Source of the DNA: Noviherbaspirillum cavernae
Lineage (GTDB): Bacteria > Pseudomonadota > Gammaproteobacteria > Burkholderiales > Burkholderiaceae_D
Assembly (NCBI RefSeq): GCF_003590875.1
Contig: NZ_QYUN01000002.1
Location: 3,224,001-3,288,000, forward strand
Reading direction: 5' to 3'
DNA: 64,000 nt
A model generated the notes under the pieces. It did no database searches and was not told where the DNA came from. It worked only from the letters and a program-made list of their open reading frames with translations. Made by a program: the position numbers and the translations under genes. Shown here one piece after another: positions 1-64,000 of this stretch; within the stretch, counting starts at the first letter, position 1, and each line of letters begins with the position of its first letter.

Positions 1-112
1 CCGAATCGAGCACGAAGGCGCGCAACTCATCCGCCAGCGGCTTCAACTGCGTGCGTGGCAGCTTGCGCAGATCCTCGGGGCGGTCAATTTTCTTCAGTAA
101 ATCCATACTCAT
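1..112 (-). CDS. dxs: 1-deoxy-D-xylulose-5-phosphate synthase, N-terminal fragment
   Basis: Only the first ~37 codons lie in the window; the gene runs off the left edge. The N-terminus begins MSMDLLKKIDRPEDLRKL, the typical opening of Dxs, the thiamine-diphosphate enzyme that condenses pyruvate and glyceraldehyde-3-phosphate to start the MEP isoprenoid pathway. Two ATGs are possible (112 and 106). The gene follows ispA by one base, so the order xseB-ispA-dxs is a standard proteobacterial isoprenoid operon. The catalytic domains are outside the window. Confidence 0.9.
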   Translation of the reverse strand, partial: MSMDLLKKIDRPEDLRKLPRTQLKPLADELRAFVLDS

Positions 113-113
113 A

Positions 114-1016
114 CTAAGCTTTCCGCTGCACGATCAAGTCAGCCAGTTCGCGCAAGCGCTGCGCCTTGTCTCCGAACGAAGCAAGCGCCCGATGGGCGTC
201 GTTCCGCAATTTTTCCGCCAGCTGCCGCGACTCATCCAGTCCGAGAATCGAGACATACGTGGGCTTGTTGTCGGCGGCATCCTTGCCCGCCGTCTTGCCC
301 AGCGTGGTCGAATCCGCCGTCGCATCCAGCACGTCGTCCACTACCTGAAACGCGAGGCCGATCGCCTTCGCATACGCATCGAGCGCCGACTCTTCCGCCG
401 CGGAGAGCGCCTTGCCGCTCAATGCGCCCAGCAGCACCGATGCGCGCAGCAAGGCACCCGTCTTCAGCTGATGCATGCGCTCCAGTTCGCCCAGCGACAG
501 CGTGACGCCGACACTCGCCAGATCGATGGCCTGCCCGCCGCACATGCCGACCGACCCGGCGGCGTGCGCGAGCAGGCGGATCATCGCGAGCTTGCGCGCG
601 GCATCCACGTCAGTGTCCGTGTCATCGGACAGCACGAGGAAGGCCTGCGCCTGCAGCGAATCGCCGACCAGCAAGGCCGTGGCATCGTCGTATTTCACAT
701 GCACGGTGGGCTTGCCGCGCCGCAGCGCGTCGTCGTCCATGCATGGCATGTCGTCATGCACCAGCGAATAGGCGTGAATCATTTCCACCGCAGCAGCAGC
801 GCGCTCCAGCGCACCCTGCTGCGCATCGAACAGTTCGCCGGCCGCGAATACCAGCAGCGGCCGCACCCGCTTGCCGCCATCGAGCGCTGCGTAGCGCATC
901 GCCTCGTGCAGCCGTGCCGGCAATTCCCGTTCGCCGGGAAGAAAAGACGCCAGCGCATCTTCCATCGTCGACTGGACGCGCTTCATCCAGTCCGCAAAGA
1001 CCTGCGGGGCCGTCAT
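114..1016 (-). CDS. ispA: (2E,6E)-farnesyl diphosphate synthase
   Basis: A 300-residue cytosolic prenyltransferase that makes farnesyl diphosphate from IPP and DMAPP/GPP, feeding ubiquinone and undecaprenyl phosphate synthesis. Both aspartate-rich motifs are visible: DDMPCMDD at about residues 88-95 and DDVLD at about 227-231. GGKRVRP near residue 47 is the usual substrate-binding segment. Length matches E. coli IspA (299 aa). The ATG at 1016 overlaps the xseB stop as ATGA, which fixes the start and implies translational coupling; a longer open frame upstream lies inside xseB and is not used. Confidence 0.96.
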   Translation of the reverse strand: MTAPQVFADWMKRVQSTMEDALASFLPGERELPARLHEAMRYAALDGGKRVRPLLVFAAGELFDAQQGALERAAAAVEMIHAYSLVHDDMPCMDDDALRRGKPTVHVKYDDATALLVGDSLQAQAFLVLSDDTDTDVDAARKLAMIRLLAHAAGSVGMCGGQAIDLASVGVTLSLGELERMHQLKTGALLRASVLLGALSGKALSAAEESALDAYAKAIGLAFQVVDDVLDATADSTTLGKTAGKDAADNKPTYVSILGLDESRQLAEKLRNDAHRALASFGDKAQRLRELADLIVQRKA

Positions 1017-1267
1017 TCGTCCGCCTCGGCCACGCCATCGGCGGCAAACGGCTTGAGCATTTCGCCCTCCAGCACCTTGACCTGGTTCTCGACCTTGTCG
1101 AGTTGGCCTGCACAAAATTTAACCAGTTCCGAACCGCGCTTGTAGGCAGCCACGGATGTTTCCAGCGGCAACTCGCCCGCCTCCATCTGGGCAACCAGTT
1201 GTTCCAGCTCCGCCATCGCTTCTTCGAACGATGCGGGCTGATCGGTGGATGGGGATTTTTTTGGCAT
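1013..1267 (-). CDS. xseB: Exodeoxyribonuclease VII small subunit
   Basis: An 84-residue helical protein, the small subunit of exonuclease VII, which with XseA degrades single-stranded DNA to oligonucleotides. The segment SFEEAMAELEQLVAQMEAGE followed by LPLETSVAAYKRG is the family signature. It is the first gene of the xseB-ispA-dxs operon, and its TGA overlaps the ispA ATG by 4 bases. xseA is not in the window, as is usual. Confidence 0.95.
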   Translation of the reverse strand: MPKKSPSTDQPASFEEAMAELEQLVAQMEAGELPLETSVAAYKRGSELVKFCAGQLDKVENQVKVLEGEMLKPFAADGVAEADE

Positions 1268-1295
1268 AGACGCTGGATATGAAGTTCAGCCCGAT

Positions 1296-1301
1296 ATTTT
1301 A
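1296..1301 (-). promoter_or_regulatory. Candidate -10 box for xseB-ispA-dxs
   Basis: TAAAAT on the minus strand, 29 bases before the xseB ATG. No convincing -35 box at 16-18 bases; assigned from position and -10 match only. Confidence 0.4.
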
Positions 1302-1655
1302 GAGCAAACCGACTGATCAAGGGCTGAATCACAGGATGGAGCGGGCTTGCCCGCCCGCAGCAAAAATTGCAATTCACGCAACGGAAGGAGTCGATGCCGG
1401 TGCAACCCTCAACGCATTGCGGTGTCTGAGAAGGGGCGCAGACACGCCACATCTGCGCATTGCAATTTTGCAATCGTTCGTGAAAGGAAGGTGCACGAAG
1501 ACATGCGGCCGCGCCCTTGGCCGGGCAAGCCTGATCGCAAGTTGCCAGGGTATAATCGCTGGTTCTGTCCAAAATTTCCGTTTCATCTTTTTTGAATACT
1601 GGTTTTTGCGGATTCTTTCTCTCTTAGGTTGGTGCAAATTAATTTGGGGGTGGGG
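1302..1655. other. Intergenic region with distant inverted repeat
   Basis: No gene is supported in this ~350-base gap between divergent genes. It holds a small GCGGGC-tt-GCCCGC hairpin (1341-1354), an 11-bp inverted repeat whose arms AAAATTGCAAT (1363-1373) and ATTGCAATTTT (1459-1469) are ~85 bases apart, and a rightward promoter candidate at 1551-1556. Open frames across it have no family resemblance and no ribosome-binding site. Confidence 0.6.
1551..1556 (+). promoter_or_regulatory. Candidate -10 box for the Rieske gene
   Basis: Perfect TATAAT in the context AGGGTATAATCGCTGG, about 100 bases before the Rieske ATG. The region at -35 (near 1528) is poor, so the assignment rests on the -10 and the position. 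A leader of ~90 nt would follow. Confidence 0.5.
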
Positions 1656-2768
1656 ATGTCCGATCTGGCTAATATCGCCAAGCTCGCGCGATCCAACGCG
1701 CAACTTCCTGTCAACGTCTATTTCGACGAAACGCTGTTGCAACAGGAAATCACACAACTTTTCCAGCAAGGTCCTCGTTACGCCGGCCATGAATTGATGG
1801 TTCCGAACGCGGGCGACTACGCCACGCTGGCGTGGGAAAACGAAGGCCGCATGCTGGTGCGCAACACGCAAGGCATTCAACTGCTGTCCAACGTGTGCCG
1901 CCACCGGCAGGCAAAAATGCTCGACGGCCGCGGCAATACGAACAACATCGTGTGCCCGCTGCATCGCTGGACCTACGATCTCAAGGGTGAATTGATCGGC
2001 GCGCCGCACTTCGGCGAAACGCCGTGCATGAACCTGTCGCGCACGCCGCTGCAGAACTGGAACGGCCTGCTGTTCGAACAGAACGGCACGGACGTCGCCG
2101 GCATGATGGCGAAGCTCGGTGTCGCCAGGGATCTCGACTTCAGCGGCTACATGCTCGATCACGTCGAGGTGCATGAATGCGATTACAACTGGAAGACCTT
2201 CATCGAAGTCTATCTGGAGGATTATCACGTCGAGCCCTTCCATCCGGGACTGGGCAGCTTCGTCAGCTGCGACGACCTGAAATGGGAATTCGGCGACAGT
2301 TACAGCGTGCAGACCGTGGGTGTGAACCATGCGCTGGCGCGCTCCGGCACGCCGAAGTACAAGAAGTGGCAGGAGCAGGTGCTCAAGTTCCGCAACGGTG
2401 TGCCACCGCCCTACGGCGCGATCTGGCTGACGCTGTACCCGAACATCATGGTCGAGTGGTATCCGCACGTGCTGGTGGTGTCGACGCTGTGGCCGAAGGG
2501 TCCGCAAAAGACCACCAACGTGGTCGAGTTCTACTACCCGGAAGAGATCGTGCTGTTCGAGCGCGGGTTCGTGGAAGCCGAGCGCGAAGCCTACATGGAA
2601 ACCTGCATCGAGGATGACGAGATCGGCTTGCGCATGGATGCCGGCCGCCGCATCCTGATGGAGCGCGGCGTCAACGAAGTCGGGCCGTACCAGTCGCCGA
2701 TGGAAGACGGCATGCAGCATTTCCACGAATGGTATCGCGCGCAGATCGAGGTGCCGGACAAGCGATAG
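1656..2768 (+). CDS. Aromatic ring-hydroxylating-type Rieske oxygenase, alpha subunit
   Basis: 370 residues. The N-terminal Rieske domain has C81-x-H83 and C100-x2-H103, ligands of a 2Fe-2S cluster. The C-terminal catalytic domain carries the mononuclear-iron motif EDYHVEPFH (H191, H196). The residue three before the first iron histidine is Glu188, where naphthalene-dioxygenase types have the bridging Asp; Glu is the pattern of quaternary-ammonium oxygenases such as CntA and GbcA (remembered family knowledge). No ferredoxin or reductase gene is adjacent, so electrons must come from elsewhere, and the substrate is unknown. ATG 1656 has a G-rich stretch (1646-1650) as a plausible SD; the open frame extends to a TTG at 1629. 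Confidence 0.85.
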   Translation: MSDLANIAKLARSNAQLPVNVYFDETLLQQEITQLFQQGPRYAGHELMVPNAGDYATLAWENEGRMLVRNTQGIQLLSNVCRHRQAKMLDGRGNTNNIVCPLHRWTYDLKGELIGAPHFGETPCMNLSRTPLQNWNGLLFEQNGTDVAGMMAKLGVARDLDFSGYMLDHVEVHECDYNWKTFIEVYLEDYHVEPFHPGLGSFVSCDDLKWEFGDSYSVQTVGVNHALARSGTPKYKKWQEQVLKFRNGVPPPYGAIWLTLYPNIMVEWYPHVLVVSTLWPKGPQKTTNVVEFYYPEEIVLFERGFVEAEREAYMETCIEDDEIGLRMDAGRRILMERGVNEVGPYQSPMEDGMQHFHEWYRAQIEVPDKR

Positions 2769-2824
2769 GCGCGACAGTTCCACGCCTCTGCCGGCAATCG
2801 GAAATCGGAAATCGGCGTATCATC

Positions 2825-2859
2825 AAAGACCGCTCCCCTGACTGGAGCGGTCTTTTTTT
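2825..2859 (+). terminator. Rho-independent terminator after the Rieske gene
   Basis: Stem GACCGCTCC/GGAGCGGTC (with flanking AAA/TTT), 7-base loop, then a run of seven T. Ends the Rieske transcript before the EamA gene. Confidence 0.92.
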
Positions 2860-2938
2860 GTCGATTCAACAATGACTCCGCCTAACCCGCCAGCCATGCG
2901 CACTGCAGTCGCGCACGCGGCATTCGCTTTCTGATCCC

Positions 2939-3880
2939 ATGCCGTCTCTCTGGATGCTCTTTGCCAGCTTCGTGTTCGCCATCATGGGCGTCTGCGTCAA
3001 GCTGGCGTCCGATCTGTACTCCACCTCCGAAATCGTCATGTACCGCGGCGCGGTCGGCATGATCTTCCTGTTTCTGCTGACCCGGATTCGCGGCGGCTCG
3101 CTCAAGACTTCGCTGCCGTGGCATCACGTGTGGCGCGGCGTGGTGGGTGTCACCGCGCTGTGGCTGTGGTTCCATTCCATCGGAAAATTGCCGCTCGCGA
3201 CTGCCACCACACTCAACTACATGTCGCCGATCTGGATCGCCGCCATCCTGTTCGTGGCGGGCTGGTGGCGCGGGCAGAACCGCTTCGAATGGGGGCTGAC
3301 GGCCGCCATTGCAATGAGCTTCGTCGGCGTCACGCTGCTGCTGCGGCCGTCGTTCCATGCGGACCAGTGGTTCAGCGGCCTGATCGGACTGACATCCGGC
3401 GCGCTGTCGGCGCTGGCCTATCTGCAGGTGCGCAAGCTGGGACAGATGGGCGAGCCTGAATACCGCGTCGTCTTTTATTTTTCCGTCACCGGCGTGCTGG
3501 CGGGGCTCCTCGGCACACTGGCGGGTTCGGCCTTTCCCGGCAACAGCGCGACGACCTGGCACGCGCATGACGCGAAAGGACTCGCATTGCTGCTGGCGAT
3601 CGGCGTGACCGCCACCATTGCGCAGATGGCAATGACGCGCGCCTACCGGATCGGCAAGACGCTGGTCACGGCGAACCTGCAGTACACGGGGATCGTGTTC
3701 TCCGCCGTGTGGGGCATCGTGATATGGGGCGACCTGCTGGACTGGCTCGGCTGGCTGGGCATGGGCATCATCCTCGCCAGCGGCGTCGCAGCGACGTATT
3801 ACAATGCGCGCAATACCGCCGCCCTGACTGCGAAAGCATCCGCCGCCCGGACCGGCGATCCGATTTCAAACGAAGTCTGA
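2939..3880 (+). CDS. EamA/DMT-superfamily inner-membrane transporter
   Basis: 313 residues, about ten hydrophobic segments in two five-helix halves typical of EamA (DUF6) exporters. Visible landmarks are the N-terminal MLFASFVFAIMGVCVKLAS, the MYRGAVGMIFLF segment of TM2, and NYMSPIWIAAILF. Such proteins export amino acids or metabolites; the substrate cannot be read from sequence. It stands 21 bases before the sulfurtransferase gene, so both are probably cotranscribed. The ribosome-binding site is weak; an ATG at 2953 is an alternative start. Confidence 0.85.
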   Translation: MPSLWMLFASFVFAIMGVCVKLASDLYSTSEIVMYRGAVGMIFLFLLTRIRGGSLKTSLPWHHVWRGVVGVTALWLWFHSIGKLPLATATTLNYMSPIWIAAILFVAGWWRGQNRFEWGLTAAIAMSFVGVTLLLRPSFHADQWFSGLIGLTSGALSALAYLQVRKLGQMGEPEYRVVFYFSVTGVLAGLLGTLAGSAFPGNSATTWHAHDAKGLALLLAIGVTATIAQMAMTRAYRIGKTLVTANLQYTGIVFSAVWGIVIWGDLLDWLGWLGMGIILASGVAATYYNARNTAALTAKASAARTGDPISNEV

Positions 3881-3901
3881 CCATTCCGCAAAGGAATTGC
3901 G

Positions 3902-4759
3902 ATGTCCCATACCACACTGATTTCCGCCGCCGATCTGACGCGCCATGCAGGGGACAGGCACTGGATCATCGTGGATTGTCGCCACGATCTGACCAATCCC
4001 GATGCGGGCTGCGCCGCCTACCTGTCGGGGCATATTCCCGGCGCGCAATTCGCGCACCTGGATACCGATCTTTCCGACAAGACGCCGGGACCGAACGGCG
4101 AGTTTCGCGGACGTCATCCGCTGCCTCGCCCCGATGCCTTCATCGACACCCTGCGCCGCTGGGGCATCAACGACGACTCGCAGGTGATCGCCTATGATGC
4201 GCAAGGCGGCATGTTCGCTGCCCGTCTGTGGTGGATGCTGCGCTGGGTCGGACATGAAGCCGTCGCGGTGCTGGACGGCGGTTTGCCGGCATGGCAGGCA
4301 CAGGGACAGCAATTGACTGCCGAACCCGCATCGGGATCACGCGGCACGATCACACTCCGCACGCCGCTCGTGTCCACCGTCGATGTGAATGACGTCGTGG
4401 CCAATCTGTCGAACAGGCAACGCTTCGTCATCGATGCACGCGCGCCGGATCGCTTTCGCGGGGAAAACGAAACACTCGATCCGGTCGGTGGCCATATTCC
4501 GGGCGCGCGGAACCGTTTCTTCAAGGACAATCTGCAGGCCGACGGTCGTTTCAAGTCACCGGAGCAACTGCGCGCAGACTTCGCCGCAGTCGTCACCACG
4601 CCGCAGGCGAGCATCATGCAATGCGGTTCGGGCGCGACCGCCTGCCACAACCTGCTGGCGATGGAAGTCGCGGGCTTGCCGGGTGCTGCGCTGTATCCGG
4701 GCTCGTGGAGCGAGTGGTGTGCCGATCCGTCACGCCCCGTTGCGACCGGAGCGGCCTGA
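3902..4759 (+). CDS. sseA: 3-mercaptopyruvate/thiosulfate sulfurtransferase
   Basis: 285 residues with two rhodanese domains: an inactive N-terminal copy (VDCRHDL, SGHIPGAQ near residue 43) and an active C-terminal one. The active-site loop is CGSGATA with Cys241; CG[ST]G[VA]TA is the mercaptopyruvate sulfurtransferase form rather than the CRxGxR form of thiosulfate sulfurtransferase, so SseA-type activity is inferred. Cytosolic, no signal peptide. An SD-like AAAGGAA precedes the ATG. The stop lies two bases from the stop of the convergent ZIP gene. Confidence 0.88.
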   Translation: MSHTTLISAADLTRHAGDRHWIIVDCRHDLTNPDAGCAAYLSGHIPGAQFAHLDTDLSDKTPGPNGEFRGRHPLPRPDAFIDTLRRWGINDDSQVIAYDAQGGMFAARLWWMLRWVGHEAVAVLDGGLPAWQAQGQQLTAEPASGSRGTITLRTPLVSTVDVNDVVANLSNRQRFVIDARAPDRFRGENETLDPVGGHIPGARNRFFKDNLQADGRFKSPEQLRADFAAVVTTPQASIMQCGSGATACHNLLAMEVAGLPGAALYPGSWSEWCADPSRPVATGAA

Positions 4760-4761
4760 CG

Positions 4762-5607
4762 TCAATGATTGTGCGCCCGCCCGGTCAGGAATAGCACGAT
4801 CGCCACGCCCACCATGATCAGCAGGATTTGCGGAATCGTTTCGCGCAGCGTCGCGCGGCGCTGCATCTGCGGCATCAGGTCGCTGACCGCGATGTAGATG
4901 AAGCCGGACGACGCGAATACCAGCACATACGGAATCCAGTCGGTCGCGCGCTCCAGCGTGTAATAACCGAGCAGGCCACCGATCACCGCCATCAGGCTGC
5001 ACAGCAGGTTGTAGACGTAGGCGCGGGTACGCGTGAAGCCGGCGTTGAGCAGCACGATGAAGTCGCCGATTTCCTGCGGAATCTCGTGCGCGATGATGGC
5101 AAGCCCCGTGATCAGGCCCAGATTCGGATCGGCCAGGAACGCGGCGGCGATCAGGATGCCGTCGGTGAAATTGTGCAGGCCGTCGCCGACCAGAATCATC
5201 CAGCCGGCCTTGCCCGCCTCGTGCTTGTCATGGCCGTGCTCATGATGATGTCCGTCGCCCTCGTAATGATGCGAATGCCGCAGGATCGCGAACTTTTCCA
5301 GCAGGAAGAAGGCGAACAGGCCGCCGAGCAAGGTGGCGAACAGAGTGCGCGCATCGGCCTGCGACTCGAACGCCTCGGGCAATGCGTGCAGCAGCGAAGT
5401 CGAAAGCAGGATCCCCACCGACAGACTCACCATCCGCTCCACCATCCGGGACAGAAGCGTGAAGGAGAAGATCGCCGCAGCGGAAATGCTGAACACGCCC
5501 GCGATGGTCGTGGCGAGCAGAATGGATAACAGCGTGGAATTGATTTTATGCCTCGGAGAATATGCAACAGGGTTGCAAATTAAAGCACAGACGCGGCTTT
5601 TCGGCAA
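4762..5607 (-). CDS. ZIP-family metal (zinc) transporter; start uncertain
   Basis: A ZIP permease with about eight membrane helices, a His-rich cytoplasmic loop (HSHHYEGDGHHHEHGHDKHE) and the metal-site motifs HNFTDG and HEIPQE in the central helices. It probably moves Zn2+ or a similar cation into the cytoplasm. The start is odd: the frame is open back to a TTG at 5607, giving an un-family-like 21-residue tail, and no ATG or GTG exists in frame before the first helix. Homologs, as I recall them, begin M-x-STLL; the matching codon here is ATC at 5544, with a CCGAGG SD-like site (5556-5551) at ideal spacing. The coordinates give the longest frame; the likely protein starts at 5544 (260 aa). 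Confidence 0.85.
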   Translation of the reverse strand: MPKSRVCALICNPVAYSPRHKINSTLLSILLATTIAGVFSISAAAIFSFTLLSRMVERMVSLSVGILLSTSLLHALPEAFESQADARTLFATLLGGLFAFFLLEKFAILRHSHHYEGDGHHHEHGHDKHEAGKAGWMILVGDGLHNFTDGILIAAAFLADPNLGLITGLAIIAHEIPQEIGDFIVLLNAGFTRTRAYVYNLLCSLMAVIGGLLGYYTLERATDWIPYVLVFASSGFIYIAVSDLMPQMQRRATLRETIPQILLIMVGVAIVLFLTGRAHNH

Positions 5608-5692
5608 ATGGCGCGGCCATGACCCCGGCGTGAACGAACGGATTGAATCGGCAAAACCGGGATGCGCGCCCGTTCCAGCGAGTCCCGCGCCG

Positions 5693-5723
5693 AAAAGGAA
5701 ACGGCCCGGGCAATGCCGGGCCG
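5693..5723 (-). terminator. Terminator after the dienelactone hydrolase gene
   Basis: On the minus strand an 8-bp GC stem CGGCCCGG/CCGGGCCG with a 6-base loop is followed by TTTCCTTTT. It lies 55 bases past the hydrolase stop and before the ZIP gene. Confidence 0.8.
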
Positions 5724-5778
5724 CTGCACTCTTTTGCCGGAGCGGTTGAGAAGGCGATCAATCCCGCCCTGCCATCCC

Positions 5779-6663
5779 CTATGCCACGCCGTGCGACTTG
5801 AACCACTCCACGCAACGCTTCCAGCCCTCTTTCGCATCCGCCTCAACGTAGCTGGGGCGGTAATCGGCATGGAAGGCGTGACCGGAATTCTCGAAGATCA
5901 CGAACTGCGACTTGCTGCCGCCCTGCGCCAGCGCCGCCTTCATCTTGTCGACGGAATCGAGCGGGATGCCTGCGTCCTTCGCGCCGTACAGACCCAATAC
6001 CGGTGCCTTCAGCTTCGGCGCGATATCGACCGGCTGTGCCGGCGTCAGCTCCGTCCTGTCGCCGACCAGGCGGCCGTACCATGCAACGCCCGCCTTCACC
6101 TTCGGGTTGTGCGCGGCATACAGCCAGGTGATGCGGCCGCCCCAGCAGAAGCCGGTGATGCCAAGCTTGTCGATGTTGCCGCCATTGTCCTTCGCCCATG
6201 CGACGCAGGCATCGAGATCGCGCATCACCTGCGCGTCCGGCACCTTGGAAATGACTTCCTTCACCAGCTCGGCAACCGTGCCGTGGGAACCGGGATCGCC
6301 CTGACGCACGAACAGTTCAGGTGCCAGCGCCAGATACCCCAGCCGGGCAAAACGCCGCGCCACGTCGGCGATATGTTCGTGCACGCCGAAGATTTCGGAA
6401 ATCACCAGCACCACCGGCAAATCCTTCCTGCCTTCCGGTTGTGCGCGATAGACCGGCACGTTCTGCCCGTTGATGTTGATCGTGACTTCGCCCGCGGTCA
6501 GTCCCGCCGCATCGGTCTTGACCACGCTTTGCGCCGCGACCGGCAGCACAGCGGCGGCAAAGCCGGTGCCCAGTGCGGCTTTCAGGAAATCGCGCCGCTC
6601 CACGCCTGCGGACAAGGACGTGGGGGCAACGAGGCTGTCAACATCTTCTTTCAACTGCTGCAT
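5779..6663 (-). CDS. Dienelactone hydrolase family protein with Tat signal
   Basis: 294 residues. The N-terminus carries a twin-arginine signal (ERRDFLKAALGTG, Arg23-Arg24, then a hydrophobic stretch ending near AAQ45), so export to the periplasm in folded form is predicted. The mature part is an alpha/beta hydrolase of the DLH family: nucleophile Cys173 in GFCWGG, Asp230 in GAKDAGIP and His262 in GHAFH form the triad, and Glu90 in SEIFG is conserved. DLH enzymes hydrolyse lactones such as dienelactone; the substrate here is unknown. The start is decided by a strong AGGAGGAA site just before ATG 6663; upstream codons are discarded. Confidence 0.9.
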   Translation of the reverse strand: MQQLKEDVDSLVAPTSLSAGVERRDFLKAALGTGFAAAVLPVAAQSVVKTDAAGLTAGEVTININGQNVPVYRAQPEGRKDLPVVLVISEIFGVHEHIADVARRFARLGYLALAPELFVRQGDPGSHGTVAELVKEVISKVPDAQVMRDLDACVAWAKDNGGNIDKLGITGFCWGGRITWLYAAHNPKVKAGVAWYGRLVGDRTELTPAQPVDIAPKLKAPVLGLYGAKDAGIPLDSVDKMKAALAQGGSKSQFVIFENSGHAFHADYRPSYVEADAKEGWKRCVEWFKSHGVA

Positions 6664-6756
6664 AGGGTTCCTCCTGAAATGGTCAACGATTTCCTGCCCC
6701 GAACACTGCCAGGACAGGCTGCACAACTGCTACTTCACCTACAGTATTGATGAACT

Positions 6757-6835
6757 GTCATCCCGAGCGAAGCGAGGAATCCCGGCTGCACGCGACCGAG
6801 TTGACGCTTGCGGCTCCTCGCTCTGCCCGGAGGGA
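6757..6835. repeat. Dispersed intergenic repeat-like element
   Basis: The segment starting TGTCATCCCGAGCGAAGCGA has the form of an intergenic repeat found in many bacterial genomes, whose chance translation reads CHPERSEES. It contains a separated inverted repeat AGCGAGGA (6771-6778)/TCCTCGCT (6815-6822). It sits between polA and the hydrolase gene. Only one copy is in this window, so repetition in this genome is inferred. Confidence 0.55.
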
Positions 6836-6890
6836 CAAGACGCCGAGATATTGTTCGCAGAATACACTGCGGGAGTGCCGCAACGTTTCG

Positions 6891-9635
6891 TCAATGCGCC
6901 TCGTCCCAGTTCCTGCCCATCCCGACTTCCGCAATCAACGGCACCTTCAGCTTGCCCACGCCGCTCATCAGCTCGGGCAGTTTCTGCCGGATGAGTGGCA
7001 ACTCCTCCTCAGGCACTTCGAGCACCAGTTCGTCATGCACCTGCATCACCATCTTCGACTTCAGGCGCTCGGCTTCCAGCCAGTTCTGCACAGCGATCAT
7101 CGACAGCTTGATGAGGTCGGCGGCCGTGCCCTGCATCGGCGCATTGATCGCGGCGCGCTCGGCAGCCTGGCGGCGCGGGCCGTTGGGCGAATTGATCTCG
7201 GGCAGCCACAGCCGCCGGCCGTATACGGTTTCGACGTAGCCGCGCGCCTTGGCCTGCGCGCGCGTGTCTTCCATGTACTGCGCTACCTTCGGATAGCGGG
7301 CGAAATAGCAGTCGATGTACATCTTCGCCGCCGCGCGCTCGATGCCGAGATTGGCGGCGAGGCCGAAGGCGCTCATGCCGTAGATCAGGCCGAAGTTGAT
7401 CACCTTCGCATAGCGGCGCTGTTCGCTGCTGACTTCCAGCGGCGTGACGCCGAAGATTTCCGCCGCAGTGGCGCGGTGAATGTCCTCGCCGGCGGCGAAG
7501 GCGTGCAGCAGGCTGTCGTCGCCGGAGATGTGCGCCATGATGCGCAGCTCGATCTGCGAATAATCCGCCGACACGATCACGCTGCCCGGCGGCGCGATGA
7601 AGGCTTCGCGGATGCGCCTGCCCTCGACGGTGCGCACCGGGATGTTCTGCAGGTTCGGTTCGTTCGAGGCAAGCCGTCCTGTCACCGCCACCGCCTGCGC
7701 ATAGTTGGTGTGCACGCGGCCGGTGGCAGGATCGACCATCTTCGGCAGCTTGTCGGTATAGGTCGATTTCAGTTTCGACAGGCCGCGGTATTCGAGCAGC
7801 ACCTTCGGCAGCGGATAATTCTCGGCCAGCTTTTGCAGCACTTCCTCGTCGGTCGATGGCGTGCCCGACGGCGTCTTCTTCACGACCGGCAATTGCAGCT
7901 TGTCGAAGAAGATTTCGCCGATCTGCTTCGGCGAATTCAGGTTGAAGGGCTGTCCTGCCAGTTCATGCGCCTGCTTCTCCATGTCCAGCATGCGCCTGCC
8001 GAGTTCGTTCGACTGCGCCACCAGCAACTGCGCGTCGATCAGCACGCCGTTGCGCTCGATCTTTTGCAGCACGACCGAAGTCGGCAACTCGATCTTTTCG
8101 TAGATGAACGTCAAGCCCGCATTCTCGGCCACGTGCGGCCACATCGCCTGATGCAGCTGCAGGGTGATGTCCGCATCTTCTGCCGCATAGGTGGTGGCGC
8201 GCTCGATGTCGACCTGGTCGAAACCGATTTGCGACGCGCCCTTGCCGCACACCTCCTCGAAAGTGATGGTCTTGCGGTTGAGATGGCGCAGCGCGAGGCT
8301 GTCCATGTCGTGGCTCCTGTGCGATTCGAACACGTAGGATTCGAGCAGCGTGTCATGCGCGATACCGCGCAACATCACGCCATGATTCTGGAAGACGTGG
8401 CTGTCGTATTTCAGGTGCTGGCCGAGCTTCGGCTTGGAGGCGTCCTCCAGCCACGGCTTGAGCTTCGCCAGCACGAACTCGCGCGACAGCTGCGCTGGCG
8501 CATCCTGATAGCGGTGCGCGACCGGAATGTAGGCCGCCACGCCCGGTTTGCACGAGAGCGAAATGCCGACCAGTTGCGCCTGCATCGGATTGAGCGAAGT
8601 CGTCTCCGTATCGACCGAAGTCAGCGCAGCATCGTTGATGATCGCCAGCCATTTGTCGAGCTGCTCTTCGGTCAGCACGGTTTCGTAATCGGTCGTCGTC
8701 ACCGGCTCTTCGGCCGCGAACAATCCGCTCTGCGCCTCTGCCGGCTGGCTCGATGCTGCCGCATCGGCCGCCGGCGCACTGGTCAATTCCCGCAGCCAGG
8801 TCTTGAAACCGTAGCGCCGGAAAAAATCGATCAGCGCCTCGTTGTCGGCCGGTTTCGCCACCAGCGATTCCGGGATCGAGACCATGTGTTCCACGAGGTC
8901 GCAATCGGTCTTGACCGTGACCAGCGTGCGCGCCTGGGGAAGCCAGTCGAGCGCGCGCCGCAGGTTGTCGCCGACCGCGCCGCCGATGCCGGACGCATTG
9001 CCGATCACGCCGTCCAGCGAGTCGTATTGCGTCAGCCACTTGACCGCGGTTTTCGGGCCGACCTTGTCGACGCCCGGCACATTGTCGACGGTATCGCCTA
9101 CCAGCGTCAGGTAATCGACGATGCGTTCCGGCGGCACGCCGAATTTCGCGACCACACCGGCGCGGTCGAGCTTTTCATTGCTCATCGTGTTGATCAGCGT
9201 GACGTGCTCGTTGACCAGTTGCGCGAGGTCCTTGTCGCCGGTCGAGATCACGGCCTGCATGCCATGCTCGACCGCCTGCACCGCCAGCGTGCCGATCACG
9301 TCGTCGGCCTCGATGCCCTCCACCATCAGGATCGGCCAGCCCAGCGCGCGCACCGCTTCGTGTATCGGCTCGATCTGTTTCGCAAGGTCTTCCGGCATGG
9401 AGGCGCGGTTTGCCTTGTACTCCGCATACAGATCGTCGCGGAAGGTCTTGCCTTTTGCGTCGAATACGCAGGCGATGTATGCTGCCGGATAGTCGTTGCG
9501 CAGCTTGCGCAGCATGTTGATCATGCCGTAGATCGCGCCGGTCGGCGCGCCCTCCGCGTTACGCAAATCCGGCATGGCGTGGAACGCACGGTACAAATAG
9601 CTTGAGCCGTCAACCAACAACAGTGTTTTGTTCAT
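6891..9635 (-). CDS. polA: DNA polymerase I
   Basis: 914 residues with all three Pol I domains: an N-terminal 5'-3' exonuclease (LLVDGSSYLYRAFHA at the start, GDTVDNVPGV later), a proofreading exonuclease with its DxE motif intact (SVDTETTSL), and the polymerase with motif A VSADYSQIELR and motif C QVHDELVLE near the C-terminus. Fills gaps and removes RNA primers. The start codon abuts the divergent LOG start (CATATG at 9633-9638), and no clear SD precedes it. The long open frame on the opposite strand is a codon-bias shadow. Confidence 0.97.
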   Translation of the reverse strand: MNKTLLLVDGSSYLYRAFHAMPDLRNAEGAPTGAIYGMINMLRKLRNDYPAAYIACVFDAKGKTFRDDLYAEYKANRASMPEDLAKQIEPIHEAVRALGWPILMVEGIEADDVIGTLAVQAVEHGMQAVISTGDKDLAQLVNEHVTLINTMSNEKLDRAGVVAKFGVPPERIVDYLTLVGDTVDNVPGVDKVGPKTAVKWLTQYDSLDGVIGNASGIGGAVGDNLRRALDWLPQARTLVTVKTDCDLVEHMVSIPESLVAKPADNEALIDFFRRYGFKTWLRELTSAPAADAAASSQPAEAQSGLFAAEEPVTTTDYETVLTEEQLDKWLAIINDAALTSVDTETTSLNPMQAQLVGISLSCKPGVAAYIPVAHRYQDAPAQLSREFVLAKLKPWLEDASKPKLGQHLKYDSHVFQNHGVMLRGIAHDTLLESYVFESHRSHDMDSLALRHLNRKTITFEEVCGKGASQIGFDQVDIERATTYAAEDADITLQLHQAMWPHVAENAGLTFIYEKIELPTSVVLQKIERNGVLIDAQLLVAQSNELGRRMLDMEKQAHELAGQPFNLNSPKQIGEIFFDKLQLPVVKKTPSGTPSTDEEVLQKLAENYPLPKVLLEYRGLSKLKSTYTDKLPKMVDPATGRVHTNYAQAVAVTGRLASNEPNLQNIPVRTVEGRRIREAFIAPPGSVIVSADYSQIELRIMAHISGDDSLLHAFAAGEDIHRATAAEIFGVTPLEVSSEQRRYAKVINFGLIYGMSAFGLAANLGIERAAAKMYIDCYFARYPKVAQYMEDTRAQAKARGYVETVYGRRLWLPEINSPNGPRRQAAERAAINAPMQGTAADLIKLSMIAVQNWLEAERLKSKMVMQVHDELVLEVPEEELPLIRQKLPELMSGVGKLKVPLIAEVGMGRNWDEAH

Positions 9636-10373
9636 ATGGAATCAAAAGGAAAAGACGTGCCGCGCTTGCGGCAGGTGGCCAACCTGGAACGCGCCACGTC
9701 GAAAAAGGCGCGCGAGTCGTGGCATATGCTCACGATTATGGCAGAGTTTATCGAGTCAACCGAACGGCTGTCCGAGCTGCGTCCTGCCGTGTCGATCTTC
9801 GGTTCGGCCCGCATCAAGCCGAGTGATCCGTACTACGCGATGGCCGTCGATATCGCGCGCCGCCTGTCCGATGCGGGCCTCGCAGTGATATCGGGCGGCG
9901 GGCCGGGCATCATGGAGGCGGCCAACAAGGGCGGGTTCGAAGGCAAGTCGTCGTCGGTCGGGCTCAACATCGAATTGCCACATGAACAGACGAGAAATAC
10001 CTGGCAGAACATCTCGATCAACTTCCGCCATTTCTTTGCGCGCAAGGTTGCGTTCGTCAAGTATGCCGATGCCTACGTCGTTCTGCCCGGCGGCTTCGGC
10101 ACGCTCGATGAATTGACCGAGGTGCTGACGCTGATACAGACGGGAACCACGCGTCGCATTCCGATCGTTCTGGTCGGCACGAACTTCTGGCGCGGCCTGC
10201 TCGACTGGTTCCGCACGCAGCTGGTGCGCGACGGCATGATCACCACCCGGGACATGGACCTGATCCAGGTGATCGATGAACCTGCGAATATCGTGGATGC
10301 AATTTTCGCCTTCTACGAAGCACAGGAATTGCCGCCGCTCGACACGCCGAAACAGACCGGTGCGTATCTTTGA
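9636..10373 (+). CDS. LOG family protein (TIGR00730 type)
   Basis: 245 residues. The nucleotide-binding motif SGGGPGIMEA (87-96) and the signature PGGFGTLDE (151-159) identify the LOG/lysine decarboxylase-like fold. LOG enzymes hydrolyse nucleoside 5'-monophosphates such as cytokinin ribotides; the bacterial role is often unclear. The N-terminal ~45 residues are an extension that I recall from Burkholderiales homologs, favouring ATG 9636. A start at the ATG of MAEFIES (9741) is possible, and neither start has a good SD. Confidence 0.88.
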   Translation: MESKGKDVPRLRQVANLERATSKKARESWHMLTIMAEFIESTERLSELRPAVSIFGSARIKPSDPYYAMAVDIARRLSDAGLAVISGGGPGIMEAANKGGFEGKSSSVGLNIELPHEQTRNTWQNISINFRHFFARKVAFVKYADAYVVLPGGFGTLDELTEVLTLIQTGTTRRIPIVLVGTNFWRGLLDWFRTQLVRDGMITTRDMDLIQVIDEPANIVDAIFAFYEAQELPPLDTPKQTGAYL

Positions 10374-10508
10374 TGCATTTCCATCCGCTTGAGGTGCGAG
10401 CCGTTCCTTGTTCCTTGTCAAACGCGGGCACTTGCGGTTCGGACTCCTTGCACACGGAGCGGGAAAGATCAATGGAACGAATGATTTCCCGGAGGAGCGG
10501 GCCCTGTT

Positions 10509-10517
10509 TGCTAAAAT
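10509..10517 (+). promoter_or_regulatory. Extended -10 promoter candidate for DUF2782-thrB
   Basis: TGCTAAAAT matches the extended -10 pattern TGnTATAAT with one change, about 60 bases before the DUF2782 ATG. No good -35 is visible, as extended -10 promoters allow. Confidence 0.5.
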
Positions 10518-10577
10518 GTTTCGCAGGACTCAAGTAAAACTTCGCCGCGCGTCGGTCAATATCATTCCCACATCATC

Positions 10578-11024
10578 ATGCGCCTCTTCAAGGTCGTCTC
10601 CATTGTCACGGCGTGCATTGCCGCTTGTGCAACATCATTCCCGGTCAACGCGCAGCAACCCGCCGGAAATGCACCTCCGCCGCCGCGCCTCGAGCCGCTG
10701 GAAGAAGGCGAGGCACCAGCGGTCACCATCACCAGGCCGGATGTGCAGCAGGAAACGACCACGCAAACACGCGCACGCGGCGGCAAGGTCACCGAGGTCA
10801 AGGTCAATCGCGGCAACAATACCTATTATCTGAAGCCCAATGATCAGGCCGGCAGTGCCGCGCCGGGCGATGCCGGGGGCAGCACCATACGCGGCGCCCA
10901 GTGGGAAGTGCTGAACTTCGACTTCGGCCCGGCCAAGGAGGCAAAGGAAGCACAGGCGGAAGCCACGGCCACCACACCGTTGCCGCCTGCCGCACCGGCC
11001 TCGCCCGCGCCGCAAGGGAAGTAG
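10578..11024 (+). CDS. DUF2782 domain protein, exported
   Basis: 148 residues: a signal peptide (MRLFKVVSIVTACIAACA, cleavage likely after VNAQ near residue 25), a proline-rich stretch, then the compact DUF2782 core with TEVKVNRGNNTYYL, and a low-complexity Ala/Pro C-terminus (about 115-148). The function is unknown; I recall this family next to polA/thrB in Burkholderiales. The cysteine in the signal does not form a clear lipobox. The gene leads the thrB operon with a 53-base gap. Confidence 0.78.
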   Translation: MRLFKVVSIVTACIAACATSFPVNAQQPAGNAPPPPRLEPLEEGEAPAVTITRPDVQQETTTQTRARGGKVTEVKVNRGNNTYYLKPNDQAGSAAPGDAGGSTIRGAQWEVLNFDFGPAKEAKEAQAEATATTPLPPAAPASPAPQGK

Positions 11025-11077
11025 TCTTGTCGCACGATCTGCATCTGCTTTCGAATTAAACTCTCTATATTTTTCTC

Positions 11078-12034
11078 ATGGCAGTATTCACCCCGGTCAG
11101 CCTGGATGACCTCACACATTGGCTCACAAAGTTCTCTCTCGGAAAACCGCTTGCAATCAAAGGCATCTCGTCCGGCATTGAAAACAGCAACTTCTTTCTC
11201 ACGACGGAAACCGGCGAATTCGTACTGACCATATTCGAGAAGCTCACGTTCGAGCAACTGCCGTTCTACCTCGGCCTGATGCGCCATCTTGCCGAGCGCG
11301 ACGTGCTGGTGCCGGAGCCGATCGCCGACAAGCGCGGTGAAATCCTGCATGAACTGCACGGCAAGCCGGCCTCCATTGTGACCAGGCTGGAAGGCGCGTC
11401 GCAGCTGTCTCCCAAACCCGTGCACTGCGCCGCCGTGGGCGCGATGCTGGCAAAGATGCATCTGGCCGCGCAGGATTTCCCGATCCGGCAACCGAACCTG
11501 CGCGGATTCGACTGGTGGCGAACCACCACGCCGACCGTGCTGCCCTACATGCCGCCAGACGCACAGCATCTGCTGCGCGCCGAAATCCATGCGCAGGAAG
11601 CATTCGCAGAATCTGACACCTATCGCGCATTGGCACGCGGGCCGGTCCATGCCGACCTGTTCCGCAACAATGTGATGTTCGATGGCGAGCGGCTCACCGG
11701 ATTCTTCGATTTCTACTTCGCCGGCTGCGACACCTGGCTGTTCGATGTCGCGGTGACCGTCAACGACTGGTGCATCGACCTCGACAGCGGCGCGCTCGAT
11801 CTGCCGCGTACCCGCGCGCTGCTCGACGCATACCACGCGGTGCGGCCCTTCACTGCCGACGAAAGGAATGCGTGGCAATTGATGCTGCAGGCCGGCGCGC
11901 TGCGCTTCTGGCTGTCGCGCCTGTATGATTTCTATCTGCCGCGCGAAGCGGAAATGCTGACGCCGCATGATCCGACCCACTTCGAGCGGATCTTGCGCCA
12001 GCGCATCGACAACCCGGTCCCCGAACTATTCTGA
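11078..12034 (+). CDS. thrB: Homoserine kinase, ThrB2/APH-fold type
   Basis: 318 residues. This is the protein-kinase-like (APH fold) homoserine kinase of alpha- and betaproteobacteria rather than the GHMP enzyme of E. coli. It phosphorylates homoserine using ATP on the way to threonine. Landmarks are the N-terminal [10 protein letters not shown] loop, the catalytic [10 protein letters not shown] (His191, Asp193) and the DFYFAG metal site near Asp211. Full length. It is followed after 2 bases by the BPSS1780 gene. Confidence 0.94.
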
Positions 12035-12036
12035 CA

Positions 12037-12816
12037 ATGGAAAAATTGCCCGCGAATGTCGGCTGGCTGTGGCTGAAAGAAGGATTTGCGTTGTTTCGCA
12101 AGCAGCCCGCCGAAATGTCCACGCTGTTTCTCGCCTACCTGTTCCTGATGTTTGCCATCGGCATCGTGCCGCTGCTGGGACAGGTATTGCCGATCATTTT
12201 GATACCGGTATTTTCGATGGCTTTCATGCAGGCATGCGTCAATGTCGAACGCGGCAAGAAGGTGTATCCGAATCTGCTGCTGACAGGCTTTCGCCGTCCC
12301 GCATTCGTGAAGCTGCTGCAACTGGGCGTGCTGTATCTGCTGGCGGCGGTGATGGCGATTGCCGCATCCGCGCTGATCGATGGCGGCACCTTCTGGCAAG
12401 TCATGAGCGGCGGCCAGGCACTGGACCCTGACACGGTGCGCGATCCCCGCTTTTCGCTGGCGATGCTGGTTGCTGCCCTCGCCTACACGCCGGCGGCCAT
12501 GGCGTTCTGGTACGCCGCGCCGCTCATCATGTGGCAGGACATGGGTGTCGGCAAGGCGGCGTTCTACAGTTTCTTCGCCGTCAAGCGCAACGGCCGCGCC
12601 TTCCTCGTGTTCGGACTCGCATGGATACTGATCGGCGTGCTGCTGCCGGTGATCGTGAGCAACTTGATCGGCCTGTTGTTCGGCAAGGCGACGGTCGTGA
12701 TGCTGGTGTTGCTGCCGCTATCCATCGTGATGACGGTGGTCATGTACTGCTCGTTTTATCCGACCTACACTCACATATTCGGCAAACCGCAGCAGCCGGC
12801 CATCGGCCAGCAATAA
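12037..12816 (+). CDS. BPSS1780 family membrane protein
   Basis: 259 residues with about six hydrophobic segments (around 28-50, 52-68, 101-122, 140-165, 185-210 and 215-240). The N-terminal GWLWLKEGFALFRKQP and the YPTYTHIF end are typical of this uncharacterised Burkholderiales inner-membrane family. The stop-to-start spacing of 2 bases from thrB implies cotranscription and coupling. The function is unknown. Confidence 0.8.
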   Translation: MEKLPANVGWLWLKEGFALFRKQPAEMSTLFLAYLFLMFAIGIVPLLGQVLPIILIPVFSMAFMQACVNVERGKKVYPNLLLTGFRRPAFVKLLQLGVLYLLAAVMAIAASALIDGGTFWQVMSGGQALDPDTVRDPRFSLAMLVAALAYTPAAMAFWYAAPLIMWQDMGVGKAAFYSFFAVKRNGRAFLVFGLAWILIGVLLPVIVSNLIGLLFGKATVVMLVLLPLSIVMTVVMYCSFYPTYTHIFGKPQQPAIGQQ

Positions 12817-12827
12817 GCCGGAGCAAG

Positions 12828-12847
12828 CTGACGGCGCATGCCGCCAG
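12828..12847. terminator. Possible hairpin between BPSS1780 and uvrD
   Basis: CTGACGGC-gcat-GCCGCCAG, an 8-bp stem with one mismatch (G-U wobble on the minus strand) between the converging genes. There is no T run, so termination here is only a guess. Confidence 0.35.
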
Positions 12848-12861
12848 CCCTGCGTGCCTGT

Positions 12862-15153
12862 TCAGCCGTTCAGCCGCGTCGCCACCTTCTCCAGCTTGGC
12901 GATATTCAGGTCCAGCAGCTTCATCCCGTGCCTGCCGAAATTGATGTGCGCCCTGCTGTTCGTGCCGCTGCCTTCGATATTGACGATCACGCCCTCGCCG
13001 AATTTCGCGTGTGACACGGTCTCGCCGACGCGCCAGCCGGCATTGTCCCGGTTGAAGCTCTGCGCAATGTTGTTCGCCCCCGACTCGGGCGGTTCGTCCC
13101 ATGCCGACTTGCGCTGCCCGAACCAGCGATGCTGCACCTTCGGCGACAGCCACTTGAGCGCCTCGTCCGGTAATTCATCGAAGAAGCGTGACTTCATGTT
13201 GTAGCGAGTCTGGCCATGCAGCATGCGCGTTTGCGAAAAGCTCATGTACAACCGCTTCTTCGCGCGCGTGATCGCAACATACATCAGGCGGCGCTCTTCT
13301 TCGAGGCCGGCCTCTTCCTGCGCGCTGTTCTCGTGCGGGAACAAGCCCTCTTCCAGCCCGGTGATGAAAACCGCATCGAACTCCAGCCCCTTGGCCGAAT
13401 GCACCGTCATCAATTGCAGCGCATCCTGCCCGGCCTGCGCCTGATTGTCACCCGCCTCCAGCGAGGCATGCGACAGAAAGGCCGACAACGGCGACATCAC
13501 CGCCGGCAGCGGCGCATCGGCATCGAGCACTTCCACACCGTCGGCAATGGTCAGTGCGGGACCGGCAACCTCCGCGCTCTTCGGCCCGAGGAAGGCCGGC
13601 GCATCGATGCCGAAGCCCTCTTCCGACACGAACAGCATCGCCGCGCTGACGAGCTGCTCCAGATTCTCGATGCGGTCCGCGCCTTCCTTCTCATTCTGGT
13701 AATGCGTGATCAGGCCGCTCATGTCGAGCATGACCTGCACCAGTTCCTGCAGGGGCAGATTCTGCGTCTCGAAACGCATGCCTTCGATCAGCTTGACGAA
13801 GCCGCCAAGCGTGGTGCCGGCCTTGCCCGTGACATACGGCACCGCCGCGTACATCGAGATGCCGTACTGCCGCGCCGCATCCTGCAATTGCTCGAGCGAG
13901 CGCGCGCCGATGCCGCGCGTCGGAAAGTTCACCACCCGCAGGAAAGCCGAATCGTTGTGCGGATTGTCCATCAACTGCAGGTAGGCGATCGCGTGCTTGA
14001 TCTCGGCCCGCTCGAAATAGCGCTGTCCGCCATACACGCGGTACGGAATGCCGGCCGTGAACAAGGCATGCTCGATCACGCGCGACTGCGCGTTGGAGCG
14101 GTAGAGAATCGCGATTTCGCTGCGCGTCGCGCCTTCGTTGATCAGGCTCTTCGCCTCTTCGATGATCCAGTTCGCTTCGCGGATATCGCTCTCGGCTTCG
14201 TAAATCCGCACCGGCTCGCCATGGCCCGCATCGGTGCGCAGATTCTTGCCAAGCCGCCTGCTGTTGTTGGCGATCAGCGTATTGGCCGCATCGAGAATGT
14301 GACCGTGCGAGCGATAGTTCTGCTCCAGCTTGATCAGGTTCTCGACGTGGAATTCGCGCTCGAAGGCAATCATGTTGCCGACATTCGCGCCACGGAATGC
14401 GTAAATGCTCTGGTCGTCGTCGCCGACCGCGAACACGGCATTGTGTTGCCCCGCCATCAGCTTCAGCCAGTTGTATTGCAGATTATTGGTGTCCTGGAAC
14501 TCGTCGACCAGAATGTGCCTGAAGCGCGCCTGATAATGTTCACGCAATGGCTGATTGCGCGTCAGGAGTTCGTAGGTGCGCAACAGCAATTCGGCGAAAT
14601 CGACCACGCCTTCACGCTGGCATTGCGTGTCATACAGATCGTACAGCTCGACGAACTTGCGGTTGTAATCGTCATTCGCCTCGACGTCTTTCGCGCGCAA
14701 GCCCTGATCCTTCGCACCATTGATGAAATACATCAGATTGCGCGGCGGGTATTTTTCATCATCGACATTCAGCGACTTCAACAAGCGCTTGATGGCCGAC
14801 AGCTGATCCTGCGAATCGAGAATCTGGAAGGTCTGCGGCAAGCCCGCGTCGCGGTGATGCGCGCGCAGCAGACGGTTGCACAAGCCGTGGAAGGTGCCGA
14901 TCCACATGCCGCGCGTATTGATCGGCAGCATGGACGACAGGCGTGCAATCATCTCCTTGGCCGCCTTGTTGGTGAACGTCACCGCCAGGATGCCGGCGGG
15001 AGATACCTGCCCCGTTTGAATCAGCCACGCGATGCGGGTCGTCAGCACGCGGGTCTTGCCCGAACCCGCGCCGGCAAGAATCAGCGCCGGCTGTGCGGGG
15101 AGAGTGACTGCGGCGAGTTGTTCGGGATTGAGGTTGTGGAGGAGATTTTGCAT
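12862..15153 (-). CDS. uvrD: DNA helicase II (UvrD/PcrA)
   Basis: 763 residues, superfamily 1A helicase for nucleotide-excision and mismatch repair, unwinding 3' to 5'. Walker A is GAGSGKTR near residue 31, motif II is DEFQDTNN, motif III GDDDQSIYAFRGA, motif V/VI VHSAKGLEFD and YVAITRAKK. The C-terminal ~60 residues form the small Tudor-like module that binds RNA polymerase in PcrA/UvrD. The start MQNLLHNLNPEQLAAV fits the family. A perfect -10 box ends six bases before the ATG, suggesting a leaderless message. Confidence 0.96.
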   Translation of the reverse strand: MQNLLHNLNPEQLAAVTLPAQPALILAGAGSGKTRVLTTRIAWLIQTGQVSPAGILAVTFTNKAAKEMIARLSSMLPINTRGMWIGTFHGLCNRLLRAHHRDAGLPQTFQILDSQDQLSAIKRLLKSLNVDDEKYPPRNLMYFINGAKDQGLRAKDVEANDDYNRKFVELYDLYDTQCQREGVVDFAELLLRTYELLTRNQPLREHYQARFRHILVDEFQDTNNLQYNWLKLMAGQHNAVFAVGDDDQSIYAFRGANVGNMIAFEREFHVENLIKLEQNYRSHGHILDAANTLIANNSRRLGKNLRTDAGHGEPVRIYEAESDIREANWIIEEAKSLINEGATRSEIAILYRSNAQSRVIEHALFTAGIPYRVYGGQRYFERAEIKHAIAYLQLMDNPHNDSAFLRVVNFPTRGIGARSLEQLQDAARQYGISMYAAVPYVTGKAGTTLGGFVKLIEGMRFETQNLPLQELVQVMLDMSGLITHYQNEKEGADRIENLEQLVSAAMLFVSEEGFGIDAPAFLGPKSAEVAGPALTIADGVEVLDADAPLPAVMSPLSAFLSHASLEAGDNQAQAGQDALQLMTVHSAKGLEFDAVFITGLEEGLFPHENSAQEEAGLEEERRLMYVAITRAKKRLYMSFSQTRMLHGQTRYNMKSRFFDELPDEALKWLSPKVQHRWFGQRKSAWDEPPESGANNIAQSFNRDNAGWRVGETVSHAKFGEGVIVNIEGSGTNSRAHINFGRHGMKLLDLNIAKLEKVATRLNG

Positions 15154-15159
15154 CCCGAG

Positions 15160-15165
15160 ATTATA
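15160..15165 (-). promoter_or_regulatory. -10 box of uvrD, immediately before the ATG
   Basis: TATAAT on the minus strand ends six bases upstream of the uvrD start codon (TATAATCTCGGGATG). A normal transcription start 6-7 bases downstream would fall on the A of ATG or next to it. No SD is present. Confidence 0.55.
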
Positions 15166-15447
15166 ACGGGCAGGGTATCCGCGAACGGGGTTGTTCGAAC
15201 GACATTACGCCATGTAACTGCAGCCGTCAGTGCTCGCGTGCCACAACAAGTCTTTCAGACAATAGATAGCGATTTCACTTTTGCAAACGGCATGAGTGCC
15301 CCTCCATCGCACACTTGTCTTGCGCATCGATGCGCGATCGGGGATACGGGCGCACGAACAACACGACTGGCGAAAGCAGTGCCACGCCAGGCATGCTTGC
15401 AATGGAGTGCGCGAGCACGCCATGCCCGCGCATCCTTTCTTTCGTGC
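15166..15447. other. Intergenic region between uvrD and thiE
   Basis: About 280 bases without a supportable gene. It contains a perfect 14-bp palindrome GCGCATCGATGCGC at 15322-15335 and a shorter GTTCGAAC palindrome near 15193. Short frames on both strands look like chance. No T-rich terminator for the thi operon is evident. Confidence 0.6.
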
Positions 15448-16071
15448 TCAGGCAAACAGCGCGACGAATTGCCGTGCTGCCGCTTGCGGGTCATCCGCCA
15501 TGTACACGCTGCTGATCGCCGCCACCATGTCGGCGCCCTGCGCGACCAGCGGCGCGGCATTCTCGCGGGTCATGCCGCCGATCACCACGCTCGGCAATGG
15601 AATTTCGCTTTTTGCCTGCGCCACGATCTCGGGCGGCGTGGTGACCGGATACTTTTTCACGCGCGACGGATAGAAGCCGCCGAACGCGATATAGCTTGCG
15701 CCGGCCTCGCACGCATCCCGCGCCAGTTCAATGCTGCCGTAGCATGACGCGCCGACAATCCGATTCGGACCGACTGCGGCGCGCACGCGTGCCACCGCTT
15801 CGTCGGTGCCGCCCACATGAATGCCGTCGGCATCGAGTTCGAGACACAGCTCGACATGATCGTTGACGATGAAGGGGCGATCGTATTTTCTGCACAATGC
15901 CAGCAGACGGCCGGCCTGCTCCTTGCGCAACTCGGCACCGGCGGTCTTGTGACGGTATTGCACCAGCGCCGCACCGCCGCGCAGACCGGACTCGGTGACT
16001 TCCAGCAGTTTTTGCGTATCGTCCCAATCCGGCGTGACGAGGTACAGGCCCTTCATGGCAAGCCGGCTCAT
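15448..16071 (-). CDS. thiE: Thiamine-phosphate synthase
   Basis: 207 residues, TIM barrel that joins HMP-pyrophosphate and thiazole phosphate into thiamine phosphate. Family segments are LYLVTPDW at the N-terminus, [29 protein letters not shown], and [15 protein letters not shown]. The ATG at 16071 overlaps the thiG TGA by 4 bases, fixing the start; a long in-frame extension upstream lies inside thiG. Last gene of the thiCSGE operon. Confidence 0.95.
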
Positions 16072-16871
16072 CGCACGCGTCCTTCCATCGGAGATGAAGG
16101 TGAAGCGGAAAACTTCCGCGGAATGCGGCCGGCAAGATACGCCTCGCGTCCGGCCTCGATCGCCAGCTTCATCGCCCGCGCCATGCGGATCGGATCGCGT
16201 GCGCCGGCAATCGCGGTGTTCATCAATACGCCGTCGCAGCCCAGCTCCATCGCAATTGCCGCATCCGATGCGGTGCCGACGCCGGCATCGACCAGTACCG
16301 GCACCTTGGCCTGCTCGATGATCAGCGACAGATTCCACGGATTCAGGATGCCCATGCCGGAACCGATCAACGACGCCAGCGGCATGACCGCGACACAGCC
16401 GATTTCCTCCAGCATCCGTGCCTGGATCGGATCGTCGCTGCAATACACCATCACGTCGAAGCCATCCTTCACCAGCACTTCGGCAGCCTTCAGTGTCTCC
16501 GGCATGTTGGGGAACAAGGTCTTCTCGTCGCCCAGCACTTCCAGCTTCACCAGCTTGTGCCCGTTCAGCAGCTCACGCGCGAGCTGCAAGGTGTAGATGG
16601 CATCCTTCGCGTTGTAGCAGCCTGCCGTGTTCGGCAGGATCGTGTACCGCGAAGGCGGCACCACGTCGAGCAGGCTCGGTGCGTTCGGGTCCTGCCCGAT
16701 GTTGACGCGGCGGATCGCGACCGTGATGATCTCCGCGCCGCTGGCTTCGGTCGCCACACGGGTTTCTTCGAGGTCGCGGTACTTGCCGCTGCCGACCAGA
16801 AGACGCGAGCGGTAGGTCTTGCCGGCGATGGTCAGGCCCTCGGGTTGACGCTGGTTCTGTGACTCATTCAT
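16068..16871 (-). CDS. thiG: Thiazole synthase
   Basis: 267 residues. ThiG forms the thiazole ring of thiamine from deoxyxylulose-5-phosphate, dehydroglycine and ThiS-thiocarboxylate. The Schiff-base lysine is Lys109 in [22 protein letters not shown] and [18 protein letters not shown] form the phosphate-binding end of the barrel. Lies 60 bases after thiS and overlaps thiE. No thiO or thiF is beside it, so glycine imine formation and ThiS activation depend on genes elsewhere. Confidence 0.96.
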
Positions 16872-16931
16872 GAATTTTCCTCTGCGCAGCTCCCTCCGCC
16901 TGCAAGGTGAAGGAGCGCATGGTTAGCCGGA

Positions 16932-17132
16932 TCAACCGCCACCGATCGCGCGCACGATGTCGACACGATCGGACGGTTGCAACACGCGTTGTGCCCACAT
17001 CTGACGCGGCACCACTTCGCGGTTGATCGCCACTGCCAGCGACTTGTTCGCCAGGTCGAGCGAGGCGATCAAGTCCTGCACGTTCTGGTTTTCCGCGATC
17101 GGATGCGGCGCACCGTTCAATTCGATTTCCAT
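16932..17132 (-). CDS. thiS: Sulfur carrier protein ThiS
   Basis: 66 residues, ubiquitin-like fold, ending in the required Gly-Gly (RAIGGG) whose terminal carboxyl becomes the thiocarboxylate that donates sulfur to the thiazole. It starts MEIELNGAPH eight bases after the thiC stop. A longer open frame upstream belongs to the thiC end. Full length for the family. Confidence 0.93.
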   Translation of the reverse strand: MEIELNGAPHPIAENQNVQDLIASLDLANKSLAVAINREVVPRQMWAQRVLQPSDRVDIVRAIGGG

Positions 17133-17140
17133 TGACGCGC

Positions 17141-19207
<2,067 letters not shown>

Positions 19208-19235
19208 GTGCGGTCTGAAAATATGACGTGGGTGG

Positions 19236-19241
19236 ATTATA
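19236..19241 (-). promoter_or_regulatory. -10 box of the thiC operon
   Basis: TATAAT on the minus strand about 30 bases upstream of the aptamer, placing the transcription start near 19229. The -35 region overlaps one arm of the inverted repeat at 19253-19285. Confidence 0.6.
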
Positions 19242-19252
19242 CGCTTCGACCC

Positions 19253-19285
19253 CGCCAACGTCGTGCGCTTTCGACGACGTTGGCG
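19253..19285. repeat. Perfect 12-bp inverted repeat upstream of thiC
   Basis: Arms CGCCAACGTCGT (19253-19264) and ACGACGTTGGCG (19274-19285) with a 9-base spacer. It covers the expected -35 of thiC and lies ~75 bases before the divergent acyltransferase gene. It has no T run; an operator is more likely than a terminator. Confidence 0.75.
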
Positions 19286-19359
19286 CACGTTGCCGGCATG
19301 ACAAGAAATATTGCGTTTCGGCAAGCGTTTGCGGACTGGCTTATACTACGCGCCGTCCT

Positions 19360-20460
19360 ATGTCCCAGCCTGCCCGCCTGCCGCTGGTCGACGGCCTCAA
19401 GGCTGCGGCCTGCCTGTTGATCATCTGCCACCACCTCGCCTTCTACGGCCCCATGTCGGACCGGGCTTACTCCTTGGCGCCCGAACTGATCGACTGGCTC
19501 TACCACTACGGACGCATGGCGGTTCAGGTGTTCCTGGTCGTCGGCGGCTTCCTCGCCGCGGGGGCACTGGAGAGTCTCGATGCAGGCAAACTCGCGCGCC
19601 CGGACATATTGCTGTGGCGCCGCTACCGGCGCCTGGCTGTGCCCTGCATGGCAGCACTCGCCTGCGCGATCCTGAGCGCCATGCTGGTGCGGCCTTGGCT
19701 GGACCATCCTTCTGTACCGGCACCGCCGGAATTGACACAGGTGTTGGCCCACGTGTTCCTGTTGCAAGATTTGCTCGAAGTGGAAGCGCTATCGGCGGGA
19801 GTCTGGTACGTGGCAATCGACTTCCAGCTCTACGCCCTCGCCCTGGGCCTGTGCTGGCTGAGCCGCAACCATGCCGGCGCGGCGCGGCCAACCATTCTGG
19901 TACTTGCGTTCACGATGGCCTCGCTGCTTTTCTTCAACCTCGACGCCAGCTGGGATGCGACCAGCCTGTACTTCTTCGGCGCCTACGGCCTGGGCATGCT
20001 GGCCTTCCGCGCCTCGCGCCAGCGCACGCCGCAGTGGGCAGCGGCAGGGCTTGCGGCGCTGGGCGGACTGGCACTATTGCTTGCCTTCCGCGAGCGCATC
20101 GCCGTCGCCCTGGCGACAGCCCTCCTGCTGGGCCTCGCGCCGTCGCGCGGCTGGATGCACCGCGGAGCGCATGTGCGCGGCATCGCCTGGCTGGCCAGAC
20201 GCTCATACTCCGTGTTCCTGATTCACTTCCCGATCTGTCTGCTGGTCAACTCCCTGTGGGCACAATGCTTCCCCGAGGGTGCGTGGATCAACCTGGCTGG
20301 CATGGCGTTGGCGTTAGTCGCGAGCGTGGCCGCGGGAGCGCTGTTCTTCCGCCTGATCGAAGAACATCACGCGGACTTCACCCGGAACCGCTATTACCGG
20401 CGCCTGGTCCCAGCCGGTTTGTTGTTGTGCGCGGCAATCAGCATGGCAACAAGCCAATAG
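19360..20460 (+). CDS. Acyltransferase 3 family membrane protein
   Basis: 366 residues, about ten membrane helices, of the acyltransferase-3 (OafA/NolL/OPT) family that O-acylates surface polysaccharides or antibiotics. The N-terminal LVDGLKAAACLLIICHHLAFYG holds the conserved histidine pair after the first helix, and SYSVFLIHFPICLL is the characteristic C-terminal helix. It stands alone between the thi operon and valS with no glycosyltransferase neighbours, so the acceptor is unknown. The start at ATG 19360 gives the family-like N-terminus; upstream in-frame codons run into the thiC control region. A TATACT at 19342-19347 is a possible -10. Confidence 0.82.
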   Translation: MSQPARLPLVDGLKAAACLLIICHHLAFYGPMSDRAYSLAPELIDWLYHYGRMAVQVFLVVGGFLAAGALESLDAGKLARPDILLWRRYRRLAVPCMAALACAILSAMLVRPWLDHPSVPAPPELTQVLAHVFLLQDLLEVEALSAGVWYVAIDFQLYALALGLCWLSRNHAGAARPTILVLAFTMASLLFFNLDASWDATSLYFFGAYGLGMLAFRASRQRTPQWAAAGLAALGGLALLLAFRERIAVALATALLLGLAPSRGWMHRGAHVRGIAWLARRSYSVFLIHFPICLLVNSLWAQCFPEGAWINLAGMALALVASVAAGALFFRLIEEHHADFTRNRYYRRLVPAGLLLCAAISMATSQ

Positions 20461-20519
20461 ATATCGAATTGGCACGACACCGCGTTGGATCCCGCGCCGC
20501 TTGACGAGGGGCCCTCCCT

Positions 20520-20525
20520 TATAAT
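20520..20525 (+). promoter_or_regulatory. -10 box of valS
   Basis: TATAAT 31 bases before the valS ATG. A TTGACG at 20501 is too close (13 bases) to be its -35. Confidence 0.5.
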
Positions 20526-20556
20526 GTGTGGTTTCGCAATAATCACTCCGCACATC

Positions 20557-23379
20557 ATGGAATTAGCCAAGTCCTTCGAACCCGCCGATATTGAAAAACG
20601 CTGGCGCACAGCATGGGAACAGCGCGGTTACTACACCGCCACCGTCGATCCCGCCAAACCCGCTTTCAGCATTCAGTTGCCGCCGCCCAATGTCACCGGC
20701 ACGCTGCACATGGGCCATGCGTTCAACCAGACCATCATGGATGGACTGACGCGCTACTACCGCATGCGCGGCTACAACACGGCATGGATTCCCGGCACCG
20801 ATCACGCGGGCATCGCCACGCAGATCGTGGTCGAACGACAGCTCGACGCGAAGAAGATTTCGCGCCACGACCTGGGCCGCGAAAAATTCCTCGAAAAAGT
20901 GTGGGAGTGGAAAGAACATTCCGGCTCCACCATCACCGGCCAGATGCGCCGCATGGGCGCGTCCACCGACTGGAGCCGCGAGTACTTCACGATGGACGCC
21001 AAAATGTCGAAGGCAGTGACCGAAGTCTTCGTGCGGCTGTACGAGCAAGGTTTGATCTATCGCGGCAAGCGCCTCGTCAACTGGGACCCGAAGCTGCTGA
21101 CCGCCGTCTCCGACCTCGAAGTGGTGTCCGAGGAAGAAGACGGCCACATGTGGCACATCCGCTATCCGCTCGCCGACGGCAGCGGCCATATCACGGTTGC
21201 CACGACACGCCCGGAAACCATGCTCGGCGACGTCGCCGTCGCCGTCGATCCGACCGATGAGCGTTACCTCCATCTCGTCGGCAAGATGCTGAAGCTGCCG
21301 CTGACCGATCGCGAAATTCCGATCATCGCCGACGACTACGTCGACAAGGAATTCGGCACGGGCTGCGTGAAGATCACGCCGGCGCACGACTTCAACGACT
21401 ATGCCGTCGGCCAGCGTCATCAGATGGCGCAGATCAGCATCTTCACGCTGGACGCGCGCATCAATGAAAACGCGCCGGAAAAATATCAAGGCATGGATCG
21501 CTACGATGCGCGCAAGCAGATCGTCGCCGACCTCGAGGCGCTCGGCCTGCTCGAATCGACCAAGCCGCACAAGCTGATGGTGCCGCGCGGCGACCGCACC
21601 GGCGTCGTGATCGAGCCGATGCTGACCGACCAGTGGTTCGTCGCCATGAGCAAGCCCGCCCCGGAGGGCACGCATTTCCCCGGCAAGTCGATTGCCGACG
21701 TGGCGCTGGAAAAAGTTGCGGGCGGCGAGATCAAGTTCGTGCCCGAGAACTGGACCACGACCTACAACCAGTGGCTCAACAACATCCAGGACTGGTGCAT
21801 CTCGCGCCAACTGTGGTGGGGCCATCAAATCCCGGCGTGGTACGACGAGGAAGGCAACATCTACGTCGCCCGCAACGATGAGGAAGCAAAGGCCAAGGCC
21901 GGCGGCAAGCAACTGACGCGCGAAAGCGATGTGCTCGACACCTGGTTCTCCTCCGCGCTGGTACCCTTTTCCTCGCTCGGCTGGCCGGAAGAAACGCCGG
22001 ACTACAAGATGTTCCTGCCCTCGTCGGTGCTGGTGACCGGCTTCGACATCATCTTCTTCTGGGTGGCGCGCATGGTGATGATGACCACGCACTTCACCGG
22101 CAAGGTGCCGTTCGAAACCGTCTATGTGCACGGCCTCGTGCGCGACGCCAACGGCCAGAAGATGTCGAAGTCGAAAGGCAACACGCTCGACCCGATCGAC
22201 CTGATCGACGGCATCGATGTCGAGGCGCTGGTCGCCAAGCGCACCACCGGCCTGATGAATCCGAAGCAGGCCGAGAGCATTGCCAAGGCGACGCGCAAGG
22301 AATTCACGAACGGCATCGCAGCATTCGGCACCGATGCCTTGCGCTTCACGATGGCCAGCTATGCTTCGCTGGGCCGCAACATCAACTTCGATCTGAACCG
22401 CTGCGAAGGCTATCGCAATTTCTGCAACAAGCTGTGGAATGCGACGCGCTTCGTGCTGATGAATACCGAAGGCAAGGATTGCGGCTACGAGGGTCACGTG
22501 CCGGGCGCATGCGACAAGGGCCATCTCGAATTCTCGCAAGCAGACCGCTGGATCGTGTCACTGCTGCAGCGCACCGAGGCGGAAGTCGAGAAGGGCTTTG
22601 CCGACTATCGCTTCGACAACATCGGCACGGCGATCTACCAGTTCATCTGGGATGAATATTGCGACTGGTATCTGGAAGTCGCGAAGGTGCAGATTCAGCA
22701 AGGCAACGAAGCACAACAGCGCGCCACGCGCCGCACGCTCCTCCGTGTGCTGGAAGTCGTGCTGCGTCTGGCGCATCCGGTAATCCCGTTCATCACCGAG
22801 GAACTGTGGCAAACCATCGCGCCGATGACCGACCGCAAGCTCGACCCGGCCGGCGACTCGATCATGCGACAGGAATATCCGCGTCCGAACCTCGACAAGA
22901 TCGACGAACAGGCGGAAAGCTGGATGGCGCAACTCAAGGCAATGACGGACGCCACCCGCAACCTGCGCGGCGAAATGCAGCTGTCTCCCGCGCAACGCGT
23001 GCCGCTCATCATGGAAGCGCCTGCCGGCGGCAAGGAGCAACTGCAATCCTTCGCGCCCTACCTGCAAGCGCTGGCAAAACTGGCGGACGTGCAAGTCGTC
23101 GATGCATTGCCAGAATCCCCCGCGCCGGTGTCCATCGTCGGCACGGCGAAGCTGATGCTGAAGGTGGAGATCGACATTGCCGCCGAACGTGAGCGCTTGT
23201 CGAAAGAGATCGCCCGCATCGACGGCGAGATCGTCAAGGCCAATGCCAAGCTCGGCAATGAAAGCTTCGTTGCACGCGCACCGGCACAGGTCGTGGCGCA
23301 GGAAAAGGAACGTCTCGCCAGCTTCACCGCGACCGTGGCGAAGCTGCGCGAGCAATTCGCGAAATTGCCGAAGGCGTGA
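20557..23379 (+). CDS. valS: Valine--tRNA ligase
   Basis: 940 residues, class I synthetase. HIGH-type motif HMGH at 51-54 (in [11 protein letters not shown]), KMSKS-type motif at about Lys535 ([10 protein letters not shown]), an editing domain between them ([25 protein letters not shown]), and the C-terminal coiled-coil arm ([17 protein letters not shown]) near the end. It charges tRNA-Val and clears mischarged Thr. ATG 20557 gives the family N-terminus MELAKSFEP; the frame is open further upstream but into the promoter. Confidence 0.97.
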
Positions 23380-23455
23380 TTCCTTCAATCACAAGCGATG
23401 GCCTGCGCGGACCGGCCATCGCCCCATTCATGAATAACAACAACATGGAGACAGC

Positions 23456-23905
23456 ATGATAAAAAAATTCCTCACCTCCGCAATTGCCGCCAGCGCCCTT
23501 CTTGCTCTCGGCGCATGGGCGCAGCAAGCCTCGCCGGTGGGACTGTGGAAAAACATCGATGACGAAACCGGCAAGCCGAAAGCGCTGATCCGCATCACCG
23601 AAAGCAATGGCGAATTCAAGGGCAGGATTGAAAAACTGTTTCGCGATGCGAACGAAGACCAGAACCCGAAATGCGACAAGTGCGAGGGCACGCGCAAGGA
23701 TCAGCCGATCATCGGCATGACGATTTTGACCGGCCTGAAGCAGGAAGGCAGCGAGTACACAGGCGGCCAGCTTCTCGATCCGGGTAACGGCAAGGTTTAC
23801 AAGAGCAAGGCTGCGCTCGTCGATGGCGGCAGGAAGCTGGATGTGCGTGGCTATATCGGCGCGCCGCTTTTCGGACGCAGCCAGACCTGGGTTCGCGCCG
23901 AGTGA
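23456..23905 (+). CDS. DUF2147 domain exported protein
   Basis: 149 residues with a cleavable signal (MIKKFLTSAIAASALLALGAWA) and a DUF2147 core starting SPVGLWKNIDDETGKPKALI and ending YIGAPLFGRSQTWVR. DUF2147 proteins are small periplasmic lipocalin-like barrels of unknown role. A CxxC (CDKC) near residue 65 could form a disulfide. SD GGAGAC precedes the ATG. 76 bases after valS; followed by a strong terminator. Confidence 0.85.
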   Translation: MIKKFLTSAIAASALLALGAWAQQASPVGLWKNIDDETGKPKALIRITESNGEFKGRIEKLFRDANEDQNPKCDKCEGTRKDQPIIGMTILTGLKQEGSEYTGGQLLDPGNGKVYKSKAALVDGGRKLDVRGYIGAPLFGRSQTWVRAE

Positions 23906-23923
23906 CAGGCAATGCTGAGGCAA

Positions 23924-23952
23924 TGAAAAAGGCGCTCACGGCGCCTTTTTCA
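23924..23952. terminator. Bidirectional terminator after DUF2147
   Basis: Perfect 12-bp stem TGAAAAAGGCGC/GCGCCTTTTTCA with loop TCACG, T-rich on both strands. Serves DUF2147 and the convergent hydratase gene. Confidence 0.92.
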
Positions 23953-23969
23953 TTTCATGGATAGCCTGT

Positions 23970-24794
23970 TTACACGAAGGAAATCGTCAGGCCCGGCAAG
24001 CTCACGCCGGAGAATGCCGAGGTCCATGTCTCGCCGGGCGCAATCGCGCACACATTCGTCCACGTGCCGGTGGTGATCACTTCACCGGCAGCGAGCGGCG
24101 GGAATTGCGGCTGTTCTTTCAGCATCTGATGCAACTGCCACAGAGCGTGCACCGGACTGCCGAACACATCGCTGCCGAAACCGGCCGAACGCAACTCGTC
24201 GCCGCAGGACAATGACAAACTGGCGTTGGCAAGCACTTCACCCAGATTGCGGCGCGAGGCGGTAGACAGCATTTTCGGCTCGCCCACGATCAGCGAACCA
24301 TGCAAACCGAATGCCGCGATCGAATCCACCATCTCGAATTTCCAGTCGGGGAATGGGCAGGTCACGATTTCAAATGCATGCGCCATCCATTCGATGCATT
24401 CCGCCAATTCTTCGACAGTCGCATCGGGTGCGGGCGCTGCGGCCAGCTTGAAGATGAGTTCCGGACCGATGCGCGGCTGCAACGCCCCTTGCAGACTTTG
24501 CACACCACGGTTGTCCTCGGTATAGCGCACGGTACTGCCGAACATCGGCGTCCAGATCGGCATGGAGATCGGTTCCTTCATGCCGTATTTCGACCAGATC
24601 TTGCGGTTGGTAAAACCGATCTTGCGGCCGACCATCGCCTCACCCTGCGCCGTGCGGATATCGAACATGCTTTTGACAATGTTGTAACCATCCGCGACCG
24701 TCAGTGCGTCACTGTCGGAAAGTGGCGCAATCAATTGCCCCTTGGCACGTGCCTCAAGCAAGAGATGGGCATAGCGGCTGGCTTGAGTAGACAT
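23970..24794 (-). CDS. 2-keto-4-pentenoate hydratase / fumarylacetoacetase-like protein
   Basis: 274 residues from the ATG at 24794. It belongs to the hydratase/decarboxylase branch of the FAH superfamily (MhpD, HpaH, DmpH): GRKIGFTNRKIWSKYGMKEPI, the metal-site region RIGPELIFKL, and FGLHGSLIVG. Such enzymes add water to 2-oxopent-4-enoate-type intermediates of aromatic meta-cleavage, but no other pathway gene is near, so the substrate is open. ATGs at 24800 and 24860 are alternatives; none has a clear SD. Confidence 0.8.
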   Translation of the reverse strand: MSTQASRYAHLLLEARAKGQLIAPLSDSDALTVADGYNIVKSMFDIRTAQGEAMVGRKIGFTNRKIWSKYGMKEPISMPIWTPMFGSTVRYTEDNRGVQSLQGALQPRIGPELIFKLAAAPAPDATVEELAECIEWMAHAFEIVTCPFPDWKFEMVDSIAAFGLHGSLIVGEPKMLSTASRRNLGEVLANASLSLSCGDELRSAGFGSDVFGSPVHALWQLHQMLKEQPQFPPLAAGEVITTGTWTNVCAIAPGETWTSAFSGVSLPGLTISFV

Positions 24795-25052
24795 GAGCAT
24801 GACGGGACTCGATCCCCAGTGGATGTTGTTGACGACCGCAGCGCATTGATGGCGAGTCATTCACAATTTACGCAGAGGGCATTCCGTGTAATTGCGTTGG
24901 CTCACGCCGAAAAGTCCGGCCGTGCTTGAAAATGCAATTATAGGAGGAAAAGCTGATGCAACTTCACAAATCCTCGCCCATGTTTGCCGATCTGCAGCCC
25001 ATGCGAAGGATGAATGAAACGCCAGTCTCGACGCATTAACGGCGCGAAGGGC

Positions 25053-25505
25053 TCATTTCCCGATGCATTTTTGAAGCTGCCGTTCCAGCGCACTCGCAAA
25101 CGCATGCCGGTCGGCATGGTTGAAAGGTGCCGGACCGCCCGTATCCACCCCGCTGCCGCGCAGCTGATCCATGAAATCGCGCATCGTCAAATGCTGCGCA
25201 ATATTGTCCTTGGTGTATGTCTCTCCACGCGGATTCAACACATGGCCGCCCTTGGCGATGATATCGGCAGCCAGGGGAATATCGGCGGTGATGACGAGGT
25301 CGCCAGACTGCGCCAGCCGCGTGATTTCCCGATCGGCCACGTCGAATCCGGCCGGCACTTGCAATGCCTTGATGTAGCGTGACGGCGGTGTGCGCAGGAA
25401 TTTATTGGCGACAAGGGTCACCATGATCTGCCGCCGTTCGGCGACCCGGAACAGAATGTCCTTGATGACATTCGGACAGGCATCGGCATCGACCCAGATT
25501 TGCAT
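25053..25505 (-). CDS. yaiI: UPF0178 (YaiI/YqxD) family protein
   Basis: 150 residues starting [18 protein letters not shown], the diagnostic opening of YaiI/YqxD. The PIN-like fold has acidic residues (DAD near the N-terminus, [11 protein letters not shown] in the middle) suggestive of nuclease chemistry, which has not been established to my knowledge. The open frame extends upstream through a 9-bp tandem repeat, but homologs start at this ATG. Confidence 0.88.
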
Positions 25506-25538
25506 GGGGTTGCGCGCAACGTCCATCAGGGCCGCAAT

Positions 25539-25574
25539 GCGAATGGAGCGAATGGAGCGAATGGCGCGAATGAA
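25539..25574. repeat. Four 9-bp tandem repeats
   Basis: Units of GCGAATGGA: two perfect copies, then GCGAATGGC and GCGAATGAA. In the gap between ruvB and yaiI, just upstream of the yaiI start. Confidence 0.8.
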
Positions 25575-25593
25575 GCGAGATTGCGCAAGGTAC

Positions 25594-26658
25594 TCACTCT
25601 TGCGCCGGACTCCACAGATCGCCGGTCGGGCTGCTGCGCGGCGCGGTAACCCCGAAGTGCGCATACGCAGTCGGCGTCGCGATCCGGCCGCGTGGCGTAC
25701 GTTGCAGAAATCCCTGCTGGATGAGATAAGGCTCCAGCACGTCTTCGATGGTGTCGCGCTCTTCACCGATCGCCGCCGCGAGGTTGTCGAGGCCGACCGG
25801 ACCGCCGCCGAATTTGAACAGCACCGCTTCCAGCAGTTTCCGGTCCATCACGTCGAAGCCGACCGGATCGACGTCCAGCATCTTCAACGCGGCATCGGCC
25901 ATCGCCTTGGTGATTCTGCCGTTGCCCTTCACCTCGGCGTAATCGCGCACGCGGCGCAGCAGACGATTGGCGATACGCGGCGTGCCGCGGCTGCGTTTGG
26001 CGATTTCCAGCGCGCCCTCATCTTCGATGGCGGCATGCAACAAGCTGGCGCTGCGCGTGACGATTCTTGCCAGTTCTTCCGGCGTGTAAAACTCCAGCCG
26101 CGCGACGATGCCGAAGCGGTCGCGCAAGGGATTGGTCAGCATGCCGGCGCGCGTGGTCGCACCCACCAGTGTGAACGGCTGCAAATCCAGCCGCACCGAA
26201 CGCGCCGCCGGCCCTTCGCCGATCATGATGTCGATCTGATAATCCTCCAGCGCCGGATACAGGATTTCCTCCACCACCGGCGACAGGCGATGGATTTCAT
26301 CGATGAACAGCACGTCGTTCGCTTCGAGATTGGTCAGCAAGGCGGCCAGATCGCCGGCGCGTTCCAGCACGGGACCGGAAGTCTGCCGCAGATTGACGCC
26401 CATCTCTCGCGCGATGATGTGCGCCAGCGTGGTCTTGCCGAGGCCCGGCGGACCGAACAGCAACGTATGGTCGAGCGCCTCGCGCCGCTTGCGCGCAGCG
26501 GCAATGAAAATTTCCAGTTGGCTATGGATCTTGGCCTGGCCGACGTAGTCATCCAGTTGCTTGGGGCGCAGTGCGCGCTCGATCGCTTCCTCGTTCGGCG
26601 ACGCCGGTGTCGCGGCGATGATGCGCTGCTCGGTCAGATTGTCGGTTTGGATACTCAT
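25594..26658 (-). CDS. ruvB: Holliday junction branch migration helicase RuvB
   Basis: 354 residues, AAA+ motor that with RuvA drives branch migration. Walker A GPPGLGKT at 69-76, Walker B FIDEIH at 118-123, sensor 1 GATTRAG, the RuvA-contacting beta-hairpin region nearby and the arginine finger region [12 protein letters not shown] are all intact. Winged-helix C-terminal domain. 36 bases after ruvA, cotranscribed. Confidence 0.97.
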
Positions 26659-26694
26659 GGTGTTTCCTTCATCGCAAGCGCTGCGCCAAGATTA

Positions 26695-27273
26695 TCAGGC
26701 TTTCGACAAGGCTTTCAATGCCAGCTTGATGCCTTCCGACACGCCGGTTCCGGCCGGCACCTGCTTCAATGCAAGCGCCGCTTCCTTGTCGGAATACCCA
26801 AGTGCAACCAGTGCATTGAGGATGTCGGCCGTCGCGTCGTCGTGCGCAACGCCGCCTGTCGCGCCAAGATCGGCACCCAGCTTGCCCTTCAACTCCAGCA
26901 GCAAGCGTTCCGCCGTCTTCTTGCCGATGCCCGGCACCTTAGTCAGGCGGCCCGCTTCCTGCAGCGTGATCGCCTGCGCCAGATCGGCCACCGACATGCC
27001 GGACAAAATCGACAGCGCAGTACGCGCGCCGACACCCGATATCTTGATGAGCTGCTTGAACACATTGCGCTCTTCGGCGGTGCCGAAACCGTAGAGCAGA
27101 TGCGCGTCTTCTCGTACCGCCAGATGCGTCAGCAGCACGATCTTCTCGCCCATTCCCGGCAGGTTGTAGAACGTGCTCATCGGTACATCGACTTCATAGC
27201 CGACGCCGTTGCAATCGACCAGCAATTGCGGCGGGTTTTTCTCGAGCAGGATTCCGGAAAGGCGACCTATCAT
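26695..27273 (-). CDS. ruvA: Holliday junction DNA-binding protein RuvA
   Basis: 192 residues: an N-terminal OB fold ([12 protein letters not shown]), two helix-hairpin-helix motifs ([16 protein letters not shown] and [16 protein letters not shown]) and a C-terminal RuvB-binding domain after a flexible linker. Tetramers hold the junction square for RuvB. Heads the ruvA-ruvB unit; ruvC is separated from it by the divergently oriented HExxH gene, an unusual insertion in a ruvCAB order. Confidence 0.96.
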
Positions 27274-27392
27274 GGCAATATGGCGTCAAAAATGTAGATG
27301 CATCATACAGGACAACGACGCGCTGCCCCAATGGCAGGCAAGGCGGCGAATCCCTTGATTTCCTTGTTGCCGCATCGTTTCCTTCAACCGAC

Positions 27393-27854
27393 ATGCACAT
27401 TCAGCATCCCCCATCTTCCAACCCCAAACGCCTGTCCCGGACATGGTCATGGATGGTCAATCTGTCGGGTATCGCGTGGGCATTGCCGATGACTGCACTG
27501 GGGCTGTGTTTCGCGTTACCGGTGTATGCCTTGCATGGCAAGGTGCAACTGGTCCGGGGCCGCACGCTTGCGATCGTGGTGCGCGGGCCCTTCGCGGATC
27601 GCATGTTGCACCATCATCCGTTCGGGGCGATGACCGCCATGGCCCTCGGCCACATCGTGATTGCGGAACATCGGGGATTGTCGCCGCGGGTACTGGTGCA
27701 CGAGCTGGAGCATGTGCGGCAGGCAGCGCGCTGGGGGCCGGCATTTCCGTTCGCCTATCTCGCATCGAGCCTGTGGGCGGCGTTGCACGGGCGGGATGCC
27801 TATTGGCATAACGCGTTTGAAATCGCCGCGCGTGAAGCCGAGAAGCATGCTTGA
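27393..27854 (+). CDS. Small membrane protein with HExxH metallopeptidase-like motif
   Basis: 153 residues, not a family I can name. One hydrophobic segment (about 24-48) follows a basic, proline-rich N-terminus. The C-terminal half has HELEHVRQ (His-Glu-x-x-His) and about 35 residues later NAFEIAAREAE, resembling the Glu-containing third-ligand helix of gluzincins; DUF4157 has a similar HELxHVxQ. A zinc peptidase or its remnant is inference. It is inserted between ruvA and ruvC on the opposite strand and ends 29 bases from the ruvC stop. Confidence 0.65.
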   Translation: MHIQHPPSSNPKRLSRTWSWMVNLSGIAWALPMTALGLCFALPVYALHGKVQLVRGRTLAIVVRGPFADRMLHHHPFGAMTAMALGHIVIAEHRGLSPRVLVHELEHVRQAARWGPAFPFAYLASSLWAALHGRDAYWHNAFEIAAREAEKHA

Positions 27855-27883
27855 TGTGATTCCGGCTTGAGTCCCTTGCGGCA

Positions 27884-28426
27884 TCAGCCGATCAGGCGGC
27901 CGCGCCGCACGCGCAATCCCTTTTTCGCCAAGGCCGGCGCAAGCCCGCCAAGAGTCGCCAAAGTCTCGCCGCTATGCGCATGGCAGATCGCCACCCCCAG
28001 CGCATCAGCGGCATCCGGGCTCGGCGTGCCGGACAGCAGCAGCAGACGCTGCACCATATCCTGCACTTGCTGCTTCTGTGCCTTGCCGTGACCGACCACG
28101 GCCTGCTTGATCTGCAGCGCCGTATATTCCGCCACCGCGAGATCGGCATTGACCAGGGCGCAGATTGCCGCACCACGCGCCTGCCCCAGCAGCAGCGTCG
28201 ATTGCGGATTGACGTTGACGAAGACTTTTTCGATTGCCGCGCAATCCGGGCTGTAAGTGCGGATGATTTCGCCGACGCCGGCGAGAATGGTTTTAAGACG
28301 CTGCGGCAGATCGGCATCCGGCGTCTTGATGGTGCCGGATGCGACGTAGCCGAGCTTGCTGCCCTGCTTGCTGATGATGCCGAAGCCCGTGGTGCGCAGG
28401 CCGGGGTCGATGCCGAGGATTTTCAC
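27884..28426 (-). CDS. ruvC: Holliday junction resolvase RuvC
   Basis: 180 residues. The four catalytic acids are visible: Asp7 (GIDPGLR), Glu66 (AIEKVF), Asp138 and Asp141 ([11 protein letters not shown]). Cuts symmetric strands of Holliday junctions held by RuvAB. The start is GTG at 28426; the overlapping ATG (28428) is out of frame and meets a stop at once. Follows purH after a REP-like hairpin. Confidence 0.96.
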
Positions 28427-28433
28427 ATTAGAG

Positions 28434-28460
28434 GGTCATCCGGCTTTCGCCGGAATGACC
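28434..28460. repeat. REP-like palindrome between purH and ruvC
   Basis: GGTCAT-CCGGC-tttc-GCCGG-AATGACC forms a hairpin with one bulged base. It matches the form of the common GTCATTCCGGCGAAAGCCGG intergenic repeat of proteobacterial genomes. Confidence 0.7.
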
Positions 28461-28479
28461 GTGGATATTGCAACGATGA

Positions 28480-30057
28480 TCAATGCCGGAAATGCCGCGT
28501 ACCCGTCAACAGCATCACCACGCCGCGCTCGTCGGCTGCATCGATCACTTCCTGATCGCGCATCGAACCGCCCGGCTGGATCACGCAGGTCGCACCGGCA
28601 TCCACCACTACGTCCAGACCGTCGCGGAACGGGAAGAAGGCATCCGACGCCACCGCCGAACCCGCCAGCGTCAGACCGGCGTTCTGCGCCTTGATCGAGG
28701 CGATGCGCGCGGAATCGACGCGGCTCATCTGGCCGGCACCGACACCGAGTGTCATGCCATTGCCGCAGAACACGATCGCATTCGATTTGACGAACTTCGC
28801 CACGCGCCACGCGAACATCAGATCCTGCATTTGCTGCGGCGTCGGCTGCTTCTTGCTCACGACTTTCAGTTCGGCCAGCGCGACATTTTTTGCATCGGGC
28901 GATTGCAGCAGCAGGCCGCCACCGACACGCTTGAAGTCGTAGGCATTGCCGCTCTTGCCCAGCGGAATCTGCAGCAGGCGCACGTTCTGCTTGCCGGCGA
29001 AAATCTGTTTCGCTTCATTCGTGAAAGACGGCGCGATCAGCACCTCGACGAACTGCTTGGCAACCGCTTCGGCGGCCTTGCCGTCCAGCTCGCAATTGAA
29101 GGCGATGATGCCGCCGAATGCCGAAGTCGGATCGGTCTGGAATGCCTTGCTGTATGCCTCCAGCGGCGAAGTGCCGGTCGCCACGCCGCAGGGGTTGGCA
29201 TGCTTGATGATCACGCAGGCGGCAGTGTTGTCAGCAGCGTCAAAGGTCTTGACACACTCCCATGCCGCGTCGGCATCGGCGATATTGTTGTACGACAGTT
29301 CCTTGCCCTGCAATTGCGTGTAATTCGCCAACGCACCGTCGATCGGCGCGATATCGCGATAGAAAGCGGCGGATTGGTGCGGGTTTTCGCCGTAGCGCAT
29401 GTCCTGCACTTTTTCGAAATGCAGGTTCAGCGTTTGCGGATAGTTGCTGCGCGTGGCGTGCTGCTTGTCTTCGCCGAGCGAGGTCAGGTAATTCGTGATC
29501 GCGCCATCGTATTGCGCGGTGTGGGCGAACACTTTTTTCGCCAGCGCAAACTTGGTGTCATAGCCGACCGCACCTCCATTGGCCTTCATCTCGTCCAGCA
29601 CGCGACCGTAGTCGGCGGGATCGCATACAACGACCACATCCTTGTGGTTCTTGGCCGAGGAACGCAGCATGGTCGGGCCGCCGATATCGATGTTCTCGAT
29701 TGCATCTTCCAGCGAGCATTGCTCCTTGGCGACCGTTTGCTGAAACGGATAGAGATTCACCACCACCATGTCGATGGTCGGGATGCCGTGCTTTTCCAGC
29801 GCCGCGACATGCTCCGGAAAATCGCGACGGGCCAGAATGCCGCCGTGGACTTTCGGATGCAGCGTCTTGACGCGGCCATCGAGCATTTCGGGGAAGCCGG
29901 TGTAGTCGGCGACTTCAGTCACCTTCAGACCATTGTCGGCCAGCAGCTTGGCGGTACCGCCGGTGGACAGGATGTTGACGCCCATGGCGGACAGCGCGCG
30001 GGCAAAATCGAGAACGCCGGTCTTGTCGGAGACCGAAATCAGGGCTTGTTTGATCAT
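28480..30057 (-). CDS. purH: Bifunctional AICAR formyltransferase / IMP cyclohydrolase
   Basis: 525 residues performing the last two steps of IMP synthesis. The N-terminal IMP cyclohydrolase (MGS-like) domain has STGGTAKLL and [16 protein letters not shown]; the C-terminal AICAR transformylase domain has [25 protein letters not shown] with the catalytic Lys-His, and [10 protein letters not shown]. Full length. Downstream of fis across a large intercistronic hairpin. Confidence 0.97.
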
Positions 30058-30085
30058 GGTAGAGATGGGGGAAGTGATGGATAGC

Positions 30086-30125
30086 GTAAGAGCAACGGCA
30101 AGGCGGGCCGCCTCGCTGCTCTTAC
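30086..30125 (-). other. Large intercistronic hairpin between fis and purH
   Basis: Outer 9-bp stem GTAAGAGCA/TGCTCTTAC, inner ~8-bp stem GCGAGGCG/CGCCTTGC (one G-U) around a 3-base loop, with a small bulge. No T run follows, so it is not a standard terminator; RNA processing or stability control is possible. Confidence 0.7.
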
Positions 30126-30133
30126 GTTATAAA

Positions 30134-30367
30134 TCACAGCAGTCCATGTTGCTGCAGTTTCTTGCGGAGCGTGTTGCGGTTGATACCGAGCATCTCGGCG
30201 GCCAGCGACTGGTTGCCGTCGGCGCGCTCCATGACGGCTTCGAGAATCGGCTTTTCCACCGTAAAGACCACCATTTCGTAGACGTTCGACGGCTGCTGCT
30301 CGCCGAGATCCTTGAAATACTTCTCAAGGCTTTTCTTGACGACGTCCTGGATATTATCTTTGCTCAT
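30134..30367 (-). CDS. fis: DNA-binding protein Fis
   Basis: 77 residues, the shorter betaproteobacterial Fis. The C-terminal helix-turn-helix is unmistakable: ADGNQSLAAEMLGINRNTLRKKL ending in LQQHGLL. A nucleoid protein and growth-phase regulator of rRNA and tRNA promoters. Start MSKDNIQDVV at 30367; a longer frame reaches into dusB. 40 bases after dusB, the conserved dusB-fis operon. Confidence 0.96.
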   Translation of the reverse strand: MSKDNIQDVVKKSLEKYFKDLGEQQPSNVYEMVVFTVEKPILEAVMERADGNQSLAAEMLGINRNTLRKKLQQHGLL

Positions 30368-30407
30368 TGCAGTGGAAAGGTTTGGTGTTATTGCGTAGCG
30401 CTCTTGA

Positions 30408-31436
30408 TCAAGCGGCAAGTTTTTGCTCGGGAACCCCGTATTGTAACCGCTTGCCATATAGCAACTGCGATTCAAAAAATGCGTCCACTGCTGCAAGCTG
30501 CTCCTCGCAGCTTTCCAGCCGATTCATGCGCTGGCGAAATTCCTCGCCGCCAGGCAGCCCGCGCACATACCAGCCGATATGCTTGCGCGCAGTGCGCAGC
30601 CCCATGAAGTCGCCATAGAAGGCGTAATGCGCGAGCAGATGCTCATTCATCAGCGCGCGCACTTCCGCAACCGACGGTGCCGGCAGATAGTCGCCGGTGC
30701 GCAGAAAATGGTCGATTTCGCGGAATATCCACGGCCGCCCCTGCGCCGCGCGGCCGATCATCACGGCATCCGCGCCGGTCGCCTCCAGCACGAACTTCGC
30801 CTTCTCCGGCGTCGTGATGTCGCCATTGGCCACGACCGGGATCGACACTGCGGCCTTGACCGCCGCGATCGTCTCATATTCCGCTTCGCCACTGTAGCCG
30901 TCGGCGCGCGTGCGCCCGTGCAGAGTCAGCATCGCAATGCCGCTCGCCTCGGCCATTTTTGCAATCGTCAGCGCATTCTTGTTGAGCCGATCCCAGCCGG
31001 TGCGGAACTTGAGCGTCACCGGCACATCCACCGCTGCCACGACCGCATCGAGAATCCGGCCGACCAGTTTCTCGTTCTGCAGCAATGCCGAGCCGCACCA
31101 GCTATTGCACACCTTCTTGACCGGGCAACCCATGTTGATGTCGATGATTTGGGCACCGCGATCGACGTTGAATTTTGCGCATTGCGCCAGCATGTCGGGG
31201 TCGGCACCGGCGATCTGCACCGCTTTCGGCTCCATTTCTCCGTCGTGATTGATGCGGCGCGAGGTCTTTTCGCTCGCCCACAGACGCGGATCGGAGGCCG
31301 CCATTTCGGACACCGCATAACCCGCACCGAGTTGCTTGCACAACTGGCGGAAAGGACGGTCCGTCACCCCGGCCATCGGAGCGGCGAAGACATTGTTGCG
31401 GAGAGAATGGGGACCGATATTCACTGGAGAAGGCAC
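30408..31436 (-). CDS. dusB: tRNA-dihydrouridine synthase B
   Basis: 342 residues, FMN-dependent TIM barrel that reduces uridine in the tRNA D-loop. Active Cys104 in NMGCPVKKV, FMN contacts in APMAGVTDRPFR, LHGRTRADGYSG and IGRAAQGRPWIF. The start is GTG at 31436. Cotranscribed with fis, as in most proteobacteria. Confidence 0.95.
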   Translation of the reverse strand: MPSPVNIGPHSLRNNVFAAPMAGVTDRPFRQLCKQLGAGYAVSEMAASDPRLWASEKTSRRINHDGEMEPKAVQIAGADPDMLAQCAKFNVDRGAQIIDINMGCPVKKVCNSWCGSALLQNEKLVGRILDAVVAAVDVPVTLKFRTGWDRLNKNALTIAKMAEASGIAMLTLHGRTRADGYSGEAEYETIAAVKAAVSIPVVANGDITTPEKAKFVLEATGADAVMIGRAAQGRPWIFREIDHFLRTGDYLPAPSVAEVRALMNEHLLAHYAFYGDFMGLRTARKHIGWYVRGLPGGEEFRQRMNRLESCEEQLAAVDAFFESQLLYGKRLQYGVPEQKLAA

Positions 31437-31455
31437 TGCTGGCGCGGAATCCGCT

Positions 31456-31461
31456 ATTTTA
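31456..31461 (-). promoter_or_regulatory. -10 candidate for dusB-fis
   Basis: TAAAAT on the minus strand, 20 bases before the dusB GTG. No clear -35. Confidence 0.45.
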
Positions 31462-31523
31462 GCCGGATCGGGGCGGGATTCGAAATTGCGGCCTGCGGAT
31501 GCAAGCCAGGCCCGAGGCGTGGC

Positions 31524-32177
31524 TTATTTGTCCACTTCATCCAGAATCGCGGCGTCGTCCGCAGCCAGATGCGCGACGTCGCCCCACTGCGCCAGCTGGA
31601 TCGCTTCGCCATTCCAGATGAAGCGGTTGATGCTGGCATTGAGGATGTCGAAATCACGCGCATGGGCGAAGCCGATGCCTTGCGCAGCGCGATACGCGCA
31701 TTCCAGCACGCCGCCATGGGTTACCAGCGCCACGCGCCGGTATTTACCCTGACGCACGATGCGCGTGATGGCACCGACCGCGCGCGTGGAAAATTCACGC
31801 AGGGTTTCCGCCACATGGGTGCCTTGCGGAAAGCGCGCATCGATGTCGCGTGACTTCCATGCCGCATAGGCTTCCGGATAGCGCTCGCCGATGTCCGCAT
31901 ACAGCATGCCCTCAAACGCGCCGTAGCAGCGCTCGCGCAAGCCGGGATCGACCTGCACGTCCATGCCGCGCGGCACGGCGACTGCGTGCGCGGTCTGACG
32001 CGCACGCAGCAAATCGCTGGCAATGACCGCATCCAGCTTTTCGTTGCGCAACGCCTGGCCCAAGGCTGCGGCCTGCCGCCGTCCCTCATCATTGAGCGGC
32101 ACATCGAGATGGCCTTGCAGACGCTTTTCGGCGTTCCATGCAGTTTCGCCATGGCGAATCAACAGAATCTCCGTCAC
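31524..32177 (-). CDS. Histidine phosphatase family protein (phosphoglycerate mutase-like)
   Basis: 217 residues from GTG 32177. The RHG motif LLIRHGETAWN carries the phosphohistidine His9; the second catalytic His is His154 in LVTHGG, and ERCYGAFEG holds the acid. Similar to GpmB/CobC-like phosphatases; the substrate cannot be deduced. The GTG overlaps the TGA of the PEBP gene by 4 bases, which fixes the start and shows coupling. Confidence 0.88.
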   Translation of the reverse strand: MTEILLIRHGETAWNAEKRLQGHLDVPLNDEGRRQAAALGQALRNEKLDAVIASDLLRARQTAHAVAVPRGMDVQVDPGLRERCYGAFEGMLYADIGERYPEAYAAWKSRDIDARFPQGTHVAETLREFSTRAVGAITRIVRQGKYRRVALVTHGGVLECAYRAAQGIGFAHARDFDILNASINRFIWNGEAIQLAQWGDVAHLAADDAAILDEVDK

Positions 32178-32824
32178 GCCGCCCCCGCGGTCTGCTGCAG
32201 CGTCGGCGTCAAGGTGTAGATGCCCGTGATGCTCGCCTCGCCGAGCACATGCCCCTTGATCGCATCGCGCACCTGCTGTCCGGTGAATTTGCCATCGACC
32301 GGCACACGCTCGATATCGAGCGCATACAGGGTGAACACGTAACGATGCACGATTGAGTCGTTCCACGGCGGACAAGGGCCGTCATAGCCGAAATACTCGC
32401 CGCTCATGTCAGCGTCGCCGGCGAACCAACCGGTGTAATCGTTCAGGCCGTGGCGCGTTCCGCGGCCATTCGGCACTTCAGGCCCGGACTTGCCGCGCGG
32501 CGTGATGCTGTTGCTGTATTGTCCGGCGGCGATGACCGGCGTATCGACCGGCAAGTCAATCAGCGTCCAGTGGAAGAAATCAACGCGCGGCAAATCGACG
32601 GGCACGCTCTTGCCTTCCTGATTCACGTCGTCGCCACGCGAGGGCACATCCACATCATGACAAATCAGTGCAAGCGACTTCGTGCCGGACGGCAAATCGC
32701 TCCATGCGAGATGCGGATTCTTGTTGGCAGACATGGCCACATGATTGACCGGATCGATCACGCAAAATGCAAACTCACCCGGAATCGCGCCGCCATCCTT
32801 GAAGGAATCACTCCACAGTTTCAT
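32174..32824 (-). CDS. YbhB/YbcL family Raf-kinase-inhibitor-like (PEBP) protein
   Basis: 216 residues. Phosphatidylethanolamine-binding-protein fold: NPHLAWSDLPSGTKSLALICHDVDVPS, FFHWTLIDLP, and YDGPCPPWNDSIVHRYVFTLYALD are the family blocks, including the ligand-site His residues. No signal peptide, so cytosolic. A strong AGGAGG before ATG 32824 selects this start. The biological role of bacterial PEBPs is unclear. Confidence 0.9.
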   Translation of the reverse strand: MKLWSDSFKDGGAIPGEFAFCVIDPVNHVAMSANKNPHLAWSDLPSGTKSLALICHDVDVPSRGDDVNQEGKSVPVDLPRVDFFHWTLIDLPVDTPVIAAGQYSNSITPRGKSGPEVPNGRGTRHGLNDYTGWFAGDADMSGEYFGYDGPCPPWNDSIVHRYVFTLYALDIERVPVDGKFTGQQVRDAIKGHVLGEASITGIYTLTPTLQQTAGAA

Positions 32825-32850
32825 GCTTGCCTCCTTGCTTGTTAAGCATT

Positions 32851-33300
32851 TCATCCTTGCGGCTTTATCTGCAGCCAGAACGTCACCGGGCCATCGTTGG
32901 TCAGCGACACCTGCATGTTCGCGCCGAACTGCCCCGTTGCGACCGTCGCATGGCGCGTGCGCGCCTGCGCCACGAAATAATCGAACAGCCTGCGGCCGTC
33001 TTCCGGCGCGGCCGCAGGCGTGAATGACGGACGCGTCCCGGACTGGGTGTCCGCCGCCAGCGTGAATTGCGGTACCAGTAACAAGCCGCCCGCCACGTCG
33101 GCGACGCTGCGGTTCATCTTGCCGGCATCGTCGGAAAACACGCGATAGGACAGCAATTTCGCCAGCAGCGCATTCGCCTCTTTTTCACTGTCATTGCGCT
33201 CCGCGCACAACAGCACCATCAAGCCGGCGTCGATTGCGCCCACGACACCGCCATCAACCACGACGCTTGCCTGCGTTACCCGCTGCAACAGACCGATCAT
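32851..33300 (-). CDS. dtd: D-aminoacyl-tRNA deacylase
   Basis: 149 residues. Removes D-amino acids and glycine from mischarged tRNAs. The two signature motifs are present: PQFTLAAD (usually SQFTLxxD) and the Gly-cisPro-type NDGPVTF near the C-terminus. The first motif has Pro where Ser is common. Lies 16 bases after tyrS, which fits, because TyrRS is a main source of D-Tyr-tRNA. Confidence 0.94.
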
Positions 33301-33316
33301 CAGCAGAGTTCCAGCA

Positions 33317-34582
33317 TCACGCCAGCGTCACGCGCGCAAATTTTCGCTTGCCGACCTGCAACACAAACGTTCCCGCCTCGACTTTCAAGCCCTTGTCGCT
33401 GATCGTCCCGCCATCGATCCGCACACCGCCCTGCTCGACCATGCGCAGCGCTTCGGAAGTCGACGCGCACAGGTTCGCTTGCTTGAGCAGCTGGCCGATG
33501 CCGAGCGGCGCGCCCGTCAGGCTCAGTTCCTGGATATCGTCGGGAATGCCACCCTTGGCGCGGTTGTTGAAATCGGCCAGCGCCTCTTCCGCCGCCTGCT
33601 GCGAATGGAAGCGCGTCACGATTTCCTGTCCGAGCAATACCTTGATGTCGCGCGGATTGCGGCCTTCCTCGACCTCCTTGCGGAACTGGGCGATCTCCGC
33701 CAGCGAGCGGAACGACAGCAGTTCGTAGTAACGCCACATCATCGCGTCGGAAATACTCATCAGCTTGCCGAACATGGTGTTGGCCGGCTCCGTGATGCCG
33801 ACGTAGTTGCCCTTGGATTTGGACATTTTTTCAACGCCGTCCAGACCTTCCAGCAAGGGCATGGTCAGAATGCATTGCGGCTCCTGGCCGTAATCCTTTT
33901 GCAATTCGCGCCCTACCAGCAGATTGAACTTCTGATCCGTGCCGCCAAGCTCGAGATCGGATTGCAAGGCCACCGAGTCATAACCCTGCATCAGCGGGTA
34001 CAGCAGCTCATGCACGGAGATCGGCGTGCCCGCCTTGAAACGCTTGGTGAAATCTTCGCGTTCCAGGATGCGCGCCACGGTGTACTTGGCCGACAGCTGG
34101 ATCATGCCGCGCGCGCCGAGCGGGTCGCACCATTCGGAGTTGTAACGGATTTCGGTTTTTGCCGGATCAAGCACCAGGCTGGCCTGTGCGAAGTAAGTCT
34201 TGGCGTTTTCCTCGATCTGCTCACGCGTCAGTGGCGGGCGGGTGACGTTGCGGCCGGACGGGTCGCCGATCATCGAGGTAAAGTCGCCAATCAGGAAAAT
34301 CACGTTGTGGCCGAGATCCTGCAGCTGCCGCATCTTGTTCAACACCACGGTGTGGCCGAGGTGCAGGTCAGGCGCGGTCGGATCCAGTCCCAGCTTGATG
34401 CGCAGCGGCTTGCCTGTTTTCTCGGAACGAGCCAGCTTTTGCGCAAATTCGGATTCGATCAGCAACTCATCCACGCCGCGCTTGGCAATGGCCAGCGCTT
34501 CCTGCACGGCATCTGAGAATGGAGGAGTCGACGCGTCGGATTGCGCCGGATTATTGTTTTGCAACTGCTGCAGATCGTTCAT
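33317..34582 (-). CDS. tyrS: Tyrosine--tRNA ligase
   Basis: 421 residues, class I synthetase of the TyrRZ/TyrRS type. HIGH-type motif in [11 protein letters not shown], tyrosine-binding [18 protein letters not shown] in [13 protein letters not shown], and a C-terminal S4-like RNA-binding domain ([17 protein letters not shown]). Start [10 protein letters not shown] at 34582; the frame extends further up, across the divergent promoter. Confidence 0.96.
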
Positions 34583-34631
34583 TTGATGACAAAAATTAAG
34601 ATGTAACGTGAAAAGGCCAATACCATGACTT

Positions 34632-34640
34632 TGGTATAAT
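34632..34640 (+). promoter_or_regulatory. Extended -10 promoter toward the M23 peptidase
   Basis: TGGTATAAT, a perfect extended -10, on the plus strand 280 bases before the peptidase ATG. A start near 34647 would give a ~270-nt leader. Confidence 0.6.
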
Positions 34641-34919
34641 CGCTGCTCGTTTTCAACCTTGCCCTGCATTAATAAAAAAGGAACAAGGGGGAAAATCAGG
34701 GCTTGAGAAACAACGTCGCGACCAGCCTCGGATCGGGACGGGCAATGCAGCCGCATCGCTTGCGGCAATGAGCATAGCCCTCAGGGGAATCGCACAAGTG
34801 ATTCATCTCAAGCTCTCGAACGCTTTCAACGGATTCATTTTGCGTCCCGCCCGAACACGGGCCGGCGGCAATCGCGTTGTCGGCATCCCAGACCAAAACA
34901 GCAAATTTTAACGTATTGC
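34641..34919 (+). other. Long untranslated leader before the M23 peptidase
   Basis: No gene is supported. It contains a GCCGCA-tcgct-TGCGGC hairpin (about 34751-34767), a purine-rich stretch (AAAAAAGGAACAAGGGGG near 34673), and no terminator. Short frames on the minus strand lack SD and family likeness. Confidence 0.5.
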
Positions 34920-36284
34920 ATGCGCCCTATAGATAAAATCCTGAGCAAAATCTCGGATGGCAAGCTGCTCTTTGGTTCATCTCGCAAGACGCGCATCGTG
35001 TCGGCCTCGGCATTGTTTCTGGCCGTGTGCGCATTCGGCGCCGCCGGCGTTGCCCCGATCGCGCCCGACGCCGCGGACCTGCCCGTCAGAGCCATCACCG
35101 AAGAACTGTCCGTACCGAATCTCTCCGAACAAATTGCCAAGCTGGAAACCGAGCAACATTCCTATCTCCACGAAGAAAAAATCCGTCCCGGCGACACGCT
35201 GGCAACGCTGCTGAACCGCCTCGGCGTGGATGATGCCGCCGCCGCCAGCTTCATCAAATCGGACCGCATCGCCTACCAGGTGCTGCAGTTGAAAGCCGGC
35301 CGGCGCGTCCAGGCGCAAACCACCGAGGACGGCGAATTGCAGCAATTGACCAGCACGCTGTTCGACAATGCCGGCAACCCGCTGAAGGCCGTCTCGGTCA
35401 GCCGCGACGGTGACCGCTTCATTGCATCGGAAGTGCCGGCCAACCTGGAAAAGCGCGTCGAAATGCATTCGGGCGAGATCAGGTCCTCGCTGTTTGCCGC
35501 CACCGACGCCGCGCAAATTCCCGACAGCATTGCCACCCAGATCGTTGACATGTTCGCCACGAACATCGACTTCGCCTCCGACCTGCGCCGCGGGGACCGT
35601 TTCAATGTGGTCTATGAAACCTTCTGGCAGAACGGCGAACTCGTGCGCGCCGGCCGCGTCCTGGCCGGCGAGTTCATCAATGCCGGCACCACCTATCAGT
35701 CGGTATGGTTCGATGAACCGGGCAGCAGGCAGGGCGGCGGTTACTACACCTTCGACGGCAAATCGCTGAAGAAGGCTTTCCTGAAATCGCCACTCGAATT
35801 CACGCGGATTTCCTCCGGCTTCTCCGGCCGTGTACATCCGATCTCCGGCAAATGGAGGCAACACCAGGGGGTGGATTTCGCCGCACCGACCGGCACCCCC
35901 ATTCGCGCATCCGGCGATGGCGTGATCGATTTTGCAGGCGTACAAGGCGGCTACGGCAATGTCGTCGTCGTCAAGCACTGGAACAACTATACGACCGCCT
36001 ATGCGCACATGAGCCGTTTCGCCAGCGGCCTGAGAAAGGGTGCCAAAGTCAATCAGGGCGAAGTCATCGGCTATGTCGGCTCAACCGGCTGGTCCACCGG
36101 CCCGCATCTGCACTATGAGTTCCGCGTCAATAATCAACCGCGCGATCCGATGGCAATCGATGTGCCCAACGCACAACCGCTGGCAGGCGCGGAATTGCAG
36201 CGCTTCCGCAATGTCGCCAGCGAAATGCGGCATCGCTTCGCGTTGCTGAATCCGCAAGGCAACGCCAAGCTGGCTGCCAGATAG
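34920..36284 (+). CDS. M23 family peptidoglycan endopeptidase (MepM-like)
   Basis: 454 residues. An N-terminal membrane anchor or signal (about 27-48), a LysM/OapA-like region (EKIRPGDTLATLLNRLGV), then a LytM/M23 peptidase with zinc ligands His315-x3-Asp319 (HQGVDF) and His398 of HLH (396-398). Predicted periplasmic D,D-endopeptidase cutting peptidoglycan cross-links to allow growth. Upstream of anmK, so envelope synthesis and recycling genes are side by side. Confidence 0.92.
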   Translation: MRPIDKILSKISDGKLLFGSSRKTRIVSASALFLAVCAFGAAGVAPIAPDAADLPVRAITEELSVPNLSEQIAKLETEQHSYLHEEKIRPGDTLATLLNRLGVDDAAAASFIKSDRIAYQVLQLKAGRRVQAQTTEDGELQQLTSTLFDNAGNPLKAVSVSRDGDRFIASEVPANLEKRVEMHSGEIRSSLFAATDAAQIPDSIATQIVDMFATNIDFASDLRRGDRFNVVYETFWQNGELVRAGRVLAGEFINAGTTYQSVWFDEPGSRQGGGYYTFDGKSLKKAFLKSPLEFTRISSGFSGRVHPISGKWRQHQGVDFAAPTGTPIRASGDGVIDFAGVQGGYGNVVVVKHWNNYTTAYAHMSRFASGLRKGAKVNQGEVIGYVGSTGWSTGPHLHYEFRVNNQPRDPMAIDVPNAQPLAGAELQRFRNVASEMRHRFALLNPQGNAKLAAR

Positions 36285-36330
36285 CGGATGCGTCGCCTGC
36301 CTGCGCGTACGCCGGCAATGACGACAGAAA

Positions 36331-36378
36331 AAAACTGTTCGAGGACCTGTAGAATCAGGGCTCCTCGAACAGTTTTTT
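36331..36378 (+). terminator. Terminator between the M23 peptidase and anmK
   Basis: Perfect 15-bp stem AAAACTGTTCGAGGA/TCCTCGAACAGTTTT, with a second short CCTG/CAGG pairing in the loop, then TT. It ends one base before the anmK ATG. The loop contains TAGAAT, a possible -10. Confidence 0.88.
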
Positions 36379-36379
36379 C

Positions 36380-37519
36380 ATGCCAATGACACAATCCATA
36401 TCCCGCCTTTATATCGGGCTGATGTCCGGCACCAGTCTCGATGGCGTGGACGGCGTTCTGGCCGCAATGCCGGCGGACGGCGCGCAAAGCCCGATCCAGA
36501 CGATGGCAAGCGCATACATCCCCTTTCCTGCAGCGCTTCGCCGCGACTTGATGAGCCTGCAGGCAGTCAGCGACAACGAACTTCACCACGAAGCCCTGGC
36601 GGCCAACACGCTGGCGCGGCACTACGCCGAATGCGTCACGCAGCTGCTGCAGCAATCCGGCATGCAGCGCGAGACGATCACCGCGATTGGCGCACACGGC
36701 CAGACCATTCGCCATCGCCCTGAAGCGGGTTACACACGCCAGACCAACAACCCCGCCCTGCTGGCGGAGTTGACAGGCATCGATGTGATCGCCGATTTCC
36801 GCAGCCGCGACATAGCCGCCGGCGGCCAAGGCGCACCGCTCGTCCCCGCATTCCACCGGGCAGTCTTCGGCAAGGCAGGAGAAACCCGGATCGTCGCCAA
36901 CATCGGCGGCATCGGCAACATCAGCGTGCTGACGAACAATGAGGAAACGATCGGCTTCGACACAGGTCCCGGCAACGTCCTGATGGATGCATGGATCGCC
37001 CAGCACCATGGCAAAACCTACGACGCCGACGGCGCATGGGCAGCAAGCGGCATGATCGTTCCCGACTTGCTGACGGCTCTGTTGAACGAGCCCTATTTCA
37101 TGCTGTCGCCGCCCAAGAGCACGGGCCGCGACCTGTTTCACCCGGCCTGGCTGGCGAAGAAACTGGCAGGCTTTTCCCATGCCGCGCCTGCCGATGTGCA
37201 AGCGACGCTCGCGGCATTCACCGCAACGACGCTGGCCAACGCCATCACCGCGCACGCGTCCGAAGCAAAATCCGTATATGTGTGCGGCGGCGGCGCGTAC
37301 AACGCGTATCTGATGCGCCAGTTGCGGGACGCGCTGACCGATCGCAATCACATGGCAAGCGTGCAGTCGACCGAGGCATTGGGCATATCGCCGAATCATG
37401 TCGAAGCGCTCGCCTTCGCGTGGCTCGCGCAGCGTCACGTCGAGCGCAAGCCGGGCAATCTGCCTTCCGTCACCGGAGCAAAAGGCTTGCGCATACTTGG
37501 CGCGCTTTATCCGGCCTGA
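36380..37519 (+). CDS. anmK: Anhydro-N-acetylmuramic acid kinase
   Basis: 379 residues, hexokinase/actin-fold ATPase that opens and phosphorylates anhydro-MurNAc to MurNAc-6-P in cell-wall recycling. Blocks are YIGLMSGTSLDGVDGVL, GAHGQTIRH, DTGPGNVLMDAWI and VCGGGAYNAYLMRQL. ATG 36380 (or 36386) follows directly on the T run of the upstream terminator, so no SD is available; translation may need another element or a transcript starting within the hairpin. Confidence 0.95.
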   Translation: MPMTQSISRLYIGLMSGTSLDGVDGVLAAMPADGAQSPIQTMASAYIPFPAALRRDLMSLQAVSDNELHHEALAANTLARHYAECVTQLLQQSGMQRETITAIGAHGQTIRHRPEAGYTRQTNNPALLAELTGIDVIADFRSRDIAAGGQGAPLVPAFHRAVFGKAGETRIVANIGGIGNISVLTNNEETIGFDTGPGNVLMDAWIAQHHGKTYDADGAWAASGMIVPDLLTALLNEPYFMLSPPKSTGRDLFHPAWLAKKLAGFSHAAPADVQATLAAFTATTLANAITAHASEAKSVYVCGGGAYNAYLMRQLRDALTDRNHMASVQSTEALGISPNHVEALAFAWLAQRHVERKPGNLPSVTGAKGLRILGALYPA

Positions 37520-37547
37520 CTTTCATTTGACGACAGACAGACGTAAA

Positions 37548-37574
37548 AAAAGCGCAGGCAGTGCCTGCGCTTTT
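37548..37574. terminator. Bidirectional terminator between anmK and erpA
   Basis: 12-bp stem AAAAGCGCAGGC/GCCTGCGCTTTT with a 3-base loop, T-rich on both strands, between convergent genes. Confidence 0.92.
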
Positions 37575-37592
37575 CATTGCCGCAAACCAGCA

Positions 37593-37949
37593 TCAAACCG
37601 AAAATGACGAGCCGCAACCGCAAGTGGTGGTCGCATTCGGATTCTTGATCACGAATTGCGCGCCTTCCAGGTCATCCTTGTAATCGATTTCCGCGCCAAC
37701 CAGATACTGGTAGCTCATCGCATCGATCAGCAATTGGACGCCATTCTTGTCCATCGTGGTGTCATCGTCGTTGACGATTTCGTCAAAGGTGAAACCGTAC
37801 TGGAAACCGGAGCAGCCTCCGCCTTGCACGAACACGCGCAGCTTCAGGTCGGGATTGCCTTCCTCTTCGATCAATTGAGCAACTTTCGCGGCGGCACTGT
37901 CAGTGAAGACAATCGGCGAGGGCATTTCGAGGTCGGTAACTGCATTCAT
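37593..37949 (-). CDS. erpA: Iron-sulfur cluster insertion protein ErpA
   Basis: 118 residues, A-type carrier. The three cluster cysteines are present: one in [11 protein letters not shown] and two in the C-terminal CGCGSSFS. ErpA delivers clusters to essential apo-proteins, including isoprenoid enzymes. Start [10 protein letters not shown] at 37949 with GGAG upstream. Transcribed from its own promoter next to the bactofilin stop. Confidence 0.94.
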
Positions 37950-37982
37950 TTCAAACTCCTGGAAGCCAAGTGCAATGGCTGA

Positions 37983-37988
37983 ATTATA
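37983..37988 (-). promoter_or_regulatory. -10 box of erpA
   Basis: TATAAT on the minus strand, 33 bases before the ATG, inside the 54-base gap after the bactofilin gene. Confidence 0.55.
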
Positions 37989-38003
37989 GACTTTCGGCGC
38001 TTG

Positions 38004-38393
38004 TCACGTATTCGACAGTGCCAGCTTCAAGACCGGCTCGCCGGCCTGATCGTGCGTCAGCTTGCCAGAAACGAGCGCGCCGCCATGCATTTCCAGCGCC
38101 TTGTAATGTACATCTCCGGTTATGCGGGCTTTCGGCTCCAGTTCAAGGAGCTCCGTCGAATAAACCGGGCCGATGATTTCCCCATTGACAACCAGATGCG
38201 CCACGCGCACTTCGCCTTCGACCTTCGCACTCTCTGAAATCACCAGCATGCTCGCCGATTCGGGTTCGGCAATCACATTACCCTTGACCTGACCATCGAT
38301 GCGCAGCCCTCCCTTGAAATGGAGATTGCCTTCAATCATGGTTGACATGCCGATGAGGCTGTCAATCGTGCTCTTTGTTTTGCGGCCCAACAT
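38004..38393 (-). CDS. Bactofilin (polymer-forming cytoskeletal protein)
   Basis: 129 residues. After a short N-terminus (LGRKTKSTIDSLIG), a DUF583 beta-helix: IEGNLHFKGGLRIDGQVKGNV, ISESAKVEGEVRVAHLVVNGEI, ARITGDVHYKALEMHGGALVSG show the six-residue right-handed repeat. Bactofilins self-assemble into filaments without nucleotide, often at the inner membrane to place cell-wall enzymes. Twelve bases after the DUF6776 gene, so the two are very probably one operon and partners. Confidence 0.92.
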   Translation of the reverse strand: MLGRKTKSTIDSLIGMSTMIEGNLHFKGGLRIDGQVKGNVIAEPESASMLVISESAKVEGEVRVAHLVVNGEIIGPVYSTELLELEPKARITGDVHYKALEMHGGALVSGKLTHDQAGEPVLKLALSNT

Positions 38394-38405
38394 GATTCCT
38401 CTCCT

Positions 38406-39149
38406 TTACAGATTCGCGGATTGCTGTGCTCGAATCTGGCCTTTTTCGAGCACACGCGCCTGAACCAGCCTGACCGTTGCACCATCCGGAAGGGTCAATA
38501 TGCCCTCTACACGTTGATAGTGCCTGAAGCCGAGCTTGAATTTGTCCAACTCATTGGAATTGCCTTCGGGAAAGTTCATCATAGCATTTTTGCCCCCCTG
38601 CAGAGTTGTGACGACAAGTTGCAAATTGCCGCTGAAATCCTGGTCACCCTTGCCGCCCTGCATAATTAATAAACGATATCGGAGCTGGTTGGGCGCGATT
38701 AGATCAATCTTTAGGCGACGAATCGCCACACCTTGCGGCCCGGTGCCGTTGGGCAACAGACTTTCAAAAAACGCCAGATCCTCTTTCAGCCTGGTATTTT
38801 CAAGCTCCAGTGCCTTGACCTGCGCCGCCAGCTGCTTCTGTGCCGAACGTTCGATATTGAGTTGGCTTTCGGCGGAATTGACCGTCGTGGAAAACCGGTC
38901 ACGTTCCTCGGTAAGCATCTCGACCTGTTCTTGATATTCGGCCAACTGCCTTCTCGCGTCGCCCGCCTTGGGAGCCGTCCAGCCGCGACCCAAATCGTAT
39001 GTCCACATCGCGATCGCCCCCCCTGCCCCAACGACTACAGCAAGGAAAACCGCCCGCAAAGGCCACGGCCGCTGTGTCGTGATGGCCATCCTCGCCGAGG
39101 AAACCGAGAGGCGCCGCCGCCACAGCTTGTACTTCAATGAATTGAACAT
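38406..39149 (-). CDS. DUF6776 family inner-membrane coiled-coil protein
   Basis: 247 residues: a basic cytoplasmic N-terminus (SLKYKLWRRRL), one membrane helix (about 32-50), then a periplasmic coiled coil (about 64-135, with LAEYQEQVEMLTEERDRF and QLAAQVKALELENTRLKEDL) and a C-terminal beta domain. The topology resembles cell-wall or division scaffold proteins. Function unknown; coupling to bactofilin suggests an envelope role (inference). Confidence 0.78.
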   Translation of the reverse strand: MFNSLKYKLWRRRLSVSSARMAITTQRPWPLRAVFLAVVVGAGGAIAMWTYDLGRGWTAPKAGDARRQLAEYQEQVEMLTEERDRFSTTVNSAESQLNIERSAQKQLAAQVKALELENTRLKEDLAFFESLLPNGTGPQGVAIRRLKIDLIAPNQLRYRLLIMQGGKGDQDFSGNLQLVVTTLQGGKNAMMNFPEGNSNELDKFKLGFRHYQRVEGILTLPDGATVRLVQARVLEKGQIRAQQSANL

Positions 39150-39189
39150 CGGGAAACTGAAATACTGGAATGTGATAAGCAGTCTGCGC

Positions 39190-40233
39190 TCAAGGCAACA
39201 CTGGAACCTGCGTCAAGCCAGCCGTTTCATCGAGGCCGAACATGATGTTCATGCACTGCACGCCTTGGCCTGCGGCACCTTTCACCAGATTGTCTTCCAC
39301 CACCAGAATCACCAGCAAGTCTCCGCCGCCAGGGCGATGCACCGCGATGCGTAATTTGTTCGAAGCGCGTACCGAACGCGTTTCAGGATGACTGCCGGAT
39401 GGCATCACATCGACGAATTTTTCACCTTCGAAGTGTTTTTCATACAGCGCCTGGAAGTCGGTGTCACGCGCCTCCGGCAAAATCGTTGCATACAGCGTGG
39501 AATGGATGCCACGAATCATGGGTACCAGATGCGGCACAAAAGTCAGGCCGACCTTGCGCTTCGCAATCGCCTGCAATCCCTGCACGGTTTCCGGCAAATG
39601 GCGGTGCCCCTTGACACCGTATGCCTTGAAGTTATCGGCCGCTTCCGCCAGCAGCGTATGCACTTCCGCCTTGCGTCCCGCCCCCGACACGCCAGACTTG
39701 CAATCGGCGATCAACATGGACTCGTTCACGAGCGGCTTGGCTTGCGCCAGCAGCGGCGCGTAACCCAATTGCATCGAGGTCGGATAGCAACCCGGCAAAC
39801 CGATGATGCGCGCCTTCCGGATCGCCTCACGATTGACCTCCGGCAAACCGTACACCGCCTCTTCCAGAATATCCGGGCAGGAATGCGGCATGGCGTACCA
39901 TTTCTCGAATTCCGCGGTGTCCTTGAGACGGAAATCGGCGGCGAGATCGATGACCTTCACGCCAGCGGCAAGCAGTTCCCGCGCCTGCGCCATCGCCACC
40001 CCATGCGGCGTCGCGAAGAACACAACGTCGCATTCAGTCAGTTTCGCCTTTTCTGGCGCGGAAAATGCTAGAGACACATGGCCGCGCAATGACGGAAACA
40101 TGTCTGCTACGGGCATTCCATCTTCCTTGCGCGAGGTGATGGCGGTCAATTGAACTTGAGGATGTGCAGACAGCAAGCGCAGCAACTCCACGCCCGTATA
40201 ACCCGTGCCGCCGACGATACCGACTTTGATCAT
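39190..40233 (-). CDS. argC: N-acetyl-gamma-glutamyl-phosphate reductase
   Basis: 347 residues, third step of arginine synthesis. N-terminal Rossmann motif [18 protein letters not shown], catalytic Cys in [13 protein letters not shown], and [11 protein letters not shown] plus [16 protein letters not shown] of the dimerisation domain. ATG 40233 (MIKVGIVGG) has GGAAAAG upstream; the open frame extends further with no family match. Confidence 0.95.
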
Positions 40234-40268
40234 GTCTTTTCCTTGCTGGAGACTTCGTTTCATCTTGA

Positions 40269-40277
40269 ATTTTAACA
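40269..40277 (-). promoter_or_regulatory. Extended -10 promoter of argC
   Basis: TGTTAAAAT on the minus strand, 36 bases before the argC ATG, downstream of the rpsI terminator. Confidence 0.55.
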
Positions 40278-40367
40278 GGCGATGCAAATGCGCTGGGACG
40301 ACCGCTTTGTAACAAATATGGCGACCGCGACCGCAATTGAACCATCGACAACAACCCGCAAAAAGCA

Positions 40368-40399
40368 AAAAGCCGCCAGGCGCGAACCCGGCGGCTTTT
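40368..40399 (-). terminator. Terminator of the rplM-rpsI operon
   Basis: Minus-strand stem AAAAGCCGCC/GGCGGCTTTT around a 12-base loop, continuing into TTTTTGC. Lies 20 bases past the rpsI stop. Confidence 0.9.
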
Positions 40400-40419
40400 C
40401 GATGCTCTGAAAACGCAGA

Positions 40420-40812
40420 TTAGCGCTTGGAGAACTGTTTTGCGCGGCGTGCTTTACGCAGACCGACTTTCTTACGCTCGACTTCACGTGCATCACGTGT
40501 GACGAAGCCGGCTTTTGCCAGCTCAGGCTTCAAGCCCGCATCGTAGTCGATCAATGCACGGGTGATGCCGTGACGAACCGCGCCGGCTTGGCCGGACTCG
40601 CCGCCGCCATGCACATTGACCATGATGTCGAAACGCTCGACATTGCCAGTCAATTCCAGCGGCTGACGGATAACCATCAGACCGGTTTCACGCGAAAAAT
40701 ATTCCGCAGCCGGCTTGCCGTTGACGACGATCTGGCCGCTGCCAGATTTGATGAAGACGCGAGCCACTGCACTCTTGCGACGGCCGGTTCCGTAGTTGTA
40801 GTTACCGATCAT
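40420..40812 (-). CDS. rpsI: 30S ribosomal protein uS9
   Basis: 130 residues starting [20 protein letters not shown] and ending in the basic tail RRAKQFSKR that reaches the P-site tRNA. Blocks NGKPAAEYF and [21 protein letters not shown] are conserved. Nine bases after rplM; the standard L13-S9 operon. Confidence 0.97.
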
Positions 40813-40821
40813 GTCCGTTCC

Positions 40822-41250
40822 TTAGAATTCTAGTGGCTGGGGTTGCTGTGCGGCGTGCGGGTGGGAACCACCTGCATACACCTTCAGCTTCTTGATCATG
40901 GCGTAGCCGAGCGGGCCCTTGGGCAACATGCCCTTGACTGCCTTCTCCAGCGCGCGCCCCGGAAAACGCTGTTGCATTTTCAGGAAATTGGTTTCGTAGA
41001 TGCCGCCCGGATAAGTCGAATGGCGGTAATACGTCTTGTCCACCGCCTTGTTGCCGGTCACGCGCAACTTGTCCGCGTTGATGATGACAATGAAATCGCC
41101 CGTGTCGACGTGCGGAGTGAATTCCGGTTTGTGCTTGCCGCGCAGTCGGCGTGCCACTTCGCTGGCAACACGTCCGAGGACTTTGTCCGTCGCGTCAATC
41201 ACGAACCAGCCGCGCTGTACCTCATGGGATTTAGCGGAGAAGGTTTTCAT
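40822..41250 (-). CDS. rplM: 50S ribosomal protein uL13
   Basis: 142 residues starting [20 protein letters not shown], with [21 protein letters not shown] and the C-terminal [19 protein letters not shown] and [12 protein letters not shown]. Early 50S assembly protein. First gene of the operon, with a strong sigma-70 promoter at 41368-41397 and a ~110-base leader. Confidence 0.97.
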
Positions 41251-41367
41251 GATGACTTCCTAATAAGATTAACTCGCTCAAATTGGTGGTTCCGTCTGTC
41301 ATCGCCTTGCAGCGATCGTGCGGACTCTGCCTTGTTGTCTTTTCCTGAGCGAACGGAAAGCCTGAAA

Positions 41368-41397
41368 GTATAGCCTTTTCAAGGACTTGGCGTCAAA
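41368..41397 (-). promoter_or_regulatory. Sigma-70 promoter of rplM-rpsI
   Basis: Minus strand TTGACG, 18-base spacer, TATACT. Start expected near 41361. Confidence 0.8.
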
Positions 41398-41469
41398 TTG
41401 AATCCGCTAGTAAAAAACAATGGTCGATGCGGCAGGGCCCAATCGATAGCAACTTGCCAACGATCAGGC

Positions 41470-41502
41470 AAAAAAAACCCGAAGCAATCAGGCTTCGGGT
41501 TT
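41470..41502 (-). terminator. Terminator of the candidate sRNA
   Basis: Minus strand AAACCCGAAGC/GCTTCGGGTTT, 6-base loop, T run of eight including the stem. It is upstream of the rplM promoter, so it does not end any known gene. Confidence 0.92.
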
Positions 41503-41578
41503 AAATCCACACCAAAAGAGGAGGGTGGAGGAGACAAGTGGTTGGTCGCTTCTGGATAACTCAACATTAACGACCAGC
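41470..41578 (-). ncRNA. Candidate small regulatory RNA with anti-SD motif
   Basis: An orphan transcription unit in the rplM-OsmC gap. A promoter (TTGCGT, 17 bases, TATACT) predicts a start at G41578; a terminator ends it at ~41470, giving ~109 nt. The 5' part folds with UGGUCG (41576-41571) pairing to CGACCA (41548-41543). The centre, 41534-41518, reads UCUCCUCCACCCUCCUC: two copies of a CCUCC core complementary to Shine-Dalgarno sites, in a loop bounded by CCAC/GUGG. The 3' end is a strong hairpin with a U run. This three-part plan is typical of trans-acting sRNAs in proteobacteria. I do not recognise it as a named RNA. The open frame that crosses it runs through the terminator and is not convincing. 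Confidence 0.65.
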
Positions 41579-41584
41579 AATTAA

Positions 41585-41613
41585 AGTATAGTCAAATTTA
41601 TTGTGCAACGCAA
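41585..41613 (-). promoter_or_regulatory. Sigma-70 promoter of the candidate sRNA
   Basis: Minus strand TTGCGT (41613-41608), 17-base spacer, TATACT (41590-41585); AT-rich spacer. It directs transcription into the sRNA only. Confidence 0.75.
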
Positions 41614-41652
41614 GATAAAAGGCTTTATCGAGCATCAAAAACCACTTCAAAT

Positions 41653-41719
41653 TTTGAATTTCACTTTAAATTCAAATACTTGAATCATCCCACAATGTGG
41701 TTCTTCTTCCACATTGCGG
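41653..41719. repeat. Two inverted repeats upstream of the OsmC gene
   Basis: TTTGAATTT-6-AAATTCAAA (41653-41676) and CCACAATGTGG-8-CCACATTGCGG (41690-41719, one mismatch). They fill the space between the sRNA promoter and the OsmC gene and look like operator sites; the second has no T run. Confidence 0.6.
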
Positions 41720-41815
41720 AATCCTCATGAATCTCCCCGCTGCGCGCACGACCGATGCGGACACAATCTGAGCAGTTACAATAAGACTCGATCTAATAAT
41801 CAAGGCGAGAAAATA

Positions 41816-42259
41816 ATGGAATGTACTGTCCGTTGGACCGGCTTGTCCGGCATGACATTTTTGGCGGAAACGGGATCCGGACATGTGGTCGCAATGGACG
41901 GCGCACCTGACGGTGGCGGCCGCAACTTGGCACCGCGTCCGATGGAAATGGTGCTCGCGGGCACCGGTGGCTGCACCGCCTATGACGTGGTCTTGATCCT
42001 TCGCAAGAGCGGTCAAGACATCCGAGGCTGCGACGTTACTCTCTCATCCGAGCGCGCGGAAAAAGATCCCAAGGTATTCACCAAGATTCACTTTCACTTC
42101 TTGGTGCGCGGCAGGAATCTGAAATCCAATCTGGTTGAGCGCGCCATCAAACTATCCCACGAAAAATACTGTTCTGCGTCGATCATGCTGGAAAAGACTG
42201 CTGAAATGACGCATTCCTTCGATATCCTGGACGACTTGACCGAACCGTCGACCGCTTGA
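41816..42259 (+). CDS. OsmC family protein
   Basis: 147 residues. OsmC/Ohr-fold thiol peroxidase superfamily, YhfA-like branch: MECTVRWTGLSGMTFLAETGSGH, RPMEMVLAGTGGCTAYDVVLIL with the conserved first Cys in GGCTA, and HEKYCSASIMLEK with the second Cys. These two cysteines reduce hydroperoxides in active members. Cytosolic. ATG 41816 has AAGGCGAG upstream; a longer frame upstream has no SD. Confidence 0.88.
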   Translation: MECTVRWTGLSGMTFLAETGSGHVVAMDGAPDGGGRNLAPRPMEMVLAGTGGCTAYDVVLILRKSGQDIRGCDVTLSSERAEKDPKVFTKIHFHFLVRGRNLKSNLVERAIKLSHEKYCSASIMLEKTAEMTHSFDILDDLTEPSTA

Positions 42260-42281
42260 GACACCCGGAAAGAATCCACAG

Positions 42282-42320
42282 GCGGTTGCGCACACGTTGT
42301 TTGCAATGATGCGCAACCGC
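42282..42320. terminator. Hairpin between converging OsmC and coq7 genes
   Basis: Perfect 11-bp GCGGTTGCGCA/TGCGCAACCGC with a 17-base loop. No T run on either side, so its terminator role is inferred from position. Confidence 0.55.
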
Positions 42321-42325
42321 AGCAG

Positions 42326-42952
42326 TTACAAATAATACGCGGTGGTTGTCATGACTTTTGCCATTGCCTGCATTGCCTTCCTTACCGGAAATGGCGTCGA
42401 AGCCGCCCCCATGGATTGCGCGGCCTCGCCATGCGCGACCTCATCCTGACGCATCTGCTCCACGATCGCTCTCGATTTTTCATCCTTGATCGGCAAAGTC
42501 TCCAGGTGACTGGCAAGATGCGCCTCCACCTGACGCTCGGTCTCGACAACAAAACCCAGACTGTGCCCATCGCCGACACGCGCAGCCACGGCACCCAAGG
42601 CATAGGCCCCCGCATACCACAGCGGATTCAGCAAACTTGGCCGCGAACCGAGTTCGCGCAGCCGCTGCGCCGTCCATGCCAGATGATCCTCTTCTTCACG
42701 CCCGGCCTGCGCAAATTGTCGCTTCAGATTGACATTTCTGGCAAATTGCCCTTGCGCATCATATAGCGCCTGCGCACAGACCTCACCCACGTGATTGATG
42801 CGCATCAAGCCGGCGCTGTGCCTCCGCTCCGCCTCGTTCAGCAGATTGTCCTCGGCACCAAGCGCCGGATTTTCACGCGACGAAGAAGCCACTCCGGCCA
42901 CCACACGCAATGCCTTGTCCACCCCAACGATGATTTCATCCATACGCATCAT
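42326..42952 (-). CDS. coq7: Demethoxyubiquinone hydroxylase Coq7
   Basis: 208 residues. Di-iron ferritin-like monooxygenase that hydroxylates the quinone ring in a late step of ubiquinone synthesis. The carboxylate-bridged iron motifs are visible as paired Glu and Exx[36 protein letters not shown] and [13 protein letters not shown] 42952 has GGGG six bases upstream; ATGs at 42949 and 42943 are possible. Confidence 0.93.
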
Positions 42953-43168
42953 TCTTCGCCCCAGTACTGAACGCCAGCCAATTCATTCAACGCCAAACTT
43001 TCAACTTTATCCATATAAATAATTCACCACCCAAATTTCAACGCTTGTCGCGCCACATCTGCATAAAACCCATCACTATTACCCTCACACCATCTGTTGC
43101 TGATTAACCACATTTTGGATTATCAATGTCGGCAAACAACAAATAGTCTTTGCCCAAAATGCATTGAT

Positions 43169-43197
43169 TTGTTGAAATCATTGCTAGCTTCTAAACC
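43169..43197 (+). promoter_or_regulatory. Promoter of porin 1, with dyad over the -35
   Basis: TTGTTG, 17 bases, TAAACC; aligns with the porin 2 promoter. A perfect dyad TGATTT-gttg-AAATCA (43165-43180) is centred on the -35. Start expected near 43204. The gap from 42953 to here (~215 bases) is AT-rich and holds no gene I can support. Confidence 0.55.
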
Positions 43198-43214
43198 ATG
43201 CTGTTCAGAAGTGT

Positions 43215-43246
43215 CGGCAGGGACGTTATCACTAGTGACCTTGCTG
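43215..43246 (+). other. 5'-UTR stem-loop of porin 1
   Basis: CGGCAGGGAC (43215-43224) pairs with GACCTTGCTG (43237-43246) with two G-U pairs and one A-A mismatch, 12-base loop. The counterpart in porin 2 is at 44695-44727. It lies ~45 bases before the ATG. Confidence 0.55.
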
Positions 43247-43291
43247 AAGTAATAAAAAAAATCTTAGCACGCCAACCTTGGAGAATTATTA

Positions 43292-44356
43292 ATGAAGAAA
43301 TCGCTTCTCGCACTCGCCGTCCTGGGTGCATTCGCAGCTTCCGCACACGCGCAATCCAGCGTGACCGTTTACGGTTCGTTTGACGGCGGTGTCCGCTATG
43401 TCAACAACGTCAATGCAGCCGGCGACGACCGCACTTCGGTCAGCTCGAACGGCACGTTCAACTCGAACCGCCTCGGATTCCGCGGCGTTGAAGACCTCGG
43501 CGGCGGACTCAATGCACGCTTCACACTGGAGTCCGGCTTCAACACCGGCACCGGCGCATTCGACAATGCAGCCAACAACATCTTCAACCGTACCGCTGCT
43601 GTCGGTATCGGCGGCGCTTGGGGCGGCATCGACCTCGGCCGTCAGTACTCCGTTTCGTTCAAGACGATCGGCGCCTACGATCCGTTCAACTACAAGTACA
43701 CCGGCATCATCCCGCTGGCAGCTGCAGCAGCTGGAAGCGGCGCCACATCCATCGGCGGCACACGCTTCAATAACGATATCCAGTACACCGGCACCTTCGG
43801 TCCGGCGACCATCCGTGCAGAATACGCACTGGGCGAAACCACTGGCAGCAACAGCAATGGCTCCGCAGTTGCAGTCGGCGGCACCTTTGCTACCGGCCCA
43901 TTCAGCGTTGGTGGCGCATATACCCAGAAGAAGCCGAACGTGGGAACTGCAGCAGCACCGAATTTCCAAGATAACAACCAGTGGACTATCGGCGGCGCGT
44001 ACAAAATCGCAGCCCTTCGTGTAGCTGGCGGATATATCCGCGAAAAACAAGAATTTGCAGCCGCCGCTGATACCACCGTCAAGAATGGCTGGATTGGCGC
44101 AAGCTACAATTTCACTCCTGCATTCGAACTGTCAGGCGCTTGGTACCAAACCAAAACCAACGTCGCTGTTTTGGGCGATGGCAAGAGAGACTTGTTCATT
44201 TTCGGCGCAATTTATTCGCTGTCCAAGCGCACCAACATCTATGCTGACATCGACTACGCTCGCCTCAGCGGCACGTCACGCTTGATCAATCCGGCAACCG
44301 GCGCTAGCCAGGATCGTCAAACCGGCTTCTCGGTTGGTCTCAACCACCTGTTCTAA
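43292..44356 (+). CDS. Outer-membrane porin (Burkholderiales general porin), copy 1
   Basis: 354 residues. Signal peptide MKKSLLALAVLGAFAASAHA cut before QSSVTVYGSFDGG; then a 16-strand trimeric barrel of the Porin_4/Gram-negative porin family, with RLGFRGVEDLGGGLNARFTLESGF, and the terminal aromatic Phe (NHLF) required for BAM assembly. Forms diffusion channels in the outer membrane. SD TTGGAGAA. Tandem with porin 2 in the same orientation, and the leader is homologous. Confidence 0.94.
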   Translation: MKKSLLALAVLGAFAASAHAQSSVTVYGSFDGGVRYVNNVNAAGDDRTSVSSNGTFNSNRLGFRGVEDLGGGLNARFTLESGFNTGTGAFDNAANNIFNRTAAVGIGGAWGGIDLGRQYSVSFKTIGAYDPFNYKYTGIIPLAAAAAGSGATSIGGTRFNNDIQYTGTFGPATIRAEYALGETTGSNSNGSAVAVGGTFATGPFSVGGAYTQKKPNVGTAAAPNFQDNNQWTIGGAYKIAALRVAGGYIREKQEFAAAADTTVKNGWIGASYNFTPAFELSGAWYQTKTNVAVLGDGKRDLFIFGAIYSLSKRTNIYADIDYARLSGTSRLINPATGASQDRQTGFSVGLNHLF

Positions 44357-44409
44357 GCAATTGCATAGCGGCCGCAATTCAGCCGCTACGTGATGCACGG
44401 AAGCTGCTC

Positions 44410-44440
44410 AAAACGGGCTCATGTAGCATGAGCCCGTTTT
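44410..44440 (+). terminator. Terminator of porin 1
   Basis: Perfect 14-bp stem AAAACGGGCTCATG/CATGAGCCCGTTTT, loop TAG, followed by TTT. Confidence 0.95.
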
Positions 44441-44646
44441 TTTCTCTCAGTAAGGTCCTGCTCTCTTCCATTCGCCCCCAAAAAATGGCGCATCTTCGCA
44501 TCGAAATAGTTCCAGACATGGACTGATGCCTTGCCGCAATACATTGTCATTTAGCTATTTGAGCACCCCATTCCGTTGCAACAACGCCACAAATCCCTTC
44601 ATGGCGGCATCAAACCGCAAATTCCCTTTGTCCTCGGATCGGTTAT
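44441..44646. other. Inter-porin spacer
   Basis: About 200 bases between the porin 1 terminator and the porin 2 promoter. No frame, hairpin or repeat worth naming. Confidence 0.6.
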
Positions 44647-44675
44647 TTGATGAAATAACTATCGGCTTCTTATTT
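44647..44675 (+). promoter_or_regulatory. Promoter of porin 2, with dyad over the -35
   Basis: TTGATG, 17 bases, TTATTT, aligned base for base in layout with the porin 1 promoter. A perfect 7-bp dyad GTTATTT-gatg-AAATAAC spans 44642-44659. The start is expected near 44682. Confidence 0.5.
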
Positions 44676-44694
44676 GGATGATTAGAAGCGTATC

Positions 44695-44727
44695 TTTGGC
44701 AAGACGTCATCAATGTCACCTGCCAAA
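44695..44727 (+). other. 5'-UTR stem-loop of porin 2
   Basis: Perfect 7-bp stem TTTGGCA/TGCCAAA with a 19-base loop containing GACGTCATCAATGTCACC; the porin 1 leader has GACGTTATCACTAGTGACC at the same place. Confidence 0.6.
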
Positions 44728-44771
44728 CGCACTACAAAAATCTTGGCTCGATAACCTTTGGGGATTAATCA

Positions 44772-45842
44772 ATGAAAAAATCGCTTCTCGCGCTCGCAGT
44801 ACTGGGTGCCTTCGCAGGCGCAGCTTCGGCACAAACCAACGTGACCGTTTACGGCTTGGTGGACATTGACGTTGCACGTACCAGCGTCAGCGGCGGTGGC
44901 GCTAACGCCGGTACGAGATACCTCTTGGATGAAGGCAACAACGGCCTCGGCAGAAACGGCTCCCGTCTCGGCTTCAAGGGCACTGAAGATCTGGGCGGTG
45001 GTTTGTCCGCAATCTTCCAACTGGAAAGCGGTTTCGACGCCACTACTGGCGCCTCCACTCAAGGCGGCCTCTTGTTTGGTCGTCAAGCCTTCGTTGGCTT
45101 GAGCAGCAAGACCTTGGGCACCGTCGCGCTTGGTCGTCAGTACACGACGATGCACATCGCGCTGGACTCGATCGATCCGTTCGGCACTGGCATGTCTGGT
45201 AACATCGAAGGCGGCGTTTCCGGGCTGACGGGTGGCGGGCAATTGTTCAGCTCAGCCGGCACCCGCATGAACAATTCCATCAGCTACAACACTCCGAACT
45301 TCTCCGGCTTCTCTGCCACCGCAATGTACGGTTTCGGTGAAACAACCGCAGGCTTCTCGAACAACCAGCAGTATGGCGTGTCTGCCAGCTACGACAACGG
45401 CCCGATCAGGGTAGTGGGTTCTTATAACCAGCTCAAACCCTTCGTCACTAACGCGGCTGGCGCTGTTACCACCAACACAGAAACCAAAACTTATATGGTG
45501 GGCGGCACTTACAACTTCAATGTCGTCAAGCTTCATGCAGCTTACGGCAACACTGAGACAGACGACAATCTGGCGGGCGTGCAAACTGCCGACAACCGTA
45601 ACTACATGCTGGGCCTTTCTGCTCCGCTTGGCGCATTTACCTTGATTGGTTCGTATGTTCGTCAAGACGACCGTACAGGATTCAATGCTGACCGTGATCA
45701 GTACGCTCTCGGCGCGATTTATAACCTGTCCAAGCGCACCAATGTGTACACTTCGGCTGGCTACCTCAGAGCACGTGGCACCGAGTCGGCAACTAACGTG
45801 AACGCTAACGTGTTCCAAGTTGGTCTGCAACACCGGTTCTAA
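44772..45842 (+). CDS. Outer-membrane porin (Burkholderiales general porin), copy 2
   Basis: 356 residues. Signal MKKSLLALAVLGAFAGAASA, mature start QTNVTVYGLVDIDVA, family block RLGFKGTEDLGGGLSAIFQLESGF, and C-terminal HRF. Closely paralogous to porin 1 in the signal and N-terminal strands, more divergent in the loop regions, as expected after tandem duplication. SD TTTGGGGA. Confidence 0.94.
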   Translation: MKKSLLALAVLGAFAGAASAQTNVTVYGLVDIDVARTSVSGGGANAGTRYLLDEGNNGLGRNGSRLGFKGTEDLGGGLSAIFQLESGFDATTGASTQGGLLFGRQAFVGLSSKTLGTVALGRQYTTMHIALDSIDPFGTGMSGNIEGGVSGLTGGGQLFSSAGTRMNNSISYNTPNFSGFSATAMYGFGETTAGFSNNQQYGVSASYDNGPIRVVGSYNQLKPFVTNAAGAVTTNTETKTYMVGGTYNFNVVKLHAAYGNTETDDNLAGVQTADNRNYMLGLSAPLGAFTLIGSYVRQDDRTGFNADRDQYALGAIYNLSKRTNVYTSAGYLRARGTESATNVNANVFQVGLQHRF

Positions 45843-45880
45843 TCTAGTGCAGATCTAAATCTGCTACAGATAAGAATGAA

Positions 45881-45912
45881 AAAAGGCACCTTCGGGTGCC
45901 TTTTCTTTTTTT
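45881..45912 (+). terminator. Terminator of porin 2
   Basis: AAAAGGCACC-TTCG-GGTGCCTTTT with a UUCG tetraloop and a long T run. A GCAGAT-ctaa-ATCTGC repeat lies just before it (45849-45864). Confidence 0.95.
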
Positions 45913-45993
45913 CGCGCATTCAAAAAGTTGGGCGTGGATGTAATCGAGCGGAAACCAATCTTTTGCATGACGATGCCGAGAAGCGAGGCTACG

Positions 45994-46018
45994 AAAAAAC
46001 ACGTCCAAATTGACGTGT
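45994..46018 (-). terminator. Terminator after the DUF3025 gene
   Basis: Minus strand ACACGTC/GACGTGT with a 6-base loop, then TTTTTTCG. 87 bases past the DUF3025 stop; ends the pyrC-DUF3025 transcript. Confidence 0.85.
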
Positions 46019-46104
46019 CCTGTATGCGGACCAACTCGTTCCGACACACTCTCAGCAAATAATCAAGCGTTCAATTGCTGGTCACAGCCGGCACTTCGAA
46101 GCAA

Positions 46105-46935
46105 TCAAGCCGACGGCCCCACCGCGCCGCGAACCTTCTTCGGCCTGAATACTGTGGTATCGCCATAAAACGCATCGTCTTGCTCATGCCACCAGCCCGG
46201 TATGCCGAGTATGGGGAGAGGTGTAAATTCGGCAGTGGATACACCGGCTGCGAGATGCCGGCTTGCGACTGCATCCAGCCAGCGGCGCTTTTCCTCGAAT
46301 GGCATGGCAAAGAATCCATCACCTGCCATGACCGGCAATGCATGGGCAGTAATGGATTTGTAAGGCGTAACCAGCTTTTCCATCAATGCGTGGCCGAAAG
46401 GCCACACTTCCCAATCAGACCCGAATGCTGCGCGCCTCGTTTGAAACACGTCATGCCAGCGATGATTGCACAAGGCATCGACGATCTGCGCATCGCGTGC
46501 GACAAGAAGTGCGGCGTTCTCATCGAAGATGGTTGCTGCGTCGCGGAGTTTGCCGCGGCTCGCGCCATGAGGGTGCGGGATGCCTGGTGATGCAGTGTGT
46601 TTGAAAATTTCCGCTGCCTGCAGGGCGTTGAGCTGCGTTTTAATCTTTGGAAAAGTCAGCCAGACCAGGGCATTGAAGAAGTCGTGCAGGTTGTCGCGCG
46701 TGGGGACGCCGCCGGTGGCGCTGATGAAGGCTTCATATGGGGTACCGAGCGGCAAATCGGCTTGCGCGACGAACCGAACCGGCAAACCACAGTGGTTTTC
46801 CAATCCGATCCGCGTCGCGATCTCATTGATGTCTTGATGCCAGTTCGCCCCTGCCAGAATCGGCTCGACGGTTGGCAGCAAGGGCGCCAGCCACGGGCGC
46901 GACCAGTCGATTAACTTCAGAATTTGCGGACTCAT
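46105..46935 (-). CDS. DUF3025 domain protein
   Basis: 276 residues from ATG 46935 (GTG 46944 also in frame). Conserved blocks WSRPWLAPL, YEAFISATGGVPTRDNLHDFFNALVWLTFPKIK and WEVWPFGHALMEKLVTPYKSITAHAL match my memory of DUF3025, a soluble betaproteobacterial family of unknown function. It follows pyrC by 75 bases on the same strand and is probably cotranscribed. Confidence 0.8.
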   Translation of the reverse strand: MSPQILKLIDWSRPWLAPLLPTVEPILAGANWHQDINEIATRIGLENHCGLPVRFVAQADLPLGTPYEAFISATGGVPTRDNLHDFFNALVWLTFPKIKTQLNALQAAEIFKHTASPGIPHPHGASRGKLRDAATIFDENAALLVARDAQIVDALCNHRWHDVFQTRRAAFGSDWEVWPFGHALMEKLVTPYKSITAHALPVMAGDGFFAMPFEEKRRWLDAVASRHLAAGVSTAEFTPLPILGIPGWWHEQDDAFYGDTTVFRPKKVRGAVGPSA

Positions 46936-47009
46936 TGCCTGCACCGCCAGCTACAAACCGTAGGCCTGACAATATGAGGAACTGCGGGCCGACTCGCTGA
47001 CAACACACG

Positions 47010-48068
47010 TCAAGCCAATTTCCACCCGATGGTTTCCCCCGCATTCAAAGGCACGACCGTCGCGTCACCCAATGGCAACTCGTCCGGCACGCTCCATTCG
47101 GCGCGTTGCAGCGTGACCGTGCCGCTGTTGCGCGGCAAACCGTAGAAGGCCGGACCGTTGACGCTTGCGAATGCCTCCAGCTTGTCCAGCGCCCCTGCCC
47201 GGTCGAATGCTTCGGCATACAGCTCCATGGCATGCAGCGCCGTGTAGCAACCCGCGCAGCCGCAGGCGTGTTCCTTCAAGCCCTTCGGATGCGGTGCGGA
47301 GTCGGTGCCGAGGAAGAATCGGTCGCTGCCGGAAGTGGCCACCTTCACCAGTGCCTGACGATGCTCTTCGCGCTTCAACACGGGGAGGCAATAGTAATGG
47401 GGACGGATGCCGCCCTTGAAGATTTCATTCCGGTTGTACAGCAGATGGTGCGCGGTGATGGTTGCGGCGATGGGGCCCTCCGCCTCGCTGACATAATGCG
47501 CGGCATCCTTGGTGGTGATGTGCTCGAACACCACCTTGAGTGCCGGCATGTCGCGCCGCAAAGGCTGCATCACGCGTTCGATGAACACGGCTTCACGGTC
47601 GAACACGTCTACCGCGGGATCGGTGACCTCGCCGTGGACCAGGAATGGCATGCCGACTTCCTGCATCACTTCCAGCGTCTTGTAGCACTTTGTCAATGAC
47701 GTCACGCCCGCATCGGAATTGGTGGTTGCGCCAGCCGGATACAACTTCACCGCATGCACGAAACCGCTATCTCTGGCGCGGCGAATTTCGTCCGGCGGCG
47801 TATTGTCGGTCAGGTACAACACCATCAGTGGTTCGAATTCCATCCCCATGGGCAGCGCCGCAAGAATGCGGTCGCGATATGCCGCGGCCTGCTCAGTTGT
47901 CGTGACCGGCGGCTTGAGGTTGGGCATGACGATCGCGCGGCGGAACTGGCGTGCGGTGTGCGGCAGCACGCTCGCCATCGCCGCGCCGTCGCGCAAATGC
48001 AGGTGCCAGTCGTCCGGGCGGGTAATCGTGATGTTTTGAGGGGAATTGGATGCGGAATGATTGGACAT
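47010..48068 (-). CDS. pyrC: Dihydroorotase (class II)
   Basis: 352 residues, zinc amidohydrolase of pyrimidine synthesis. Zinc ligands His22-x-His24 (DDWHLHLR), the carboxylated Lys108 in [39 protein letters not shown] and the catalytic LGTDSAPHP. Full length for the E. coli-type enzyme. Start [10 protein letters not shown] at 48068. Confidence 0.96.
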
Positions 48069-48094
48069 GACAGTACTTTCTCTGGACTGCCGAT

Positions 48095-48100
48095 ATTTTA
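48095..48100 (-). promoter_or_regulatory. -10 candidate for pyrC
   Basis: TAAAAT on the minus strand 27 bases before the ATG. Confidence 0.45.
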
Positions 48101-48130
48101 CCTTTTCGCTTCACGCTCCATCTGGTGTGC

Positions 48131-48166
48131 AAAAACAAAAGCCGCTCCGGTTTTACCCGAAGCGGC
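48131..48166 (-). terminator. Terminator of gltJKL
   Basis: Minus strand GCCGCT...AGCGGC with partial inner pairing (TTCGGGT/ACCGGA), then TTTTGTTTTT. 24 bases past the gltL stop. Confidence 0.8.
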
Positions 48167-48189
48167 CTGAAACCGGAGGAAATGTTGAT

Positions 48190-48915
48190 TCAGTGAATGA
48201 TCTTGGCGAGGAAGTCGCGTGCGCGTTCGGAGCGGGGGGCGCCGAAGAAGTCGTCCTTGGCGCAGTCCTCGACGATGGCGCCGCGGTCCATGAAGATCAC
48301 GCGGTCGGCCACCTTGCGGGCGAAGCCCATCTCGTGCGTCACCACCATCATCGTCATGCCATCCTGCGCCAGCCCCACCATCACGTCCAGCACCTCGTTG
48401 ATCATTTCCGGGTCCAGCGCCGAGGTCGGCTCGTCGAACAGCATCGCGATCGGGTCCATCGACAGCGCGCGCGCGATCGCCACCCGCTGCTGCTGGCCGC
48501 CCGACAGCTGGCCCGGGAACTTGTCCTTCTGCGACAGCAGGCCGACCCGGTCGAGGTACTTCAGGCCCTTCTCGGTGGCCTCCTCCTCGCTGCGTCCGAG
48601 CACCTTGACCTGGCCCAGCGTCAGGTTCTGCCGGATCGACAGGTGCGGGAACAGCTCGAAGTTCTGGAACACCATGCCGATCTTCGCGCGCAGCTTCGAC
48701 AGGTTGGTCTTCGGGTCGCCCACCGACACGGTATCGACCAGGATCTGCCCCTTCTGGAACGGCTCCAGCCCGTTGACGGTCTTGATCAGGGTCGACTTGC
48801 CCGAGCCCGACGGCCCGCACACCACCACCACGTCGCCCTTGGCCACGCTGGTGGTGCAGTCGGTCAGCACCTGGAAGCTGCCGTACCACTTGCTCACGTC
48901 TTTCATTTCAATCAT
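48190..48915 (-). CDS. gltL: Glutamate/aspartate ABC transporter ATP-binding protein
   Basis: 241 residues. Walker [10 protein letters not shown] (34-42), Q-loop [11 protein letters not shown], signature LSGGQQQR, Walker [15 protein letters not shown] and H-loop VTHEMGFA: a complete PAAT-family ATPase. ATG 48915 is chosen by the AGGAGAG site. It has unusually high G+C at third codon positions compared with pyrC and gltI. Last gene of gltIJKL. Confidence 0.94.
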
Positions 48916-48965
48916 CTTGCTCTCCTGCATTCTGTGTTCGTTTCACGGATCGGGTAGGCCGCGGC

Positions 48966-49658
48966 TTATCGGATGATGGCGACGCGCTGCTGCAGCCGCC
49001 GCACCAGCCACGACAGCGCGTAGCAGATGATGAAGTACACCACCGCCACGAACAGGTACATCTCGACCAGCCGGCCGTCGCGCTGCGCCACCTTGGAGGC
49101 GGCGCCGACGAAGTCGGTGATCGACAGCACATACACCAGCGAGACGTCCTGGAACAGCACGATGGTCTGCGTCAAGAGCACCGGGATCATGTTGCGGAAC
49201 GCCTGCGGCAGCACGATGGTGCCCATGGTCTGCCAGTAGTTCATGCCGAGCGCGTAGCCGGCCCACACCTGGCCGCGCGGGATCGACTGGATGCCGGCGC
49301 GCATGATCTCGCAGTAGTAGGCCGCCTCGAACAGGATGAAGGTGATCAGCGAGGAGGTGAAGGCGCCGACCCGCACCGGTTCGCTTGAGCCGATCAGCCA
49401 CGCGCCGATGTAGGGCACGAGGAAGTAGAACCAGAAGATCACCAGCACCAGCGGGACCGAGCGGATCAGGTTGACGTAGGTGGTGGCCGCCGTCGAGATC
49501 AGCCGGTTGCTGGACAGGCGCATCATCGCCAAGAGGGTGCCGAGGATGATGCCGCCGATCATGGCCAGCGCGGTCAGTTCCAGCGTGAAGGCCATGCCGG
49601 TCTGGAACAGGTAGACCCAGGAGCGCTCGATGACGTCGAAGTCGAAATTGCCGAACAT
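48966..49658 (-). CDS. gltK: Glutamate/aspartate ABC transporter permease GltK
   Basis: 230 residues, about five membrane helices. N-terminus [27 protein letters not shown] and the ATPase-contact loop [28 protein letters not shown] (EAA loop) identify the HisM/GlnP permease family. Starts two bases after gltJ. High GC; another reading frame stays open through gltK and most of gltJ, a sign of extreme GC3. Confidence 0.93.
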
Positions 49659-49660
49659 GG

Positions 49661-50413
49661 TCAGTGCCCTCCCGCGCCGGCGGTGCCGGTGGTGATGAAG
49701 CCGGGCACGGCGACCCGCTTCTCGATGAAGCGCATCAGGTTGACCACGATCACGTTGACCACGATGTAGATGAGGGTGGCGGCGGTGAAGGCCTCGAACA
49801 CCTGGAACGAGAATTCCTGCATCGAGCGCGCGCGCGCGGTCAGTTCCATCAGGCCGATGGTGAGCGCCACCGCGCTGTTCTTGATGATGTTGAGAAACTC
49901 GCTGGTGAGCGGCGGGATGACGATGCGAAACGCCATCGGCAGCAGCACGTGGCGGTAGGTCTGCGGCAGCGTCAGGCCGAGCGCGGTGCCGGCCATCTTC
50001 TGGCCGCGCGGCAGCGCGTTGATGCCGGCCGAGACCTGCACCGCCACCCGCGACGAGGTGAAGAAGCCGAGGCAGATGACGGCGGTGACGAAGGCCGCGT
50101 CCGGACGCGACTTGAGCCAGTTGCCCAGCGCCTCGGGCACCAGTTCCGGCATCACGAAGTACCACAGGAACATCTGCACCAAGAGCGGGATGTTGCGGAA
50201 CAGTTCGATGTAGCCGTCGGCCACGCGCGCCGCGGCCCGGTTCGGCATGGTGCGGATGGTGCCGACGATCGCGCCCAGCACCAGCGCCATGATCCACGCC
50301 GACAGCGCCGTCGCCAGCGTCCACACCAGCCCCGACCACAGCGTGTCCATGTACGTCCCCATCCCGTCGGGCGACGCCTCCCAGAAGATCCGCCAGTTCC
50401 AGTTGTAATTCAT
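49661..50413 (-). CDS. gltJ: Glutamate/aspartate ABC transporter permease GltJ
   Basis: 250 residues. N-terminus MNYNWNWRIFWEASPDG, typical of GltJ, helices around 28-50 and onward, the conserved ELFRNIPLLVQMFLWYF, and the EAA loop GTALGLTLPQTYRHVLLPMAFRIVIPPL. Pairs with GltK in the membrane. GAGGGGAAC before ATG 50413. Separated from gltI by a terminator-like hairpin. Confidence 0.93.
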   Translation of the reverse strand: MNYNWNWRIFWEASPDGMGTYMDTLWSGLVWTLATALSAWIMALVLGAIVGTIRTMPNRAAARVADGYIELFRNIPLLVQMFLWYFVMPELVPEALGNWLKSRPDAAFVTAVICLGFFTSSRVAVQVSAGINALPRGQKMAGTALGLTLPQTYRHVLLPMAFRIVIPPLTSEFLNIIKNSAVALTIGLMELTARARSMQEFSFQVFEAFTAATLIYIVVNVIVVNLMRFIEKRVAVPGFITTGTAGAGGH

Positions 50414-50540
50414 GTTCCCCTCGTCTCTATAAAAAGAGTCGTCAATTTGAAGCCTCGTTCCATCCGCAGTGGACAAAACGTCCATAAAACACTTTTCTGC
50501 TGAATTATTGCCTATGCACAGCCGCAAGTCACATGCCGAA

Positions 50541-50571
50541 AAACAAAACGGGGGGCGTGCGCCCCCCGTTT
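50541..50571 (-). terminator. Intercistronic terminator between gltI and gltJ
   Basis: Minus strand AAACGGGGGG/CCCCCCGTTT with a 6-base loop, followed by TGTTTTT. 19 bases past the gltI stop; would leave more gltI than gltJKL mRNA. Confidence 0.85.
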
Positions 50572-50589
50572 GGATCAAGACACCTTGAA

Positions 50590-51501
50590 TTATTTTGCTG
50601 CGTACGCTGTCGGGTCACCCGAATCGGTCGGCTTGGCGATAGCGGCCTTGAGCGGCGCGCTCATCGGCACGTTCAGGTTGACGCCCTTCGGCGGGATCGC
50701 CGACATGAACCACTTGTTGTAGATGCGGGTGATATCGCCCGATTTGAAGACATTGGTGATCGCGGCATCGACCACTTTCTTGAACTCCGGGTCGTCACGG
50801 CGCAGCATGATGCCGTACGGCTCGACCGACAATGCTTCCGTCGTGATCGTGTAGTCGTTCGGCGCCTTCGAGCTGGCGGCAAGCGATGCCAGCAGGATGT
50901 CGTCCATCGCGAATGCCACTGCACGGCCGGTTTCGACCATCAGGAAGCCTTCCGCATGGTCCTTGGCCGCCATGATGTTCATGCCGAGGTTCTGCTCGCC
51001 GTTCAGCGTGGTGATCTGCTTCAGGTTGGAGGTGCCGGAAGTCGAGACGATGGTCTTGCCCTTCATGTCGGCCAGCGACTTGATGTTGGACGACTTCTTG
51101 GCCAGCAGACGGTTGGCGGTCACGAAGGTGGTGGGCGCGAACGCGACCTGCTTCTGGCGCTCCAGGTTGTTGGTAGTCGAGCCGCACTCGAGGTCGACGG
51201 TGCCGTTGGCCATCAGCGGGATGCGGGTGGCCGACGTCACGGGATTCATCCGCACGTTCAGCGACGTCAGGCCGAGCTCTTTCTGCACCGCGCTGACGAT
51301 CTTCATGCACAGGTCGATCGAATAACCCTGGTAGGACTGCTTGTCATCGAGGTAGGAAAACGGGATGGAGGAGTCGCGCACGCCCAGCGTGATCGTGCCG
51401 GTGTCCTTGACCTTCTTGAGCGTGCCGGTTTGCTGCGCCTGCGCTGCGCCAGCGATCACACCTGCGCCAACCAGAACCGCAATCAACTTTGCTACTTTCA
51501 T
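50590..51501 (-). CDS. gltI: Glutamate/aspartate ABC transporter substrate-binding protein
   Basis: 303 residues. Signal peptide MKVAKLIAVLVGAGVIAGAAQA, then a periplasmic two-lobed SBP_bac_3 protein: TLKKVKDTGTITLGVRDSSIPFSYLD, GYSIDLCMKIVSAV, and NGTVDLECGSTTNNLERQKQVAFA, the ligand-pocket region of GltI. Binds Glu/Asp for GltJKL. SD AAAGGAGA. Confidence 0.94.
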   Translation of the reverse strand: MKVAKLIAVLVGAGVIAGAAQAQQTGTLKKVKDTGTITLGVRDSSIPFSYLDDKQSYQGYSIDLCMKIVSAVQKELGLTSLNVRMNPVTSATRIPLMANGTVDLECGSTTNNLERQKQVAFAPTTFVTANRLLAKKSSNIKSLADMKGKTIVSTSGTSNLKQITTLNGEQNLGMNIMAAKDHAEGFLMVETGRAVAFAMDDILLASLAASSKAPNDYTITTEALSVEPYGIMLRRDDPEFKKVVDAAITNVFKSGDITRIYNKWFMSAIPPKGVNLNVPMSAPLKAAIAKPTDSGDPTAYAAK

Positions 51502-51606
51502 GACGTCTCCTTTCAGACTGTGCACTCTTGGGTTCCCCATATGCCTCTTTTGAAAGCATATTGCTCTTTTCATACAAGTGTTACGCGGACGAATCCATAT
51601 TGCCTG

Positions 51607-51612
51607 CTTATA
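51607..51612 (-). promoter_or_regulatory. -10 candidate for gltI
   Basis: TATAAG on the minus strand, with TTGAAC 19 bases upstream (51637-51632). The leader would be ~100 nt. Overlapping palindromes GTATTAATAC and ATACGTAT at 51654-51667 lie near -60, a place for an activator. Confidence 0.4.
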
Positions 51613-51667
51613 CGTCTGGATATTGTGCCTTGTTCAAGCAATCTGTTTGCTAAGTATTAATACGTAT

Positions 51668-52021
51668 TTACTGCACTGATGGGCAGGTCTTTCCGTCGCG
51701 TTGGGCATTTGACAATCGCCTGGTCGCGACGAAATCCATCGCCGCTTTCCATGCTCATCTTAGGACTTGTCAATTTTGCACTCTTTGATCGGACGCACAT
51801 TTGCACATCGATGCCGACCAAGAAATCGCAGGGCGTCGGGAGGGAGCGTTGGAGGAATCAGGGAAATTGCCGGCAAGCACTTTGCCGGCATGAGGATGCG
51901 AAGAAACAGATGGGTACGAGAAGCGGCAGCGCCATGCTCAAGCTGCAGGCATGGCGCCGCTGCATCGGCATCCGGGCGGCACTGGCTGCCGCCGAATACC
52001 GATGCACGGTAGTGCAGAAGA
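51668..52021. other. Intergenic region between gdhA and gltI
   Basis: About 350 bases without a supportable gene. Two hairpins sit near the gdhA end: TGCCGGCAA-gcact-TTGCCGGCA (51868-51890) and GCGCCATGC...GCATGGCGC with an 11-base loop (51929-51957). Neither has a T run; they may stop gdhA transcription or stabilise its 3' end. Confidence 0.6.
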
Positions 52022-53308
52022 TCAGGGATACAGACCGCGCATTTCGCGCGCGCGCAATACGCGAGTACACGCGACGATGAAGGCCGCCGTGCGCAGCGAC
52101 ACATTCTTCTCTTCCGCCAACTGCCAGACCGCGGTGAACGCCTCGCGCATGATGCGTGTGAGCCGCTGGTTGATCTCGTCCTCGGTCCAGAAGAAGCTGG
52201 AGAAATCCTGCACCCACTCGAAGTAGCTGACGGTCACGCCGCCCGCATTGGCGATCACGTCCGGCACGATCAATACGCCCTTGTCATGCAGGATGTCGTC
52301 TGCTTCCGGCGTGGTCGGGCCGTTCGCGCCTTCCAGAATGATCTTGGCGCGGATCTTGTTCGCGTTGGCAGCGTTGATCTGCTGCTCGAGCGCGGCGGGT
52401 ATCAGGATGTCGCAATCGACGCTCCAGAATTCGCTGCGGTCATTGATGCGCTCCGCTCCGCCGAAACCGGCGACGCTGCCAGTCTCCGCGACGTACTTGA
52501 GCAGGGCAGGAACGTCGATGCCGCTCTCGCGCACGACGGTGGTGACATGATCCTGCACGGCGACGACTTTCGCACCGGCTTCCGCGAACAGACGCGCTGC
52601 AATTCCGCCGACATTGCCGAAGCCCTGCACCGCGACGCGCGCGCCCTTGATGTCGAGGCCGCGCTTGGCAGCCGCTTCGCAGCCGACCACGAACACGCCG
52701 CGTCCGGTCGCTTCGTGGCGTCCGAGACTGCCGCCAAGCGAGATCGGCTTGCCGGTCACCACGCCGGATGCGGTACTGCCCTGATTCATGGAGTACGTAT
52801 CCATCATCCACGCCATGATCTTTTCGTTGGTGTTGACGTCAGGCGCCGGGATGTCCTTGTTCGGGCCGATGATGATGTTGATTTCACTGGTGTAGCGGCG
52901 CGTCATGCGCTGCAGCTCGCCATTCGACAATGTTTTCGGATCGACGCGGATGCCGCCTTTTGCACCGCCATAGGGCACGTTCACCGCGGCATTCTTGACG
53001 GTCATCCAGGCCGACAGCGCCATCACCTCGGATAGCGTCACGTCCTGGTGGAAGCGCACGCCGCCCTTGCCCGGGCCGCGCGACGTATTGTGCTGGACAC
53101 GATAGCCTTCGAAATGGGCGATCGTGCCGTCATCGCGCTCGATCGGCACGTCGACAATCAGCACACGCTTCGGACGCTTGAGTGTTTCGACCCAGCGCGA
53201 CAGGTTGCCGAGGTGCGGCGTGACGCGGTCGATCTGTTCGAGGTACACGCCCCATGGGCCGATTTCATGCGGGGTCAGGTATGAGGGAATTTCGTGATTG
53301 GCGGCCAT
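52022..53308 (-). CDS. gdhA: Glutamate dehydrogenase (Glu/Leu/Phe/Val family)
   Basis: 428 residues. Catalytic region [13 protein letters not shown] and [13 protein letters not shown] with the active lysines, Rossmann motif [21 protein letters not shown], and the C-terminal helix [12 protein letters not shown]. Interconverts glutamate and 2-oxoglutarate plus ammonium; length and motifs fit the hexameric NAD(P)-dependent type. ATG 53308 has AAGGAG upstream. Its place beside gltIJKL suggests glutamate uptake feeding catabolism. Confidence 0.94.
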
Positions 53309-53489
53309 GCTGATGATGCTCCTTGTCGTTTCAAATGCGCCAGCGGCGCTGTGAAGTGATGCAATGATGATGACAAGAATGCTAGAGCAACGCAGCACGG
53401 CATAGCCAATGCTTTGTGTGCATCAAACTATGCAAAAAAAACATGAAGCGGTTTTTATCGGTTTCCGGCCCGCCCTGTCGAGGTGTGAA

Positions 53490-54464
53490 TCAGCCGCCTT
53501 TGGCGGCGGGTTTTCGCTTGCGCGCCTGCGCCTTGGCCTCTGCCTCGCTGCGCTTGACGAGGTAATCCCAGAGCCGCCCCACGACCGGCTTGCCCGGCCT
53601 CTGCTGCGTCGGACGCTCGCGGTACAAGCGGATCTCCATGTCGACCTCCCACTCGGCACGGCCGCCATCGGCGCGCGCAAGAAGCTTCTGCTTCACTTCG
53701 CGGGTCACGGCGGACTCCGGCAGGAACACTACGCCATGTCCTTCCAGCGCCATCATTTTCAGACCTTCGGCCATGTCGGTCTCATAGTGCTTTTCGAGAT
53801 GGAGCGGACGCTTGGCGTCGGACAGGATGAGTTCGACCATCCGCGCGAGATAGGCGTTGGTGGTGTAGGAAAGAAACGGCAGCGGCGATCTCGCCGTACC
53901 CGGCAGCACGAGGTCGGGCTTGCCGGTCCTGTCGCAGCGCGCATAGGCGCGCAGTGCCTCGCTGCCCAGCGTGATCATGTCGTAGCGGCTGGCATCGAGC
54001 TGTACCGGCTGGCGAGGATGGTGATAGCACAGCAGCAGATCGCAGCCGCCTTCGACCAGCGCCAGCACCGCATCATGCACATTGAGGGCGAGCAGGCGGC
54101 TGTTGAGCCTGCCGAAGCCGGACTCCAGCTCGGTCATCCATTTCGGCATGAAGGTCAGCGACAACGTATGCGGCACGGCAAAATCGACCGTGGTCTGCGC
54201 GGTCGGACGCTTGCCGCGCAGCAGCGCACGCGCATTGCTGATCTGGCCGAGCATTTCCAGCGCCTGTTCGTAAAACACTTCGCCTGCCGGCGTCAGTCGC
54301 GTGGGATAGGAGGTGCGATCGATCAGGTCGGCGCCCAGCCACGCTTCAAGCGATTGAATGCGCCGCGAAAATGCGGGCTGCGTCACATGACGCAATTCGG
54401 CAGAGCGGCTGAAGCTGTGCGTCTCTGCCAGAGAAATGAAGTCTTCCAGCCATTTGGTTTCCAT
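53490..54464 (-). CDS. LysR-family transcriptional regulator
   Basis: 324 residues. N-terminal winged HTH METKWLEDFISLAETHSFSRSAELRHVTQPAFSRRIQSLE, then a periplasmic-binding-like effector domain and a basic Lys/Ala-rich tail (about 305-324). The HTH resembles HypT/YjiE-type LTTRs. Immediately upstream of gdhA on the same strand with a ~180-base gap, so it could control gdhA or gltIJKL; not demonstrated. Confidence 0.88.
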   Translation of the reverse strand: METKWLEDFISLAETHSFSRSAELRHVTQPAFSRRIQSLEAWLGADLIDRTSYPTRLTPAGEVFYEQALEMLGQISNARALLRGKRPTAQTTVDFAVPHTLSLTFMPKWMTELESGFGRLNSRLLALNVHDAVLALVEGGCDLLLCYHHPRQPVQLDASRYDMITLGSEALRAYARCDRTGKPDLVLPGTARSPLPFLSYTTNAYLARMVELILSDAKRPLHLEKHYETDMAEGLKMMALEGHGVVFLPESAVTREVKQKLLARADGGRAEWEVDMEIRLYRERPTQQRPGKPVVGRLWDYLVKRSEAEAKAQARKRKPAAKGG

Positions 54465-54497
54465 GGCGCTATGTTAGCGGGGGTCGGAGCCGGAAGC

Positions 54498-54530
54498 AAA
54501 ACGCATCGCGGGAAAAATCCGCGTCATGCG
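54498..54530 (-). terminator. Weak terminator at the end of the Atm1-type ABC gene
   Basis: Minus strand CGCAT-(2)-CGCGG...CCGCGATGCG, then TTTTGCTT. The stem overlaps the ABC gene's stop codon. Confidence 0.5.
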
Positions 54531-56377
54531 ACGGCCTGCTCGGATTCCGCCTGATCCGAGGCCGGAGAGCCCTCGTCACGCCGCGCCTGCTGCCGCGCCC
54601 ACATCTGCGCGTACGCGCCCTCCGCCGCGAGCAGTTGCGTGTGCGTGCCGCGCTCGATGATGCGGCCATGGTCGAGCACGAGGATCTGCTCTGCATCGGC
54701 AATCGTGGACAGGCGATGCGCGATGACCAGCGTGGTCTTGTTCTTCGCGATCTCCTGCAGTTGCAGCTGGATCGCCTGCTCGGATTTCGAATCGAGCGCG
54801 GATGTGGCTTCGTCGAAGATCAGGATGGAAGGATTCTTCAGCAAGGTTCTGGCGATGGCGACGCGCTGTTTTTCGCCGCCGGACAGCTTCAATCCGCGCT
54901 CGCCGACCATCGTTGCATAGCCGTCGGGGAGGCTTTCGATGAAGTCGTGAACGTATGCGGCCCGTGCGGCGGCCACGATCTCATCCTTGCTCGCGCCGGG
55001 CTTGCCGTAGGCGATGTTGTATTCGATCGTGTCGTTGAACAGCACGGTGTCCTGCGGCACGATGCCGATGGCCTTGCGCAGCGATGTCTGTGTGATGTCG
55101 CGCAGATCCTGGCCGTCGATCGTGATGCCGCCGGAATTGATGTCGTAGAAGCGGAACAGCAGGCGCGACAGCGTCGACTTGCCCGAACCGCTGTGCCCCA
55201 CCACGGCGGTCGTGGTGCCGGCGGCGATCGTGAAGTCGACATCGAACAGGATCTGCCGCTTCGCTTCGTAGCTGAAATCGACATGCGAGAATTTCACTTC
55301 GGCACCGCGGATCGCCAGCGGCTTCGCATCCGGCGCGTCGGCCACTTCGCGATGCTGGTCGAGCAGCGAGAACAGGCGCTCCATGTCGGCCAGGCTCTGC
55401 TTGATTTCGCGATAGATCACGCCGAGGAAATTGAGCGGGACGTAGAGCTGGATCATGAAGGCATTGACCAGCACCAGATCGCCCAGCGTCATGGTGCCGT
55501 CGATCACGCCCTGCGTCGCGCGCCACAGGATCAGCGTCACCGCCGTCGCAATGATCAGCGACTGGCCGGTATTCAGGAGCGACAGCGAGGTCTGCGATTT
55601 GACCGCCGCCGTTTCCCAGGTCTCCAGGCTGCGGTCGTAGCGCTTTGCCTCGTAATCCTCGTTGCCGAAATACTTGACGGTTTCGTAGTTGATCAGCGAA
55701 TCGATGGCCTTGGTGTTGGCCCTTGAATCGAGTTCATTCATCGTGCGCCGGAAGTGGGTGCGCCATTCGGTGACCGCAACGGTGAAGACGATGTACACCA
55801 CCAGCGCGACGAGCGCGATGCCCGCGAACCAGATATCGTAGTGCAGCACGAGATAACCGACCACCAGCGCGATCTCGACCAGCGTCGGCAGGATGCTGTA
55901 GAGCGTGTACGACACCAGCGACGAGATGCCGCGCGTGCCGCGTTCGATATCGCGCGTCATGCCGCCGGTCTGGCGGTTCAAGTGAAAGCGCAGCGACAGC
56001 GCATGCAGATGGCGGAACACCTTGAGCGCGATGGTACGCACCGCGCGCTGTGTCACCTTGGCGAACACGAACTCGCGCAACTCCGTGAACAGGGAGGTGG
56101 ACACGCGCAGCAAGCCGTAGGCAATCAGTATCCCGACCGGCAGCACCAGCAATGCCTGCGGATTGTCCGGGCTGATGGTCATGCGATCGACCAGTTGCTT
56201 CAACACAAGTGGCACGCCGACATTGGCGACCTTCGCGCCAACCAGAAACACCAAGGCAAGCAGCACACGCCATTTATACGCCCACAGGTAGGGGAACAAG
56301 GTCTTGAGCGCGACCCAATCGTTGCGCTCGCCCTGATTGGCGGCGGGTTCGGACGATGAAACGGAATGACGGCGCAT
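54524..56377 (-). CDS. ABC exporter, Atm1/HMT1 type (fused permease-ATPase)
   Basis: 617 residues: six membrane helices (about 40-330) and a C-terminal ATPase with Walker [10 protein letters not shown], signature KLSGGEKQR, Walker [34 protein letters not shown] and FFNEDYE-like [13 protein letters not shown] are hallmarks of the mitochondrial Atm1/bacterial heavy-metal-tolerance group, which exports glutathione conjugates or sulfur compounds. The substrate is inferred from family. ATG 56377 with GGAGGAAA near it. Confidence 0.9.
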
Positions 56378-56580
56378 ACGAGGAGGAAATCGGATCAGAA
56401 TGGTTTATGCTTGGACACGGGAAACGGCAATGGACGATGTCGGCGTGACATCGGAATGGCGTTGCAATGCTCGCCATTTTTCCGTCATCAAGATTAACGA
56501 TTGTAGCTCAGGGCCTGTAATTCAATAGCCAGCCTGTGAAATGGCCGTGAGCTGCCAATATGAATGCAAGGGAACAGCAC

Positions 56581-57015
56581 ATGACAACTCAACATCACAC
56601 TCATCTGCCCGAGGGCAAGATGCCGGAACTGCGCGTGATGCCGATGCCGGCCGATGCCAACGTGCACGGCGATGTGTTCGGCGGCTGGATCATGTCGCAG
56701 GTCGATATCGCCGGCTCGCTGCCGGCCGTGCGTCGCAGCAATGGCCGGGTTGCCACCATCGCGGTGAATTCGTTTCTCTTCAAACAGCCGGTGTTCGTCG
56801 GCGATCTGCTGTCCTTCTACGCCGAGATCGTGCGTGTCGGCAATACATCGATCACCGTCAACGTCGAGGTCTACGCCGAGCGCAATCGCCTGCAGGCCGA
56901 GACGGTCAAGGTCACCGAAGCCACGCTCACCTACGTCGCCACCGATGCCAATCGCAAGCCGCGCACGGTGCCGCCGCTGTCGGCATTGACCGGCCACGCG
57001 CAGAACGGCAAATAG
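56581..57015 (+). CDS. yciA: Acyl-CoA thioesterase, YciA type
   Basis: 144 residues, hot-dog fold. PADANVHGDVFGGWIMSQVDIAG contains the catalytic Asp of the YciA group; RVATIAVNSFLFKQPVFVGDLLSFYAEIV completes it. Hydrolyses medium/long acyl-CoA. The start is decided by AAGGGAAC before ATG 56581; ATG 56560 is in frame but has no SD. Divergent from the ABC exporter. Confidence 0.92.
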   Translation: MTTQHHTHLPEGKMPELRVMPMPADANVHGDVFGGWIMSQVDIAGSLPAVRRSNGRVATIAVNSFLFKQPVFVGDLLSFYAEIVRVGNTSITVNVEVYAERNRLQAETVKVTEATLTYVATDANRKPRTVPPLSALTGHAQNGK

Positions 57016-57081
57016 GCATTCCTTGCGAACCGGCGCGCATGCATCGCGCGCCGGGATCGCAACATCACTCCCCTGCCCCGC

Positions 57082-58674
57082 ATGCATCCAGATCGCAGAA
57101 TCTTTCTCGCCAGTACAGCTCGCTTATTCTCGCTTGCGGCACTGGCCGCCACGTTCCCCGGCGCGGCAATGGCGCGGACAAGCGCCTACCCTTTCAGCCT
57201 CGGTGTCGCATCCGGTTCGCCACGCGCCGACAGCGTGGTGCTGTGGACGCGGATTCTGCCGGATCCGCTCGATGCGCAATCGATCGCAGCGGCACCGCTG
57301 ACGGTGCAGTGGGAAATTGCGGAGGATGAAGGCTTCCGGCGCATTGCCGCCAAGGGCCGCGCAACGGCATTGCCGGAATTGGCGCACAGCGTGCATGTCG
57401 ATGCCGCCGGCCTGCGGCCCGACCGCTGGTACTGGTATCGCTTCATGCTGGGCGATGCGGTCAGCCCGATCGGAAGAACACGCACCGCACCGTCCGCCGA
57501 CGCCATGCCATCGTCGCTGCGCTTTGCCTTCGCCTCGTGCCAGCACTGGGAATTCGGCCAGTATGCGGCGCACCGCCACATCGCCGCCGCAGCGCCGGAT
57601 CTGGTCGCCTTTCTCGGGGACTACATCTACGAATGGGGTCCGCATCACCTCCATCATCCGCACTCGCCTCGCCGCACCAATGAAAGCGTGACGCTGGCCG
57701 ACTATCGCGCCCGCTATGCGCAGTACAAGTCCGATCCGCACTTGCAGGCGGCGCACCATGCCGCGCCGTGGATCGTGACCTGGGACGACCATGAGGTTGC
57801 CAACGACTACGCCGACGATCGGGATGGACGGCGCGATCCGAATTTTCTTGCGCGGCGCGCGGCAGCGTACCAGGCGTTTTACGAACACATGCCGATACGC
57901 CTGCCGGCGCTGGCGGGCGGCGCAAACCGCTTCACCCATCTGCGCATCCACGACCGCTACGACTGGGGACGGCTGGCGCAATTCCACGTGCTCGACACGC
58001 GCCAATACCGCACCTATCAGGCCTGCCAGTCTGCCGGCCGGGGCGGCTCGAACTCGGTCACGACAGAGTGCGCGGAACGGCTCGATCCGGCGCGCTCGCT
58101 GCTCGGCGCGGAACAGGAGGCATGGCTGGCAAACGGCCTTGCCGCATCGCGCGCGAAGTGGAACTTCCTGGCGCAGCAGACGCTGATGGCGCAATCGACC
58201 CAGACCTCGATCGCGAAAGCCGACGACGGTCGCTTCTGGACCGATGGCTGGGACGGTTATCCGGCGACGCGCAAGCGGCTGTTCGACAGCATCGTCCAGC
58301 ACCGCCCGGCCAATCCTGTGGTGATCTCGGGCGACGTGCACACGTTTTATGCGGCCGATCTGAAGCGCGATTTCAATCAGCCGGCCTCGACGGACAACCC
58401 GGTGATCGCCAGCGAATTCTGCGGCACCTCGGTCACCTCGAATTCGCGGCCGCAGTCGCGCACCGATCAGTATGTCGCGCAGAATCCGCACATGAAGTTC
58501 GGCCGCAGCGACCGGCGCGGCTTCGTGATGATGGAGGTGACATCGGCGCGCACGGTGGCGCGCTTCCAGGCGCTGGATGATGTACGGCGCGCGGATTCCG
58601 GCTTGTCGACGCTGGCGAGTTTTGTCGTCGAAGATGGCCGTGCCGGCGTGACGCGCACCGATCGCAGCGGCTGA
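57082..58674 (+). CDS. phoD: Alkaline phosphatase D family protein (PhoD), Tat-exported
   Basis: 530 residues. N-terminal Tat-like signal (DRRIFLASTARLFSLAALAATF), a fibronectin-like domain (YPFSLGVASGSPRADSVVLWTRI), then the metallophosphatase: FASCQHWE, LGDYIYEWG, TWDDHEVANDYADD, KWNFLAQQTLM and VISGDVHTFYA with the metal-binding Asp and His. Periplasmic phosphodiester/phosphate release. PhoD members often respond to phosphate starvation, but I see no clear Pho box here. Confidence 0.92.
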   Translation: MHPDRRIFLASTARLFSLAALAATFPGAAMARTSAYPFSLGVASGSPRADSVVLWTRILPDPLDAQSIAAAPLTVQWEIAEDEGFRRIAAKGRATALPELAHSVHVDAAGLRPDRWYWYRFMLGDAVSPIGRTRTAPSADAMPSSLRFAFASCQHWEFGQYAAHRHIAAAAPDLVAFLGDYIYEWGPHHLHHPHSPRRTNESVTLADYRARYAQYKSDPHLQAAHHAAPWIVTWDDHEVANDYADDRDGRRDPNFLARRAAAYQAFYEHMPIRLPALAGGANRFTHLRIHDRYDWGRLAQFHVLDTRQYRTYQACQSAGRGGSNSVTTECAERLDPARSLLGAEQEAWLANGLAASRAKWNFLAQQTLMAQSTQTSIAKADDGRFWTDGWDGYPATRKRLFDSIVQHRPANPVVISGDVHTFYAADLKRDFNQPASTDNPVIASEFCGTSVTSNSRPQSRTDQYVAQNPHMKFGRSDRRGFVMMEVTSARTVARFQALDDVRRADSGLSTLASFVVEDGRAGVTRTDRSG

Positions 58675-58696
58675 TCACCTCCTCGCAACCCGAAAA

Positions 58697-58725
58697 AAAA
58701 CCGCCTGACTTGCAGGCGGTTTTTC
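58697..58725. terminator. Bidirectional terminator between phoD and fadD
   Basis: 11-bp AAAAACCGCCT/AGGCGGTTTTT with a 7-base loop between convergent genes, T-rich on both strands. Confidence 0.95.
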
Positions 58726-58741
58726 TGGATCGAAGCAGGCC

Positions 58742-60421
58742 TTACGCCGCCTTCTTCTCGTCCCGCAGTTCGCGACGCAGAATCTTGCCGACATTGGTCT
58801 TCGGCAGCTCATCGCGGAACTCGATGTACTTCGGCTTCTTGTAGCCGGTGAACTGTTCCTTGCAATAGTTCATCAGCTGATCGACGGTGAGCGATGGATC
58901 CTTGCGCACCACGAACAATTTCACTGCTTCGCCGGAGTTGCCATCGGGCACACCGATGCAGGCGCATTCCAGCACGCCTGGATGCGCTGCGACCACTGCT
59001 TCGATTTCGTTCGGATAGACGTTGAAGCCGGACACGAGAATCATGTCCTTCTTGCGATCGACGATCTTGACGAAGCCGCGCTCATCCATCACGCCCACGT
59101 CACCCGACTTGAAGAAGCCGTCCGGCGTCATCACCTTCGCCGTCTCGTCCGGCCGGTTCCAGTAGCCGGCCATCACCTGCGGACCGCGAATCGCGATCTC
59201 GCCCGGCTGGCCCAGCGGCACCGGATTGCCGTCATCATCGAGAATGGCGATATCGGTCGAGGGGATCGGCAGGCCGATCGTGCCGCTGAACTCATCCGAC
59301 ATCGGATTGGTGGTCGCCACCGGCGAGGTTTCGGACAAGCCGTAGCCTTCCAGAATCGGGTGACCGGTGACCTTGCGCCATTTGTCGCTGACAGCTTTTT
59401 GCACCGCCATGCCGCCGCCGTTGCAGACCTTGAGTTCGGTGAAATCCAGCTTGCCGAAGTCGGGATGATTCACCAAGCCGTTGTACAGCGTATTGACGGC
59501 GGGGAACATATGGAACTTGTACTTCGACAGTTCCTTGATGAAGCCCGGGATGTCGCGCGGATTCGGGATCAGCAGGTTCATCGCGCCCAGGCGCATACCC
59601 AAGAGGCCGCAGGCGGTCAGGGCGAAGATGTGATACAGCGGCAGCGCGCAGACGATGGTCAGCGCCTCGACCTGCGGCTCCTTCTGCAGCATCGGCTGCG
59701 CCCATGCCTCGTTCTGCAGCACGTTGGCGATCACGTTGCGATGGATCAGCGTTGCGCCCTTGGAGACACCGGTGGTGCCGCCCGTGTATTGGAGGAAGGC
59801 GACGTCGTCCTGCGTGAGCTCGACCGGCTTCAGCGTCATTCCCGCACCCTGGGACAGCGTCTGCTTGAAGCGCACGGCATTCGGCAGCGAGAAGGCCGGC
59901 ACCATCTTCTTCACGTTGCGCACGACGAAGTTGACGATCATGCCTTTGGCACCGCCGAGCATTTCGCCCATGCTGGCGACCACGACGTGCTTGACCTGCG
60001 TCTTGCCGATCACCTTTTCCAGCGTGGTCGCAAAATTCTCGAGGATGATGATCGCTTCCGCGCCGGAGTCGTTGAGCTGATGCTCCAGTTCGCGCGGCGT
60101 GTAGAGCGGATTGACGTTGACCACCGTGTAGCCGGCGCGCAGGATGCCGGCGATGGCGACCGGGTATTGCAGCACGTTCGGCATCATCACGGCGACGCGC
60201 GCGCCTTGCTTGAGCCCCCTGCCTTGCAGCCAGGCGCCCAGCTTTCTGGACAGGTCATCCAGTTCGCCGTAGGTCATGAACTTGTCCATGCACACATAGG
60301 CATTGCGCGATGCGTATTTGCGGAACGACTCCTCCAGCAGATGCACGAGCGAGCGGTATTGCGTGTAGTCGATTTCCGCAGGCACGCCGGAAGGATAGGA
60401 CTTCAGCCAGATTTTTTCCAT
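58742..60421 (-). CDS. fadD: Long-chain fatty acid--CoA ligase
   Basis: 559 residues, ANL superfamily. Motif YTGGTTGVSKGA (P-loop), GYGLSETSP, FKSGDVGVMDERGFVKIVDRKKDMILVSGFNVYP and the catalytic Lys in the C-terminal PKTNVGKILRRELR. Activates fatty acids via acyl-AMP. ATG 60421 with AAGGGGC upstream; an earlier in-frame ATG (60481) lacks an SD. The 240 bases before it hold no gene. Confidence 0.94.
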   Translation of the reverse strand: MEKIWLKSYPSGVPAEIDYTQYRSLVHLLEESFRKYASRNAYVCMDKFMTYGELDDLSRKLGAWLQGRGLKQGARVAVMMPNVLQYPVAIAGILRAGYTVVNVNPLYTPRELEHQLNDSGAEAIIILENFATTLEKVIGKTQVKHVVVASMGEMLGGAKGMIVNFVVRNVKKMVPAFSLPNAVRFKQTLSQGAGMTLKPVELTQDDVAFLQYTGGTTGVSKGATLIHRNVIANVLQNEAWAQPMLQKEPQVEALTIVCALPLYHIFALTACGLLGMRLGAMNLLIPNPRDIPGFIKELSKYKFHMFPAVNTLYNGLVNHPDFGKLDFTELKVCNGGGMAVQKAVSDKWRKVTGHPILEGYGLSETSPVATTNPMSDEFSGTIGLPIPSTDIAILDDDGNPVPLGQPGEIAIRGPQVMAGYWNRPDETAKVMTPDGFFKSGDVGVMDERGFVKIVDRKKDMILVSGFNVYPNEIEAVVAAHPGVLECACIGVPDGNSGEAVKLFVVRKDPSLTVDQLMNYCKEQFTGYKKPKYIEFRDELPKTNVGKILRRELRDEKKAA

Positions 60422-60661
60422 TGTCTGCCCCTTGAATTGAATCTCGTTGTTATGGATGTGGAATCTCTGGGAGAACGGCAATAAACGAACGCCAGTTCTT
60501 TTTTACAGACAGATCGTATCGGGCAGTGCGTTTGTGCGCAAGCATTTTGAACAATTTGCCAAGTGCTGCATGCGCCGCGATATTGCAACGCAGCAAGGCT
60601 CATCGTCTGGCGCAACAAGGAGCAGGCGCAATGGCCTGCTTCCGCGCGACCGGATAATTGA

Positions 60662-61750
60662 TCATCGCGTGTCGATACTCTGCGCATTCCCCGCGGTCAT
60701 CGTGCCCGTGCCGAGGCTCGCCAGCTGGCGATGGCGCTCGGACTTGTCGAGCCCGGCCAGTTGCCTTGCCGCCGCATAGAAGTTTTCGAATGTTTTCTCG
60801 CGCAAGAGCAAGGCGCGGAATCCCGGTACGAAATCGTGATAGGTGGCGATCGCCGCCAGATGCGCATTCGACAGCGGTTCGGCGAACCAGCGGTCGTAGC
60901 CGCTGTAGCCGCCCCATGACACTTTCAGGGTCTGGTATTCATCCTTGAGCTGCGCGAAGATTTCGGCCTTGCGCTTTTTCTTCTCGGCATCGCTGACGTC
61001 GCGCGCGTAGTTGTCTTCCAGCTCCTTGCGGCACTTCAGCAGGAGCGCCAGAAAGTCCTGCTTGCGCCCTTCGTATTCGGCATAGGCCTTGCGCATCTTC
61101 TCGTTGCCGAACTTCGCCATCCAGCGTTCGACGCCCGCCTCTTCCACCGCCACGGCGAATGATTCATTGAAGCGCGAATCGCCGGCCGTGTAGACCACCT
61201 GATGCGCCAGCTCATGGAACACCAGCCGCGCCAGTTCGCCGTCCGGATAGTGAATGAAGGTGGACAGCACGGGATCGCTGAAGAAACCCAGCGTCGAGTA
61301 GGCGGGAACGCCGCCGACCTGCACGTCGAAATGCTCGCGGCGCAATTCCTTCGCGTAGGCCTGCGCCTCGTCCTTGCTGTAGTAGCCGCGATAGTTGACG
61401 CAGCCGGCGACGGGGAAGCACCACTGCCGCGGCTCCAGCGACAGCTCAGGCGTCGCGACCACGTTCCACAAGACGTATTGCCGCTTCAGATCCGCGTAGG
61501 TCGTGTAGCTGTCGTTGTCGGGCAGCGCCAGTTCCTGCGCGGCGAACTTGCGGATTTCCTTGACCTTGGCGAGCTTGTCCTTGAGCTTGTCGCCCACGGC
61601 GGGATTGGCGAGCCATTCGTCGATCGGCCTTGCCTCCGACAGCAGCGAAAACTGTCCGTGCGCCGCCTGCACGAAATATCCCAATTGCGCACAGCCGACG
61701 GTCAATGCCGCCATGCCGCCCAACGCCAGAAGCTGCCATTTTCTTTTCAT
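60662..61750 (-). CDS. Putative aminopeptidase lipoprotein (PF10023 family)
   Basis: 362 residues. A lipobox LTVGC ends the signal, with Cys20 the lipidated residue. The zinc site is HELAHQVVY with NESFAVAVEEAGVERW supplying the third ligand Glu, in the pattern of the predicted-aminopeptidase family PF10023. Residues 220-275 are strongly charged (KKKRKAEIFAQLKDEY). The substrate is unknown. 40 bases after the molybdopterin oxidoreductase, same strand, likely one operon. Confidence 0.86.
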   Translation of the reverse strand: MKRKWQLLALGGMAALTVGCAQLGYFVQAAHGQFSLLSEARPIDEWLANPAVGDKLKDKLAKVKEIRKFAAQELALPDNDSYTTYADLKRQYVLWNVVATPELSLEPRQWCFPVAGCVNYRGYYSKDEAQAYAKELRREHFDVQVGGVPAYSTLGFFSDPVLSTFIHYPDGELARLVFHELAHQVVYTAGDSRFNESFAVAVEEAGVERWMAKFGNEKMRKAYAEYEGRKQDFLALLLKCRKELEDNYARDVSDAEKKKRKAEIFAQLKDEYQTLKVSWGGYSGYDRWFAEPLSNAHLAAIATYHDFVPGFRALLLREKTFENFYAAARQLAGLDKSERHRQLASLGTGTMTAGNAQSIDTR

Positions 61751-61790
61751 GCAGAACCCATCTCGATATGCCTTGCGTTCGAGTGGGTTG

Positions 61791-63890
61791 TCAGCGAGCG
61801 ATGCTCCGGTGGTCCACTCTTTCCACCTCTACCAGAACGTCGTAGAACGTCGGCGCTGCGCCCATGTCGGTCAGACGCTGGCTGGTGACTTCATTGGCAT
61901 TCCTGCCATCGGCGGCCAGCTTCTTCCACCAGATGGACAGGCCGACAACCAGTCCCTGCCGCGTCTTGTCCGTCACGCGCGCCTTCGCGACAAACGCGCC
62001 GCGTTCGTTGTAGATGCGGACGCGAGCCCCATTCTCAATGGTGCGTCGGGCAGCGTCAATAGGGTGAATGTCAAGATGCGGCTCGCCTTCGGTATTCCTC
62101 AAACTCTGCACGTTGACGAAAGTGGAATTGAGGAAGTTGCGCGCAGGCGGCGAGATCATCGCGAGCGGATAGCGTTTCGCCAACTCGGGATTGCTGGCAA
62201 CGGATTCGTAGGGCGGGATGTAAGTCGGCAGCGGATCGAGTCCATCGGCCTGCATGCGCGCGCAATAGAATTCGCATTTCCCTGATGGCGTGGGAAAGCC
62301 GCCTTCGGCAAATGGCGCATCGGGAACATTCAATTTTTGCCAGCCCTTCTGCTTCAACGCGTGCCAGTCGAAATGGATGGCGCGCACGTCGTTCTTGTTG
62401 AAGGCCTGGGCTGCGATCTCATCGTCGCTTTCCTTGAAGCAAGCATCGTCGAAGCCCATGCGCGCAGCCAGCAGCCGGAAGATTTCCGTGTTGGGTTTTG
62501 CCTCACCCAGCGGCGCGATCGCTGCATTGTTGGCCATCATGTACAGATGACCATAGGTCGAATGGATATCGACATGCTCGAGCTGCGTGGTGGCCGGCAG
62601 CACGATGTCCGCATAGTCCGCCGTGTCGGTTTGAAAATGCTCCAGCACGACCGTGAACAAGTCCTCGCGCGCAAAGCCTTGCGCCACCTTCGAGGACTCG
62701 GGTGCGACGGCGACCGGATTGGAGTTGTATACGATCACGGCTTCGATCTTGGAACCGAATTCCGGCGATGCCTCGCGCAGCAAATCGTCGCCTATCGTGC
62801 TCATGTTGATGGTGCGCGGCGCCGCTCCCACAGGCAGCAGGTCGGGACGCTGCAAGGCCTGATTGTTTTTCGGAAAGGTATCGGAAACCGAGAGCTGGAC
62901 ACCGCCCGCCGCGTGACGCCATGCGCCGACCAGTGCCGGCAGGCAGGCGATGTTGCGCACCGCCATGCCGCCGCCGCGCACACGCTGCACGCCGTAATTG
63001 ACGCGGATGGCGACCGCGTCGCCGCCCTTGGCGGTCGTGCCGTATTCGCGCGCCAGCTGTTGCACTTCTTGCGCCGTGATGCCGCAGGTTTGCGCGGTGC
63101 GCTCGGGCGTCCATTCCCGCACGCGCTCTTTCAGCTGCTCGAAGCCGAGCGTATGCCGGGCGATGTAGTCCTCGTCCAGCAGGTGCTCCGCAATCAGCAC
63201 ATGCATCATGCCCAGCGCGAGCGCCGCATCGGTGCCCGGCAGCAGCGCAATGTGCTGATGACATTTCTCCGCCGTGAGGGAGCGATAGGGATCGATCGCG
63301 ATCAGCTTCGCGCCGCGACGCTTCGCTTCCTGCGCGCGCATCCAGAAATGCACGCTGGAGGCGATCGGATTGCCGCCCCAGATCAGGATCAGTTTGGCAT
63401 TCTGGAATTGTTCGAGATCGGTGCCGATGCGCGCGCCGATCGTGTAGCGATAGCCGACGCCGCCCGCCGTCGCGCAAATGGTGCGGTCGAGGAATGACGC
63501 GCCGAGCTTGTGGAAGAAGCGCGCCGCCATCGATTCGCCCTGCACCAGTCCCATCGTGCCGGCATAGCTGTACGGCAGGATGGCTTGCGGGTCACGCGCT
63601 GCAATCGATTGCAGCCGTGAAGAAATGGTCGTCAACGCTTCATCCCAGCTGATGCGCTCGAACCGTCCTTCGCCCTTCCTGCCGATGCGCTTCAGCGGAT
63701 GGAGCAGGCGATCCTTGTGATACGTGCGCTCGACATAGCGCGACACCTTGGTGCACAGCGCGCCGGCGGTGGGCGGATGTTCCGGGTCGCCGCGCACCTC
63801 GGTGGCGACGCCATCCTGCACAGTCACCAGCATGGCGCAGGTATCGGGACAATCATGCGGACAAGCCGCGCGGACGATGGAAGTGGTCAT
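61791..63890 (-). CDS. Molybdopterin oxidoreductase, 4Fe-4S type
   Basis: 699 residues. N-terminal cluster motif C-x3-C-x3-C...C (ACPHDCPDTCAM and ALCTKVSRY), then DMSO-reductase-family domains: GSNPA-like WGGNPIASSVHFW, IDPYRS, NYGVQRVRGGGMAVR and the C-terminal molybdopterin-dinucleotide-binding domain (MISPPARNFLNSTF, DIHPIDAARR). No Tat signal, so cytosolic. The partner and substrate are unknown. ATG 63890 gives the family N-terminus; the frame extends to 63965. Confidence 0.9.
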   Translation of the reverse strand: MTTSIVRAACPHDCPDTCAMLVTVQDGVATEVRGDPEHPPTAGALCTKVSRYVERTYHKDRLLHPLKRIGRKGEGRFERISWDEALTTISSRLQSIAARDPQAILPYSYAGTMGLVQGESMAARFFHKLGASFLDRTICATAGGVGYRYTIGARIGTDLEQFQNAKLILIWGGNPIASSVHFWMRAQEAKRRGAKLIAIDPYRSLTAEKCHQHIALLPGTDAALALGMMHVLIAEHLLDEDYIARHTLGFEQLKERVREWTPERTAQTCGITAQEVQQLAREYGTTAKGGDAVAIRVNYGVQRVRGGGMAVRNIACLPALVGAWRHAAGGVQLSVSDTFPKNNQALQRPDLLPVGAAPRTINMSTIGDDLLREASPEFGSKIEAVIVYNSNPVAVAPESSKVAQGFAREDLFTVVLEHFQTDTADYADIVLPATTQLEHVDIHSTYGHLYMMANNAAIAPLGEAKPNTEIFRLLAARMGFDDACFKESDDEIAAQAFNKNDVRAIHFDWHALKQKGWQKLNVPDAPFAEGGFPTPSGKCEFYCARMQADGLDPLPTYIPPYESVASNPELAKRYPLAMISPPARNFLNSTFVNVQSLRNTEGEPHLDIHPIDAARRTIENGARVRIYNERGAFVAKARVTDKTRQGLVVGLSIWWKKLAADGRNANEVTSQRLTDMGAAPTFYDVLVEVERVDHRSIAR

Positions 63891-63963
63891 GGCGCATTGC
63901 AGAATGTTGCGGATAACACCGTACTGTAAACGATTCGCGGCACGGGAGACTTGCCGAGGGCGC

Positions 63964-64000
63964 ATGGCGTTTCACGATGATCAAGACCGGCTTCGCGCCG
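63964..64000 (+). other. Possible start of a rightward gene, cut by the window edge
   Basis: ATGs at 63964 and 63977 are both open to the end (MAFHDDQDRLRA or MIKTGFAP). Too short to identify; GAGGGCGC precedes the first. Confidence 0.2.

Follow-up and report, generated by a model that had tools for sequence, protein, structure and literature searches.

The small RNA (sRNA) gene analysed here, from Noviherbaspirillum cavernae, is a further member of the known anti-Shine-Dalgarno (anti-SD) family RF02278, and what appears to be new is a putative PhaR operator at its promoter rather than the family itself. Joining the evidence for this operator to the published titration of PhaR and to the induction of related RNAs in glucose medium gave a model of release by PHB. 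Taken as a whole, we consider it probable that this RF02278 sRNA is repressed by PhaR, released in connection with PHB and used to damp uptake and catabolism. The gene lies within a 64,000-nucleotide stretch of contig NZ_QYUN01000002.1 (positions 3,224,001 to 3,288,000), hereafter the window, to which the coordinates below refer unless a contig is given.

An RF02278 sRNA between rplM and osmC

Promoter, fold and terminator together delimit a predicted transcript of ~109 nt on the minus strand (41470..41578). A −35 box, TTGCGT (41608..41613), and a −10 box, TATACT (41585..41590), are separated by a 17-nt spacer and place the predicted start at ~41578. At the other end an intrinsic terminator with an 11-bp stem and a U tract (41470..41502) was recovered by a terminator scan, by the fold and by the conservation of its pairs. 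An initial annotation, made from the sequence alone, had picked out this promoter, a 5′ stem, the CCUCC cores and the terminator, and all of them are present in the minus-strand sequence or its fold. As far as sequence can show, it was right to read these elements as a free-standing sRNA with its own promoter, tandem anti-SD cores and a terminator, which would act by anti-SD pairing at ribosome-binding sites. The TTGCGT-17-TATACT promoter was absent from the list returned by our consensus promoter scan because its −35 box agrees with TTGACA at only three of six positions; conservation, rather than consensus score, supports the predicted promoter. A 62-aa open reading frame (41567-41379, minus strand) overlaps the sRNA and its terminator.

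The same annotation described the sRNA as new and proposed a covariance search against Rfam. This search identified the double-hairpin core (41470..41536, minus strand) as RF02278, Betaproteobacteria_toxic_sRNA, a family with published work on relatives in Burkholderia cenocepacia and Bordetella pertussis, so the label 'undescribed' has to be withdrawn. The match scored 63.7 bits against a gathering cutoff of 50, covered the whole model (positions 1-64) and was the only one in the window to reach gathering level. It has the layout of the family, a double hairpin with CU-rich unpaired cores, and the identity is well supported by the sequence. Pseudomon-1/ErsA (RF01719) did not reach its cutoff (27.2 vs 50 bits).

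The N. cavernae genome holds four RF02278 copies above the cutoff, three of them outside the window; its matches below the cutoff were left uncounted because 11 of 14 control genomes match at that threshold too. At E 1e-4 or better the family was found in 31 of the 40 relatives searched, with 6 to 24 matches in each of 14 genomes of the same genus, and at E 1e-8 in 116 of 300 genomes from a species sample of Burkholderiales. For Burkholderia three to five homologues have been reported (PMC5688073, in part). The matches can be clustered, with five in 15 kb of one genome (G019:C113:125971-140862) and three in 1.7 kb of another (G015:C1:4820824-4822497).

The 111-nt sequence submitted to folding reached −37.8 kcal/mol (z −4.9), a stability equalled by none of 200 shuffles; its structure consists of a 5′ stem, a hairpin with CCUCC and the 11-bp terminator stem with its U tract. 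The 5′ hairpin (UGGUCGUU / AGCGACCA, 41543..41576, minus strand) is seen both in the minimum free energy fold and in the conservation of its pairs. Anti-SD site 1, UGUCUCCUCC (41527..41536, minus strand), is invariant at all but its first base among 18 chosen relatives, and site 2, CCUCCUC (41518..41524, minus strand), is invariant throughout in the same set. The two cores had been assigned to one central loop. Instead, the first is mostly single-stranded and extends into a stem and the second lies in the loop region of a hairpin, matching the RF02278 consensus fold. Conservation among relatives, on which the initial annotation had let its reading depend, was found in the invariant CCUCC cores of the 18 and in the terminator pairs kept by ten chosen relatives.

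Standard pairs filled all 229 pair cells in these ten relatives, which were picked from 43 after inspection of their folds. All five pairs of the 5′ stem are kept in each of the ten, with changes on both sides in two of the five, and the terminator stem shows such changes in three of 11 pairs. The anti-SD hairpin never varies in the ten and therefore gives no evidence of covariation. Because the covariation count used sequences chosen after their folds had been seen, we added an unchosen test of all 43 leaders, a set gathered by the presence of an upstream TTGC-N3-GCA dyad. More stable than their own shuffles (z below −1.5) were 26 of the 43, and seven, including several short Herbaspirillum leaders, folded no better than shuffles; the 5′ hairpin is thus common but not universal. 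The N. cavernae leader itself lay below its shuffles in folding energy (z −2.4). The Rfam score, the paired changes in the 5′ stem and terminator, and the transcripts of relatives reported in Burkholderia, Herbaspirillum and Bordetella make it hardly credible that this intergenic stretch is rich in palindromes by chance and never transcribed.

Downstream of the sRNA is a minus-strand open reading frame (40822..41250) which we take to be rplM. It lies on the same strand, 220 nt further on, and the RNA could accordingly be pictured as a conditional leader of the rplM-rpsI operon, or as its attenuator, rather than as a trans-acting sRNA. We dropped this very improbable reading because a strong terminator ends the sRNA, because rplM has a promoter-like site of its own (41396-41367), as the initial annotation had held, and because over-cutoff cores stand at three other places in the genome and at many in relatives. 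On the other side lies a divergent OsmC-family gene (41816..42259, plus strand; PF02566), whose protein has its top record by E-value in Noviherbaspirillum autotrophicum (89%), with values up to 91% over fewer residues in other genera. By a simple pattern, 43 of 80 related osmC records have the sRNA upstream of the gene, including records from Herbaspirillum, Noviherbaspirillum, Ralstonia, Paraburkholderia and Burkholderia; the pattern had no match in the records of Collimonas, Massilia and Janthinobacterium, a few records being too short to judge.

The sRNA may correspond by position to B. cenocepacia ncS27, a 92-nt RNA that likewise lies upstream of the neighbouring BCAL3349 in antisense orientation. 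ncS27 is one of four double-hairpin homologues with mapped transcripts in that species (ncS03, ncS05, ncS27 and ncS62), and processing can convert it to a short form (PMC5688073, in part). These RNAs resemble ours in the whole-model match, the CU-rich cores, the hairpin, the terminator and the several copies per genome, but differ in the sequence of the 5′ hairpin. According to the accessible part of a 2024 preprint, B. pertussis S17 has the conserved cores and a −35 box of TTGCAT, depends on Hfq and is cut by RNase E from a long to a short form. It is unlike our sRNA in its 190-nt long form, its genomic place and an expression tied to BvgA. Growth inhibition in E. coli upon expression has been reported for the family (PMC5688073, in part), whereas S17 was not similarly toxic (2024 preprint, in part). 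A Herbaspirillum study, seen in part, lists four RF02278 members among sRNA transcripts.

A putative PhaR operator over the −35 box

The −35 box sits inside a PhaR-type operator sequence, TTGCGTTGCACAA (41601..41613, minus strand), with the dyad TGC-N3-GCA, which we recognised from its genome pattern count and its recurrence at family loci. The dyad was absent from the initial annotation. Motifs with a TGC-N3-GCA core are published for PhaR of Ralstonia eutropha, Herbaspirillum and Sinorhizobium meliloti, where the mmgR promoter is bound. For Herbaspirillum the operator of PhbF was defined by EMSA and footprint, and reporter assays show repression of both phaP1 and the PhbF gene itself by PhbF. 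The PhbF and R. eutropha PhaR regulons thus share this dyad at PHB-gene promoters; they differ from the case here in that the accessible parts of those reports place binding at PHB-gene promoters only, with no sRNA promoter among them.

N. cavernae has its own phaR (PF07879 and PF05233; G000:C2:2124068), with a core dyad just ahead of the likely ATG start. The pattern TTGCRNYGCACAA occurs eight times in the 4.66-Mb genome and the reversed control pattern not once. Two of the eight sites precede Phasin_2 genes, one is at the sRNA and three fall within open reading frames. Near each of the two phasin promoters there is a second dyad, one of these with a mismatch. The last two of the eight sites (C2:2303929 and C2:2828293) stand, one ahead of a leuC-like gene of the aconitase family, the other in the region that leads up to an ETF gene; both genes are candidates for further PhaR targets.

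The sRNA promoter site agrees with the operator core TGCRNYGCA. Against the full R. eutropha consensus it has three mismatches, a level equalled at 125 positions in the window, its outer flanks being a poor fit; against the full S. meliloti consensus it has one, equalled at 12 positions. The three over-cutoff paralogues of this genome carry one-mismatch dyads only, a level that 190 of 773 background windows also reach. We consider the presence of a PhaR operator at the sRNA promoter to be well supported as a prediction.

Recurrence of the dyad at RF02278 loci

We surveyed 140 regions around RF02278 matches, of which 137, from 99 genomes, were usable. The presence of phaR was scored by PF07879, and the 150 nt upstream were searched for a loose (YGCRNYGCR) and a strict (TGCRNYGCA) core. 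The strict core was found at 69 of 102 loci in phaR-positive genomes and at none of the 35 loci of 26 phaR-negative genomes, and the loose core at 82 of 102 and again none of 35. Counted by genome, the loose core is present in 68 of 73 phaR-positive and 0 of 26 phaR-negative genomes, and it occurs in at least one locus of each of the 17 phaR-positive families. Background windows of 150 nt from the same loci held the strict core in 32/614 (phaR-positive) and 4/205 (phaR-negative) cases and the loose core in 104/614 and 35/205. Shuffled phaR-positive upstream regions gave means of 11.9 (loose) and 3.5 (strict) per 102.

When the 64 inverted triplets were compared at spacing 3, TGC/GCA came top with 73 of 102 phaR-positive loci (2 of 35 phaR-negative), the runner-up reaching 15; over spacings 0 to 8 the same triplet peaked at spacing 3, with 73 loci against 30 for the next. 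The published consensus sequences also separated the two groups, that of R. eutropha at up to two mismatches (70/102 vs 1/35) and that of S. meliloti at up to one (59/102 vs 0/35), and did so more weakly at three mismatches (88/102 vs 4/35 and 97/102 vs 23/35, respectively). The best −10-like hexamer lay exactly 17 nt past the TTGC hexamer in 40 of the 82 core-bearing loci, the commonest spacing. In a second set, which shares some loci with the first and comprises four from N. cavernae and 29 from relatives, 19 of 33 had a strict dyad within 110 nt, against 14 of 773 background windows.

The loose core was absent from 20 of the 102 phaR-positive loci and from 4 of 43 osmC-locus copies. Some dyads fall within the expected transcribed leader (L139 and, judged by position, L107, L114, L088, L101 and L116, the last three from Ralstonia). 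The ncS27-type gene of G307, a Burkholderia-like genome, therefore seems, unlike the N. cavernae gene, to have no operator dyad at its promoter. For three B. cenocepacia homologues a 'common upstream motif' has been described (PMC5688073), which may be the same dyad.

Fisher p-values for the contrast between phaR-positive and phaR-negative loci take no account of relatedness. An rpoB tree covering 50 of the 99 genomes shows four changes of phaR and seven of the site. The phaR-negative/no-site contrast has three independent pairs on supported branches (four on all branches), and of the three, one to three agree and none is against; the sign test on these pairs was not significant, and with only three independent pairs the contrast cannot reach significance after tree correction. 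Two genera are mixed. In one (g113) the phaR-positive genome has the site and the phaR-negative genome does not; in the other (g76) one phaR-positive genome has it, and a second phaR-positive genome and the phaR-negative one are without it.

It is possible that the dyad is bound by some other regulator, or is simply a conserved promoter element, and that PHB is not in control. A promoter suffices to account for the TTGC half alone, because 20 of the 35 phaR-negative loci keep the TTGC hexamer and a spaced −10-like box without the dyad. The second half-site, GCACAA, is to our knowledge outside the usual sigma-70 elements, which counts against this explanation, as does the occurrence of the TTGCRNYGCACAA pattern at two phasin genes of the same genome. 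Moreover, in four short-form paralogues (L020, L022, L033 and L035) the strict dyad stands at −21 or −22 and not at −35. We therefore regard control by something other than PhaR as unlikely, if still worth bearing in mind, and lean towards a wider reading of PhaR control. In PHB-making Burkholderiales most RF02278 RNAs would belong to a PhaR regulon that lowers uptake and catabolism when the store is full, and lineages without phaR would keep the RNA without the operator.

Two further sequence elements were seen. A ATATTAGA..CTAAT palindrome lies near the −10 box at 14 of the 35 phaR-negative loci (for example L182, L227, L249 and L256) and at 0 of 102 phaR-positive loci, and may be an operator that takes the place of the dyad, or else the mark of a clade. 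Several short-form paralogues of the same genus (L002, L004 and others) carry a box like CTGTTATCACCACAATAAAGCAGAC upstream, and around −22 they also have a dyad or a near match to one; a second regulator may act at this box.

A proposed link to PHB and candidate targets

Under the model we favour, PhaR, encoded elsewhere in the genome, would repress the sRNA by binding the dyad over the −35 box. When PHB is made, the granules would titrate PhaR away, a step that is published for the phasin genes of other species, and the level of the sRNA would rise. With its two C/U-rich cores the sRNA would pair with the ribosome-binding sites of mRNAs for uptake and catabolism and prevent their translation, and the uptake and use of further substrates would be damped. 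Such a block has been shown for one target of S17, which was repressed directly in a reporter assay, with pairing in its 5′UTR (2024 preprint, in part), and is predicted for other targets.

The accessible text on the B. cenocepacia homologues (PMC5688073) reports that ncS03, ncS05 and ncS27 rise 8.0-, 6.9- and 4.3-fold in glucose medium. A point against a link to glucose and PHB is that the strongest rise of ncS27, 9.7-fold, was in biofilm. In the same report, overexpression of ncS27 slows growth, an antisense to the CU region speeds it, and 55-80% of the predicted interactions of the homologues fall around gene starts. A 2024 review, seen in part, has ncS27 balancing a metabolic shutdown upon nutrient deprivation. 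The trigger for accumulation of the double-hairpin RNAs was called unknown in 2017 (PMC5688073, in part), and control by PhaR could explain what switches on these conserved 'toxic' or double-hairpin sRNAs.

The putative pairing of PhaR with RF02278 has a parallel in the PhaR-MmgR pair of the alphaproteobacterium S. meliloti. MmgR is an Hfq-dependent, PHB-linked sRNA whose promoter is bound and repressed by PhaR (AniA), according to the parts of that work available, although it belongs to the alphaproteobacterial alpha-r8 family and is also under NtrC. If the model is true, PhaR governs a PHB-linked sRNA in alphaproteobacteria and betaproteobacteria alike, and carbon storage is wired directly to the translational repression of many genes. 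MmgR, too, carries anti-SD motifs. Literature searches, which largely covered papers outside subscription, showed no link between PhaR and RF02278 among the results listed. The word PhaR does not occur in the accessible text of the S17 preprint, the 2024 review or PMC5688073, nor 'sRNA' or 'small RNA' in that of the R. eutropha PhaR paper.

To compare candidate targets in the window, duplex energies with anti-SD site 1 were ranked as percentiles of random 31-mers at eight named starts. A ranking of the whole window by duplex energy was set aside, as alternative start codons favoured chance matches. The two neighbouring porins, which the initial annotation had put forward, gave start-region duplexes at the 28th and 25th percentile and are not borne out as targets. 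Its other suggestion, a gene that we presume to be gltI and to encode an amino-acid binding protein, remains plausible, being the only one of the eight starts to stand out (−12.1 kcal/mol, 2.4th percentile). An amino-acid binding protein of the gltI type would be in keeping with the transporter targets that have been described in relatives.
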